The position numbers and the translations under genes were made by a program. The notes under the pieces were generated by a model, which made no database searches, was not told where the DNA came from, and saw only the letters and a list, made by a program, of their open reading frames with translations. From positions 13,650,258-13,714,257 of the forward strand of contig JAMKCF010000001.1 in the NCBI GenBank assembly GCA_023634235.1: 64,000 nt of DNA, in the 5' to 3' direction. This document shows, one piece after another, positions 1 through 64,000 of the stretch (position 1 is the first letter of the stretch; each line of letters opens with the position of its first letter). The DNA is from Pisaster brevispinus (taxonomy: Eukaryota > Echinodermata > Asteroidea > Forcipulatida > Asteriidae).

Positions 1-3000
1 CTTTTCCATGTCATGAATGTTCTCAAAGAAGCGTTGCCACCAATCATAGGCACACTGTGCTAATCTCATTCGGTAGCCTTCGTTGTGTAAGATGTCACGC
101 TCAAGTGCAGTGGCGTCAAGTTTCTCTAAACATGGCTCAACCCATGATGGTGTCTTACTTACATCAGGCAGGGTCTTGGAAACACAAGAAATACATCAAT
201 TTTAGTACCAATTTCGGTACACATTTTAATTAATTATTAATCGCCTTTGTTGTCTAATGGGGAGAAGAAGCATGGTGTCTCCCCTCCACCCCTTTTTTAT
301 TTGTTAGATTAACTTTTTTTTAATGTGTTGTGAAAGTTCTGCTGTTTTTTTCGCATGACATAAACTTCCAAACATTGCATTAGAATATACTGTAAATTGG
401 ACAAACATTGTAAAGAACAATGAAACTGTTTGATAAACCGGCCATATATAAACACATTTTGTACTGGCTACCGTTTTGGGTACTGTTTTCAAACCCAAAC
501 AATTCAAACAGTTTTGATAAAAATTACAATTGCGTTGTGTTGCCCTATAGTAACAAACTGGAACTGCACAGATTTTTTACCTTCAGACAGCATAGACCTT
601 TCGACATTTCAACGTCCTTTTCATTCGAGTCCATCTCTGGTTGTGGCTCCCAAGGTGATGAGGCCCACATACGCCAGTGCATTCTACACGTGCCGTCAAT
701 CATTTGGAAACGAAACCAATGAGGGTAGCTGTGATGTTTAAAGTTCCCATACAAGTGTGGCTCTAACCACTTCTTGACATTGAACAGAGGTGTTGCACTC
801 TGCACGCTGATGAAAGGGGTGTAACTGTCCGTAATTCTCGCTTGTAAATCTGCAAATGTATAAGTACACATAAACATTTGTATAAAAGAGGCAAAACAGC
901 TTTAATTAATACGCATACAAATTAAATTGGCTGCTCATTTGCTGAAATTGACCATGAAAACCTATACTAAAAATTGAACACTTGTTTTAATGCGAAGTAA
1001 AACAATTAACGTACCATCCTGTGTGTAGACATTAGCTGTTCGAATTTTTGCTGCAATACATGAAAACAGCTGGTCCACATCCTCATGAATGTGCCCAACA
1101 GGCAGAAAAATAAAGTGCCAAAAATAAAGTGCCTGGCAACACTGTAAAGTATGAAGTTTTTTCCCATAGCAAATTTTGTAAGTTTTCACAAGACCTTACA
1201 AGACCATCACTATTTTGTGGTCGATGTTGAAATCAGAGCACTACCATATGTTTTATGAGCTGTCAAAAGATTGTATTTTCATACTTAAAAAGTCCAAAAA
1301 CACCCCTATTTGAAATTCATGGTATAACCCAACCATATACCCCGTGATTATTTGTACACATTTAATGCAGCCTCTAAGGACCCATCTATCCATACTTATA
1401 AAGAAAATTATTTGCTGTTTAATATTAACTCGGCCTTAAAAACAGGTAAATTTCATTATTCTAAAACTAAAAACTTAGCAAAACCAGCCCGAAATGTCAG
1501 ATTTTTCACATTTGTTAGTTTGGGGCCAAGGTCCATCAAATATGAAAGTTAAAAAGGAAAAAAAAAAAATTGGCAGTGGCCAACATTTAAAAAAATTCTT
1601 TGATATTTGCTGGTCCTTTTTACTCCTAAGTATAGTTAGATGAAATTCCCGTCCTAGTTCTTGCATTTTGTCTTTGTGTCAAATGAGTATAGGGTAGGCT
1701 CAATTTACCTCTTCAAAGACTTCAAGCTGAACCAGTAGAGCAGCAAATGTCATCACGTATCGGTTTTTATTCTCGCGATAGCAGTTATCTAACTGTAGAA
1801 ACAGGTCTCTCCCCATCTTCTCCTCATGCAACACTAGAGTCTTCAGCAGACAGTTGATTGTCATGTTACTGTCATGCGGAACATCTTTGTTGTCAAGATA
1901 CACAATTGGAACTTTTCCCTCCGGAACTCCTGTATGAACCAGTACACCTGGAAATATAATCAAAACAAATAGTTGTTACTGGTCAAATTTCCCGTAATTT
2001 GAGGTCTTCTGTTCAAAGTATCCACTTTGTAATAGAGGCAAATTTCTTTCTTTTTCTTTCAGTGCTGAAATAAAATTACGTACTCGGTATCGGCGTTTGC
2101 AAACAACTCTTTGTGCGCCTTTTATTAACTTTCAAGTATTTACATACATCTGTACACATGTTAAATCAGTACAAGGGAGCTTCGAGTTATTTCAAATCAT
2201 CCTGCTTTCAATAAGAAACAAATGACTGAATAGTTGTCAAGTATTGGACCGGCAGTAGTGATACTTGCTTTGAATTATATTTTAATGGCACATCACCTGC
2301 AATTATTTGTTTCATACCTGTGATATGAACTGGTAATCTAGCCAAGTGGGCAGACCCTTTGTCCCTTCTGATGAAATGGGGGACATCAGTCTTAGCCTGA
2401 TCCATACCATCGATGATTATCGTTGTCAGATCTCTTGGCTGGCGTCTTGCTCGCTCTAGCTTTTTGGTACTCCTTTCTCTCCAATCTGCATACATAATAT
2501 CGAAACGGATGGATAAGTTTTGTGCAGCAGTATGTTACAGTTTTCATGTTGTTCTGCTGCAAATACTGTTATTTTAATATGTGGTGCATTCAAGTTGCAT
2601 TATTATTGTAAACTACACCTATACAAAATTGTAAGAATTAGGCACCGGGGTTGCTTAGCAACAAAAACAAGTAGGCTACTGAATCTGCACCCTATAAGTC
2701 AGAGGACTCTATGACCCAACTGTCGGTTGGGTCACTAGTTGGTTCACTAGTTGCACTGTCTGAAAGCATGGTGTACAAACGGACACTCCTTTGTTGAATA
2801 AACATATCCCCATACTTTCTCAAGAAACAGCCCATGCCTAAGTACGGTAGCTTTAGAGTACAGTGCAGGTGTAACTCAAGTTTTACTAATTAAAGCGGTT
2901 TTAAAATGAAATCCCTTTCAATTGGATGACTTTCATAGCAAAGGAAAAGCAATATCTCAAATTTATCTGTAGTGTCAAGGTAGCAACCTGTTAATGTGTT

Positions 3001-4619
3001 TAAGGATTATACTTACTCCACAGTTCGTGTAAGCTGACCCAACATATCTGCTACCTGTTTATGTTCAACATCGGTGAGGGTCTTACTTCTTTTCTCCTTT
3101 AGGTTGGTACAGATAGTGCATTCTGTGAATTCTGATCTCTAAATATAAAAAATAAAAATATTAAACAGTGAATGTAGTAAGTTAAGTGCTATCAAGAATG
3201 ATTCAACATTGATTTAAATTTATATAAAATAGAAACTTGCTTTTACGGGACCTCCTTTCGCGGGTGCTCTTCCATACATCAAAGAATCCCAAAACCAACC
3301 CTGTGAATTTGTTGTGGGTTGCTGAGCTTTCAGAAAATAATTGTCACGTCATTGAATTGTATTAACTCGGAAACGTTTTTTTATTTACCAAAATCCGATT
3401 TAGCTAAATCCAAACCAAAATTCACTTCCATTTTAGTTAACCATTTTATAAATTTTTCTTGTTTACAGTAATTACCAGAGCCAAATTCCTGCTGGTCACA
3501 ATACCAGTTTCCTCCATGCTCCGTGGTTCACAGAACACAAGCCGCTAACGTGAATAAACACCGGAAGTGTTGCCTTATGTTGACATAAACAGTGAGTGGG
3601 AAAAAACATACTGTCACGCCACGTCTTGGGCAGAAATTGTCGGTTGTGATACTTTTAATTAGACTTGCGTGATCATTCTTGTAATTTTTCTTTGTCCAGT
3701 TTTATCAATGGTGTAGCTTTTCAAGAAATTTGCTTTAAAAAAAACTTATTTTTAGAAATCTTTACCTTGGCAATAATAAATTGCGGCAGATGGTCGGCCC
3801 AAACAGATGTAAAGTGTTCGTAAGAAATCGTAGTCACGATTCCCCGTTCTGCAAACACAGCAACCATCCTTTCATACATCGATTTCTTGGTATGTTGGCG
3901 GTAGGTGCACTTGAATTTTGTGTGGCATCCAATCGCCGATCCGCTCAAATAGATATTGCATCCACGCGATGGCTTCTGTGTTTTTGCATGCATTACATTT
4001 CGGCCTAAATTCCCATGATGAACAGTTGCGATGCTACATTGAAACAACTTTTGGCACCGAAGAAACCTCTTGTATGTTGTATCATGCACAATGCACCAAG
4101 CTTTGTCGCAAACTGACTTTCCTCTCAGCACAAAACTCTTTTTGACCAAACTTTTTCCAGACTGGCTGAGCTGAACTTGACTTTTGTCTTTGATGTTATC
4201 TAGTATGTACTGTCGTTGCTGAGTGGTGCCTTTTCCTTTAAATTGAAGTTCGCAAATCTCCACATCAAGGGGGGACAGGGCTTTTAAGGACCTGTTACTA
4301 CAGCACTGATTTTTCAGGACGTCTGCAGAGTTTCTAATCTGTTTTTTTTCTGTGGTAGTGTGCTGCAATGAGCAATCGGTGATATTTGCTGGAAATTAGA
4401 TCGTCTTTTGTCTTTGCCTGGCGGTTTCTGAGGGGTTGACTACATGGGTTCACTATAACAGTCGTCTGAAAAGCTGCAATTTATTTGTGGTTCTTCGTCT
4501 GAAAAGCTGCGGTTTAGTGGCTCTAAGTCCGTACTGAAACCAGTGCAGTTTAAAGGCTCGGAGTCAGTTGAGAAACTGGAGTCCGAATCTCCTCCACCAG
4601 CCTCGTTGAGTGTGGTCAT
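1..4619 (-). CDS. DUF7869-type transposase-like gene, multi-exon, 3' end off the window
   Basis: Spliced minus-strand gene. Exons read from conserved coding text and GT-AG sites: 4629-4454 (ATG at 4619; donor gtgaac is weak), 4388-3766, 3138-3017, 2485-2318, 1947-1709, 1132-1015, 849-581 and 174-1 (continues past the edge). Junctions 4/5, 5/6, 6/7 and 7/8 keep phase exactly; exon 3 leaves two bases while exon 4 needs one, so a small exon or an indel is missing there. Exon 3 has a CxxC pair (TECTICTNLK). Exon 4 has IIIDGMDQAKTDVPHF, exon 5 LQLDNCYRENKN and exon 6 LPVGHIHEDVDQLFS, the three hallmark blocks I associate with DUF7869 proteins of invertebrates. Their acidic residues could form a DDE/RNase H-like triad; that is inference. 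The N-terminus is acidic and Ser-rich. No in-frame stop appears inside the chosen exons, so this copy may still be expressed. Confidence 0.72.
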
Positions 4620-4669
4620 CTTACTGGACCTGTTGTAAACGATTAACAATGATAACTTAATCATTATGT

Positions 4670-5600
4670 TTACCTAACACCTTCGTTTACAAACTTGCAG
4701 TAAAAACCGAATAGGCCTACACCAAGGCCCATGGTACAAGTTTCAAATGTGCTATTGTTTAAGAGCCACATTTCATACTGGTACGCCATCTTTCATTTTC
4801 TTTAAAACAAAGACGTCCATGCTTAAAAATAGCACTCCTGTTTCATATTAGCTAAGTTCCTTTGATTTCTTTTAAATATGCTATGGGTATTTGAGCTTAA
4901 TCTAGGACGTTGTAAAATGTTTTTCCAAAAAAAGATTCCATACAATTTCCGAATAATTGTAATATTGTAGATTTATTGTGAAAAGTTGTCACTATGTGTC
5001 ACATAACCACGGGATGTGGCTCCAAACAACAAATTAAAGAAAGACGAACAAGCCATGCACTCATGAAATAAATGAACAATGAAAGAAACACTTATACTTT
5101 ATACAGCAGTATTTTGATTTAATTAAGAAATTCTTCTTCAACACTATCACTTAAACGTTCACCATTATTTTGCTTCAAATACAATTCCTTGATTCAAATT
5201 AAATCTCCTCCAAAATTAAACCAAAATAATTTATCTATCCTTAATTCACCAAATCGAAACTTCAAATCTCAAACGTTCTGAACTTCAAATTACCATCTTC
5301 AATAAAAATAAATAAAGAAAAATGCTTTGTTTTCGAACTCCACAAACTTCCTCAAATGTCTATATTATAACCTGCGCTAGTTTAGTAGCAGAAACCCTTC
5401 ACTTCACTTCAAATCTAAATCAAATGTGCTCAAGACTTCTTCGCACAACTTACGTATTAACCAAATCCCTTAAATTCATAAATCAAAAATGTCTTCACCA
5501 AAATTTATGGTTTTGAAAGAAGAAAATTATTCTCTCAAATTTTCAATAGGGAATCACCGCAATCACCAAAATCGAGGCATTAAAAATACCATCCACAGTG
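4670..5600. other. Non-coding, AT-rich stretch
   Basis: No convincing coding sequence. The region is AT-rich with many CAAAT/TTCAAAT words near 5100-5500. It is probably the first intron or 5' flank of the minus-strand DUF7869-type gene. Confidence 0.4.
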
Positions 5601-5604
5601 CAAT

Positions 5605-6141
5605 CTATGTACTTTGAATTTCTCGACCGAAAAAAAATTTGCCGAATCAAATAAGCTTGGACAGTGCGCCGATAAAATCTAATCGAAAGTTATGAAAATA
5701 TAAACGCTTTAGCTGTCAGTAGGCCCTACAAAATTGAAAATTTTAAGAAATCTTACCTTTGCCCTTCTGTCTGTCCTCATCAGCTCCATAATCTTTTTAA
5801 AAACCAGAGTGTAAGACTTATGCCCCCTTTCCACTCAAAACTCTCTTTGCCACACAGAACTTCTGACCTTCTGACCTATGTACTTTGAATTTCTCGACCG
5901 AAAACAAATTTGCCGAATCAAATAAGCTCGGACAGTGCGCCGATAAAATCTAATCGAAAGTTATGAAAATATAAACGCTTTAGCTGTCAGTAGGCACTAC
6001 AAAATTGAAAATTTTAAGAAATCTTACCTTTGCCCTTCTGTCTGTCCTCATCAGCTCCATAATCTTTTAAAAAACCAGAGTGTAAGACTTATGCCCCCTT
6101 TCCACTCAAAACTCTCTTTGCCACACAGAACTTCTGACCTT
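5605..6141 (-). repeat. 271-bp tandem duplication carrying a first-exon-like segment
   Basis: Two nearly identical copies, 5605-5875 and 5876-6141. On the minus strand each contains ATG GAG CTG ATG followed by a short open stretch ending in a consensus splice donor (AAG|gtaaga; donors at 5756 and 6027). The copies lie just upstream of the DUF7869-type gene, so they may be duplicated 5' exons or promoters of it. The phase does not join exon 1 as coding, so a non-coding leader is more likely. The copies differ by only a few substitutions, which points to a recent duplication. Confidence 0.8.
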
Positions 6142-6182
6142 GTTGCTCCTTTTGCTTACTAGAAAAAACCTGTTAGTACGTC

Positions 6183-6212
6183 CTTGTTGTGTTGTGTTGT
6201 GTTGTGTTGTGT
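6183..6212. repeat. (GTTGT)n microsatellite
   Basis: About five to six tandem copies of the pentamer gttgt directly upstream of the 271-bp duplication. A short (TATC)n tract follows at about 6400-6425. Confidence 0.8.
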
Positions 6213-6429
6213 CTCCAGAACAATAGGCAGTTGTGTGACTTGTGAGACTCGACTGTGGCTGAATCCAAGCACTTCGTGCATGACGTCAGACTATTTCAAT
6301 CCGTCACCCTCAGCCCTCCCGCGCTGATAACAATGATGTTTACATGATTAAAGTCAAGGTACTATGCGCTCAGTAAAATGAGAGCGCCCTCTATCTAGTG
6401 TATCTATCTATATATCTATCTATCCACCT

Positions 6430-8095
6430 CCCAGGAGACTGAGCATTTTTAAATAACCTTAAGTATTTTCTTTTTAATCGTTAATTTGGTTTTTGCTGAC
6501 ACATTTCTAAACAAATAAAAAACATTATTCAGACCGAATATGGCAGATGATGCTGAAATAAAACATACAACATCAAGAACAAAAACACCCAAACGAATAA
6601 ACATACACAGATTTAATATAAATTTCAGAACTCAATTGTCGGGTCGCGATGAAATCTAACAAGTTGTTTTATAATTTCACGAAAAAAGTTTTTAAAATAC
6701 TCTTTTACTTGTTTTTTGTCTTTGTTTAAAGTAAACATATACGAGTTAACTCTTTAACTGACATGACTAAACCACACACAAATTTTACTTGTTAATATTT
6801 ATCATAAAGTATTTTAATCGAAAAATGGTTGAAATATCAGAAAGAGAGTTTGGCGTATGCCTACAGATATTTCGTACTACAAAAAAAGACCTTGGAGGAA
6901 GGAAAGACCTTCATTGTTCAACAAATTGTGGAATCGGACTCGTACAATATACATCTTAGAGACCTTTTCTGTGCACCTGTTCTCGAGTGCCACATTTATA
7001 ATTTTTTTATGGCTTTAGTATCTAAGGACAATTGCAACAGATCCACTTTTTTAAAAGTTAAACCCAGTGTTATTGGCAATTACCCCACTATTACAAATTT
7101 AATCACACATAATTTAACTTCAAAATTACAGAAAGGAAAGAAAATGGAAATTGGAAAATCGGTGGGTTTGAAGAACAGATAGGCGTAGGTTGCATAATTA
7201 AACCAAATTGTTCCATGGAACGTTGTTGTGGAAATTTTATATTTTGTCCTTATTTTATCCCCATTTGATTATTCAACACTATTTGTTTCAGAGCCAGCAC
7301 TTCCTCAAAAGAGATTTTACAAATGGTTGTACCCGCAAGTCTAAGTTTTATATTTATAGTTACTCTTATTCAATACTAGTTTTTAAAAAATGACAAATCG
7401 CGCCAGTTACAAATATTTCGCGTATTACATACGCATGCAAAGGTAGCAATGGCAGTTGAAGCATTATTTCAAGTTTGTCACAGGGAGAAGAACATTTTTT
7501 AGTATTTATTTGTGTTGCCATTTTCATTGAAATTTTCTACCGATTCTCTTGGGGATCATAGGGTTAAAAAGAAAGGGGGTAAATGGTTTTAGTTTTCACC
7601 TTATTGATAAAATTGTAGTCCTAATTCCATTTCAAGCTTGATTTTCCACTGAAAAAAAAACCAGGTTACGCTAAAGTTGAACGTTAATTGGCAAATCTAA
7701 GAAACCCATGGAAATTGTTTTTTTTTTTCGTTACACCAATTTCTTCTCTGTTCATCATATCTGCATGCCTCTGGGATCATTTTGTTTTGTTTCATTATTG
7801 TGATTCAAATAGAACAATACATTAAATAAAAATTAAAACGCCCTCTTGGGGTGGAGAAGTTCCAGGCCGTCTGTTATCCTTACGCAGTGATCTACACCAT
7901 AGAGCTAGGACCCTGTCTACACGGAGCAATACAAGGTGTGCAAGGTCCATTTAAAGTGTTGGTGGGAGGAAACCCCCCCCCTAAAAAAAAAGTATTTTCT
8001 AGTATCCAAAGTACTTCAAATGATGTTATTGGCAGACTGAACCTTTTGGTTGAGGTTTTTCTGTTCATCCTTAGTTTCCTTTTTCTGGTATGAAA
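6430..8095. other. Non-coding stretch with unassigned short ORFs
   Basis: An open stretch around 6829-7182 (plus) encodes about 110 residues that resemble no family I recognise and has AT-driven composition. A 12-bp perfect palindrome GTTCCATGGAAC lies near 7210. Homopolymer runs of C and A occur at about 7970-7990. I see no supported gene. Confidence 0.35.
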
Positions 8096-8479
8096 TTTGT
8101 TTTTCTTTCTTTTAGAGATCATTTTCTAACTCTTTGGAAAATTGTTGCATGAATTTATGTCATATATAACTGACAGTTTGGACAACTTACGCGCCATGTT
8201 TTTGTTTGTTTGTTTGTTGGGGTTTTTTTTTTTTCTTTTTTTTTTTTCGTTTTTTTGCTTTGCTTTGTTATGTTGTTTTGTTTTGGAAAGTGCACATGGC
8301 AGCACCGCGGGCTTGGGCTCGATTTTGAATTGTTTTCCACCGAAATCGACCCAAAGTTCTTCCCGCATCTCCCCACTTTCCACAGTGGGTTAATGCTTGC
8401 CTGGTTAAAGATACGAGCTCGAGTTGCAACACTTCCCACTAATTTCAATGCTTTTGTTTATTTACCAATTAATAGTCTT

Positions 8480-9606
8480 TTATTAAATGAGGTAGATGGC
8501 AGAGACGGGAGCGGCCTCGCTCGGCGACTTGCGACGTGTTGGATCCGCCTCATCAAGGACCTTCTGGATATGAATACCGGATCCTGGCACCCTCCAGAAC
8601 ATTTCAAGAAAGATACAACCCTCAGAATTTCCACCAGATGCCTGTCAAAAGACCTCATGGATTTTCAACGCCTCGTCACTTCATCATCCAGCAACTTTGA
8701 TGTCACCGGACACAACCGAGGCCGGGACAAGCATGAAGAGAACAATGGTCGTCCCCTACCTCATAACATCACTGTCATGACCGACACAGATGGACTGACA
8801 GAATCAACAAAAACCCTGTACAAATGTTTTAACAAAATACTCAACGACCTGCCAAAAAAAACACCATCCACTGGCAGAGAACAGGTCAGATCGACAAAAA
8901 TATAAACATTCAGTGGAAGAATATACATCATCTCCCGACCTCCAGAAGGGAAGGAGATGCTCAGTACAAACTTCTTCATAACATCCTTCCATCTCTACAA
9001 GTTCTACACCACCTTCAACCCGACATCTCCCGTATGTTTGGGTGGTGCGGCGATGAGGGTACAATCACACATCTCTTCGTAACCTGCCCGGCCATCCAGT
9101 CTTCCCTAAACCTTCTCCATAGCCTACTCCAAAGGCTACTGCCTAACAAAACACTTGATTTCACCATCTACTGGACCCTCGTCCCACATGTCAAAGGTCG
9201 CCCACGCAAGGTCGGCCGTCTCTCCAACTACCTCATCATTAGTTTCAAATCCGTTATTTATTGGTTATATCAACAATCCAATTTCTCTGATCCCTTTGTT
9301 ATCTGGCGCAGTCGCATCCAGTATAAAATTATGTCCGAATTTATGTTTTACAAGTCTCAGAACAATTTTCCTACTTTCGAAAACAAATGGAACATAAACA
9401 ACGCCATTTTCACCATTGTTGAGGACAAAATCACTTTGTTAATATAAGCTAGTTTATTTCTGCGACTGCGCCAGCTTCGGTTGGTTTCTTTTTAATTTGT
9501 TTGTCTTAAGTAATGTGTTTCTTGTAAATTCAATGGAACAGCTCAATTATTTGTGTGTTGTTTTAAGATTGTTTTGAAGCAATAAAGTTCCATTTGCCAA
9601 GTCAAA
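8480..9606 (+). pseudogene. LINE ORF2 3' end (RVT zinc-binding region) with 3' UTR
   Basis: Fragment of a non-LTR retrotransposon. An open stretch to 8905 includes GLARRLATCWIRLIKDLLD, which I recall from the region after the RT domain of related elements. Frame then changes (about 8905-9034) before 9034-9447, which has the zf-RVT-like pattern MFGWCGDEGTITHLFVTCP (Cys/Cys/His/Cys), then GRPRKVGRLSNYLIISFK and a terminal stop at 9447. A short 3' UTR follows with aataaa near 9579. The RT core is absent, so this is a typical 5'-truncated LINE copy. At least one frameshift makes it non-functional. Clade assignment is not possible by eye. Confidence 0.65.
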
Positions 9607-10225
9607 AAAGTATGGGTTTTTTTTTCTTTTTTCTTTTTTTCTTGTAACTTAACTTGACCTGACTTTACTCATTTCTCTATATACAAGTGAATCGGAATTT
9701 GTCACATTTAAAAATGCACAACTGCTACGTTGTAGCATGGAGCTCCATGGTTTTAGGTTGTAGGTCCTATACCTTTGAAACAATTATACGAGTTTTTTTG
9801 TATGTGTGTTTTGGGGTTTTTTTCGGTTTTTTTTTCTTCGAATTGTTTGTATTTTTATTAGATGAAATAATAAAAAGGAAAGAATTGTATGCAGTAAATT
9901 CTTAGATTGAGGAGCAGCTACATGCTGTTATTAATACCTATCGAAAGCGGGAAATGGTTCAAATAGCAGTAAACATAAATAATGCTGTTCTGCAGCATAA
10001 ATAACATGGACAAATAAGTTTTGAATTTATCTGAGTCTGAGACATTACTGTGAGTACCTCTGGCACAGAACAAAGTATTGGAGTCAATTAAATCAAATTA
10101 ATCAAATTACAATCAAATTTTAAAAAGGTTTGTAGAAAAATGTAATTTCTTATTCTGTATATAGGGAACGATTATATAGAAGTAGTTTTTAACAATACAA
10201 TATCGTAACTGTCTGTTGAACAATT
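9607..10225. other. Poly-T/TTTC tracts and non-coding DNA
   Basis: Long T-rich runs at 9616-9645 and 9800-9840 flank the LINE 3' end. The segment 9937-10005 resembles part of the duplicated block further right (words tacctat, ggaaatgg, aacaatgctgttctgc). No gene is seen. Confidence 0.4.
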
Positions 10226-11245
10226 TCTAGAACAACGAAACACTTAAAACTTAAGTTACTCCGTACCGTACTCTTATTCTCATAGCCAATGCAGTTAAGC
10301 TTAATTATTTTACAACTTGGTAACATTGCTGTTCTGCGGTCACAAGCTTAAAACCTGCTCTGTGAGATCTCCAAGTAGACATCTCGGTTTCTTTATTTTT
10401 CTCCACATTTGTTAAACAGCTTTTTAATAGAAAACATAGTTATGTTTTCACCTGTCTCATCCCCTCCATGATGGATGTGCACATATTTAAAGAAGTGCAC
10501 CTTGATGTTGACAACCAGACGATCTGGACATTTGTTAACATATATAATGTATATAATGTAATATAATGTTTCCTGCTAAAGCAGCATACTGAACTTCATT
10601 TTGTGTTTCTGTCTGTTACAGAACAATTGTTTTAATTTCAGTTAATCAAATAAACATACACCAAAATACGTTTTCCAAAATGGTTTGAAGAAAAATGTAG
10701 TAGACGGCTCTCTGTCCCTGTATGTTTAGGCGTAACGATATTCTACATGGTTTTATACCATGGAGGTAGGATTAGGCAAGACGTCATGAAGATCGATATG
10801 GCCGTAAAAGTCTTGTAATTTTTCTAGAACAATGAAACACTTAAAACTTAAGTTACTCAGTACCGTACTCTTATTCCCATAGCCAATGCAGTTAAGCTAA
10901 ATTATTTTACAACTTGGTATTATTCGTATGACCTGCAGGGTGCGTTGTTTTCGATACCTATACTTCAGTGTATAACGCAGGAAATGGTCCTGTAATTGCC
11001 AAAGATAAACAATGCTGTTCTGCGGTCACAAGCTTAAAAACCTGCTCTGTGAGATCTCCAAGTAGACATCTCGGTTTCTTTATTTTTCTCCTCTTTTGTT
11101 AAAAAGCTTTTTAATAGAAAATATAGTTATGTTTTCACCTGTCTCATCCCCTCCATGATGGGTGTGCACATATTTAAAGAAGTGCACCTTGATGTTGACA
11201 ACCAGACGATCTGGACATTTGTTAACATATATAATGTATACAAGA
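10226..11245. repeat. Direct duplication of a non-coding block, about 600 bp apart
   Basis: Copy 1 (about 10226-10560) and copy 2 (about 10826-11245) share long near-identical text, from tttctagaacaa to gttaacatatataatgtat. Copy 2 holds roughly 90 extra bases (about 10918-11010) between the same flanks, beginning after acaacttggta. A partial third match lies at 9937-10005. This is consistent with a local segmental duplication followed by an indel, or a repeat family inserted twice. Confidence 0.8.
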
Positions 11246-11508
11246 AAAGCATTTTTGTTGCCTTTTGGTGGTGTAGTTAATTCCCACTTTCTCATTGTTA
11301 TAATTATACTCGGAATACAAACATCTTTTCTAACCCCCGCCCGCCCCCCTCCCCAACCAAACTTCCTGATCGACTTATTATGAACCAGGGCTAAATCGGG
11401 AATGTATTGCGAAAAGCGTATTGCACAACGTTGAGACCAAGGATAAACTACAACACGGGCAAAGCGGTTACATAGTTACGTCATTATAAACATCGCCATT
11501 TCCGGAGC

Positions 11509-14500
11509 TTGAGCATATATAGCACGGGCAATCTGAACTATCCAAGCATAGGTTATCCTCCCTCCTTTTATCCTCGTAGTCGACACGTCCCCTTGGTAGA
11601 AATGATGACGAATCTTAAGTATTGGTGGTTCGAAAAAAATGAGAGCCAAGTGTACGTTTTCTGTTCAAATTCGAGTTCGGCATCTGGTGGTAGGCGTTTA
11701 TGCCACAACAATGGCAAGGTTTACAGCGCAGTGAAGAAGTTGTCCGCTTACCCTGCTCATTCGCCTGATCAACCGTCCACGAGTACCGACATTGAAGAGA
11801 CATCAAACATTAAGGTAAGCGTAACAAAAGTTTATCGAAAATAGTTATATATATAAATATCTAAGTCATATCATTCTGATCCGTTTCCGTTTTCTTGTTC
11901 TTTTATAGACGTTCATTACTACACATCGACCACCCTTTAGTTGAATTTTTACTACCTATTTAGAATATTGATGGAATAAAATTAGTACTCATCGAAGTGC
12001 ACATGAACTTGTTGCTAGTTCAACAAACACCAAAACCAAGAAGAAAACCGTGTATACAAAAAAGAAAACAAATACATAATATAAAGTTCCAGAAATAAAG
12101 GACTTTTACCGGCCAAGGATGATTCAAAAATTCCTACTAGTACTAGTCCATGCACGAACTATGGAGGTAATTCTACCTCCATGCATCAACATAGTAAAGG
12201 GGGTGGGGGAGTTATAAACCTAAAGTTTAATATTTTCAACAGAAATGGGTGGAATAGTAACGCTGGACTACAGCCAGGGACAATCGGATATCTGAATCTG
12301 AACACTTTCAGTTTACTGTTTCCTGAAAAAAGGGCTTCATGCATACATGTAGTTCCTTCATAACTTAACCTTCGGAGCAGCCGAGGGGCACGGGCGGAAG
12401 GACCAGCTTCATACTTTTGTTAATAACTACAAAATGTGTGGATCAATTCCCCTGATTTGTTTAAACTACCCATCACTCTTTCATATACTGTAGTGATTTC
12501 TTGGTGGATTTCCCCGGAGGTTGACAAATAGTGTGGGATGGCAGATAATATGGACCCATTATAATGTGCACAAAAATCCTACTGTGTGCACAACAACTTT
12601 AATCCTTTGATTTTGAATACATGTAATCTTACATTGTGTACATTTTTAGAACGCTTCAATCTTTAGTGTTCCTATTCTTAAACCAATCAAACAGGTGGTG
12701 TTTTACACGGACAAACAGAGGGTTTTACACTTCTTACCGCAAACCATTCCATATTGTTTTACACTTTATCACATTATTTGATTGAACCCACCCTCGGTTC
12801 AACGACCTCATCAAGACCAATTCATAGTTTTATTGTTATTATTATTTCAAGTTATCACATTGTCGCAGGCAAAAGTTTTTTATCTTCTCTTGTCGAGAAC
12901 TCATTGAGTGGAGCTACATGTTTATTTTAGCCCTTGTCGTTCTTCTTGTTGGTTCAGAATCAGAATGTTTTTACCTGACAACAACTGAGCTCAACTAGTT
13001 TTGTACTCTAATGGTATAACAGTGATCAAGTTACAATAATATAGGTTTTCCCGGTCAATTTCAGCCAAAAATAATTCATCATTAATATGCACTCAAATTC
13101 ACGCATTTTCCTCTAATTCTCTCAAACTCGGGTTTCTTTTTAGCTATTGATGCATCCAATTTCGTTTTCGTGCACACATGATTTCGTTTTTCTCGTTCAG
13201 ATTCGCTTCAGTCATTCTATTTCATTTATAGGCATTCAAAACTATACACTTTGACCATTCTTAAGTTCAACTTCTACCACCTACATGTATTTAAAATTGA
13301 TGCATTCAAATTTAGACCCACCGAGGCGAACATGATTTTGCTGCCAGTTTTCGTTTTCTTTTTCATTATGTGCAACGAATTTCAACTTCTTCGCATTCAA
13401 AATTAAAGATAAGTTGTGGCTTTATGGGTAAACTGGGAATTAAAGCTCCTTTACTAGCACATAAGTTGTCCTTTGTAAGAGGTGTTTCCGTGTATTTTAC
13501 ATTGTTTTTACATCTGTTCATGTTTTTTTTCTTAGTTGAAATAGTTTTTCCTGTTGCTTTGTTTCCCTTCCTTAAAGTTAAATCCTGCACCTGATAACTT
13601 TGAAATGCAGAACTAACTATTTTGCTTTAGCCTTGACATGTTTTTTGCCTTGTTTTATATTTGTTTTTCTGCTAATGTCAGGACCCTTTCAAATTAGAAG
13701 TTAACAACTTCAAAGGAAACAAAAACTTATAATTATAAGGGCTTGTTTTACAATTGAAAAACAAAGTAATAAATACAAAAACGTGACACTGAGTTTTGAG
13801 AAGTGGCCAACATTGCATTGACAGACTCCCGAAGCCGAAGCCGTACACGAAAAAAAGCTTCTTCATTCATTGAAACTATTGATGGTTTCATTAACTAGAT
13901 CTTCAAAATCACGTAATCGTCAGATATGCGATGTTTGTGTGACACCACTCTTTAAGAAAAGATTGTCATCTCAATCAAGCGGAGAGCAGCCAGAAGAATC
14001 TGAGATTGACGCTTTGAGGGATGAAGTTGACAAAGCCTTTTTAGGTAAGTGAAATGAAGTAGCCGGAAAACCTGGTGAAGCATTTGTATGTATTAGCAAA
14101 AAGAAACATTATTTGAAACATGCGCAAGATCCGTCTTTAGTTTTTCTTTGTACATGGGGGTTAACACACACAGAAAAATGATTACACAGCTTATGTAAAA
14201 TACAGGGCGAGTAAAAAAGAAGTTGACCGGAATCGGTGATGTTTTTCAAAACATAACAAGCACTCTCTCCTGCTTATTAGGAAAACAAAAATTAAAGAAA
14301 TTTATCATTCTAAAAGGCACTGTATATATACTATTGGTAATTGCTCAAAATAATTTTTAGCATAAAATCTTACTTATTAGCGAATAGAATAAAACATTGT
14401 GAGAAACGGCTCCCTCTTTCGGAGGGTTGATTTCGAGACCTCAGAATTTGATTTTGAGGTCTCGAATTCAAGCATCTGAAAAGGCACACAACTTAGTGTG

Positions 14501-15104
14501 ACAAGGTTTTTTTTCTTCCATTATTATCTCGCAACTTTGACGACCAAATTACCTACATTTTATGGTGTAGAAATCCAGTGGTGACAAAGTTTTAAAACAT
14601 GTGGTGATGGCGGCCATCTTGAAATTCGAAATGGCTTCCACCGGCAGATTATTCTGCTGAATATGTCAGTGGTTTTACAAACAGTTCGGTAGCTTATACC
14701 GCACACATGTTGACTTTTTCATTCACTTAAGTAAAATGTACGTATGTTGAAACTAGTGTCCATTTATGAACATTTTCACAACTAATGTAAATCGCCCGTT
14801 TTACAAAACGTATTATTTTTCAATTACACAAATAATTTGTTTGATATTTTCGATGACTCTAACCTGAATGGGGTATTTTCTTACTCAATGTTTTTACACC
14901 AATTTTTTTAACATTCATTTTCTGAGTACAGGTCATGTCAGGATTTCGCTTGAAAATCTTGGGATTGGTCAACAGATAAGACCCGAAGGAGGAGTTTGTG
15001 CGTCATCTTCAGGAACAGATGGGGAAATTTTCGAACACGGCATATCAACCCCTCATTGCAGTGACGACAACATTAACATCAAAGGAAAGCTTCTTAGAAA
15101 GTAG
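11509..15104 (+). CDS. Hypothetical spliced protein, product not recognised
   Basis: Exon-like pieces on the plus strand. One is an open stretch 11509-11815 ending at AAG|gtaagc. Another is 13899-14044 (acceptor actag, ends TTAG|gtaagt), with RQICDVCVTPLFKKRL and an acidic tail. The last is 14932-15104 (acceptor gagtacag), ending in a stop after IKGKLLRK. The 13899-14044 and 14932-15104 exons join in phase (G|GT). The first piece does not join 13899 in phase, so at least one exon is missing from this model, or the pieces are unrelated. A CxxC pair is the only motif visible. The likely start of the first piece is the MM at about 11603. I know no homologue. Confidence 0.35.
12366..12630 (-). 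repeat. Dispersed repeat, copy A (inverted relative to 47.0 kb)
   Basis: The text from cagccgaggggca through ttgaatacatgtaa matches, on the opposite strand, 47034-47290 (ttacatgtattcaaagga through cgccccttggctg). Shared words include the ctttcatatactgtagtgattt and acccattataatgtgcac regions, so this is a dispersed element family with one copy in each orientation. No coding potential and no clear ends. Confidence 0.7.
12640..13890. other. Non-coding stretch
   Basis: No recognisable gene. Homopolymer-poor AT-rich DNA with several cattcaaa words between 13060 and 13400. It is probably intronic if the 11.5-15.1 kb gene model is right. Confidence 0.35.
14312..14555 (-). mobile_element. Truncated copy of the aaaggcactgg TIR element
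   Basis: Begins at one end with aaaggcactg and contains tattggtaattgctcaaaat, gtgagaaacggctccctct, a palindromic 'gagacctca ... tgaggtctc' centre and ttatctcgcaactttgacga. These are the same blocks, in reverse order and orientation, as the full copy at 29864-30242. The second terminus is missing or decayed. Non-autonomous DNA transposon; it lies inside a putative intron. Confidence 0.75.
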
Positions 15105-15633
15105 TGTAAGCACTGTGATTTAATATGTATATACGGGATTGGTAAGACCGAATATAAAAAATTAAGCCAACAAGGGTTGTTGGAGTAACAGGGTTGTTGG
15201 AGTAGCCTATACAGTGCTACATCTGTGAAACAGAAACCGCTGAAATTGTCAAACATTTCAAAAAACATAATCTGTGTCAACATTATTTCAATTTCAAAAC
15301 ATTTTCATTAACTCCCTCAGGATTGTTACAAAAAAGACCCATATTTTCATGATCAACTTCTCTCTCCTATGATGTGTTATGTTTTATTTTATTGTCTGTC
15401 AATACTTTATACAACTTACTACTATGATTCAAAACCAAGTGTTTTTAAGGTCATGATCAGACATTTGACACTCAAACATAACAAAAAAGTTCATTCATTA
15501 ATGTGAAAAACATCATTTTAGGTAAAGATGTCTGCGTGATGTTAATACATGTAAATTTACCATTTGCTGATAGCATCAGTATTAATTCAAAGTTCAACTT
15601 TTATAGCCTCGTGGTAACTATAGTAAGTGGGCA
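15105..15633. other. Non-coding stretch at the 3' side of the Helentron
   Basis: Contains a short tandem (gggttgttggagta twice, near 15174-15202). The 3' end of the Helentron must lie here or just to the left, but its terminal hairpin was not pinned down. Confidence 0.3.
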
Positions 15634-16300
15634 TTACTTAGTTTGAACACTATCACAACCTCTCACATACACATGGTCAATCAATGTTCCTTTCATTGTT
15701 GTAGCATCTACAACACACTGCTTGTAACCATGCTCACTCATATACACAATGCTTGTAGAACATGTAGCCTTTACATTGAGAATGTCTTCATTAAAATCTC
15801 CCATTAATATACATCGCCTTGATACTTTCTGCAGTTCATTCACAAGGGTCTTCATATTAGATATAAACGATATGGAAAGCAATGTATTCTATATTTTGGA
15901 CTGGCAACATTAGTCTACTCATTGACCCCTTAGTTCTACCATAGACTGCTACACCTCCATGAGACTGACGATGTAACATTTCAGTTATTTTACTTGAATT
16001 ATTATATGACAGATTTCTAGGTTGATAGCTTTTGAAGTCATTCAATTGCATGTCATATTGTAGATGATCTTCAGTCCATGTTTCAGTCAAACAAATAAAA
16101 TCTGCCTTCATCATTTCAGTGTTGGATTTCAGGTCCATATAATGTGCATGTAATCCTTGAATGTTATGCATCATAATGGTCATACTGACAGCTGACTCTG
16201 TACATGTAACTTCCATACCTTCATCATCAATATACAATGGCATTGTTTTCAGAGCATCACCTACTGCTTCATTACAATATATATACTTCTCATGAAACCC
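15634..16300 (-). pseudogene. Helentron C-terminal endonuclease (EEP) domain, frameshifted
   Basis: Endonuclease/exonuclease/phosphatase-type nuclease at the C-terminus of the Helentron protein. The N-terminal part, fused to the helicase, reads MMHNIQGLHAH...ADFICLTETWTEDH (catalytic Glu of LTETW). After a frameshift near 15870 the C-terminal part reads CILMGDFNEDIL (catalytic GDFN) and GTLIDHVYVRG (catalytic SDH/DH-like region), ending with a stop at 15634. The central part of the domain appears shortened. Presence of this domain distinguishes Helentrons from canonical Helitrons. The frameshift makes this copy unable to encode the full domain. Confidence 0.8.
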
Positions 16301-17636
16301 TTCAATGACAAGACCATTCAGTGATGTCACACAAATTAGACTCACATATGCTTGTCCAGCTGCAAATGTGCATTCAAGACACACTACTGCTTTATTGGTT
16401 GTCATTCCTTGTACTTTGTGTGCTGTACATGCCCAAGCTAACTTCAATGGAAATTGATGCTGTACACATTTTTTACCGATATTTTCTTCCTGTATCTCAG
16501 GTACACTGTCTATATCATTTGAACATGATGCAGATTGTCTCTTCAGTTTCAATCCAACTTTGTTATTATCAAACTTAATTCTGATACACTTAGGTTCATC
16601 AGATTTGTCGTGTGACATCACTATTTTTGTTACAGTTCCAAAGACACCATTAACAAGACCATCTGACACATCAATGTTTTTAGTTTGCATAACTCTAGCA
16701 CCAACACCAAGTAACAGGGATCGTGGTAGGCTCCCATTAGATTTCTTCAAGGGTTCTCCTCGTCTGACTTTTGCATTTCTAGAGTCTGTCTGATAATCCT
16801 TTGCTTTAATATACACACAATCTGCACACATGGAATGTAGAATCTTTACATTTTGTTTATCTACTTGCATATTACATGGAAATATATGGACTGCATCATT
16901 GCACTCCTGTCCTGTTTCACGTCCTTTTCAACATCTTCATGTCATCATCCTGTATTGCTTCTCGTTTCTTTCTTACACGAAGTCTGTTTAGTGTTTCTGC
17001 AAACTGTGCATCTGCAAACTGTGCATCATCCTTTTGTCTCATAACTTCAGTCAGTTCAACAAGCTTGAAATTATCATTCCACAGATCAGCTGTAACATTA
17101 TTCTGATACAAAGATTTTGCCTTCACAGGGGGCAACTGATAGAAATCTCCAACAGCTAAAACACTGACACCTCCAAAAGGAATATGACTCCGACATTGCT
17201 TTATCTGTCTCAGATGTCCATGGATGCAACACAGTAATTTCTGACCAACCATTGAAATCTCATCTATAATCAATATCTGCAACTGACCAAGTTTCTTAGG
17301 AAGTGTACTTATCTTTTCCTCACCAAGTTGTTGATATGGTAACGATACATCTGTTGATATTGAAAGTGCACTATGTAAGGTAGCACCGTTGATATTAAAT
17401 GCGGCCACAACTGTTGGAGCAGTTAGCATTACTGACACATCATCAGGGGTTCTAATCATTGAACCAAGTATCCGTGTTGCTTCATAATCAATACACTTTA
17501 CAAGAAGACTCTTGCCTGTTCCAGCACCACCAGTAAGAAATGCATCAGGTTTTTTACCATTAGCCTTGTCCATACACCACTGTCTCATTTTATAGAACAC
17601 CCTTTTCTGTTTGTTATTTAACGATCTCATCATATT
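16191..17636 (-). pseudogene. Helentron PIF1-type SF1B DNA helicase domain
   Basis: ATP-dependent 5'-3' helicase that unwinds DNA during rolling-circle transposition. Motifs in order on the minus strand: GGAGTGKS (Walker A), [11 protein letters not shown] (Walker B), [13 protein letters not shown] (motif III), [13 protein letters not shown] (motif IV), then after a frameshift near 16917-16870, LAWACTAHKVQGMT (motif V) and FAAGQAYVSLICVTSLNGL (motif VI). A small in-frame duplication (AQFAD repeated) follows motif IV, a region normally under selection. All catalytic motifs are readable, so decay is recent. It lies between the Rep domain and the endonuclease, as expected for the family. Confidence 0.9.
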
Positions 17637-17774
17637 TAATGCATCAGACTTAGGTACTCTTGATGAGTGTGCTTCAATATCACATATCTTCTCTTCCTTT
17701 CTATCAGATTGTAAATCTGGAACATTACATTCCTCATCACTATCCTCTGCTACATCTTGCTGTTTGTCTTTACA

Positions 17775-18290
17775 TTAATCTCTGATTAATGCCCATGCAT
17801 CTTCTTGTGGACCAAATTTCTGAAGAAGTTCTTCTGCATCCTCCAATAACCCAATATCAACTTCAAATCTGGATCGATTACTTTCCATGATTGACTTCAC
17901 TGATTGCAAACTTCCAAGTACACTGACAAAACCATTGCTAAAAAACTTCTCGTAAGTTTCAAACTGTGCTGGTTTCAAATGAACATCAACCCGGTAAGGG
18001 AGAAATAACTGCACCATACCATGATAATACTTCTCAGGAGACTTAGTCACTGAAAATCGTGGATATCTAATGACAGCTGGATCAGTTCTAGAACGTTTCT
18101 GGATGTGTCCCAAATCATTTTTCAGAGCAAACACTTGTGACTTTCTCTTATCACTTGACACTTTGCACATGTTTCCTTGATATAGTACTCTGTATTCTGA
18201 ACAAAATGTAGCTAAACACATTGATTCAAATAGACTTGCATCTGGTCTTGCTTTGTAACGATCTACTTTACTAACCATCCACATATTGTA

Positions 18291-18368
<78 letters not shown>

Positions 18369-19657
18369 ATCATCATCATTAGTCGACTTGTTTTGAATTA
18401 CACTCAACGGCAAACTCATTCGAACAGGATTTTCTACTTCACGATTCTGCAGATAAACACTACCAATCTGTTTCATACTCTGCTTAGCATCTTGATTACC
18501 ACTTTCTGCCTCACTCTGTGCATGCCTCAATAACAATCCCATCTCACGTTCAGCTTTAGACATGTAAGACACTACATACGTTACACATGCATATACATCA
18601 CTGATATATTGAATGTCCATGTTTGCGTTCCAACATCTCAACAAGTCAGGATTATACTGATTAACCCATACATCTTGAGGTTCTCGTTTTAACACAAAAT
18701 TTACCTTCTGGGTTAACACATCATTTGCTTTCCTAAAATCATCCTTTGTGGTACCAATCTTTGTGAATATTTCATCACTTGTCATGTATTGATTTTCCTC
18801 ATCATTAACAGCAGTCCATACTGATTTCAACAATTCCTTTGCATCATCTTCCGTTATTGTATTATCTGACTCATCCTCACTATCATCAGTATCCATTGCT
18901 ACTGGATTGGTAACAAATGTCCTCATGGATGGTGGCCTTGGAAAATTAAATCGACACTCTGTTCCTTTCTTCTTACTTGATTTAGAATGTCTCTTACTAT
19001 GTTGCTCTACACTGCTTACAATCTCATTCAACTCTTCATCTTCTTGCTTTGATGGCAATGCACAACTTACATACTTGTCAACAAACTCTGCCACTTTATC
19101 ATCACTCTCTGTTCTCAACTTAGGTGCATCTTCAATCCAAAATAGACAATGGGTATGCCTCTTTGCTGGAATTCTACTCGATAAAAATAATCTTTCACTT
19201 TCCCAATTGGTGCTGCTCTTGACATTACAACATCTTTCAAAAATGTATGAAAACGCTTGTCAAACATTCTAGCCACAATTACAGGGTTATTTCTCAACAA
19301 CAGACATTTCTCATTCCAATCCAATTCCTCAATACTCCTCGTGTCACCCTGTTGTCTGAGTAGTGTATTGATTAATTCAGGCCATCTCATGTCAGCTGCA
19401 GAAAATTAACAAAACCATGTAGGTATACCAAGTTGTCTGATCATCGCCAACACATTTTTCTGAGTTGATTGCCAGTATGGAGGAGTTCCTCTAATAGGCT
19501 TCAAAAAATTGTACCCACTGTCCGATTTTAACATATCTTTCAACTTCTCCTTGTCATTAAGCATATTAGCAGTGACCTTTCCACCATCTTTTGTTTTCCC
19601 TGAACCTTTTCGCAATGCTATGGAAACATTGGAAATAATTTGTTGAATTTCAGACAA
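17775..19657 (-). pseudogene. Helentron Helitron-like_N/Rep (HUH) region, broken at the HUH motif
   Basis: Rolling-circle replication initiator region. 19657-19406 ([19 protein letters not shown]) continues in the same frame through one in-frame stop into 19390-19115 ([17 protein letters not shown]). The frame then shifts and resumes as [13 protein letters not shown], where HTH is the metal-binding HUH dyad, so the lesion lies next to the catalytic histidines. The 19118-17775 frame continues with [34 protein letters not shown] (nicking-tyrosine region) and [16 protein letters not shown] poly-Asp expansion (18292-18379) interrupts it before DRYKARPD. The broken HUH motif and the stop make this copy inactive. 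Confidence 0.88.
18292..18379. repeat. (TCATCG)n microsatellite coding poly-Asp inside the Rep region
   Basis: An almost pure hexamer repeat of about 88 bp ending in (TCA)n. On the minus strand it reads as (GAC GAT)n and encodes nearly thirty Asp residues just before [17 protein letters not shown]. Related proteins have a short acidic stretch here, so it looks like expansion of a native Asp run. It keeps the reading frame. Confidence 0.95.
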
Positions 19658-19709
19658 ATATTGAGCGTAGAATATGTACTACGTACTTTGTGCAAATATG
19701 TTATCAACA

Positions 19710-19777
19710 TTCATCAGTCTATTGTTAAGATATCTGGAAAGTGTTCATCAGTCTATTGTTAAGATATCTGGAAAGTG
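19710..19777. repeat. 34-bp tandem duplication causing a frameshift in the Helentron
   Basis: The sequence beginning ttcatcagtctattgttaag occurs twice back to back (19710-19743 and 19744-19777). On the minus strand this repeats LSRYLNNRLMN and shifts the frame because 34 is not a multiple of three. Confidence 0.9.
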
Positions 19778-20667
19778 TTAATCTAACACAACGTTCATCA
19801 CTGAATACTGGCTCACCTCTTGGAAACAATATTGGAAAACATTTAGCTTCATTACTTTGTTCCATAAAAAGTCTGATTGGATTATTCCCTTCACATGGTG
19901 CAACACAATATACATCATCAAAATACTGATCCAAGATTTCTTGTCCAATATTTGCAGGCTGTAAACAAGTGTCCAATGGTATGCCTCGTAATCGTTCATC
20001 TGTTTCTTCCTCCTCATTATCGTCAACATCATCAACTTCATCCTTAACTTCAACTTTATGATCTTCATCTTGCACATCACATGCCTCTTCTGACAGTGAC
20101 AATGAATTACTCCACTCTGTGTCACTCTTAATATCAGAATACCACTTATTGTTCTGTTTGAGATACTGTAAGGCAGTCTCTACATGTTCTTTGTTGACAA
20201 ACTCATACTGGTAATAGCCTTTATAAGTCAACTTCCTCTTCAGTTTAACTCGAATCATCTGATCTTCACATTCATTCCTTGGTAATGATTTTTACAGTTT
20301 CTGTAACATTTGAGGGTACACATACCACTGGCCCACATACACCATGTTGTCCACCTTTAGGCAATGCCATTAACTTCAGAAATGGGATATTGAGTGCAAT
20401 AAGATGCTCTTCTAATTTGTTTAATGTTTCCAACTCTTCTGGAATTTCTGCCAGATGTAAATTATTAGAACAAGCTTCTGCTGGTATTTTACCAATCAAT
20501 AATTTCCTGTCACATGTGTGACATATCCACAAAGAAGACCTGCTTGATTTTGATACAACACAATCAGCTGTACAACTTCCATCACATTTATGTACATACT
20601 TCTCACAGATACAGTCACAACCCTTGTATTTGGACTTATTACATTTAATGACTTGCTTTCGAAACAA
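19725..20667 (-). pseudogene. Helentron DUF6570-like zinc-binding region
   Basis: N-terminal part of the rolling-circle transposase. 20667-20272 has a Cys-rich segment (CDCICEKYVHKCDGSC, WICHTCDRKLLIGKIP), then IPEELETLNKLEEHLIALN and FLKLMALPKGGQHGVCGPV, a pattern I know from DUF6570 upstream of Helitron-like_N. After a break near 20260-20272, 20258-19725 follows with YQYEFVNKEHVETALQYLK, an acidic linker and FPILFPRGEP. It ends at the 34-bp duplication. The domain probably contributes DNA binding. Confidence 0.8.
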
Positions 20668-22095
20668 GTCTCATACACCCAGAACACACATATTCAGGTC
20701 CATTTGATATTTCTTTCTTGAAATCACTCAACACATTGTGGATATGATGTTTGTTCATCTTTTTCTGCATTGCTCGACTGGTATTCTTCTGTGCAATATT
20801 CTGCCTGAAACTTGCATCACTCTTGTACTTCTTTTTGTTGAAGTCAATCACATTCTTCTTAAAATGTTCATTCTCATGATATTTAGATTGAGAAGCATCA
20901 ATGAGTTTATTCCTATAACGATCATCAACATGGTATTTACGAGTTGTCTTAACACTGTTAATTGTTGCTTTCTTGTAATCAGGATTGGTACGGTATTTGA
21001 ACTTGATGACATTAATCACTTTATTCTTGAAAGTTTCATCATTATGATATTTCACCTTACTTGCATTCTTCACTTTTTCCCTGAATTCTCAATTTTCCTT
21101 ATATTTCATCTTACTTGCATTCACCGTTTCTTTCCTAAATTCATCATTTTCTTTGTATTTCGTCTTACTTGAATTCATCAATTCTTTCTTAAATTCCTCA
21201 TTTTCCTTATATTTCATCTAAAGCCGTGTTCCCATTGGACTTTTTCTTCCGCGGCCACGCGCTGCGGCCACGCGGAAAGTTACCGTGACTGAATTAGGTG
21301 TAGTTCTACCGTGCGTTCCCACCTGGACTTAAATTCCGCGACGGAACAGTTAACTCGCTCTCCAAAACTGGCAGATTGTCACACATCGGGGGCGCTGTGC
21401 ACAGTCACCTTTGACCTAAGCAGGATACGACGTGTCTGTGACATAGTTTTCGCGCGCATTTTCACATTCGTCTAGCCCAATTAAACTCCTCACAAAATCG
21501 ATCAAATCTGCCATATTTCTTACCAAAGTAGTAGTGAAACTGCAGCAACTGGATGAGATTGAAAATAGCGTTGTTTTTGTATTGCATGGTACATGTACAC
21601 ACGCTGCATACAGTATGATGTTAGTGTAAACGAGACAGGGAACCATACTTCCATTTTCGCGCGCCCTGTGTGTGTATACAGGAAGTGGTGTTATTTGCAT
21701 AGCGTTTTACACCGTGGTCGCGGTAGGTTTACAGCGCGTAGCGTTCCTATTGGACTTTTTATCAGCCCTGATAACTTACCGTGGCTGCGCGGAAGTCTTC
21801 CACGACCTCATTCGGCCTGTTAGTTTTACATCACGGTCGTGGTAAGTTGACAGGGAGGTCAGTTTAACATGCGTTCCCATTGGATTTAATTTTGTCATTC
21901 TACAGAAAAGTCGCGGTACTTTAGCAAAAATAAGTCCAATGGGAACACAGCTTTACTTGCATTCACCACTTCTTTCCTAAATTCATCATTGTCCTTATAT
22001 TTCATCTTACTTGCATTCATCACCTCTTTCCTGAAATCAACATTGTCCCTGTACTTTGTTTTACTACTCTCAATTTTAATCACTATGTTTATCAT
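20645..22095 (-). pseudogene. Helentron KY-repeat region, split by a transposon
   Basis: About ten imperfect repeats of roughly 23-24 residues, pattern S..KY..N..F+..V.(N/D)..K, seen in 22095-21960 and again in 21225-20700. The repeats are Lys-rich and predicted helical, and lead into a Cys-containing block (YVCSGCMRLV). Function is unknown; a DNA-binding or scaffold role is plausible. The run is interrupted at about 21231-21955 by a TIR element. The same repeat text on both sides shows that this was one continuous reading frame. Confidence 0.75.
21235..21953. mobile_element. Non-autonomous TIR transposon (about 0.72 kb) inserted in the Helentron
   Basis: Ends are AAGCCGTGTTCCCATTGGAC on the left and the reverse complement of AAGCTGTGTTCCCATTGGAC on the right (one mismatch in 20), flanked by TA on both sides. 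It sits inside the KY-repeat frame and therefore post-dates the Helentron. The TIR core (gcgttccc..ttggact) recurs internally near 21313, 21739 and 21870, each followed by words such as taccgtg and cgcggaa, so the interior may be built from repeated ends. No transposase. The TA duplication fits a Tc1/mariner-like source. Confidence 0.85.
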
Positions 22096-22271
22096 TTACA
22101 TGATATGATACTTTGCTAGCATGTTTCTTTGAGTCTATGGTTTTCTTTTGGCGATTCCTTCACTTTGCTTTCTTGGCCTCTCTAAACTCAACATCAGTGT
22201 TATATTTATCACATTTTCTCATTTTATGCTCTTTATATTTCTCTCTTGCCAGTTCTTTCCTTTTCACTAGA

Positions 22272-24034
22272 CTAACATGTTTCTTTCTCTTCACTTTGCA
22301 ACGTTTTGGCAATTCTGTACTGTTTGCTGTTAATATCCTTAGGGTTTACAGATGGTTTTGTACATTGATCACTTTGTGCAGCATATTCATCACATACATC
22401 AAATCTCTCTAGGTTTACAGATGGTTTTGTACATTGATCACTTTGTGCAGCATATTCATCACATACATCAAATCTCTCTGAACAAACATTAGTATCCAGA
22501 GTCTCTGGTGATAACACATGGACAGATAGAACAACATCATAATGCACTCTGTGTCTATGATTGAGATAGATGCCCATACCACGTCACAGCACTTCTGTCA
22601 ACATCCTTTGCTGAAAATGGTACCAACTACAGGTTTCATCATGTTTATATATCAGTAAGAAGCATATGTGCCATTGCCATTATTTCAATCTCTGTAGCCC
22701 AAGTACCAACATCAAACATTCTGTCTCATTACATAATCCTCCACATTAGCAAATCCATCTCTTAGAAAACATCTCAACTTATCAGCATTCTTCAACAAAT
22801 GATCAACACAAGCAATTCTCGATTGTACATGGTTACCTTCAGTCCCTGATACAGCAAATGAGACAGCTCTAAAGAAACAATTGCCATCACCTCTAATATT
22901 TGAAATAGAATTAGGTTTGCCCCTTTGTTCACATTCTGCATACAAGAAATCCGATTTCAAATGTGATGTTTCCAAACCAAGTTTTTCACAAACAGCCTTC
23001 TTACATCCAAAGTTTAGTGGACAAAACTTCATAACACTAGGTCCAGACTCTGCAACTATTTCAATATCATCACACTCACCAGTTGTACTTTTATTGCAGT
23101 CTTCTCTTCTAATACTAGATGTACTTGTCATACTCAGACCAACTTCACCCTGACAAAACTCTTCATTGACAATATCTACACCGTTCTCACATGTAATATC
23201 TTCAACTATGCTGCTATATTCATCTCCTAGTACATTAGACAGTCCACCATCACTATAATCAATACACATTCCTGAGATGCTCTGATTGTCACCTTCCATT
23301 TCTCCATGAGTACATGTGCATATGACAGCCTCACCATCAACTAAGATAGACATACCAGTTACTTCATACTGCTCAGCATTTGACAAATTCATAGACTGTG
23401 CTAACTTCGTACAATACCTGTATACACCTTGCCATGTTGTTGCACGCATCACGATACTTGATCCATTCTGAACCATACAGCCTTGAATACTTCTGGAATG
23501 TGAATCAAATACATAATATATTCCATCTTGAGCAATTACAGCAAATGTGTTTCCATGGAAACTTATGAAACATGCATGATATTTCTGAAGAGCTTGTTCT
23601 AGTGCAGCTTTCAATGATACCATGTTAAATTCCACCAAAAGATAAGCATTTTCATCAAATGTCCCAGATACAGATTCAAGATACTTCATACTATAGTGTG
23701 TGTCAAAAACATCTAATTCAGTTGGCAATTCATTAATCAACAAGTAATTATTGTTCATTGTTGTACTCTCTTGTAAGAAACCATATAGTTCATTGCCAGT
23801 CATCAGAACTCTATTCATGTCACTACACTGCCAGTTTTTCACCTCTTTTTTCTTAATCAACATCATTGAGGCCAGACAATTGGCAACACACTGTTTTCCA
23901 CTATTTAAACCAAATCTTTGATCACCTTGATGAAAACTTCCCTGTGCAATAACTCTCCTATCTAGGGCCAACGGGTTAATTCTCTTAATGTTTGCACTGT
24001 TCTTCCCCAGTTCCGTCTCATTTACATTACTCAC
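22272..24034 (-). pseudogene. Helentron cysteine-protease-like and OTU domains
   Basis: 24034-22712 first carries NSGKQCVANCLASMM (nucleophile Cys), then HGNTFAVIAQDGIYYVFDSH (candidate Asp/His), resembling papain-fold deubiquitinases of the C76/USP-like type. The OTU protease follows: SNIRGDGNCFFRAVSFAVSG holds the Asp/Cys of the OTU signature. After a frameshift near 22715, TWATEIEIMAMAHMLL and, near 22570, RHRVHYDVVLS (catalytic His) continue it. Both are predicted cysteine proteases or deubiquitinases acting on host ubiquitin; their role in transposition is unknown. A 69-bp (23-residue) tandem duplication lies downstream (22343-22480). Confidence 0.82.
22343..22480. repeat. 69-bp in-frame tandem duplication
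   Basis: Two identical copies of a 69-bp unit, translating on the minus strand to a repeated 23-residue block beginning ERFDVCDEYAAQ. In frame and identical, so a recent duplication. Confidence 0.92.
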
Positions 24035-24041
24035 TATATTC

Positions 24042-25678
24042 CTATTTTTTTACTTTCTCATCTTTTTTCAGACAATTCTTTGTACACTTTCCATTTCCGG
24101 TTCTTTCAGAGTCAATATCTTCACTGTTTGATACCTCGTCATGCCCGACCTCTTTGACGTTCTGTACTTTGCAAGATTTGGTGCCTGATTTACTCTTTTT
24201 ACTTTCAATACCATCAACAAGTGGTAATCCTGATCTCTTTCTACTTCTTAGTTCATACCGGCAACATTGTTTAGGCATTACATTTGCCATCTTGACACCA
24301 CTTTCTTTCAATTCACTTTTTTGTTTTTTTGCTTCTTTGTGCTGCTTCTTTATGCATCTCTTTCTCCATTTCAAACATGTACTTACATGTACATTATTCT
24401 GCATAGGGACATTTTCCTCCGCTGTTAACACATGCTCTACTGGCTCAGTTGTATTCTCCTCCTCGTCATCAGAAACTGCCTGAAACGCATTGCCATCTTC
24501 TGGAATACCAAACTCATGAAACAGTCTGAATAATTTGAAAAGCCACATTTGCGACAGATCCAGGTTAGAGTTGATTCTGCTAGATTCACATAAATGTCTT
24601 CTGAAAATCCCATACAATCAATATGATACCATATGTTGCATTTATCACACTGCACTTATTGTTCTTGAAAGTTAATCAATTGATCACACATCCAACACAT
24701 TTTGCTACTTTTCACTTTGTCATCATGCGTCTTACCATCTTCTTTGTCTTGTATCTTACCATCCTTTTTGTCAACTTGTATTTTACCTTCCTCTTCCTCA
24801 TCTTGAATCTTTCCAACCTCTATGTAATCTCTTACCCCAACGCTCTCTTTCCCATCTCTTCTACCACCATAATTGTCAACTCTTATCTGCGCATCTTCTT
24901 CATCATTTCCCATCGTACTATCCTTTGTGTCATCTTGTAACTTACAGCCATCTTTATTATCTCTCATCCTACTATCCTCAATATCTCTTGCCTCAAAATC
25001 CTCTTAAGCATCTCCATTGTTAGCTTCCTCTCCGTCATCTGTTCTCTTAGGATCCTCTTCTTCATTTCTCATGTTGCCAACCTGTTTGTTATCTATAATC
25101 GTACCTTCTTTGTTGCTGCTGATTTCACTTTCACATTTGTCTTCACACCTCCCTTCTTGTGTGCCTTCATCTACAACTTCATGTTTGGCCTCAGTACTCC
25201 TGTCATCTTTCCTCTCAGCATTTATCTCATACATCTCATCTATCTCAACATTATATTCAGGGTTTTCATTCTTTGATTTAAACTGTGGTTTAGACTGTGA
25301 TTTATACTTCGTTGCATCTCTTATAATGTCTATACTGCCTCGAGGAGGTGCCAACCTCAAGTCAAGTGCATCTTTTCTACTGTTCTTAATGCCCCGAGGA
25401 GATGCAAACCTCAAGTCAGGCACATTCTTACCGCTTTGGGGAGACCCCAAAACAGCATGACAAGGAAGTGAAATGTGAGATGGAGGAGTGACAGAGGAGC
25501 ACATAGAAGGGAAGGAGTGAGGTGTGGTGATGGTTGAGGGAGGGTTGGTGATATGAGACGACACATCGACAGACAAGGAGGACATACATAGCAGTTCATC
25601 CTTCCGGCTGGCCCGTAGGCGCCTCATCGCTTCTCTCGCAGCCTTTTTTCTTGCTGGTAGTTTGGCATCTTCTGTCAA
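24042..25678 (-). pseudogene. Helentron N-terminal region with PHD finger
   Basis: 25678-24437 stays in one frame, broken by two in-frame stops (after NGDA at about 25004 and after NFQEQ at about 24656). It begins after an acceptor-like ttgacag with KLPARKKAAREAMRRLRASRK (basic), then a Pro/Ser-rich and an acidic Lys/Asp-rich stretch. It then gives CWMC...CDKCNIWYHIDCMG...WICRKCG, the complete Cys4-His-Cys3 spacing of a PHD finger. After a frameshift near 24530 the frame continues to 24042 with an acidic and a basic segment. The PHD finger could bind histone tails and guide integration (inference). Upstream of the protease/OTU block in the same orientation, so probably the N-terminus of the same polyprotein. 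Confidence 0.7.
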
Positions 25679-25679
25679 A

Positions 25680-28205
25680 GAGAAATACTAATTGTCAATG
25701 TTTATGATAATTCTATTGATTACCATTCTGCGCTTACACAGCAAGTGCCGAATATCTGCACAAGCTTTCTTAGCAAAGAATGCCTAGTAACGTGAAGTAT
25801 GCACACACAGAGGCAATGATTCCCCGTTTACCAACAAATTACGTGTGACATAAGCATGGAATTCCCTGCTTTTGTAGGTGCCACTTCTTTCCTTACAGTA
25901 AGAAGAGACATGATATTACCAAAGCCACCTCCAACAAGACTGACTGTGCAAATATTGGTCACGTTTTACACAGTCTCTCACTTCACAGACAATAGCACTC
26001 ATTCAAGTACCGGGAATATGATTATTTTCACAACCAACAGTATCCGTGCTAACTCCTAGCTAACTGTACACAAGCTAAAAAAAAACATAAACAAGTTGAA
26101 CAGGTAATAATAATAATAATATTTACAATTTATATTGCGCCCCTTACATACAAAGGTACATGTGTGGACAAGTATGGTAGCCATCTAATCATGTTTATTT
26201 ATACAATTACTTAATCGTATTACATAAAGATTTTGTATTTCTTTTTTATATTATTATTTTTTTGCGGGGGGGGGGGAATGGGGAAAGCACTAAATATACA
26301 ATACTTATCACACATAAGTGTAAGGTTTAAACCAGAAAAATCATCCTTATGCCCAATGTAATCATTATGTCCATTAACTCAGTACTCTACCTCAACTTTA
26401 AGCACTCACAAAACCCCGTTCCCACACCATCAACACATGTAGGAAAAGAAACTGTCCTCAGTGCCTATAACTCTAGACAATGTAATTTGTATGTCAACAA
26501 ATGTTCCTAAACAAAAACAACAAAACACAGAAAACAAATGTAAAACCTGTCCAAAACCTTCAGCATGAACATGAAACTGAAATACATTCGTGCGCAGACA
26601 ACCATGCCATAAATGTTTTTGATTTTTATTGTTGTCAAACAAAGTCAACACAGGTAAACCTGCTTCCTTTAGGCCTAATGGATTTGAAAGCAGTTATTTA
26701 CACTTACAGAACAAACAAATCTAAGATTTGAAAAAAAATGTCTTAGTTATGTAGGGCCCCAGCTAATTAATCAAATTGATGAGTTTTACTCCATGTCACA
26801 TTATTTGAAAATAACTAAACCCTAAATCAAAGAAATTTAGAATTTGAAAACATATGCAACCAATGTTGCCCTTAGCAACCAGAGTACTTTACACCCTGTA
26901 ACAAAAGCCAACTGCAATTAAGTGTACTCAACATATCCTTGGCGTGTCACAAAACAAACATTGACTGCCTATACTCATGATATGCTTTAAACTACAGCTC
27001 CCTCGGTGATACCCTGACCGCTCTATTTCCTTCAACAATGCTTCAGCAAAACAGAACACTTCACAAGACCACCTCAACTTGACAGAGTTAAACCAAAGCA
27101 CTCAAAACAGTCATGTCCTCCACTTATATATAATTTACTAATAATAGCACCAAAACGATGGAGATATTACATTTATTACACAATAAACATGCCATTACGC
27201 TAAAAACCCTTCGCATTCAAAAGATCATTACAGTTCCTGATGCTGTGTACTGGCGCCTAGCACCAAGAAACAGAGGGAGTCTTTTATGTTATTACCATGG
27301 TGGTGTATCGAGCCCCACTGCATGAGTGACGAGTGTATGTTATTGCTATGCTAAACTGCTAAACTGAAGCAGCAAGTGCAGTGCTAGTCCTACCATGTCC
27401 CACACTACAGACTACAGGCAGACAGTCTGACTGCCAGAATTCAGAAAGTACATACATGTAACAAAGTTAAATACTAGCCAAAGAACATAGAATCGCAAGG
27501 CACAACACCACACACAGCACTGACTGCACCATGTGCACTCATGCACTGCACTGGCAACTGCTGGACATGCTGGACCTCAATCAATATTGAATGTAAATGT
27601 TACCATGGATTGGAAGTACAACATGTAGCCCTCCATGATGTCACTGACACCGCAGCCATGTGTATTTCGTTGGGGGTAACCAGATCTTTGAATATAGGAT
27701 TACTAGCATGTTTTGCAAATTATGTTTGGTAACATAATATTAAACAAACTAATAAAATGACTATACGATCTACAGCTTGAAAGATTTGCAGGTTGGATTG
27801 GCTCTGCATGGAATGAACGTCAGACAACCAGCACTCAATTAACAAGTTTACGTTACACACCGCGTAGCTAGCTACAGTACTACAACGAGTACTTCTTCAA
27901 GTTCATGTCATGGTGATGATCGAGTGTACACAAGAAAGTAGGACTACATGTGTCATTTACTGTATTGTATTAACCATGGAGGTACCTCCATGTATTAACC
28001 ATAGTTCACTCTGAACATCACTAAAAATACCCTACAATTACAAACTAGGACTAGGAGTAGTAGTACTAGTAGCACGTTGATAATTCAGATTTAACCATTG
28101 AGTAAAACACAACACCTAATTGAAAACAATTATGACAAAACAAAATACTGAAACATCTCACTAAACCAAGTAAAATCTTCTTCTTTTTTTAGAAAAACAT
28201 TTATC
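25680..28205. other. Non-coding stretch
   Basis: No supported gene. A short (ATA)n tract followed by tttacaatttatattgcgcccc (26107-26145) looks like the 3' tail of a tRNA-derived SINE. A run of 11 G lies at 26266-26276. An 18-bp perfect palindrome, catggaggtacctccatg, lies at 27975-27992. Confidence 0.4.
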
Positions 28206-28213
28206 AAACTCTT

Positions 28214-28500
28214 ACCGTTCTTCAGAAATTTATATCTGGTTCCCAAGATGCTGAACTCTTATTTAGAGAGTTCTTCCAAAACTCAAACGGGACCAGACTG
28301 ATTGGGTTGACATCCTGCATCATCAGCGCTGCTGCAGCGCACGCTCTCGATCTCCCCCGCCCGATCCACTGCCCCGACCGCGCTTTGAAAGATAGAGGGC
28401 GCACTTGCAAACGCAAACTTGCAACATGAGAGGCGGAAACCTAAATGCTGTTAAACAAAGTGCGCCGGTTTAGGTTGGACGGCCGATGCTAACACCGGCG
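28214..28500 (-). promoter_or_regulatory. CpG-enriched segment with a consensus splice donor (possible leader exon)
   Basis: The segment 28310-28500 is locally GC- and CpG-rich (cccgcccgatc, gaccgcgc) in AT-rich surroundings. On the minus strand it leads to GAACG|gtaaga at about 28213, a good splice donor. All frames stop just before the donor, so if real this is a non-coding first exon. A candidate acceptor precedes the Helentron N-terminal frame at 25680, which would make this its leader exon. That link is speculative. Confidence 0.25.
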
Positions 28501-28504
28501 CAAG

Positions 28505-29860
28505 CAAAATATTCAATCGAGTTAAAAAATTTAGTGACCAACTTCATCCACATTACTTTTGTTAAAATTTATGAACTGAAAAACCGTCCATGACTTGTTT
28601 GTTTTGTTTTAAACAACTTTTGAATATTTGTCTAACATTTCTACAAACTATGGCTAGCTGTTTTTGATTTGCAGTTATGGCTTTCCATAGTTTTCCAACC
28701 AGGACCTCATTGAGAGTTTGCGGGGGAGGGGGGGGGGGGGCACCACTGGGAGAGGCATAACTAGTTTTACACTGAAACATGCATGTCAGTACCGTCACTG
28801 TGAAGTTGCTGAAACTACCTCAATGTTTGTACAATGGAGCTATTTGCAGTGTGACCACTGTCTGTTTCCACCTCCGGCAAGTAGACCTTCGAATATGCAA
28901 CTTTGTAGAGATACACCATACACCATTCACCACAGCATGAAGTGAGGACCTTGTATTTTGTATGATCAGACACAGGGGTAGGCAGGCATACAACATGTCC
29001 GTAATATTAATCGCAAATGCAAGATGTTTGCTTTACATGTATCTTTTCACTACATGTATTTTAAAAACCTACATTCCTACCATAGACGAACGAGATGTTC
29101 CTGCTTATATGCACTTATATTTTTAGTGCCAAAACAAAACAAAATGTATTACCATGGAGCAATAAACTAGTTTATTGCTCCATGGTATTACCAAAAATGT
29201 TTCAAAAGTTCAAAAATATTTAATTAACAAATCATGAAGCTGAAGTATAAAATACACAGCATTTACGTATTTTAAGCCAGAAGCCGAAATGGCATAATTA
29301 CAAGTGATGTCAGGTTTCCATGATGCCTTCACATGACACATTTTAGAAAATACAAACAAATTTTTTCAGTGTGTTGAACCGTTGAGTGTGGTTACTACTG
29401 GTAATGGTACTAGCTTCACATAAAATGTCACGTGTCTCACCATGAGGGTACCTAGCTCCACGGTCTGACTGAAACCGGCCACAGAGAAGTCCTTTCTCAA
29501 TCAAAAACGTACAGATAAGTTTTTCAAGAAAACAAACACACGACTTAAACAAGGATGTAAAACTTGTTTTTAGTATGAAGGAAGGTACTTTCAGAGCTTT
29601 CACAGTGTGTGAGCTTCCGTATGAAAAATTTGTGTGAATAGGTTTTTCTCAACAAAACACCAACATGTGTTTTAAAAGAAGTACACATATTGTAGTGCTA
29701 GTGGCAGAAAAAGTAAGCATTTGTTTTTAGACGAACAGTAAATTTGTCCTTAAGTACATAAAATGTTCAGCATGAATGTAAGCCTAATTTAAGTCTCATA
29801 GGGGAAAAAAAACAAAGTTGTCATTAAAAACCTACATTTTTAATAACTACAGTTTGTTTT
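28505..29860. other. Non-coding stretch with G tract and palindrome
   Basis: A run of 13 G at 28728-28740 and a perfect 38-bp palindrome at 29150-29187. No supported gene. Confidence 0.4.
29150..29187. repeat. Perfect 38-bp palindrome, no spacer
   Basis: The 19-base arm TACCATGGAGCAATAAACT is followed directly by its exact reverse complement. The match ends sharply at both sides. Related shorter hairpins built on the same ccatggag start occur at 12161-12182, 27975-27992 and 41689-41717. Confidence 0.95.
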
Positions 29861-29863
29861 TAA

Positions 29864-30242
29864 AGGCACTGGACACCTTTGGTAATTGTCAAAGACCAGT
29901 CTTCTCACTCGGTGTGTCTCAACATATATGCATAAAATAACAAACCTGTGAACATTTGAACCCAAATGGTCGTCGAAGTTGCGAGAGAAAAATGGAAGAA
30001 AAAACACCCATGTCGCACAAGTTGTGTGCTTTCAGATGCTTGAATTCGAGACCTCAGCTGAGGTCTCGAATTCTATTCAAATAATTAAGTGAGAAATGAC
30101 TTCTTTCTCAAAAACTACATTATTTCAGAGGGAGCCGTTTCTCACAATGTTGTATACTGTCAACAGCTCTCCATTGCTCATTACCAGGTATTTTTTTATG
30201 CTAACAATTATTTTGAGTAATTACCAATAGAGTCCAGTGCCT
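29864..30242. mobile_element. 379-bp TIR element (aggcactggacac family), full length
   Basis: Ends AGGCACTGGACACCTTTGGT and, inverted, AGGCACTGGACTCTATTGGT, each flanked by TTAA (29860-29863 and 30243-30246). The interior holds a perfect 32-bp palindrome centred on ctcag|ctgag (30042-30073), with gttgcgagag and gggagccgtttctcac on its two sides. The element is internally near-symmetrical and non-coding. The TTAA flanks suggest piggyBac-type mobilisation, although TA or longer duplications cannot be excluded. A truncated relative is at 14312-14555. I recall this family as very abundant in echinoderm sequence. Confidence 0.85.
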
Positions 30243-30246
30243 TTAA

Positions 30247-31200
30247 CACTTAAAGGTTTTATGGTACAAGGCAAAATTAACACTTCAGATACCCAACCTA
30301 TGCAACACATGTCTCTCCTGGTGACATACATTTGGTAAAATTCGGATTTGGGCCTACAGAAATGTTTCCTCTCGACCGATATGTGGCAGTGTTCCATATA
30401 TGTACAAAGTTTACACAAAAAATGTTGAAGGCGTTTGTGAAGCATATTTGAGAAACATAGCGTAAAAAGGAGTCAAAGAGGCATGCATTTTAAAAACTTT
30501 TTTACATGTCATACTAGGCCAAGTAAAATTGTGTGGTTCCAGTTACTTCTTCAATGTTAATTGTTACACTATTTTTGCACATTCTAAAGCTCTTAATGTG
30601 CACATTTTGGTTTGAAAGTTTCCATTACAACGCTAAAAACTAATAAGTATACCTCTTTACAGCAATTTGTTTTTTCCAGCGACACCGCAAAAGACAAATT
30701 CAGTATAAATACTTTGCCATGAAGGGAGTGCTTTGCCAGATTTTTGTTCGAAAAAAGAATATAAAAACAAACAAAAAAACAACGTTCTGTATACCTACTG
30801 AGAAATAAATAATATAGTCCTTAAGTTACCCGTACCACTGAATTTTATTTGGGCTTAAAAAACTAAAAAAGAAAACTTGCAAAAATGAAACTCAGCACGT
30901 TGTGCAATGACTGTCAACTGTCATGTTTTTAAAACACTTCCTCTTCATCGTCGAGACCACTGTGGGAGAAAAGAAGATTTTCGAAAATGTTAAAGAATTC
31001 TAAATAAGCAGTTCTTTTAGCAGGGTAAACACATCATTGTGTAGGGCTTGGTGAGAAAGCATGGGTACTTGTTCATTATGTTCGTTTAACAATTACAGAA
31101 AAAATTCACGAATTTAACTCCAAGCCACTTGCCCTTTGCCAGTTGGTTTAGCATGGAGCCAGTAGTTTCATGACCAGATAATTCTGGCAGACATGTGTAA
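30247..31200. other. Non-coding stretch
   Basis: AT-rich with A-runs; no gene, RNA or repeat recognised. Confidence 0.4.
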
Positions 31201-31203
31201 TTT

Positions 31204-31590
31204 TCATTTGAAAAATAACACCTCACTCACTGTATTGTGATGTTCAAATGATTTCTTTGGGTCTGTTAAAAACAACTTTGAAAGATATGATTGGGTTTTG
31301 TTTAGAGAGGAGAAGTATCTTTGATTACCATGATTGCATAGTAACAGTTTGTTGTATAAAATACTTCTTTCATATAATTTAGTGATAAGATCTTGTGAAT
31401 CTGTTTTTGTAATCCATGGGTCGGATTTGTATAGATTCGGATCACTAAAAAATAGTAATGTATTTGTTAAAAGTAATGTTTTTTTGGTTAAATTGTGGAA
31501 TTGATCCAATGTTGGATCGTAGTTGTGGTTGTTAATGTCATGGGTGGTTTGTGACCCTCGCAATGGGGGTAGGACTGTAAGGTGTGGACG
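31204..31590 (-). CDS. Open frame of unknown function near the Penelope-like element
   Basis: An open frame of about 125 residues on the minus strand with no internal ATG at its start (upstream text reads RPHLTVLPPLRGSQTTHD). Ser, Leu, Asn and Tyr are well spread and no low-complexity sequence is seen, so it looks like real or recently real coding sequence. It lies about 0.6 kb 3' of the Penelope-like RT frame on the same strand, beyond the hammerhead-like motif. No Cys or His motif and no GIY-YIG signature are visible. It may be part of a second element or a 3' ORF of this one. I do not recognise it. Confidence 0.3.
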   Translation of the reverse strand, partial: RPHLTVLPPLRGSQTTHDINNHNYDPTLDQFHNLTKKTLLLTNTLLFFSDPNLYKSDPWITKTDSQDLITKLYERSILYNKLLLCNHGNQRYFSSLNKTQSYLSKLFLTDPKKSFEHHNTVSEVLFFK

Positions 31591-32017
31591 TTTATTTGGT
31601 TGAGGTTAGGTGTGGCACAGATTGAAAGTAAGCTCTTGTGGTATTGATGGGTTCAGATACGAACAACCTGAAGATTCCCGTTCCTCATGAGACAGGTGGG
31701 AATACACGGGTAGCTTTTGTGACCAACGACTCACAAATGTCCCTTAAGGGGACAAGGAGTACGATAAGTAAGGATAAAAAGTGTTGGTGCTGTCCCATCC
31801 AGTGACATTGTATCTGTTGACTTGTTGTAATTTGAAAAGTGTATTGTGTTAATACGATTCCAAATATAGTAACTGTGCTGTGTTATTTCCCATTTTGTTA
31901 TTTTAACAGAGAAGTGTGGGGAAATAGCTTAACCGGGGGATGTGACCTTTTAAGACCATGTTGGTCTGTGGTGAACGGTTTTTCGAGATTAAGGATATTT
32001 TTGCAGATCCTTGGGTA

Positions 32018-32068
32018 GCAAAAACTAGTTTTCGGAAGTCATATACGCTTCCTCGTCAGTTGCATGTG
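32018..32068 (-). ncRNA. Hammerhead-ribozyme-like motif (type I layout)
   Basis: Minus strand, 5' to 3': stem I half GCAA (32063-32060), core CTGACGA (32059-32053), stem II GGAAG (32052-32048) with a 9-nt loop closing on CTTCC (32038-32034), core GAAA (32033-32030), minimal stem III AAC/GTT (32030-32028 with 32025-32023), T at 32022 as the cleavage-site nucleotide, then TTGC (32021-32018) pairing with GCAA. All invariant core bases are present. Its place, about 150 nt 3' of a Penelope-like RT, matches the known association of such elements with hammerheads. Stem III of three pairs with a two-base loop is very weak; such forms are thought to work as dimers. Activity is not shown by sequence. 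Confidence 0.6.
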
Positions 32069-32212
32069 GGTCGATTCAATGAATCGGGCAAATCTCTTGC
32101 TACATCTTAAAAAGATGTGTAGCAACCAATGTCGTGGGTTTTGGGACATAGCCGTGGGTATGTCTGTGTTTTGAAAGGCTAACCCGGGCGTGTATCGCTT
32201 GTGGGATTGTAT

Positions 32213-33808
32213 TTAAAGTAAGGCAATCAAATCCTCAAGTGTTTCTTGTACTTCAAAAGAATTACTTGCGGGAGAAAGATCGTTGAGGGCGCTTTCAGAC
32301 TCAGTTGGGTCTGGTGGCAATTTTGCTCTGATGATCATTTCTCTTATGTTTTTGTCTTTTTTGAAAGCAATGAAAGGTGCGTTCGGAAATATTTCCGTGA
32401 GTGTGTCATCGCTTTGAATTAGAGGCCAATGTTTTGAGATTGCCCGTGATATGTCCTTGTGGAATAGTGCCGGGTTGTAGGTTGTTGTGAAGACGAGAGG
32501 GTTTTTTTCATTTTGTTGGGGTACTTCCAATGTTTTGTGAATCAAATTCGTACGTTCATGATGTGATACTTTATGTATCTGTGTGTTTATTTCATCATGA
32601 GTGTAGCCTCTTGCTGTGAGTTTGCTTTTGAAAGTCTCGACTTTTTCGTTAAAATCCTCTATGTTGTTTGTGTTTCTTGCAAAACGGAGGGTTTCTCCGT
32701 ATATGAATGCGTTAAACACATGTGGTGGATGGGATGAGGATTTGTGGAGGTATTGATAGGTTTCAGTGGGTTTAGTATAGACTTTGGTGTCTAGTATACC
32801 TGTTTCACGGAACCTTTTACCTTTGTATATGGTCAAATCAAGATAATTAACTGAACAATTGGAGGCCTCAAAAGTGAATTTGAGGGTTGGGTGCATTTGA
32901 TTCATGGTAGTTACCAGGTTTTTGAATTCTTCAATATCGCCGCCATAGATTATGAGTATGTCATCTCTATAGCGCCACCAAGTGAGGATGTGGTCAGCTT
33001 GTTGAAGGATTTGTTTTTCGAGATCATGGAGGGTTATGTCACAGATTTCTGGGCTAGCTGTAGAGCCCATGGCACAACCGACTTTCTGTAGGAAATATTT
33101 ATTTCCGAATTGGAAACAATTTCTTCCAATTATGAGTTCCAGAAGGGTACGGATGTGTGAGGAATGTGGCTTGTTAATGGCATATTGATGGTTTGTTCGG
33201 TCGAGCGCATTGCATACACAGTTAATCGCCTCTGTTTGGCGGACATTTGTGTACATTGAGACAACATCAATGCTGGTAATCAGTACATCTTGTGGAAATG
33301 ATGTTTCTTCTAGTTTTCGCAAAATGTCTGTTGTGTCACGGACATAGGTTGGTTGCGAAGTAACTATCGGAAGGAGGAAATAATCCACGAATTCAGAAAT
33401 CTTTGCTGTGGGGCTCGTGCATCCGCTGATTATGGGTCTACCAATGAATTGTTCTCCCGGGGGTGGAGTTTTGTGTATTTTTGGTAGAAAGTACATTGTC
33501 GGGCATTCCACTTTCTGTGTGAGGGGGTCGAGGTATTCATAGGTTGTGCGGTTGATGATGTTTTGGTTGGCCATTTTGGAGAGGGCATTGTGAACTAAGT
33601 GACTTGTTACATGTGTAATATCTTGTTCTAGCTGCTCATAATGCTGAGAACTAAGATGGCGGTAGCCTACGGCCAGATAGTCAATGGTGTTCATAATGCA
33701 AATTCCTCTGCCTTTGTCATATGGTTTGATCACGATGTTTTTGTTGTTTTTTAACTGTAATAGAGCCGATCTATGTTTCTTGGTCATATTGTTTTTTTGT
33801 TGTTTCAA
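32213..33808 (-). CDS. Penelope-like element reverse transcriptase
   Basis: Retroelement RT, open over about 530 residues. Visible: NIVIKPYDKG near residue 30, MYFLPKIHKTPPPGEQFIGRPI, ITSIDVVSMYTNV (catalytic Asp, motif A), KVGCAMGSTASPEICD (motif B), WWRYRDDILIIYGG (YRDD-type motif C), FTFEASNCSVNYLDLTIY (motif D) and REMIIRAKL near the C-terminus. This is the telomerase-related PLE fold. The frame ends soon after the RAKL block at ALL-stop; the GIY-YIG endonuclease usually found downstream is not present. The N-terminal part is in another frame (33952-34230), so the copy is not intact overall. Confidence 0.9.
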   Translation of the reverse strand: MKQQKNNMTKKHRSALLQLKNNKNIVIKPYDKGRGICIMNTIDYLAVGYRHLSSQHYEQLEQDITHVTSHLVHNALSKMANQNIINRTTYEYLDPLTQKVECPTMYFLPKIHKTPPPGEQFIGRPIISGCTSPTAKISEFVDYFLLPIVTSQPTYVRDTTDILRKLEETSFPQDVLITSIDVVSMYTNVRQTEAINCVCNALDRTNHQYAINKPHSSHIRTLLELIIGRNCFQFGNKYFLQKVGCAMGSTASPEICDITLHDLEKQILQQADHILTWWRYRDDILIIYGGDIEEFKNLVTTMNQMHPTLKFTFEASNCSVNYLDLTIYKGKRFRETGILDTKVYTKPTETYQYLHKSSSHPPHVFNAFIYGETLRFARNTNNIEDFNEKVETFKSKLTARGYTHDEINTQIHKVSHHERTNLIHKTLEVPQQNEKNPLVFTTTYNPALFHKDISRAISKHWPLIQSDDTLTEIFPNAPFIAFKKDKNIREMIIRAKLPPDPTESESALNDLSPASNSFEVQETLEDLIALL

Positions 33809-34230
33809 ACGAATATGGCCAGTTCGAATTTTGTGGCTTCCAAATAATTCTCAAGTTTGAGATTAGATGTTGATTTGGGAAACCAAGTGGAGGGTGGTTT
33901 GAAGGGTTGGGTTTTGGAAGTCTTATTATGCATGAGGTATTTGATTCTCATTCATCGATTGAAGGTATTTATGTCTTTCAAAAGAGAACGGCGTGTGGGT
34001 TTGGCTGGGGTAGGAACGAAATTTAGACCTTTCCCCAATGTGATTTTCTGATGTGAAGAAAGATCAACATTAGATAGGTTTGTTATGAATTGTTCGCTTT
34101 GTTTTGCCAAATCTGTTAAGAGACTATGTTGTCTCTGTTGGGACATTAATGAGCAGTGGCGGGAAAAGCGTGTGGCTTTTCTCAAATTTTGTGCGAGCGA
34201 CTTTCTTTTATTATATTTACGATTAACCAT
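33809..34230 (-). pseudogene. Penelope-like element N-terminal region, frameshifted
   Basis: 34230-33952 reads RKATRFSRHCSLMSQQRQ, then SSHQKITLGKGLNFVPTPAK, the conserved block that precedes PLE RT domains (GLxFxPTP). A TGA stop after INTFNR is followed in the same frame by MRIKYLMHNKTSK and FKPPSTWFP. The frame must then shift by one near 33830 to enter the RT frame. The basic start may be nucleic-acid binding or a nuclear signal. One stop plus one frameshift indicate an inactive copy. Confidence 0.78.
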
Positions 34231-34905
34231 TGTTTATTGTGTAATATTAATAATAATATTGTTATGGGAAGTTGTCAAATTAATAATAATATCCGCTAAG
34301 ATTATAGCAAAATAATATTAAATATGGACACAGTTCAACATTGGTATATTTTTATCCAAACCTTCCTCGGACGGAACCCCTGGCGGTGTCAGTTATGAAA
34401 TATCCAAAGTGTATCCAACGTTGGTGTGCAACATTTTGCGCACAAGGAAAATGTAACGCCCCCACTCCCACTGTATGGTAGATGTTAATTCTGGCCTACA
34501 AAACTCCGTCAGGTCATCATGGCGACTCTTTTTCGCGCGTTTTTCTTTCTTTGTATTAACGTAGAGCACTAAAAGTCTACATATTTTACTGGTTCAAAAA
34601 CACTTTTTTTTTTCAACTATATTTTCAAAATAAGTTAATTGTTAGCTTCCTGATCTACTTAAAGTGTTTTTAAAACTAAAACACTTTTTGTCTTTTGCCC
34701 TTCCCTGGACGGCCTCTACTTGTTACAATTGTATATTGTGTACTAGCACAATCGTTTTTAGGTGGTTCAAAACACAAACCGTGGCTACAACTCCGTGCTT
34801 TTTTGATTAGGTCCTTAATTAGTTATTCACGTGACAACGGTGTGAATTTTTAAACTTGTCTCTGTCATATCGCAAGAAGTACACAACAGATTTTCTTCTT
34901 TTTTT

Positions 34906-35385
34906 CCAGTTGTTGACTCCTTGGGTATTGGAGATTGGCCTTAGGTAGGCGTAACCCCATGTTGACCTTTACTTCAAGGTCAACCGGCGGTGGGACCATA
35001 TCTCAAGAACTACACAACTGATTTTCAAACTTTTTTTCAGTTATAGTCTTCTTTGGCATTGGAAAATAGCCTTGGGTAGCCGTGACCCCATGTTGACCTT
35101 TACAACCGGAAGTAGGACCATATCTCATGAACTACACAACCGATTTTCAAACTTTTTCAGTTTTAGACTCCTTGGGCATTGAAAATCGAGGCTACGTTAC
35201 CATGACCCAGTATTGACCTTTACTTCCGGGTCAACCGGAAGTAGGACCATAACTCAAGAACTACACAACTCATTTTCAATTTTTTTCAGTTGTAGATACT
35301 TTGAGCATTAAAAATTGATTTGGGGGTAAATTTATTCAAAATGATGACCATGACCCCATGTTGACCTTTATTTCTGGTTTAAAAG
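34906..35385. repeat. Degenerate tandem repeat, four units of about 125 bp
   Basis: Units start near 34910, 35037, 35157 and 35286 at 'cagtt', each followed by words such as ttgggcattgga, gaccccatgttgaccttta, tcaaccggaagtaggaccat and gaactacacaac. Each unit holds a small inverted repeat (acttccgg..tcaaccggaagt). Units are 75-90 percent alike by eye. Related units occur at 56593-56990 and a fragment at 43450-43510. No coding sense. Confidence 0.85.
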
Positions 35386-35389
35386 CTCC

Positions 35390-36060
35390 TTTCGATTCAC
35401 TATCTGAAACAAGACCAGGTTTAGGTTTTTAGGCACTATTTGATTACTTTAACAAGGAGCTCAAAAATTCAAATAAGCATAACTCCTAAACCACGTGTCA
35501 TAAAGTTGTAACGTCTGTGTTTTATTGTAGCTTAGAAAACTCAAAATTAACAAAAAATACCGGAACAGCTCTGTGATTGTTCACAATCACTATTTCTAGT
35601 TTAATTTTTTATTTATTAATAGGGGATCTCACCTTTTTAAATCTATATTGAAGTAGGTTGAACTCACAAAACTTTAAATAAAGTGGGTCGTTCTTGTATT
35701 GCCAAACAATGGGTGGAACAGAAGAGCTACTTGATGAAGATGTGGATGTAGACTAGCAAACATCATTACAGTAAAACTGAAGGCAGGGCTCGGTGGAAAA
35801 ACTCTACCAAGTTCGAGGTTACATTTTGTGTTGAAAAAAATAACTCTTCTTTCTGAAAATAATTTATTGGGGTATCCAAATCTCAATATTGAATGATTGT
35901 TTGATTTGTTGTTGTGGTAATCGACCAGAAATTACCCCATGCCGGTAAATAAAGTTAAGTACATGAACAATGTGTTCTTAGAAAAAAAAGTTGCCTGTTG
36001 AGCTCGGTTATAACTACATTGTCTTTTTTATCAAGTGCAGCGATAAATTTCCCTTGAATT
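35390..36060. other. Non-coding stretch
   Basis: No recognisable gene. Short open frames are AT-driven. It may contain the 3' terminal region of the Tnp2 element to the right. Confidence 0.35.
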
Positions 36061-36893
36061 CTCTGAACTGGTATAAAAGAAGACGCACCACCATGAACGT
36101 AGGGTCTTTTTTTCCAAGTTGTCAAAGGGGCCAAGTTAGTGTTATTTCCTTCCCCTGTGAGTTAATTTTTTACGAACCATTTAACACAGGCCAGCATGTG
36201 GGCAACTGGTTCGCCCTCGACTCTCACAGTATGTTCAATGTAGTGCTTTACTGTGCCTGGTCGCAAATCAGCAAGACAATCTATGTTCCCCCTTATCTGC
36301 CCAATGTGCAATAACTGCACTGTTGTTACGAGACCTTTTGTTTAAATTTGACCCAAATACTTTGTTACCAATATGTATATTTCCAAACTTACGGCAAGTA
36401 AGCTGCAAATTTTCCCACAATTTATTTTCATGTTTGTAATTGTGTTTGTATGCTTGCCATAAGTCGTTTAAATCTAGAGAGTCAAAAGCAGTGACAATAC
36501 CTGGGCCTACAGGTTTAACAGAATTAAGGTTTGAAAAAGAATTTACATCAAATGGCCCTTTCCAAGTACAAACAAGTTCTAAGACAGTCGATGGCATCAA
36601 TAAACTGTCTTGTTTAGTATTCATAACGGGTGAGATATTGTTAAAGATGTAAGAAAAGTCCTCGCTGAAAAACGACTAGTCAACAAATCTTTTCACAAAA
36701 GGGATTCGGGTAACAGTCGTCATAAATTGCACTTCAATATTAATATTATTAGTGGGGATGTCTGCTATAAATCCGTTAAATCTTTCAAATGAGAAGCACC
36801 AGTAGGCCATTACTGGACCAAGGTCAACAATACATTGCTTAAGATGATTATGAAGATGCATGTTCGGTGTTATCGCCAAACAACCGTAAAGTT

Positions 36894-38551
36894 TACTAAT
36901 TTTGGTTTTTACCCTACACCGATGTGTGTTAGCACTGTATACTCAGTACTTTCCCGAGTTCTGTGAAAAAAATCACAGGCATATTTAGCTCGGGTGAGAT
37001 TCGAACCCACGACCTTTGCAATTCTAGAGCAGTGTCTTACCAACTAGACCACCGAGATTGCCCGGTACCTAGAGGCAGTTCGAATCCTATATTTTAGCAG
37101 CGGGTACCGCAACGATTTTAATAGATGTTAAATTTGCATCGGGGATAAAGAATACTAATTTTGGTTTTTACCCTACACCGATGTGTGTTAGCACTGTATA
37201 CTCAGTACTTTCCCGAGTTCTGTGAAAAAAATCACAGGCATATTTAGCTCGGGTGAGATTCGAACCCACGACCTTTGCAATTCTAGAGCAGTGTCTTACC
37301 AACTAGACCACCGAGATTGCCCGGTACCTAGAGGCAGTTCGAATCCTATATTTTAGCAGCGGGTACCGCAACGATTTTAATAGATGTTAAATTTGCATCG
37401 GGGATAAAGAATACTAATTTTGGTTTTTACCCTACACCGATGTGTGTTAGCACTGTATACTCAGTACTTTCCCGAGTTCTGTGAAAAAAAATCACAGGCA
37501 TATTTAGCTCGGGTGAGATTCGAACCCACGACCTTTGCAATTCTAGAGCAGTGTCTTACCAACTAGACCACCGAGATTGCCCGGTACCTAGAGGCAGTTC
37601 GAATCCTATATTTTAGCAGCGGGTACCGCAACGATTTTAATAGATGTTAAATTTGCATCGGGGATAAAGAATACTAATTTTGGTTTTTACCCTACACCGA
37701 TGTGTGTTAGCACTGTATACTCGGTACTTTCCCGAGTTCTGTGAAAAAAATCACAGGCATATTTAGCTCGGGTGAGATTCGAACCCACGACCTTTGCAAT
37801 TCTAGAGCAGTGTCTTACCAACTAGACCACCGAGATTGCCCGGTACCTAGAGGCAGTTCGAATCCTATATTTTAGCAGCGGGTACCGCAACGATTTTAAT
37901 AGATGTTAAATTTGCATCGGGGATAAAGAATACTAATTTTGGTTTTTTTACCCTACACCGATGTGTGTTAGCACTGTATACTCAGTACTTTCCCGAGTTC
38001 TGTGAAAAAAATCACAGGCATATTTAGCTCGGGTGAGATTCGAACCCACGACCTTTGCAATTCTAGAGCAGTGTCTTACCAACTAGACCACCGAGATTGC
38101 CCGGTACCTAGAGGCAGTTCGAATCCTATATTTTAGCAGCGGGTACCGCAACGATTTTAATAGATGTTAAATTTGCATCGGGGATAAAGAATACTAATTT
38201 TGGTTTTTACCCTACACCGATGTGTGTTAGCACTGTATACTCAGTACTTTCCCGAGTTCTGTGAAAAAAATCACAGGCATATTTAGCTCGGGTGAGATTC
38301 GAACCCACGACCTTTGCAATTCTAGAGCAGTGTCTTACCAACTAGACCACCGAGATTGCCCGGTACCTAGAGGCAGTTCGAATCCTATATTTTAGCAGCG
38401 GGTACCGCAACGATTTTAATAGATGTTAAATTTGCATCGGGGATAAAGAACTCGGGAAAGTACTGAGTATACAGTGCTAACACACATCGGTGAAGGGTAA
38501 AAAAACAAAATTAGTATTCTTTATCCCCGATGCAAATTTAACATCTATTAA
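36894..38551 (-). repeat. Array of six 259-bp tRNA-like units with inverted terminal copy and 12-bp TSD
   Basis: Units begin (tactaatttt) at 36894, 37153, 37412, 37672, 37931 and 38192, spaced 259-261 bp and nearly identical. The last unit is cut at 38450 and joined to an inverted copy (38451-38551) that spans a unit-to-unit junction. The whole block is flanked by aaccgtaaagtt (36882-36893 and 38552-38563), a 12-bp target-site duplication. It sits inside the Tnp2 frame between KEYEQLYG and LAITPNMH. Each unit holds a tRNA-like sequence on the minus strand and a cctgtg..cacagg hairpin. No coding potential. The structure is compatible with one insertion of a multimeric template; PLE-type integration also gives partial tandem and inverted copies. 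Confidence 0.92.
36987..37058 (-). tRNA. tRNA-like element, unit 1 (SINE head, not a confirmed tRNA gene)
   Basis: Box A-like TGGTCTAGTTGG and box B GGTTCGAATC are intact. The D stem GTCT/AGAC and T arm GTGGG-TTCGAAT-CTCAC fold well, and the acceptor ATCTCGG/CCGAGCT pairs at six of seven positions. The anticodon stem is poor (two mismatches), so it is tRNA-derived rather than a working tRNA. Equivalent copies: 37246-37317, 37506-37577, 37765-37836, 38026-38097 and 38285-38356, all minus strand. The pol III promoter boxes could drive transcription of the array. Confidence 0.6.
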
Positions 38552-38674
38552 AACCGTAAAGTTGTTCGTACTCCTTACTAAATTTTAGGAACAGATAATC
38601 AGCCTTTTTGACATCTGCATAAGAGATGTATGACTTGCAAGTAAGTTTGCAAGCATTTGAGATGAACTGCCGCA

Positions 38675-40090
38675 AATGTTATTAATTTTTGTAATAAAGA
38701 ACTGGCAAAATAGCTGAGCCAGGGATTTACTACATACATGGCACGGAAGAGGAGATGGTTTCTTGTGTTTTAGAAGCTGATTGGCGACGGAGAATAAGCG
38801 TTTCGAGTCACTTCCACATTCCTCAATTGTATTGATGTAGTAGGTACATTTCGCTATCCGGACGAGGGAGTTTACATGCTGTCTTTGGTTGCGATATAGT
38901 TGGAGATTGATTTCCAGTTTGTTCGAGCGCCACTTTCGCTCAAGTTGTCTGCGCTTCCGTTTCTCGACCACAATCTCATGGTTGTACCATGAGGCGCCTT
39001 GACGCTTCTTTGTACTGTAGATTCTAGCTGGTGCACAGGTGTCAAGAAGGTTTTCCAGAGCAGTGTTGTAGTGCTTGACGGCGCCATCAATGCTGTCTGT
39101 GGAGGCTGGCATGATGTTGCTCTGCTGCAAGCTCCTGGCAAATGAGGCCCTGTCAATTGCTTTGATGTTCCGACGAACCATTGTTCGGTCAGCTAAGCAT
39201 GGCTTGTGAAGATGAAGATGGCATACAATAGCAGCATGATCAGATATACCAGGCATGACCCGAAGATCTGAGTATATCTGTTTCTCCTGTTTGTGAGTAA
39301 TGAAGACATCGAGGATGTGACCTTTGTCGTGTGAGGGTGACGAAACTTCCTGGGATAGGCTGTAACTGACAAGCAAGTCATTAAACTTTCGCGTGTTTGG
39401 TGCTGAAAGATTATCGAAGTGGATGTTAAGATCGGCAGTTATAACTAGGGGTGTGGATCTAAAAATTCTTTCATCGAGCATCAGGGAAAACTCATCAATA
39501 AATTGTGAAAAAGTAGACTGGTTCCCAGGTGGTCTGTAGGCGATGATAATGTCCACACTGATACTGTTGGATGCTAGAGTACCTGACATCATCTCAAAAC
39601 TACTCAGATGGTCATCTGACGGCTTGATAGTCAGCTTTAGTTCTTCACGGAGCAGAAGGCCGATTTCACCTCCCCGTCTGCCAGCTCTGGGGTGATGCTT
39701 GAAGATGAAACCACTTGGTACCAGATCAGCAACTACAGCATCATTGCATGATGTCAACCATGTTTCACAGATGCACACTATGTCACAACTGTTGTCCAAT
39801 ACAAAGTCTTGAAATTCTGTAGATTTGTTGCAAATTGATCGCACATTTAGCATACAAAAGCAGTTTGTCTGACTGTTGTTCCCGGTTATTAGAAATGTCT
39901 ATTTGAGACACTGCATATAAGTGGTGAAGTTCATGTTGTGAGCACTGTTGTTGTATTTATCGTCCAGCACCTTTACTTCCGCGATGGGTTTTCCTTTTGC
40001 GGAGAATGCCGAGAGCTTTAATTCTGTTGAAGACTTTGTTAGCCAATTTGTTGCAGTTACTTTTAGTGACTGGCTTGAGATTGTGTAGAG
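38675..40090 (-). mobile_element. LINE 5' fragment with EEP endonuclease, RT missing, inside the Tnp2 gene
   Basis: Starts near 40090 with a basic ORF end (LKPVTKSNCNKLANKVFNRI, LRKRKTHRGSKGAGR). After an in-frame stop near 39900 the endonuclease frame 39853-38680 begins with MLNVRSICNKSTEFQDF and CDIVCICETWL (catalytic Glu). It continues with YRPPGNQS, TPLVITADLNIHFDN (Asp/Asn), GHILDVFITHK and PGISDHAAIVCHL (catalytic SDH), the AP-endonuclease-like domain of CR1/L2-type LINEs. The frame runs through the linker to SLAQLFCQFFITKINNI, where RT should follow, but the sequence passes directly into Tnp2 coding text. LINE copies normally lose their 5' end; this one lacks its 3' end. Confidence 0.8.
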
Positions 40091-41579
40091 TAGCCTTTTT
40101 GGTCAGAATGTCATGCTGGACCCAGTGACTGAATACTCTTCTAGCTGTTCCTGTGAACACATTATGCATAGGGTCTATGACTCAAAACCTCACTGCATCA
40201 AAATATTCTAAGTCTAGGAAGCGTGAGTACCGCACTCCCAGTGTTTTCTCTAATTTCTCCCGTTTCCTGAGGCTGGTACACCTAATGACCCTTGTAACCA
40301 ATCTTTGGTGGACAGTGTTACTGCGTGACACCCATGTGTTTTTATTAAACCCCCCATAATTGTGTTTTTTCTTTGGTCTACCACGGTTGTCTGTTTCTCC
40401 AGTGGGAATGCAAGGGGATTCTTTGAAACATTTAGAACAGAACAATTGTGCACTATGACTTAAGAAACCGCAAAGTTTGCGATTTGCTGGAAGATCAGAG
40501 AAACAACACATTAGTGCTCCACGGATCGTTATTATCTCACCATTTACACTCACTGGGACTTCCGTCCATAAAGCTTTAAGCTCTTTGTCAATTGGTTCCA
40601 GAAAGGTGTTAAGAGATGCCGGCTCTTTGTTTAAGGAAGGAATAACCCCAACAACAATTGTGTTCTCAGGTTTAAACCTAATGTGTCTTGGCAGATTTAA
40701 AACGGTTAAATAAATAACGCCAACGGAGACAACTCTACGCACATACGGTTGAAACCAGTCGCAGTTCAGCATGAAGCCAAAAAGTGAACCAGTCGGTTAG
40801 AAATGGTCGCTCATTAATTGTTTGGAATTCTTTCCACACTTTTCCATCGTAGATGTCCGCCAAATAGTCAGACGGTATTTTACGACCCTTCCACTCTTCA
40901 CAAGCATCCAAGAAAACTTCTTGCTGTATCATAATTTCAAGCCTTTCTATAATACTTTGGACACAATAAATTTTCAATGGATAAAATTTCTTTTCACCTC
41001 CAGAGAGTCTTACTGTTTTAACTAGCTTTTCATCGCATTTAACCTGATGCCCTCGAGATTGAACCCAGGAATTCGAACATCTACGAGCATTGGAAATCCC
41101 ACCAGTTTCGTAAACGAGCTCACTAAAATCATACAATTTGGTGTATTTTGGGCAAACAGCAAATTTTATGAATGCATCCCTGTCGAAATTTAGATGGCTC
41201 CTTATCATGTACATTGATCGGGGCATAGCAGCTGAAATTTTTGCCATAGCAGACACTTGCCGACCTATGACTTGAAATAAGATTTTTAAAAACCCTAGAA
41301 GCTTTTCCAAAGCTCTATCACTCACGAGGTACGTGGTCTGCCATAAGAGGATAAAATGGCAAACCCAAAGTAGGAGGGCTTTCAGTTTTCCTTGAATGCA
41401 CAATTGTTGTCCGTCTTCTGTTTTCCTTGTTTTGCTGTGAACCATCCTCAATCAAATCTTGTAAGTCTCTTGGGTCCGTTTCTGTCTCCTCCCAGTGGTC
41501 GTCTTCGCCATCTGAACTGTCACTGCTACTAGTAGTGGCTGTTTTAGATGAGTCACTCTCGTCATCCTGAAATGACAAT

Positions 41580-42985
41580 TATGTTTGATTATTTTTTAAT
41601 TGTTGTCCTTATAATGCCGGGTCCAGCCTGTCAAACCTGAACACACTCAAAACACGAATAATACCATACTTTTTAAACATCGTTCCATCATAGAGCAAGG
41701 CTGCTCCTTGCTCTATGGTTCCATGAAGGAAGGGAATGAGGGTCTACAGCCGGTTGTAACACATAATTCCGCGGGGGCTGTGTTCGAAGGTGACATTCCA
41801 TTAAGAGTGACTCATTTCTTGAAAAAGCCTTATAAGGACAATCATCCATCAAAGCCAAATAGATATTACACAATAGTCTTCCTATGATGTGTACTTTGCT
41901 TTACGGCTTATGGTTTTTTGTTTCACATTCCTTACTTTTTGACAAAAACAAGTTTGATTTATTTTCAGGGCCCATGTTTTAGGATAACTAACTTCCTTTA
42001 TTACAAACAATTTGTTTCAAACCTGAGATACCATCTCTTACCTTCATAGTGATAATTGAAAAAATGTAATTTTTGTGTGTTGCATGCAAATCTGTTGATC
42101 GGAATAATGTACTTTATCTTGAATATTAGGTGCATATTAAAACCAAGTAATATCCATTTGATTGCCAAAAATAATTGCTGAATGGCTGCAAATAACCGTT
42201 TCATTATTTATTTGATAATAGGAACTCAAGTGAAATCAACCAGCAGAATACCTATACAACCAACTATATCAAACATTTTGCCATTGATTTCACATACAAC
42301 ATGTAACACACCCATGGCCGAATTATTGTTAAAGTTTTCAGGTTGTTTGTGGATGAAAGAAGGAAATTGTACGTGGGCGTGTGCAAGCAAGTCATGAGAT
42401 GAGACCATGGTGTGACCATAACAATAACAAACTAGACATGTTGCATTTGTGCACAAATGCCGAGCTGTTTCGTCATAACTTTTTCAAATTACTCAACTGA
42501 ATTTGAAAGTTTGTTTTGTATTCAAAGTAATTATGACGTTCAAGCCTGTTTAAAAAAGAATTTGGATTATACCACGTTTTGTAAGCAATTTATGACTAAA
42601 AGGTGCAAAAAATAGAAAAAATCATAAAAAATCATGTGATGACGTCATTATGACGTCATTTCAGAATTTACAAGAACTTGCCAATATCCAACAACCTACC
42701 AAGTTTCAACATGATCGCACTAACACTTAGGGAGATATACGACTTTAAAAAAGCACCTTTAATGCCGCGTCACGTGACCCCCGATGACGTCATCGATCTG
42801 AAATTTCACACATATGATGGCTGCTCGACGATCAACATGTGTGTAAATTTTGAAGTGAATACACAAAACTTCACCACACACATCTTCAAAAAGTCCATTT
42901 TGATCAGTTTTCAACCTGCCGCTAGAGGGCGCTCTTGTGTGTTGTGACGTCATCGGTATTTTTTTTAATTACTCACCCTTGCCAG
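41580..42985. other. Non-coding stretch with a short hairpin and TGACGTCA-type words
   Basis: A hairpin catagagcaagg-ctgct-ccttgctctatg lies at 41689-41717. Between 42640 and 42960 there are repeated tgacgtca/gatgacgtcat words and gtcacgtgac, part of a diffuse repeat continuing at 43620-43660. No gene is seen. Confidence 0.4.
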
Positions 42986-42989
42986 ACAA

Positions 42990-43413
42990 TAACATAATAA
43001 TAATAATAATATATTGTATTTGTATAGCGCCTACTGCAGGCCAGCCTCTAAGCGCTTAACATTCAGTATTTCCTGCAAGGTATTTGGGGCTACGTTTAAA
43101 GTATGAGACCTACTCCTTTACATAGCACCTTGTAATGGTTTACAAGGTGCTGTGGCGCAATATGCAGCCGATCAAACCAGGAACACCGGGGCGGACCCCT
43201 TCTCTTTTCGATAAGTGCACTGGGTTCTTTTTCGTGCGTTACACAACACACGGGACCAACGGCTTTACGTCCCATCCGAAGGACGAAGCAATCATGGTTA
43301 AGTGTCTTGCTTAAGGACACAGGTGTCACGACCGGGGCTCGAACCCACACTCTGCTGATCAGAAACACCAGAGCTTGAGTCCAGTGATCTTATCCACTCG
43401 GCCACGACACGCC
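42990..43413 (-). mobile_element. tRNA-Leu-derived SINE
   Basis: The 5' head on the minus strand (43413-43322) reads as a tRNA with a long variable arm: GGCCGAGTGGATAAG (box A), GGACTCAAGCTC (anticodon loop with CAA, Leu type) and GGGTTCGAGCCCC (box B). The body follows, and the 3' tail contains gcgctatacaaatacaat and (TAT)n at 43011-42990, the usual end of LINE-mobilised SINEs. No coding capacity. Confidence 0.82.
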
Positions 43414-43900
43414 ATAGTTGAAAGCAACTTCATAACTATTTCCACTTTTGAATAACGAGGCACTTCCGGTTTCGACCGGAAGTAGAGGTCATGTGAGGTC
43501 ACGCACACTGAATAAAATGAAGACCTAATTTATCCCTATACAATCCCGCAATCAAAAACCTACGGTCTCTTGTGGCTGATTTGATACTGATTTTCAAATA
43601 TTTAAAATAGAAACCTTTAAGATGACGTCACGTGACAGGTGATGACGTCATCATGACCTCATTGTTTTGAGATCATTATTGCACCAATGCCTTTCATCAC
43701 TGAAAGTTTCATTGTAATTGCTCTTTAGGAACTATGCAAAAAGCCGCTTTGACCGAACGTGCGTTATGTCAAAAGCCTTTTTTACTGAAACAGACAAATA
43801 AAAAAAATAATAAAAAAAACTTTAACGAAAACAAGAGCTGTTTCGCTGCGCTGCGAAACAGCTAAAAACATACTGATTGTATTTGTTGTAGGCCTATATA
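43412..43900. other. Non-coding stretch with an accggaagt-type repeat fragment
   Basis: cacttccggtttcgaccggaagt at 43450-43475 forms a hairpin and relates to the degenerate units at 34.9 and 56.6 kb. No gene. Confidence 0.4.
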
Positions 43901-43904
43901 TAAA

Positions 43905-44312
43905 ACATATAGGGTAGATGGCCTTTAAGGCTTTCGATTTACACCGGACCTTCGTCAGAAGCATAAACATGTACAAACAAACATCCATTTATAGCAAAAA
44001 GGGAAGCGAAGGATCAAGGAAAGGCATCCAGAAAAAAACGGGACAATTGTAGACAATCAAAGTTACCCATTTATATATATGAACATATGGATAGACACAG
44101 AGAAAGAGAGTTAGCCAACCCGTTGTTTGTTAATTAGTAAGATTTGTATATAATTCCTCCTTTTTCTGGATACTTTCCCTTAATCATCTGCTGAACTAAT
44201 ATTGTTGTTGCTATAACTGGATATGTTTGTGTTTGTACTTATTGTTTCATGCCTCTGACGAAGGTCCGCTTTGGATCGAAAGGTAGGTCTATCTCCCCTA
44301 TACTAGGTTTAT
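43905..44312. repeat. Inverted pair of hammerhead-like CTGACGAAGGTCCG motifs
   Basis: On the minus strand at 43958-43932 and on the plus strand at 44254-44281 the same order occurs: CTGACGAAGGTCC, a loop, then ATCGAAAG, with similar flanks (tttgtac..gcttctgacg and ttgtac..gcctctgacg; ctatat..ggcct and ctata..tatagg). Stem II pairs GGTCC with GGATC in the right copy. Both have an extra A after the CTGACGA core, so they fit the hammerhead consensus less well than the motif at 32 kb. The 300 bp between them is non-coding. Confidence 0.6.
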
Positions 44313-45180
44313 ATAGGTTTTCTCTTTCAATTTCGGCAACTGCTTGAGCAGCCAACTTAACCACTACGCTATTTTATTTCGCGCGAAATCCGATTGCTAC
44401 TGAAAAGGGTCATTTTATTTCGTTTTTGGACTAGTCAAATGTACTGTTGCGTCATTTGATTTAACAAAATATTAATTCAATTTAACAATTCAACAAAGCA
44501 GCATTCAAATTCGCAGGAGTTTTTTGAGGCTTGTGTTTAGTCATCCAAATTCATTTTTGGGCAGTCATTTCTGGAACTTGTGCAATCTAAAAAAACGCTT
44601 AGTTGCACTTGAACGTATATGCCAAGATGTCTGGCACGCCAACATATTGATGGTTGGCGAAGACAAAATATTTACCATAAAAAACAGGGAAAACATTTTT
44701 AAAAAACACCATTCAAACACAATACAACATCAGGTCTTGGTTAGTTAACCAATAAAGGTCCCCCCCCCAAAAAAAAAGAAGATTAAAACAAAGAAGAAGA
44801 AAAAACCTCATGGGCCCCATGTAAAGTCTACTGGAAACATAAATAAAGAAAACAAGGTTCGCCTGATTTGAAGGGAAGGTAAGAAACAGTTGCCTAGTAC
44901 ACAGTTTATCTGTTTATTCGTTTTTCTTTAGTCGTACTTATTTGAATCATCATTTAGCGAAATGATTGCCTTTTTACGAAATTGAAAATAATTAAATCTG
45001 CAAAATCTCCAGTCGAACCAGCTTTGCTAAATTGATTGATGATTGTGTGTCATGCAAAAGAATGACGATATGCTACATTGAACAGAGTGCTAAAGGAATT
45101 TTCTTGCCGCCCCTGTAGCCTCTCCGAGTGGGTTTTATACGATTCAGTCCGAGGGCTTTAATCCTTTGCCATATGGCGTT
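44313..45180. other. Non-coding stretch
   Basis: No supported gene. A run of C followed by A occurs at 44760-44778. DNA-polymerase-like coding begins soon after 45180. Confidence 0.4.
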
Positions 45181-45209
45181 CAGTGGTGACCATTTGTTGC
45201 TCAATACAG

Positions 45210-45888
45210 CTACAGCAATGCTTCTTAGTTGGGCTGCGGAGTAGCCTTTCATGGTTGAGTGAATTCGACGATATCACAGGTCGTAATATCAAGTTAACTT
45301 TTGGGATCAAAAATACTCAGTTCAAACCTGTACGAAGTCATAGATATAGGATTATGACAACCGAGTGGTTAGATTGGGAAGCCAAATCAAATGGTGTCTA
45401 CATCCAACACCAATTTAACCTGTGTGGTAGAAACGTGAGAGTGGACGGGTACTGTCAAGAGACCCTTACGGTCTATCAGTTCCAGGGTTGTTTTGGGCAC
45501 GGGCACAGATGTCGGCTGAATCTAGCGGAGGTCAACTCCATCAATAAAAAACCCCAGAGAGGTATTGATGGAAGAGACCCAAAAGACTTCTTCCTACATC
45601 CAGGAACTTGAGTATAATTTAGTCGAATTGTGGGAATGCGAGTGGGAAGACATTCGGAAAAGCGACCCAGACTTGAGACACTTTTTTTACTCGATAAGAC
45701 TTCCACATTGTAATGCAAGGACAATGTCCACGAAGCAGATCTTAAAGGGGGTCTTGGATAGGTCCATATTTGGTTTGGTAGAATGCGACCTTCGGGTACC
45801 GCAAGAAAAGAAAGATTATTTTGCCGAGATGCCACCCGTATTTAAAAACGTGGACTTTCATGCTACTTCGCTAAGCTCATACGCATGA
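45210..45888 (+). pseudogene. Polinton/Maverick protein-primed DNA polymerase B fragment
   Basis: Part of a family B, protein-primed polymerase of a Polinton-type element. The first frame (to 45611) has TTEWLDWEAKSNGVYIQHQF, VRVDGYCQETLTVYQFQGC and FGHGHRC. After a frameshift near 45590 the second (to 45888) has YNLVELWECEWEDI, SIFGLVECDLRVP and YFAEMPPVFKNV, all family hallmarks. The polymerase catalytic motifs downstream are missing; the sequence ends after FKNV and goes into non-coding DNA. A diverged inverted copy of 45583-45728 lies at 51278-51424. Relic of an ancient virus-like transposon; non-functional. Confidence 0.85.
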
Positions 45889-45889
45889 A

Positions 45890-47740
45890 AAACAGCTTCA
45901 GTCTATTGGACAACCAATAATAAACACCTTCTTTAGAAAACAGACTTTTAAGTTTCTTCAGGTTTAATAAAGCATGGGAATGTGCCGGTGCTAGATCGAT
46001 TGGTTGTAGAGCATATAATGGTAGTATTGCAGATTAGTCTGTTAAAAATTAATGATACTTTAAATAAATCTTTACACAATCCACATCCGATTTAAAATTT
46101 GAATCTCGGCTCTTTCAGCCCTTCAGGTATCTCCCGGAAATCGCCCCGTCTTATAATTTACATCAGACTCATTTATTCATTCATTCATTCACCCACCCAC
46201 CCACCAAAGGTTTTATCATGAAACGTGGTGTAATGTTTACCTACGAGCAGAGGACGGCCCTTACCATTTCTGTCCCAAGCGAAAAGTCAGAGACGATGGG
46301 GTTTCTAAAACTGATTTAGATATATGAGGAGATTAGCCTTTCCAAATTCTCCACGTTCGTCCACACACACAAAAATTTCATAAATAAACGCGGACCCAGC
46401 TAATAAGAGGTCACGCAATTACTTCTGTTTGTAAGTACGCCGTAGTTCAGTTGATGTGTGTTTATAACATTTAATCAGATTCTGAAAAACCTGTTCCCGT
46501 TAACTTTTTAGGTCATGATTATGTTGTATATTGTAACTTATACTGCCATTGTCAAATCTAAGAATCTTTCTGTTTTCCTGTTCTTTTTGTTTTGTTAAAC
46601 CCTCCGTGAAAAAAAAAATATGCTGGACCCACTGGGCGCAATCGGAAGGCAGATTGTATTACGGGTATATAACTGTGTTTGGGGGGGGGGGGGGGGCACA
46701 ATTTGTGTTCTAATGGTCTGAACAGATGAATATATGTTCCCTGGACCCACACAGTAAAGCTTGAAGCATTCTGAAAATGTACACATTCTGAAAATTTACA
46801 CATTGGTTCACTACTAATTTTCAAAAAATAGTACATTTCAAAATCCGCACCCCAGGCCCTCTGCAAACTCCCCAAACCACTCAGCAGTTGTTTATTTACT
46901 GTTTGATTAGGCCACAAAGCTATTGGCAACACTACAAGGGTAAACAGCACCTATGGTCTATTATACCCCCTCCCCCCGCTACCACCACAATAATAGCCTG
47001 ATGTTATAGTCAAAAGCATGTGAAGGTTACATGTATTCAAAGGATTAAGTTTTTGTGCACACAGTGGAATTTTTTTTTGCACATTATAATGGGTCCATGT
47101 AGACTAATCTGCCCTCCACACTATTTTTCAACCTCTGAAGTTGCCCACCCAGAAATCACTACAGTATATGAAAGAGTGATGTTCAAGGGTGGTTCAAAAA
47201 ATAAATCAGCGGAATTGATCAACACATTTTGTAGTTATTAAAAAAAGTATGAAGCTGGTCCTTCCACCTGCGCCCCTTGGCTGTTACGAGGGTTAATAAT
47301 AAATAATAATAAACATTGCTTTTTTTTTTAATTGTTTGTGATAACAAATAAATACCTAAAGAGAGTATAAAGAAGAATATTCAGAGTATTATATCTGTCT
47401 TTCCCAAGTAATTTCTTCAACACCTGTTTATTGTAATTAGAAATTAAAATACCGGAAAGACGTTGAATGAAATAGATAAGTACCATAAAATAAGTACCTT
47501 CAGTGGGGAGAATGTGGATTATTTTTTAGTGGTGGGGTCATCATGAGGGTGAGTCTTTGACCATAATCCGGTGGGTTGAAGGGAGGGGGATGCTATAGCT
47601 TCCCGTTGGGCCCGAACAAGAGGGTGTGGGGGCGCTCTTTATACCATTTGGGTCGGGACTGACCAGAAATAAGGTGGGGGCGCTCTTCATCCCATTTGGG
47701 ACTGAACAAAAACGAGGTGAGGGCGCTCTTCATTCAGAGC
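45890..47740. other. Non-coding stretch between Polinton remnants, with G tract and repeats
   Basis: A run of 16 G lies at 46681-46696. 47034-47290 is copy B of the dispersed repeat seen inverted at 12366-12630. 47585-47745 holds three imperfect units of about 58 bp built on ggtgggggcgctcttcat and catttgggactgaacaa. No gene. Confidence 0.5.
47034..47290 (+). repeat. Dispersed repeat, copy B (inverted match at 12.4 kb)
   Basis: Matches 12366-12630 in opposite orientation over most of its length, with shared blocks around the agtatatgaaagagtgatgt and gcacattataatgggtcca regions. Located inside the Polinton remnant, so it probably inserted after the Polinton. Confidence 0.7.
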
Positions 47741-47756
47741 GGTGTCAGTTTTAAAA

Positions 47757-48364
47757 GAGGTTTGTGCCGACTTTGGCGGGGCCTACCGGATCGGTAAAAA
47801 CACAGTTCGTGTCCCAGTCTTTGAACACATCAGGTGGCGATATTATTCAACCATCTCCACAATTATTGTGGTGTTTTGGAGCTTATCACGATGCTTATGG
47901 CCGGTTGTCCAACAGTTCCCAACATTCGTTTTGTGGAGGGGTTTCCCGACAACCTTCTCTCCTTGGACCAAACGAAGAGAAACCTGGTTGTGACGATCTC
48001 ATGTTGGAATCGGGTAATAACAATAAGCTTACCAAACTTTTTACCAAGGGCAGTCATCACAACAATAATCACAGAGTCATCACAGAGTCTGTTTTATTGG
48101 GGTAAATAAATGCCCCAAATCAGTCTGAATGCGCATTATATGGTGCTCTTTAAAAACCCAAGAGATGCTTAACAGATCATGCACTTGGCACACCAGATGT
48201 ATCAAAATAAACCCACATTCATGGTCGAGGCCTATCACGACGCGACGAGTTCCCCTTACTCTCATCTCTTCGTGGACTTGAAACCAGACACCAAAGAGCA
48301 CATGCGTCTCAAATCTAACATCTTCCAGGGTGAATACCCCACGGTTTACGTTTCGAAGGTATAA
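47757..48364 (+). pseudogene. Polinton A32/FtsK-like genome-packaging ATPase
   Basis: Packaging ATPase of virus-like transposons. The first frame has the Walker A region as GPTGSVKTQF, where the family has GPTGSGKT, so the P-loop is altered. DEIIQP-like text (DIIQPSPQ) and LLWCFGAYHDAYGRL follow. Frameshifts lead to VEGFPDNLLSLDQTKRNL and back to KLTKLFTKGSHHNN. The last part (48179-48364) reads MHLAHQMYQNKPTFMVEAYH and HLFVDLKPDTKEHMRLKSNI. At least two frameshifts plus the substituted P-loop make it inactive. It lies upstream of other Polinton genes on the same strand, as expected. Confidence 0.85.
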
Positions 48365-48365
48365 A

Positions 48366-48730
48366 ATGAAGCCACTCTTGCGATGGGGTTTCATTTGTAA
48401 AGATGTCTTGTCGCGTGCACAAGCCACTCACTACCTACACGTATTAGCAAAGGGTTCAAAGAAACAGCGCCAGGGAGTGATTGACGGAGCCGGCAGAGAC
48501 CTCATAACCTGTCTTTGTGAGTGCGCCCTCAATGTTTTAAACGGTTACGTTTCCCTGACACCCGCCGAGAGAACCAAACTGGGAAGGCATAATCGAGAAC
48601 TGAGAGCGCTGACCAACAGGACAAGCCTGCAGAAGAAAACAGCTTTGAACCAGAAGGGCGGTTTTCTGGGTGCGTTGCCGACGCCGGTGTTGGCGCACTG
48701 GGAGGACTGCTATTCAAGTAAACGTCATGG
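48366..48730 (+). pseudogene. Small Polinton protein with QKGGFLGAL block
   Basis: Lys/Arg-rich protein of about 120 residues with DLITCLCECALNVLNGYVSL, RTKLGRHNRELRALTN and, near the end, QKGGFLGAL followed in another frame by a Gly/Leu-rich tail (ALGGLLFK). I recall this layout from a short conserved protein found next to the ATPase in many invertebrate Polintons. Its function is not established; a virion or DNA-binding role is plausible. One frameshift near the C-terminus. Confidence 0.65.
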
Positions 48731-49022
48731 AGCATGCGAAGAAAATGGTGCTCGTACCGCAAGACACTCTCGCCAGAATGCAGGTGTCTAGATGCTTGGA
48801 GCAAAGCTGATCGCCCGCATCGTCCACGGTTTAGACACTGATCTGAGAAAGTTGCTCGAAACACAGGATCTGTCAGAGGGGAGAAAATTAAGCTGTACCA
48901 ACAGACCCTACAGAGGTATATTGCGCTGAACAAACAGAGGACGGCTCCCCTGTCTATGACCCTCGAAAACGAACATACCACCAACGTGGATGGACCCACG
49001 TTGACGAAAGGAGCCATCAATT
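48727..49022 (+). pseudogene. Small Polinton protein beginning MEHAKKMVLV
   Basis: The start MEHAKKMVLVPQDTLARMQ overlaps the end of the preceding frame by a few bases. After frameshifts the text continues with DTDLRKLLE and KLYQQTLQRYIALNKQR, then a stop at 49022. Short proteins with this start and the YxQxLQRY block occur in the same place in related Polintons, by recall. Function unknown. Confidence 0.6.
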
Positions 49023-49077
49023 GACACAACCGATACAGAACCGGTTGTGACAAACCCCTCACTCAAAGTAGACTTGA

Positions 49078-50185
49078 AGGAAGAGACGTACGCTATGACG
49101 GGTTACCCCAGTTGTTTGCGACCGCATCCCATCTTCCTGCCAAAAAGCGGAAACTCCCTTTGTTTGCAACTGAGACTGATCCACCGGCCAAAAAGAGGAA
49201 AAGTAAACGTTATTCAAAAGTGGACGGCATTATAAACCTCGTCATTGAAGCTTCAAGTTTCGTCGATGGAGGAGTATCTGAAGAAGTTGTATTACGACAG
49301 AAACCATCCTTCTGGTTTCGGTGGTGTGGATGCTGTGTACCGTGCGGTTCAAAAAGTTGGAGTGGAAATCAGCAGAAAACACATCGTTAGATGGCTTCGT
49401 CTACAACCTACATATACGTTTCAATAAACCCATCTGGAGAAGTTTCAGGAGAAATCGGGTCATCATTGGTGGGATTGACGTTCAGGGATAAAACGGGGGC
49501 TTCGCTAATCAAGGCCTTTGAACGAATTTTACAGGTTGGGCGTATGCCCCGTCTGCTGCAGACGGCTAAAGTTTGTAGTTTACAAACCGTAAGTTTCAGA
49601 GTTTCTTGACAAAAAAGAACATTAAATTCTTTACCACTCACAACGAGAGGTTTAACAGGACTCTTAAAACAAAAATGTGGAAATACTTCACAGCCCAAAA
49701 CACGTATATGCAGCCGTATCACCAAAACTGGTGTCCGCCTACAGCCGCTCGTTTCACAGAAGCATAAAGAGAACGCCTGCGTCCGTCGGCCCTGCAAACT
49801 CCGCAGAGGTATGGCGCACGCTGTACGGCACCCCCAAAGACAAATGTTCCGTCGTCACCACCTTCAAGTTTAACATCGGGGATTCGGTTCGCATAAGTAT
49901 GGCTTCTAGAACTTTTAGTAAGGGTTACCTCCCCAACTGCACCACCTGAGCGATAGAATTGCATGGAACCCTCCGGTGTACATGTTGACGGATTACGATG
50001 ACGAAGAGTTGAACGGTTTGTTTTACAAACAAGAACTACAAAGAGTCGACAGGATTGACGATATGTACAAAGTAGAGAAGGTGTTATGCACTAGAAAGCA
50101 TCGTGGTGTGACGGAATATTTTGTAAAGTGGCTCGGTTATCCTGACAAGTTCAACAGCTGGGTGAGAGGGCTAGTCGGTATATAA
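49078..50185 (+). pseudogene. Polinton retroviral-type integrase with C-terminal chromodomain
   Basis: Integrase catalysing DNA insertion. The basic lead (PAKKRKLPLF, PAKKRKSKRY) is a likely nuclear signal. The N-terminal domain at 49266-49430 reads YLKKLYYDRNHPSGFGGVDA then ISRKHIVRWLRLQPTY. The catalytic core is in pieces: RNRVIIGGIDVQ, IKFFTTHNE, ERFNRTLKTKMWKYF, with small deletions between, including just before the catalytic Glu of ERFNR. The C-terminal part (49677-49949) has KLVSAYSRSFHRSIKRTPAS and KFNIGDSVRISMASRTF. The chromodomain (49980-50180) reads YKVEKVLCTRK and EYFVKWLGYPDKFNSW, a histone-mark reader. Several frameshifts; inactive. Confidence 0.88.
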
Positions 50186-50195
50186 TACAGGGCTT

Positions 50196-50850
50196 ATGGA
50201 CAACCGGACAACATTGGACATGCGACAGGGCTTTGAGATGGATTCCTTTTACGCGACTCTCCCCAGGAATAGCAGCATGGATACCTACCCTGATATTGCG
50301 CCGAGTCACTACAGCGTAAATTTACCCTCTGCTCTGTCGTTCAAGGTGTAGAGGGTCACAACCAAATCTACTGCAACGCTGAAGAGGCTGAAGGAGGCAT
50401 ACATATTCACACCATTCCGGAGGGCTTTAACCAGACACCGGATGAAGTGCTCTCAAAGATTACACCCTCAATCGAACATGGCGACACAATACATCTCAAG
50501 TAAAACAAATACCTTTAAAAAGTAATTGTCAGAACGGCCGAAGGCGTCAGCATTACTTTCGTCGAACGTCTGGGTCACTTGTTTGGTTTTAACAAGGCTA
50601 TGGCCATCACCGGTATAGAGAAGGCGACCCACGTCGTGGATATGAAGCAAATCCACAGCCTATTTGTGTACACCGACATCATTAGTACAACATTGTCAGA
50701 AACACCAGAGCACCTCTTCTACGAAATGTGAGCATGAAATTCATCAACACCATCAACATAAATATAAGGGACGACGTGGGCCATTATATTCCATTCATCG
50801 GCGGGAAGGTCATAGTGAAAACTACACGTCCCGCCACCTACTTCAACTGA
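50196..50850 (+). pseudogene. Polinton virion-type (minor capsid/penton-like) protein
   Basis: Starts MDNRTTLDMRQGFEMDSFYA, then NSSMDTYPDIAPSHYSVNLP. Broken pieces follow: HIHTIPEGFNQTPDEVLSKI, EGVSITFVERLGHLFGFN, VVDMKQIHSLFVYTDII and IRDDVGHYIPFIGGKVIV. The order and text match a protein I recall downstream of the integrase in invertebrate Polintons and usually taken as a minor capsid or penton homologue. At least three frameshifts and a missing middle part. Non-functional relic. Confidence 0.7.
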
Positions 50851-50865
50851 TTGAAACAACCGATA

Positions 50866-51176
50866 TCATGATAGGTCATTTCGTATCCCACCCCGGACAC
50901 TATGTGAACCACTACAAGCGACAACTCGGGCGTGGCCATCCTTTTTTTGACGGCGGCCGCACTCAGAAATGTTTAGGTCTTTGAAATATATTGCGTGGAC
51001 TCTTCCGAAAGGCCATGCCCCTGATCAAGCAGGGGGCTAAGACATTGGGTCGTCAAGCCCTCCGCACCGGCTTGGGAATCGCACAGGTTGCTCTGGAAGG
51101 GAAGAACATGAGAACTGCAGCACAATTGAGACTCAAACAGACCGGACGGGTGATTCAGAATGGGCTAGGCGGGTGA
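50866..51176 (+). pseudogene. Small basic Polinton protein (PX-like)
   Basis: A first part (HYVNHYKRQLGRGHPFF) and, after one stop near 50984, a second part (GLFRKAMPLIKQGAKTLGRQ, ALRTGLGIAQVALEGKN) form a short basic protein with an amphipathic helix. Such proteins follow the minor capsid gene in Polintons/adintovirus-like elements and are likened to adenoviral core or PX proteins. The assignment is by order and recall. The copy ends in a small tandem (gggcggtgattcagaatg twice). Confidence 0.6.
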
Positions 51177-51277
51177 TTCAGAATGTAGATTCCCAACAGT
51201 AGTACTACTGAAGTCACACGCACCTCATTACCAAACCAAATTGGAACCGTCCAATACCCCCTTTAAGATCTGCTTTG

Positions 51278-51424
51278 TGGACAATGTCCACATATTACAA
51301 TGTGAAAGTCTTACCAAGTACAAAAAGTGTCTCAAGTCTGGGTCGCTTTTCTTTGTCTTCCCACTCGCATTCCCACATTTCAACTAAATTATACCCAAGT
51401 TCCCGGATGTAGAAAGGAGTCTTT
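51278..51424 (-). pseudogene. Inverted PolB fragment
   Basis: About 147 bases whose reverse complement matches 45583-45728 closely (gtgggaatgcgagtgggaag, gcgacccagacttgagacac). It encodes the same part of PolB around LVEMWECEWED. Either the PolB gene of this element lay in convergent orientation here, or this is a piece of another copy. Truncated on both sides. Confidence 0.85.
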
Positions 51425-51429
51425 TGGGA

Positions 51430-51665
51430 TAAATATATTCATGTCCCCGCCATAAGTTCCTGTATATAAACACGTTCCCTGTCCCATCTTCCCGTATTAA
51501 AAAGACATTCCCGAACTTATATAATCACGTCCCCGGCCGTAAATAAACTTGTTCCCGTCCCGTCGTCTTCCCGTTAATAAGTACCTTCCCGGCCTGTCTT
51601 CTCGTCCCGTATTCCCGTAAATAAACTCCTTCTCGTCCCGTCTTCTCGTCCCGTCTTCCCGAATG
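51430..51665. repeat. Irregular CCCGTCTTC-type minisatellite
   Basis: Repeated words ttcccgt, cccgtcttc, gtaaataaac and tctcgtcccgt form a C/T-rich irregular tandem stretch of about 230 bp. No coding sense. Borders the inverted PolB fragment. Confidence 0.7.
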
Positions 51666-52764
51666 ATAACTAATAAAATGTAATTTTATGCTGATCATGA
51701 TCACTGCAAAAGATTTTCGCAACTGTTAAATTGTCCCCTCTCACTGCTGTACTCCGACACCCACTTTTGCAACTTGGTGGTACTACATCGTAATTCACTA
51801 AAACTATGGAAATGAACCGGAGCTTACTTGTAAGCCTGTGTTTGAATGGTTGTACAACTCAGGTCAGTGCGTTTCTGCATGAAACTGTTGTCAGTCGAAG
51901 CTGTGAATAAGAAGATAATTTCTAGAACACATGTTTTAGTCATGTAACCTACTAAGTCTTGATAATCACACATGGAAATGGAGAAAATTTAGCTACATCA
52001 ACCATCACTTTGCTTTATGCCCTGCAAAAATAAAACCTTTGTTAACCACCTCCGTTCCTCAGCGGTTCTGGCGGTCAGCGATTCCGCAGAGCCGCCGTGG
52101 CGATCATGCTTATTAAAACCCTCCCCCGAGACAGTGCCACTGTGTTTCACTGCCCTTATTTGCATTTTTAAGCATAACTTTACTAATAAAATTTTTTTAA
52201 AATCAGGCTTCCGTGTAATCCAACTTCATACCTTCGAGAAACAAACTGCCAAAGTTGAATGGCCATGCTAACCCGGTGGTCATGTAGTGATTGATTCCAC
52301 ACGTGGTGACCAGGGCTGTCCCATTGCTTTGTGTACAAAGCAATCTAAGGGCAAAGGTTATCGCCGTGACTCATGGGGCTTATCATTGTGTCTATGCATC
52401 ACCCAGGCCATTGACACAGTTTTCAATGCACGTGGGATCTTTGAGTGGCAGTGGGTTTTGTTATACCTCGGTAACAAACTGTGAAGTTTGATTGGTCGAG
52501 AACCAATCACGTGCCGTGCAACAAATACACATGTACCACGGCTGCACAGCGCGGCGGGTAACATGAGTGATGTGAACCGGTGTACATCACCTTGATCGTT
52601 CCCACCGTTTGGCGATTTCCAGCGCTTAGTACGAAACGGCCGCGGGTTCGAGGGAACAGTGAAGAATGGTTTCTTGTTTGAACAACTGTATTACTGTTAG
52701 TCTGCTTATTAAACTTTGCATACTCTGCGTAATTAATGTTATCATGTTACCAAGGTATAACAAA
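51666..52764. other. Non-coding stretch
   Basis: No gene recognised. Moderately GC-rich near 52060-52130 and 52500-52660; short open frames there lack any known motif. Confidence 0.4.
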
Positions 52765-52908
52765 ACAATTGTTGCACGCTGTGATTTGGGGTCCATGGGT
52801 TTTGTACACCCTCGGGTGAAAATGGCACCCTCGGCTTCGCCTCAGGTGCCATTTCCCCCCTCGGGTGTACAAAATGCCATGGACCCCGTCACAGCGTGCA
52901 ACAATTGT
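52765..52908. mobile_element. 144-bp foldback (palindromic) element
   Basis: The left arm starts ACAATTGTTGCACGCTGTGA; the right arm is its reverse complement, with about 60-65 paired bases per arm at roughly 90 percent and a central loop around ctcggcttcgcctca. The arms include gtccatgg and tttgtacaccc. Flanking bases are AT-rich and no clear target duplication was found. The transcript would form a long hairpin. Probably a small foldback or MITE-type element. Confidence 0.85.
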
Positions 52909-53111
52909 ATAATGGCATATGTGGACACATGTATTCATATATATTTTTTTTGTTAGGGGGTGGGATGGGAGGAGTAGGGGGCGGAGCTATAGAGCAAATG
53001 CTACTGCATTGGACCATGATTGGACTTTTTTGTGGTATTTTGGAAGGAAATTATTTCAATGCTATTTTTAGCAAAGCCTGGTAGAGTGTCCGTGGCTGTT
53101 CAAAGCAGTTG

Positions 53112-53505
53112 TTTACTCCACCCAACCCCCACTGAATTGTAGCTTTTTGGTTTTTATTAGCATGTATAAAGCTATAATCTGAAGACAGACATAGTTCGCA
53201 ATTAGTAAACACATAACAAAGTTAATTATACTGTGTAGGCAAAGCAAAGGGCATTGAATGGAATTAGTCTGGGCAGGAAAGACCAGGGAAGATTTATAGA
53301 AAACAATTACTCCACCCAACCTCCACTGAATTGTAGCTTTTTGGTTTTTATTAGCGTGTATAAAACTATAATCTGAAGACAGACATAGTTCGCAATTGGT
53401 AAACACATAACAAAGTTAATTACACTGCGTTGGCAAAGCGAAGGGCATTGAATGGAATAATGTAGTCAGGGCAGGAAACAGGAAGATTTATAATAAACAA
53501 TTGGA
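53112..53505. repeat. Tandem duplication of about 194 bp upstream of the piggyBac gene
   Basis: Two copies start at ttactccacccaac (53112 and about 53306) and share ctgaattgtagctttttggt, gaagacagacatagttcgca and aagggcattgaatgga. They lie 160-550 bp before the transposase start, where subterminal repeats or promoter elements of a piggyBac element would be expected. Confidence 0.85.
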
Positions 53506-53666
53506 CACAGGTGGCAGGGTAGAACAATGCCTCTGGACTCGGTCTTAGGGATTACAAATAAACAGTGATGACAGGGGTACAAGGGAAGCTTTTCTGACTT
53601 TGTTTCATTATACTCCTGCTCGCCAACAACATAAGTTCAGTTTTCAATGCTCAGTTTTCAATCAGT

Positions 53667-55541
53667 ATGGCTTCCCATTTATCAGCAACTGAAGCCCTTC
53701 GTGGTGTTTTGGATGACGATTCCGATGGCAGTTCCATATCCTCTGAAGAATCTGAGCAGAGTGACCAATTAGTCGCAGATATGAGTATTGACACCAACGA
53801 TGACACCGACGACGACGACACCGACACCGATGAAGACTACTTACCACCCGACAAAAGACCAGCCCTCGCTCCTACTGTTACAACCGACCCCCAGCCGTCC
53901 ACATCTTCCCTGCCAGCAGCCCTGCCAGCAGCCCGTGGGCGTACCCGCCGTACCTGTGCCCCATCCCAAGCCCAGCCAGCCCCAGCAGCACGGGGTCGTG
54001 GCCAAGCCCGTCCAGCCCAGCCACAGCCAGCAGCACGGGGTCGTGGCCGAGCCCGTCCAGCCCCTCAAGCCCAGCCACAGCCAGCCGGACAATTCGACTC
54101 CCCGGATGGGACAGTTTGGACAGAAGACATTCCACGCCAAGGACGAGTTGCCGCAGCAAACATACTGAATGTAGCGCAGGGACCAGTAAACATACAGCAC
54201 GATTCATCGAAACTTCAACTCTTTGAACTGTTTTTGCCCATTGCAATGCTGCAAATAATCCTTGATAACACCAATGTGTATGGGCTGTCAAAGCGAGGTC
54301 GACAGTGGACTAATCTAGCTATGGAGAGTAGGCATGTTTGCCCGTCCGACTTGCCTGTCTACCATGTCTGCGGCAAGATTTCAAGACATCCTAACAATGT
54401 TACGATTTGATGACAGGGCAACGCGACAGCAACGAAGGACCACGGACAAATTCGCACCTATAAGAGAGATCTTTGAAATGTTTGCCGCCTCATGCCGAAG
54501 CTACTACAGTCCAGGAGATTGTCTGACGGTTGACGAACAACTAGTTGCATTTCGAGGGAGATGTCCGTTTAGACAGTACATGCCCTCAAAACCAGCCAGA
54601 TATGGGCTGAAATTTTGGGCATGTGTGGACAGCAGCAGCCACTATGTGTGCAATATCCAGCCATACATCGGCAAAGAAAATGATCAGAGAGAAGTGGAAC
54701 TTGGCGCCCATGTTTTCAGGGACTAAGTCGAACCCTACTATGGTACTGGCCGAAATGTCACTTGCGACAACTACTTTACCAGCAAGGGTTTGGCAGAACA
54801 TCTGCTTACCCAACGCATGACAATTGTGGGGACCATGAAGGGGCACAGAGGGGAGGTCCCAAAAGCCTGCGTAAGGAAAGTATCAAGGACAGAGAGAAAC
54901 TCCTCCAAGTTTGTCTTCACTGACAAAATGACACTGGTGTCATATGTGCCCCAAAAAAACAAAAATGTCACGGTTCTGTCAACAATGCACCGTGACAAGG
55001 AGGTCGACCCTGTGAACAGCAAACCAGAGAGTATAATGTACTACAATTCCACAAAGGCTGGGGTTGACACAGTAGACCAAATGTGTAGCGTCTACAATTG
55101 TGCGAGGAAGACGAAGAGATGGCCATTAGTGTTTTTTTTTCAATTTGATAAATCTTTCGGGAATCAATGCCTACGTGTTATGGCTGAAACTTAACCCGGG
55201 TTGGCATGACAGAGATGCAAGCCGTCGCCACTCCTTCCTAAATGAGCTCATCCGGGCCTTGGTTGAGCCCCAGATCCAGATGCCGACGGATCATCCCCAA
55301 GGCATGAGGCGTCGAACGAGACAGGCCTATGACCTTCTTAGGATATGAAGTGACGTACCAACACCATCTTCCGCAACGGCCCAACGCCCCGATTCAACAA
55401 GGCGTATTTATCTGCCCCCAAGGTAACAGACGTCGGACAACCCGCACATGTACGGAGTGCCACCGTTTCTCCTGCGTCCAGCATAGCAGCAGCCGGAGGA
55501 CAACAATTATAACCTGTGTGACATGCACAATGGACAATTGA
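53667..55541 (+). pseudogene. piggyBac (DDE_Tnp_1_7) transposase pseudogene
   Basis: Cut-and-paste transposase acting at TTAA. The first frame (53667-54410) has a Ser/Asp-rich acidic start, a Pro/Ala-rich linker with repeated AARGRGxARPA blocks, and ELFLPIAMLQIILDNTNVYG. A frameshift near 54340 leads to SAARFQDILTMLRFDDR, CLTVDEQLVAFRGRCPFRQY (first catalytic Asp) and FWACVDSSSHYVC. A TAA at 54724-54726 interrupts the frame before VTCDNYFTS (second Asp) and KAGVDTVDQM (third Asp). Another frameshift near 55170 leads to the tail, with a C-terminal Cys/His-rich finger (TRTCTECHRFSCVQHSS, ITCVTC). All three catalytic Asp codons remain, but two or three frameshifts and a stop inactivate it. Confidence 0.92.
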
Positions 55542-55604
55542 ACACTGAACACTGAACTCCCAACACACCCAATCAATCAGAACACTTACCGGATCATTAT
55601 TATT

Positions 55605-55980
55605 ATTTTGTTTACCATTTTATTCTTTTTCAACATTTTATTTCTTATTTCTTTGATTTGTCATGTTTTTCTTGTAAATATCTCATCGCCTTTCTTTACT
55701 TTTTTTGCTTATATCTCTAGGCTTGTCGGCTTTAAAATTTTTAAATATTTTGTGTATAGATCAAAGATGCCACCTTTTTGTTTGTTTTTTATTTTGTTTA
55801 CCATTTTATTCTTTTTCAACATTTTATTTCTTATTTCTTTGATTTGTCATGTTTTTCTTGTAAATATCTCATCGCCTTTCTTTACTTTTTTTTGCTTCTA
55901 GGGTTGACGGCTTCCATTCTTTTTTACTATTTTTTTTAGATCAAAGATGCCACTTTTTTGTCTTTTTCTTTTATATTTTA
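55605..55980. repeat. Tandem duplication of about 187 bp, T-rich
   Basis: Two copies of a T-rich unit (words caacattttatttcttatttc, tcatgtttttcttgtaaat and gatcaaagatgccac), the first from about 55610 and the second from about 55797. Immediately 3' of the piggyBac coding region. Confidence 0.85.
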
Positions 55981-56590
55981 TTTACATTTTATTTGTTTTT
56001 CTTTTGTTTTTTATGATTTCTTCAGAAATAACCCTTTACTTTGCACATTTTATTTTTTACTGTTTCACTTTGTATTGATGGCGGTTGTTCAGTTTTTCAG
56101 TACATTATCTTTGAATGAGAAATCTTGTTTCATTGTACTTTTTTTCCTTGTGTATTTTTCTTTCACTATTCTGAGACGACCACTCAAGTTAGTGCCTTTA
56201 TTACTCTAATTAAAAACAGTAATTAGCATTGATTATAAGGCACGATTACTATGCGGGAGCATTGGCTGTACAGGCAGCATATACTTATACCTAGACCCTC
56301 TGAAAGGTGTTGGGCTTGAAAAATATTGGAAATAGCTTTATTTACCCAGGCTAATTAAGATTTCCCTGAGCGCAGTAAACTAAAGTGGGTCTCATGCAGG
56401 GAGATTATTATTTTTTTTTAACGCATGGAAGGGCTGGACCTCACAGCAGCCGACCGGTCTCTCCGAGGAGCCGCTGGAATATTCATGTTTATTGAACCGT
56501 TCTGGCTGCGGACCTGCCCGGTTGCTATGGGTCCTTTTGTTATCATTGGATTAAAAAGTCCACAGAATTCTCCTGAGACTTAACAAACGA
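55981..56590. other. Non-coding stretch
   Basis: T-rich DNA, then a GC-richer piece at 56420-56540. No gene recognised. Confidence 0.4.
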
Positions 56591-56592
56591 TA

Positions 56593-56995
56593 CACAATGT
56601 GCCCTCATTTAACACTGACTTTCGGTTCAAACCGGAAATTAAAAATTAATGTTTCAAAAAATCAAAACTTCTAAAGCACACTTTTTTTTTTTTTACAATC
56701 TTTACATCATTGGAAAAGTATTTATCAACTTAAGAAATGACACAACACAGAATGCGACCTAATTTGACCTTGACTTCCGGTTCAAACTGGATTTAAATTC
56801 AATATTTAAAACAATCATAACTCCTGAACCCCAAAATGGATTTTAATTAACTACACGGCATTACAAAGGGCTCCTAGGACTTACCTTGCACTACACAGTA
56901 TGACCTTATTTGACCTAAGTTTTGGTTCAAACCGGAAGTTGAAGATTTATGTTGGAACAAAATCTTACTCCTGAACCACAAATCAAGGTGATAAA
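56593..56995. repeat. Degenerate tandem repeat, three units of about 140 bp
   Basis: Units share tgacctt..cttccggttcaaac, aactcctgaacc and acacaatg/acacagaatg words. Clearly related to the four units at 34906-35385, though more diverged. Non-coding. Confidence 0.75.
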
Positions 56996-57099
56996 ATAAA
57001 ATATCATTACATCATAATTTGATGACATCGATCACGAACACCTTGTTTTTGTAGTAAACAAAAACTGATTGTTTAGTTATTATTATTTTTAAGCACTCA

Positions 57100-57262
57100 G
57101 TACTTTCCAAAGTACTGGGAAATTACAATATCTCCCCCAACCTTGTGAAGAATTTGAGGTACATATACACACCACACTATTTCTGTTTCAGCCAAGACTG
57201 ATGTGTGTTAAGCACTGTATACTCTAACCCTATTCACAGGCATCGGTGTCGGGTAAAACAAT
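57100..57262. repeat. Diverged fragment of the 259-bp tRNA-array unit family
   Basis: Contains tgatgtgtgtta(a)gcactgtatact and, inverted, catcggtgtcgggtaaaac, the two ends of the unit found at 36894-38551, plus actcagtactttcc near 57105. The tRNA-like part is missing. It shows that the unit belongs to a dispersed family. Confidence 0.65.
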
Positions 57263-58152
57263 TGTTCAGTTATTGTTGCCCGCTCGTAGAAAGGATCAGC
57301 GCTCTAAATTCTTTAGTCCTTTCAGTTCACGGAAAGTTGGTCAGGCAGCCCAGTTCGTCTTAAGTTAGTTTGATTGACGTGTATAAGAAAGGTTCATGTA
57401 TTGTTCTGGGGTCAAGGTTTGCAGTATTCTTTATTTGGTCATGATATTTGGTGTTGGCTATTGTTAATGGTCACAAGCTAAACATGGTATGCTGGAGTGT
57501 AGGTGTGGCAATTGAGGGAATGTTCTGTGCATAGGGCAAGAGTAAAAAAGTGAGATAGTTTCCAACATGATTTCAACCGAGCAGGGTCGCAACTGAGTGA
57601 GGAGAGTGAGAGAGAGAAAGTGGGTCAGTACATAACCACCCGGCGAGTGAGTCCAGCCCTCGCAGGTTTTGGTGCAGACTCCACCGTACATGGAGACTCC
57701 ATGCGACAGAAAAGTCCCAGCGCATTGTTTAGTAGTACTAGTAACCCCACAAGTTACCGATTTCCACCGGCGCCCGCGTGGGGGAAGAACCGGGGACAAG
57801 CGGGGTGGTCACTGCTCCTACTACTGATCTCAATGGCTTGCCACTGGAGGAAGCAGAATCTTCCCTGTGGGAGTTCGGCGATAGCCTCGATTTTATCGAG
57901 GCGAGCGCCGAGAGTTTCTCATGGGAAGACATGCTGCTTGATGATAGCGATGTAATGCTTGGGGGCGGAGTGGAAGACACACCGGGAGAGATCTTCAGTC
58001 AACCACAAGCAGATGGTATGTTTTGATTTTATTATTACTATATTTTTTTTATTTAGTTTGATCATGCTCTGTTTGTTTTTTTGTTTTTTCAATCCTTTTT
58101 AATGTTAAGGGCACTTGAAAATACAAGAAGAAGAAAAAAGCTCTATATAATT

Positions 58153-58181
58153 TTTATTATTATTATTATTATTATTATTAA
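58153..58181. repeat. (TTA)n microsatellite
   Basis: About nine TTA/ATT triplets directly before the second exon-like piece of the PolB remnant. Confidence 0.9.
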
Positions 58182-58734
58182 AAGGGGCCAAGCGTCAGAA
58201 CGAGGACGGAGCCCAGAAAGAGGAGCCTTCTCTGAAGAGGCGACGGGGCAAAGAGGGCTTAAACGAGGAGGAGTATGAGGAGTATGAAGAAGAAGACCCT
58301 CGAAGATTTTACACCATACAACAAGGGAGAAGGGGGAAATTGTATCAAAAATATCAAGGTAAATCATTTGATTTTCAGATTAGGCTTAGACCATCAAAGG
58401 GTTGTACTTTTGAAGAGGCTGTTCCACGGTTAGGAGAAATATTTGGAAGTATTTTGCAAAGGCTTGGTGAGGGGGTCAGAGCTGGTGATAAAATATAGTT
58501 TATATTCGATGCACCGGATTTGGAGTACCCAATATCCTTGCCGTTCCTGCATATTGACGAACTTACCGTGGAAAGAATTATGACCAGGCTTGTTGAAGTG
58601 TTGCAATCCTTTAAATCTTTACTATTAGACCATGATGTACATATACATTTTGAACACATTATCATGCCAACGGGTGGGGAAAATAACGATTGTTTATGTA
58701 GAATCCGTTGAAGATTTTTTAAGGCGAAAAAAGT

Positions 58735-58812
58735 ATTATTATTAGGGTATTAGGGTATTAGGGTATTATTATTATTAGGGTATATTATTAGGGTAGACGA
58801 TAAGGGTATAAC
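58735..58812. repeat. TTAGGGTA-type short tandem repeat (telomere-like words)
   Basis: Copies of attagggt and tta triplets in a row (ttagggtattagggtatt, again gggtatattattagggt). The words contain TTAGGG, but the period is 8 (ttagggta), mixed with (TTA)n. It interrupts the PolB remnant frame. Confidence 0.85.
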
Positions 58813-59439
58813 TTGTGCTGTGCTCTGGCAATTGTAACGGGCATTGCTTCGCTCACATGGAAACGTAAGTTGCCAATATATAATATAAAGCGCAGGCGTA
58901 AGATTCAGGCTGATGAGGCCTCAAGGTTACATAGGAATGCCGGGGTACCTGAAGGTCCTTGTGGTATTCCTGAACTACAAAAATTTTCCGACACACTGTC
59001 TGATTTTCGAATTATTGCGATTTCACGGGAACACCAGCTAAGATTTTATTTAACGGCCCATCTGGAAGGGCACATACAATTATCCTATACAAACACGGTG
59101 ATCATTTCGATCTGATCGAATCAATGTCTGTTTTTTTTTAAATAAAAAGTAGCTGTTGCAATGATTGTCTCAGTGGTTATAATGAGTCCCGAGCTGAGCA
59201 CAAATGCAGGGCACGATGTACTATGTGCTTCACAGATGGGTGCAAAGCTACTGTTAATGATAAGTACATCCATTGTAACCTTTGCAACAGAGGATTCGGG
59301 GATACCGTTTGTTATCGTAATCAGCTAAAACTATTTCGAGACCATAAATCTATTTGTAAATCCATTAGAACATGCAAGGAATGTTCGGTTTGTGTAACAG
59401 CTGCTGATGAAAAGAAACCATGGAAAACATGACTGTACC

Positions 59440-61620
59440 AAATATTTCTGAAAAATGTGCAAAACCAAAGTCTCTTACACTGTAAACAAAATTTAGTCAA
59501 GGTACGAAGAAAATATAGTCAAGCTGACTAAAAGTTTTCGTCCGTCCCTTTTTTAAACCTTGCAATGAGGCACGTTATCACAGAGCTGTGGCACATATAA
59601 AGAAAAACATAACCATTACAAAATGGTAGATCCCAACCCCGTGATACTCCATGATATCCTACAGTGTACCATTACACACGTTTTAGAAGGGGTGTCAATC
59701 AACAGGGGTCGTCAATTTGGTCAGGAGGGGTGGTGGAAAAAAATATTTCCCATTGCATGCACAAAATCCTATCTCTGTGTGGGCGTGGTGTGAGTGAGTC
59801 ACCGCTTGGTGACAAGGCATGGTTGTTGTTTCTGATCCTTGCTCTATGGTTTACCGGTTCAATGGGCTTGAAGGTATTCCTTGACATGTAAGCAACACAA
59901 TTAGCTAAAGAAATCATTGAGAAAAGGCATAACAAACCCTCTTAACCTATCAATTACGCCGGCCAAACGTCTGTGACAGTAAACTGTAGCAATGTTAGGA
60001 CCAAACAGGTGCCTCGTTGCCAGGTTAAGACCACGACGAATTACTTGTTTGGGTGGACCAGATAAAATTCGTCATGGAAATGCAATCCTTCAGTCATACT
60101 TTCGAAATTCACGCGAGTACGTTGCTTGACGAAAAAGCACGATTCATTCGGCGTCTCAGATTTCTTGAGCATGCGCACTAAAACATGCCTTGTGATACAT
60201 TCGCCGAAGACATTCGCGCCAAAATGTATCGCCGAAATGTATCAAGAGCGTGTGTTTTATGCATTGGCCGCCATCCCATCGATTGTGTACGCGTTACTAA
60301 CGTGTGTTCATCCGGCCATGCAGTGGTGCCGCTAAGGTCGTAAAATTGCAGAACTTCCAGAAGTACTATGGGCTCCAATTTTCGGTAAGTTGACATTTTG
60401 TTTCTTGTGGTTGTATCTGAAACTTCAATGGGCACAACGTTTTCTAGACAATAGAAAAATCATGGTAGGCCTAACGTAGTCTAGTGTATTGTTGGACTTC
60501 CGTCTTCATGTTTAGTGCAGTTGATACTGTTGTAAGTGTTACTGGTCGAGTGGTAGTGTCTAGCCCTAGCCCAGGTTGGACTCCTCCGTTGCATACAGAA
60601 CTGATGAAAAGGCTAGCCCCATCCTTATGGACGTGCCGGCAAATCAAATTTAGGAGTATCCCCACATTTTAATTTTCGAGTTATTCTCGTCATAGCCTAC
60701 AAGTCAAAACTCTATTTCTTATGATTACACAATTATGGTCAAGCGACCTTCGTGGCAAAAATGATGTGGAATTTACATCGACATTGACCCAAAGTTTATC
60801 GCCACTTTCATGTCAAGTCTGATACACGCACAGAGACCACCCTCAGCATGTACTGTACACGCCGCCATGCTCGTTAGTTTTGTTTCATAAGTACGTCGTG
60901 CATGCAGGCTGTCCGTGTGCACGACGCGCGTGTACTGTGTGTGTAGGCGGGCTATCTACGTCACACGCTGTTTGCCGGCCAATGATCTAAGCGCAGCTCA
61001 TGCAAATGTCTAGTGACAGACTCAATTCACAGTTAAACCCACGTTAGCGCAATGCTTACCATACTTTTTGAATGGCCTTGGTTTCGCACAAAGAAGCGGG
61101 CAAGCCAGCACGGTATGTGTACGTGCGATTTGGTTGATGCATAACTCAACGATAGCGCTTCAAAAAGGTGGGGAGTTTTTGTCTCTGGAAATATTTTCAA
61201 TGTTTTTTTATAATAAAGACAAATACATGGTTCAAAAAATTGCTTTTATTTCAATCTTTATTTATTTTTTTGATGAAAAGGTTAGATCGACCAAAGCAAG
61301 AAAAATCTAGATTTTTAAAAACAACCTAACAGTTACATCTCGAAGTCGAATTAAAAAATCCCTGATTATTTAAACTTTGGTATGTTTCTTTTTACACAGG
61401 TTGGTTTACCTCATGTCATCAGTCCTTTATCTCAATTTCCGCTAATACCAATATCACAAATATAAATGCTGTCCATTGACTTTTTTATGCCATTTGAAAT
61501 TGTGAAACAACTCCTGTCAGGAACATCAAGCGAATCTTTCAATGTTCTCAGTGCATTTTTTCTACTCAAAATTTTGTAAGGTTACTATGTCATTACAGAT
61601 GTTACCACAAGGGTCCAAGC
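59440..61620. other. Non-coding stretch, partly CpG-rich
   Basis: No recognised gene. 60780-61010 is CpG-richer (cacgacgcgcg, gtacgtcgtgc). A donor-like ttttcg|gtaagt at about 60380 follows an open stretch without known motifs. It could hold a promoter or first exon, but nothing decides this. Confidence 0.3.
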
Positions 61621-61639
61621 TCTATAATAACATGTAGCA

Positions 61640-63449
61640 TTGAAGGTTGCTTTCGGACATTTAAGTCAACAAGAACTTTTCAGAGACATGTTAGCAAAAA
61701 ACATAGTGAATTTTGGGCACAATATGGCATACAAAGAGGTCAAATTGAAAATGTTGAAGATGATCCATGTCCAAAGAGACATTAAAGACATTGAACTTGA
61801 AGGTCGTGCATTTGAAATTAATCCAGTTGGTAATATTGATGTCAATCCTGACAAGCAGGTTGTGGCTTTTCTTGCTGGTCCGAGGGAGAAATTTAAGTTC
61901 CTCATGCGGCTTGCAACTTCATAGCAGAAGAGATTAAAAGTTTGATGGAGTCTTCTGCCTCGCAGTTAAAAACAAGACTTAAGTCAGCTTTACATGATGC
62001 AGATGATTTTGAAATTTAAGTTCCTCATGCGGCTTGCAACTTCATAGCATCAGAGACATGTTAGCAAAAAACATAGTGAATTTTGGGCACAATATGGCAT
62101 ACAAAGAGGTCAAATTGAAAATGTTGAAGATGATCCATGTCCAAAGAGACATCGAAGGTCGTGCATTTGAAATTAATCCAGTTGGTAATATTGATGTCAA
62201 TCCTGACAAGCAGGTTGTGGCTTTTCTTGCTGGTCCGAGGGAGAAATTTAAGTTCCTCATGCGGCTTGCAACTCCATAGCAGAAGAGATTAAAAGTTTGA
62301 TGGAGTCTTCTGCCTCGCAGTTAAAAACAAGACTTAAGTCAGCTTTACATGATGCAGATGATTTTGAAATTTAAGTTCCTCATGCGGCTTGCAACGTCAT
62401 AGCAGAAGAGATTAAAAGTTTGATGGAGTCTTCTGCCTGGCAGTTAAAAACAAGACTTAAGTCAGCTTTACATGATGCAGATGATTTTGCAACTGTGGAC
62501 CTAGACCAGGCATTTCGTGACAATTCTTGGGAGAGTGTCTTAGATTATTACAGCGACGCACATCATGTAAATTCCTTCTGTGCTGAAAACTTAAATTTTG
62601 TCCAACCTGTTGAATACATCATTGGAAAAGCTGTAAATGGAAAAGACCAGTTCATGCAGTATGTTAGTATTTTGGACACTTTGAAAGCCTTGCTGTTGAT
62701 CGATGAAGTCTTTGCTGAAGTGGTACATTGACATGCCAGTCAAACTGATGCAGTTTTTGATTTTTGTGATGGTTTTAATTGTAAAAACAACAAATTTCTG
62801 TCTGTACCACACAATCTCCAATTTCAACTATACACTGATGATTTTTGTGTTGCGAATCCACTTGGTAACAAAGTAAAGACTCTAAAATTTTCTGCATTCT
62901 ACTTTGTACAAAGTTCAGATCAAAGCTGAAAATGATTCAGTTGGTTTCTCTCTGCCCATCAGAATATGTTAAACCATATGGTATGCAGCAGGTCATGCAA
63001 CCCCTTATCCATGATCTCCATGTACTTGAAACAGAAGGCATTTATGAACACACTGGTGGCAAATTTGCTTCTGTGAGATTGATGACAAGAACAGTGCAGA
63101 ATCTACTTCTGCCACTTCTTAGTGGAGCTGAAGCTGTTTACACTGCTAACAAAGTGGATAATTTTGGGACAAGATACTGGCAAGGCTGTGGTGTAGTAAC
63201 TGGCATAAATGAAGTAGACTTAACCAATTTTTGAATTGTTGAGGTGATATGTATAATTGGTGGGGAATCTACTTTGTCTGCCAACTGACATCTACTGTTG
63301 AATACATTGAGCATCTTCACGCCTGTATTGTTAATGAGACATGTATTTTCTCACTTACGAGTCCGGCACAACTGGCTGACTGCTACCCACTTGGGATTTA
63401 CACAACAACTGACAATCGCAAATTAGTTGTGAAAAGACATCATATCTAG
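61640..63449 (+). pseudogene. Unrecognised, possibly transposase-derived coding remnant
   Basis: Open pieces on the plus strand. 61640-61924 has AKNIVNFGHNMAYKEVKL and AFEINPVGNIDVNPDKQVVA. 62420-62731 has VDLDQAFRDNSWESVLDYYS and PVEYIIGKAVNGKDQFMQY. Around 62820-62930 lies LQLYTDDFCVANPLGNK, a block I associate with an uncharacterised family of transposase-like proteins. 62932-63234 has VKPYGMQQVMQPLIHDL and LETEGIYEH. Frameshifts and stops separate them, and the first piece is repeated downstream by a tandem duplication. Composition is protein-like. The family assignment is weak. Confidence 0.4.
61681..62440. repeat. Nested tandem duplications within the 61.6-63.4 kb remnant
   Basis: A 370-bp unit starting at cagagacatgttagc occurs at 61681 and 62051. 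The second copy lacks a 12-bp piece (attaaagacatt region). A shorter unit of about 123 bp starting agcagaagagatta occurs at 61924, 62277 and 62400. Copies are almost identical, so they are recent. Confidence 0.9.
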
Positions 63450-63469
63450 ATAACATACCATACTGTTTG

Positions 63470-64000
63470 TGCAGCGGCCCAAAAAGCAAATGAACACACT
63501 TTTGTTTAAATATCAATTTAATTTCTGGCATATTAGCCCCCTGAAATGGGTGTGCGCAATACGGCCATTATATGCAGTCAAGCATGTAAAAGCAAACCTG
63601 CAATCTGAGCAGTTGTTCTTATACGAACGGTGCAATATCAATTTTATCATTTGGAGCAAGAAATGTTATTCCGTTTTTTAGTACGTGCACACACGAAAAG
63701 ACTTGAGTGTATTTTATTATTTTGTTTTATCAACTTCAGGTACTTGTTTATGTTTGGTGAATCCAAAAAAAAAGCAGAAATAGCACAGTAGGGTCTGGTG
63801 CAAACAGTGATCAGCTGAGAGCTAAAACACAGGAGCTTTTCCAAGTTAAGGACGTGATGATTCAGACATGGGACAGGATTTGAAGAGTGGGTTGACATTG
63901 AGAATGCCTATCCTCGACACCACCGTTCAACACAGACGGCGGAAGAACCAACAATTATGGTCAACGGCAATGAAGTTGGATGACAAGTGTGTGGTACACC
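63470..64000. other. End of window, no assigned gene
   Basis: No supported gene. Plus-strand text near 63880-63905 can be read as EEWVDIENAY in one frame but lacks enough context to call. Confidence 0.3.

Follow-up and report, generated by a model that had tools for sequence, protein, structure and literature searches.

The window, a 64,000-nucleotide stretch of Pisaster brevispinus DNA, carries a tandem array of six tRNA-headed units with an opposite-strand arm at one end, which is probably a young copy of a large non-autonomous retroelement family inserted by Penelope-like, two-strand target-primed reverse transcription from joined or circular RNA. Each unit of about 259 bp would consist of a tRNA-like head followed by a conserved core and, last, a 3′ tail. 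In the mechanism that we infer, with its order of steps and its form of RNA, a Penelope-type reverse transcriptase and endonuclease would prime synthesis on both target strands, cut with a stagger of about 12 bp. On one target strand the cDNA would start at a precise RNA 3′ end, E2 (position u36 of the unit), and on the other it would start at E1, 36 nt more 5′ and inside a predicted hairpin loop. Each cDNA would then proceed toward the RNA 5′ end, often across more than one unit, as the template RNA would be head-to-tail joined or circular, and the two cDNAs would be joined, often via a few nucleotides of microhomology. The outcome would be an insert whose 3′ ends both point outward, with a 36-nt tail on only one of them.

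Insert architecture and the split Tnp2 frame

Window positions and strands of the insert, its target site duplications (TSDs) and its flanks are as follows.

36679..36881, minus strand: Tnp2 frame, portion downstream of the interruption, by paralogue alignment (C1:13686936-13687163)
36882..36893, no strand: left TSD copy, AACCGTAAAGTT, 12 bp, by empty-site comparison
36894-38551: whole insert (six minus-strand units and a plus-strand arm of about 101 bp), flanked by the perfect 12-bp TSD
36894..38450, minus strand: arm started at E1, made of six tandem units that read antisense on the plus strand; left outer edge is E1 (sense TTAGTA/TTC, stroke at the edge)
36894..37152, minus strand: unit 1, the reference (sense u1 = 37152, u259 = 36894)
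36986..37058, minus strand: tRNA-like domain of unit 1, u95-u167 (Rfam tRNA and ARAGORN)
37059..37116, minus strand: linker of unit 1, from just past E2 (u37) to the tRNA-like domain (u94), by sequence
37137..37183, minus strand: predicted 13-bp hairpin, u229-u16, with E1 in the apical loop (monomer and circular folds)
37153..37411, minus strand: unit 2
37412..37671, minus strand: unit 3
37672..37930, minus strand: unit 4, with one private substitution, u208T>C
37931..38191, minus strand: unit 5
38192..38450, minus strand: unit 6
37245-37317, 37505-37577, 37764-37836, 38025-38097 and 38284-38356, minus strand: tRNA-like domains of the other units (Rfam tRNA)
38447..38450, no strand: 4-nt microhomology AGAA at the strand switch
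38451..38551, plus strand: E2-started arm, sense, from about u195 to E2 (ATTAA); the inverted piece of an earlier note on this DNA
38552..38563, no strand: right TSD copy, AACCGTAAAGTT, 12 bp, by empty-site comparison
38564..38639, minus strand: Tnp2 frame, portion upstream of the interruption, by paralogue alignment (C1:13688807-13688896)

The earlier note had described six near-identical tRNA-like units with an inverted end and a 12-bp TSD, an observation that is confirmed here, while its interpretation is supported in part. Its sizes need adjusting: the units are 99.2-100% identical to unit 1 and measure 259-261 bp rather than a uniform 259 bp, and the opposite-strand arm (about 38447-38551) spans about 101-105 bp at 95-97% identity to the units, overlapping the array end by 4 nt. 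Unit G+C is 42.5%, and an ORF scan of the insert found no reading frame of at least 100 aa. The tRNA-like domain scores 49.7 bits (Rfam RF00005, cut-off 29) in 6/6 units and is also detected by ARAGORN; both start sites fall outside it, E2 by about 59 nt and E1 by about 92 nt. The sequence of the E1 hairpin is present at every unit junction of the array, and the hairpin is predicted in the monomer and circular folds and absent from the fold of a 130-nt fragment. An assembly artefact is an unlikely source of the array, because the contig that holds it is of chromosome size and members of the family are found throughout the genome.

As had been claimed, the block interrupts a Tnp2 frame. When the flanks are joined with a single repeat copy they form one open frame of 97 residues, which in the window lies in two separate pieces and is intact in paralogues at C1:7904116 (residues 1-97, 95%), C1:9002872 (residues 1-97, 94%), C5:8978368 (residues 2-97, 89%) and C1:7187447 (residues 1-93, 89%). 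The frame also aligns at lower identity elsewhere, and at least four paralogous copies are uninterrupted. Pfam tnp2 was found in one of six ORFs scanned near the site, at 40182-40796, and the joined 97-residue piece had no Pfam match. A likeness to SINEs that seemed by eye to reach into the right flank (about 71% over 24 bp) was rejected, as this flank is Tnp2 coding sequence. The two arms, their edges, the TSDs and the empty site bear out a reverse-transcribed insertion rather than local duplication of a monomer.

Edges and strand switches across the family

Our genome search for the family gave 239 matches, and of 5131 first-look candidates 40 were scored. The census comprises 51 loci after removal of duplicates: L002-L008, L010 and L011 are the same locus as L009, and L035, L036, L039, L040 and L042-L046 hold the L014 insertion, multiplied as part of another repeat. 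Both L037 and L047 were kept though a flank is common to them, and they are not fully independent.

Arms on both strands are present at 30/51 loci, and at 9/13 loci of a set chosen regardless of strand. In all 27 strand switches scored, which lie between arms at least about 30 bp long, the 3′ ends point outward. Of 81 3′-type outer edges, 71 fall at E1 (33 edges, sd 3.8 nt) or E2 (38 edges, sd 1.7 nt). The two-strand loci pair E1 with E2 in 23/30 cases, and among these 30 loci there are zero E1/E1 and zero E2/E2 pairs. Outward 3′ ends and E1/E2 pairing thus uphold the Penelope-like manner of insertion that had been proposed. Counting against this explanation are the 7/30 two-strand loci in which one edge is neither E1 nor E2, and L021, which was counted as two-strand from a 17-bp match. 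L080 was scored as ‘other’ by our script; by eye it is an E2/E1 locus with a 10-bp TSD, and it stands outside the 23. The monomer query ended at E2 and may favour E2-bearing loci; with a multimer query, the same rule held in 10/13. A TSD score of at least 9 was reached at 24/51 loci vs 4/997 mispaired controls, with a length of 12 bp in 14 of the 24. At L022, an 11-bp repeat lies past an A-rich tail and was unscored by the TSD script. Microhomology of at least 2 nt occurs at 15/27 strand switches.

A single cDNA from one target strand could also fold back and copy itself, leaving the second edge wherever copying stopped. The microhomology at the inner join could prime such copying, and passages of PMC3846280 offer self-priming as an explanation for the inverted ends of Penelope copies. 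The second edge should then be variable, whereas it is the complementary fixed site in 23/30 and like ends number 0, and we regard fold-back as very improbable.

The same structures could in principle come from LINE-driven SINE retroposition with twin priming, in which E2 primes first, the other strand is primed internally at E1, and multimers are transcripts of existing tandem copies. tRNA-headed SINEs normally depend on LINE enzymes, and twin priming likewise leaves TSDs, 3′ ends that face outward and a little microhomology where the two arms meet. Units of more than one subtype are combined in at least one locus, L016, which is what transcription of mixed tandem copies would produce. SINE multimers are also known and can reach eight units, with Dip as an example described in PMC8466645. 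LINE internal priming is expected at many sites, whereas a single site here accounts for 33 edges, and E2 arms pass E1 while the other arm starts there, so that parts of the RNA are copied twice, which is difficult from one linear monomer. The two-strand share of L1 insertions is lower than the 9/13 of the strand-blind set, and the LINE ORF adjoining the insert (38585-39898) has only endonuclease matches in Pfam. On balance we consider twin priming unlikely, and we favour two-strand priming of the Penelope type.

Template RNA and unit number

A multi-unit or circular template is supported by the 45/51 loci that pass E2 into the linker of the following unit and so hold a unit junction. The predominance of single units, which the earlier note had set against its own reading, is thus not seen among these loci; in the set chosen regardless of strand, 9/13 loci hold a unit junction, so the monomer is not the usual inserted form. 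The claim of a concatemeric or circular template therefore stands on this passage of E2. The proof first offered for it, an inverted piece spanning the boundary between two units, does not stand, since the ‘junction’ in question is E1, a site inside the element that every E2-started arm of more than about 36 nt is bound to cross. An old, 70% identical copy elsewhere in the window also spans E1.

The proposal that tRNA enzymes cut or circularise the RNA at the tRNA-like borders is unsupported and was set aside: among 85 5′ edges there is no enrichment at these borders, with 0/85 at u92-u98 and 1/85 at u165-u171, where about 2.3 would be expected each. 5′ edges are weakly enriched at u56-92 (25/85, expected 12.1) and at u180-196 (13/85, expected 5.6), both unexplained. 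A ribozyme within the unit was likewise rejected after Rfam and core-motif scans without a match, a hammerhead being found on neither strand of the unit by Rfam at E≤5 or by core motif. In 118 of the 131 units matched by a motif scan requiring at least four T, head and core are separated by a run of six or more T, which should halt Pol III before E1 and E2.

As regards a circle or a linear concatemer, one monomer type per locus is favoured by the lack of shared substitutions among the window array, L012 and L009/L010, and by two variants that are uniform across all units, u87G in 8/10 testable loci and u47A in 8/9. Against one monomer type are the mid-frequency non-CpG variants (44 concordant, 31 discordant), the whole set of informative variants (168 concordant, 76 discordant; 31% discordant vs 76% expected for independent draws) and L016, whose units differ at four diagnostic positions (u21, u85, u156 and u257). 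The window’s E2 arm also differs from its six units, and the substitutions of its own that it carries relative to them count against our preferred explanation as well.

The array had further been described as inserted in one piece. A single insertion is upheld. Unit number, in turn, can change after insertion: at two other loci, copies of a single insertion are a whole number of units apart in length, with 20.3 vs 14.3 units at the first (98-99% flank identity) and 3.74 vs 1.75 at the second (98-100% flank identity with the two closest copies). In the 20-unit array L009, the variant pattern suggests that blocks of 4-5 units were duplicated within the array. An original insertion of a shorter array, expanded later to six units by unequal exchange or slippage, would be compatible with the insertion mechanism and is weighed separately from the other alternatives. 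Both the whole-unit differences and the L009 pattern speak for it, as does the total content of 1.0-3.1 units in 45/51 loci, whereas the window locus itself is without sign of later expansion, its units showing private changes only; we give such expansion a serious chance, somewhat short of even. SINE-derived satellite DNA spread through recombination is scarcely credible for copies that are short, dispersed, fixed-ended and often provided with their own TSDs, with a clean empty site, even if a limpet satellite derived from Nin-SINE offers a precedent (PMC11121367).

More specifically, the family may represent a tRNA-headed SINE-type element that is independent of LINEs and parasitises a Penelope-type enzyme, being copied in repeated passes round a circular RNA, or along a self-joined one, made without a hammerhead, with both target strands started at two fixed sites. 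This fuller proposal is possible, and we hold it only tentatively; L016 weighs slightly against it. If it is true, two-sided target-primed reverse transcription can be read directly from each natural insertion.

Relation to Penelope-like elements, retrozymes and SINEs

The insertions resemble Penelope-like elements of the Penelope/Poseidon type in the outward opposite-strand arm (27/27 switches here), in the TSD and in partial tandem structure. Penelope copies with an inverted pLTR are known, a 31-bp tail being optional on one of the pLTRs (PMC3846280, in part), and an optional 30-40-bp tail on one end is known from a fraction of genomic Penelope-like copies (PMC11167929, in part); the E1-E2 gap here is 36 nt. 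According to passages of PMC11167929, both strands are cut and extended by a Penelope-like enzyme whose reverse transcription begins inside the RNA, in a stem-loop; the predicted hairpin would be its counterpart here. Against our explanation, the strand-specific E1/E2 pair is unpredicted by that work, because in vitro the start sites of that enzyme are alike on top and bottom strands (PMC11167929, same passages). The family differs in its tRNA-headed unit without reading frame or hammerhead, and terminal sequence match to the Penelope-like copies examined is not detectable. Its TSD is usually 12 bp, vs 8 and 9 bp given for rotifer Penelope-like elements in part of that literature. Having no reverse transcriptase or GIY-YIG endonuclease of its own, the unit is at most a dependent element. 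Capture of a bdelloid rotifer host gene by Penelope pLTRs shows, in a passage of PMC3846280, that non-coding pLTRs suffice for movement in trans; the captured piece bears recognisable pLTRs of a named element, whereas the present unit does not.

Tandem units of 150-450 bp from dimers to long multimers, low G+C, a TSD of more than 4 bp and no coding capacity are likewise features of metazoan non-LTR retrozymes, for which a Penelope-like mobiliser is suspected (PMC7229834, PMC7761336, both in part). What defines retrozymes, however, is a type I hammerhead, and circular RNAs of theirs are known, whereas the present unit has no hammerhead core and is known here from DNA alone. With tRNA-derived SINEs the family shares a tRNA-like head, a conserved core, a tail, high copy number and a TSD, and the unit core presumably resembles Nin-domain SINEs. 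Unlike these SINEs, it holds a unit junction in 45/51 copies, often has arms on both strands with two fixed 3′ starts, and has a T run between head and core. Among the open-licence papers that our searches listed, judged by titles and opening abstracts, none has a Penelope-moved tRNA-headed SINE as its subject, and one exact 24-base pattern gave 0 matches in viral contigs.

Two open questions are touched by the family, the insertion mode of Penelope-like elements and the mobiliser of hammerhead retrozymes; in the relevant part of a 2020 review, metazoan retrozyme repeats are without a conserved motif revealing their mobiliser (PMC7761336). Its insertions are short, numerous and datable, their TSDs are clean, and their two start sites are well placed, one with a predicted hairpin. 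The data suggest that a ‘SINE with inverted end’ can be a defined architecture rather than a twin-priming accident, and the joined-copy pattern hints at an unrecognised spreading route for small tRNA-headed elements. If our reading is true, Penelope-type movement widens to ribozyme-free tRNA-headed elements, and the template question, circle or concatemer, is open to simple RNA work.

The genome contains an intact Penelope-like ORF of 910 aa with reverse transcriptase and GIY-YIG, which speaks for our explanation; the further comparisons with Penelope-like loci mostly speak against it. Comparison of the unit with 16 Penelope-like loci gave no sequence match, and none of them was recognised as an autonomous partner. 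In the window-type Penelope-like lineage, the 3′ ends of five copies match E1 no more than by chance (P 0.18-0.88); the best alignment is in a plausible register and not significant, and a link to this lineage by 3′ end was set aside. Rfam at gathering score found no hammerhead in the Penelope-like loci L052 and L060-L062, and hammerhead core-like motifs occur in 4/4 Penelope-like loci scanned by motif. Copies of the intact lineage mostly end in TA repeats, and among 12 of them two-strand structures have their 3′ ends inward in three and outward in one (L049).

The insert in the window and its family

The insert at 36894-38551 consists of six minus-strand units (259, 259, 260, 259, 261 and 259 bp) and a plus-strand arm of ~101 bp, with AACCGTAAAGTT present on either side as a direct repeat. 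Positions within the unit (u) are numbered in the sense direction from the unit boundary of the earlier note, so that u1 is 37152 and u259 is 36894. In this minus-strand order the tail end and the linker come first in each unit, then the tRNA-like domain, a hairpin whose loop holds a T run, the conserved core and the tail. The core may resemble the Nin domain.

Main features of the unit
u95-u167, minus strand, tRNA-like domain (Rfam, 49.7 bits)
about u190-u240, minus strand, conserved core

Once joined, the flanks of the insert form one open frame, and 97 residues of this frame run uninterrupted at four other sites of the genome with 89-95% identity, and at further sites with lower identity. 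It is therefore established that the insertion is clean, that it has a target-site duplication (TSD) and that it interrupts the Tnp2 frame. Adjoining the array, inside the Tnp2 gene, is an ORF with a LINE-type endonuclease (Pfam Exo_endo_phos; 38585-39898, minus strand) and no reverse transcriptase match.

The genome was searched as a 550-Mb assembly in which the window sits in contig C1. The whole-array query gave 239 matches (5131 first-look candidates, 40 of them scored), and 39 stretches were fetched for places among the whole-array matches listed. A second query, one monomer (L020:854-1062, minus strand, u88 to u35; 40 of 2713 candidates scored), added 33 new loci, of which 13 + 9 entered the sample and 11 were left out; the 9 were picked because the table showed both strands, and were obtained in short form. 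The non-duplicate set comprises 51 loci, 20 one-strand, 30 two-strand and 1 unclassified by the script, for which edges, TSDs and arms were tabulated. The window array is real and belongs to a large, regular family.

Elsewhere in the window, two-copy tandem repeats at 5605-6141 (271 bp, 98% match) and 53113-53502 (194 bp, 90%) might be further dimeric mobile units; the latter gave only a sub-threshold match in Rfam. ARAGORN places a tRNA-Leu (caa) at 43322-43413 on the minus strand, absent from the Rfam matches above cut-off, which is perhaps another tRNA-derived repeat.

Edges, strand switches and target-site duplications

Two 3'-type edges, 36 nt apart, recur across the family: E1, the internal start site at u259/u1, and E2, the element 3' end at u36. 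E1 was scored for edges no more than about 8 nt from u259/u1 (sd 3.8) and E2 for those at u31-u41 (sd 1.7); the two windows together cover 37 of 259 unit positions (14%). On this basis 33 of 81 3'-type outer edges fall at E1, 38 at E2 and 10 elsewhere. Several rare edges that match neither site lie well inside the tRNA-like domain, near its centre (L047 u129, L078 u144, L083 u138, L084 u116, L010 u138), but are too few to judge.

The minus arm was on the left in 27 of 27 strand switches with both arms about 30 bp or longer, so both 3' ends face outward. One E1 edge was combined with one E2 edge in 23 of the 30 two-strand loci and a like pair occurred in none; the remaining seven have E1 or E2 at one side and a different position at the other. 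By sample, this pairing was seen in 10/13 two-strand loci of the multimer query, in 8/9 two-strand loci among the 13 from the monomer query and in 5/8 among the nine chosen for both strands (L080 not counted). The monomer query stops at E2 and may favour E2-containing loci, but not E1 edges or E1/E2 pairing. A TSD score of at least 9 was reached by 24/51 loci, against 4/997 mispaired controls, and by 19 of the 23 E1/E2 loci; 14 of the 24 scored TSDs are 12 bp long and the rest 9-17 bp.

E1 is the point where the window array happens to begin, and was for that array taken as the unit boundary. The earlier note held that the inverted piece spans a junction between units; the point it crosses is E1, which an old copy in the window (26281-26377, 70% identical) also crosses without a break. 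Because the piece ends at E2 it must contain E1, and we reject it as proof of joined units. Fold prediction for both the linear monomer and the circle gives a 13-bp hairpin with E1 in its apical loop; this hairpin is absent when a 130-nt fragment is folded. E2 is a precise end, followed by an A-rich tail in one case (L022).

Template and unit number

The proposed concatemeric or circular template is supported by other evidence: 45/51 loci read on past the tail and E2 into the linker that follows, which indicates a joined or circular template. Three independent insertions, the window array, L012 and the L009/L010 locus, each have units that differ little from one monomer sequence; none of their substitutions recurs in another of the three, and the T run and one A run differ in length between units. 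The window's E2 arm carries substitutions absent from its six units. Across loci, u87G is uniform in all units at 8/10 testable loci and u47A at 8/9, and the full set of mid-frequency non-CpG variants is concordant in 44 cases and discordant in 31. In the tandem copy L016, units of two subtypes occur together, told apart by four diagnostic positions (u21, u85, u156, u257), which looks like a joining of subtypes or a change of template. A single monomer type is thus usually, not always, copied per locus, which fits a one-unit circle or a mostly homogeneous source array, with some jumping or mixing.

A scan requiring at least 4 T between the tRNA-like head and the core matched 131 units, and 118 of these have a run of six or more; with such runs, a Pol III transcript begun in the head would be expected, as a rule, to stop short of E1 and E2.

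Once inserted, arrays can gain or lose whole units. L009 and the L010/L011 contigs have flanks 98-99% identical, yet hold 20.3 and 14.3 units, and the variant pattern suggests block duplications of 4-5 units within L009. Flanks are likewise common to L014 and its sister copies, at 98-100% identity with L045 and L046, yet copies of this insertion hold either 3.74 or 1.75 units. Of the one-piece insertion proposed for the window, the clean insertion with its TSD stands; given these differences, the six units need not have come together. The L014 insertion rides within another dispersed repeat and was multiplied with it (L014, L035, L036, L039, L040, L042-L046).

Comparison with Penelope-like and other elements

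The genome holds at least two Penelope-like lineages. The first (L048-L059) includes several copies with an intact 910-aa ORF, has pLTRs and, in L052, RT and GIY-YIG domains, and is recently active. The second comprises the RT at 32213-33850 in the window and L060-L063; the nearest named relatives of this RT are echinoderm proteins, from Patiria miniata (53%) and Amphiura filiformis (41%), which makes an echinoderm host likely, with environmental sequences closer, up to 90%. Core-like hammerhead motifs were present in 4/4 Penelope-like loci scanned by motif, the L048-L059 lineage included, and Rfam reported no hammerhead in L052 and L060-L062.

Penelope copies are described with TSDs of 8 and 9 bp and with a pLTR inverted at one side; of the inverted pLTRs, one may carry a 31-bp tail, and self-priming is the preferred source of the inverted ends (PMC3846280). 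A purified Penelope-like protein cuts and extends both target strands, and its start site did not differ between the two; it initiates cDNA synthesis at an internal, AC-rich stem-loop. A multi-copy mRNA was put forward as its template, and some genomic copies have a tail of 30-40 bp (PMC11167929). The tRNA-headed family has counterparts in its both-strand arms, outward 3' ends, 36-nt end difference and joined units, and E1, an internal start predicted to lie in a hairpin loop, resembles the internal stem-loop start. These anatomical counterparts lead us to think that a Penelope-type enzyme moves the family, which by this analogy is best understood as a non-autonomous, tRNA-headed element that inserts by a Penelope-type reaction. 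Against a direct link, however, no end sequence common to the unit and the Penelope-like copies was found in either lineage, and L048-L059 copies mostly end in TA repeats, with 3' ends inward in 3 of 12 (tail-to-tail around a TA tract) and outward in 1.

Metazoan retrozymes (PMC7229834, PMC7761336) are alike in the size of their units, their multimers and their TSDs. Their defining feature is a hammerhead, and none was found in the tRNA-headed unit. Joined SINEs are in themselves not new, since Dip SINE multimers reach eight units (PMC8466645).

Among copies of the window-type lineage, an opposite-strand arm with 3' ends outward occurs in L061, a single case without visible TSD, and this arm agrees with the Penelope-type reading. 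Histone 3' stem-loops are found close to window-type copies (L060 and L061, Rfam Histone3).
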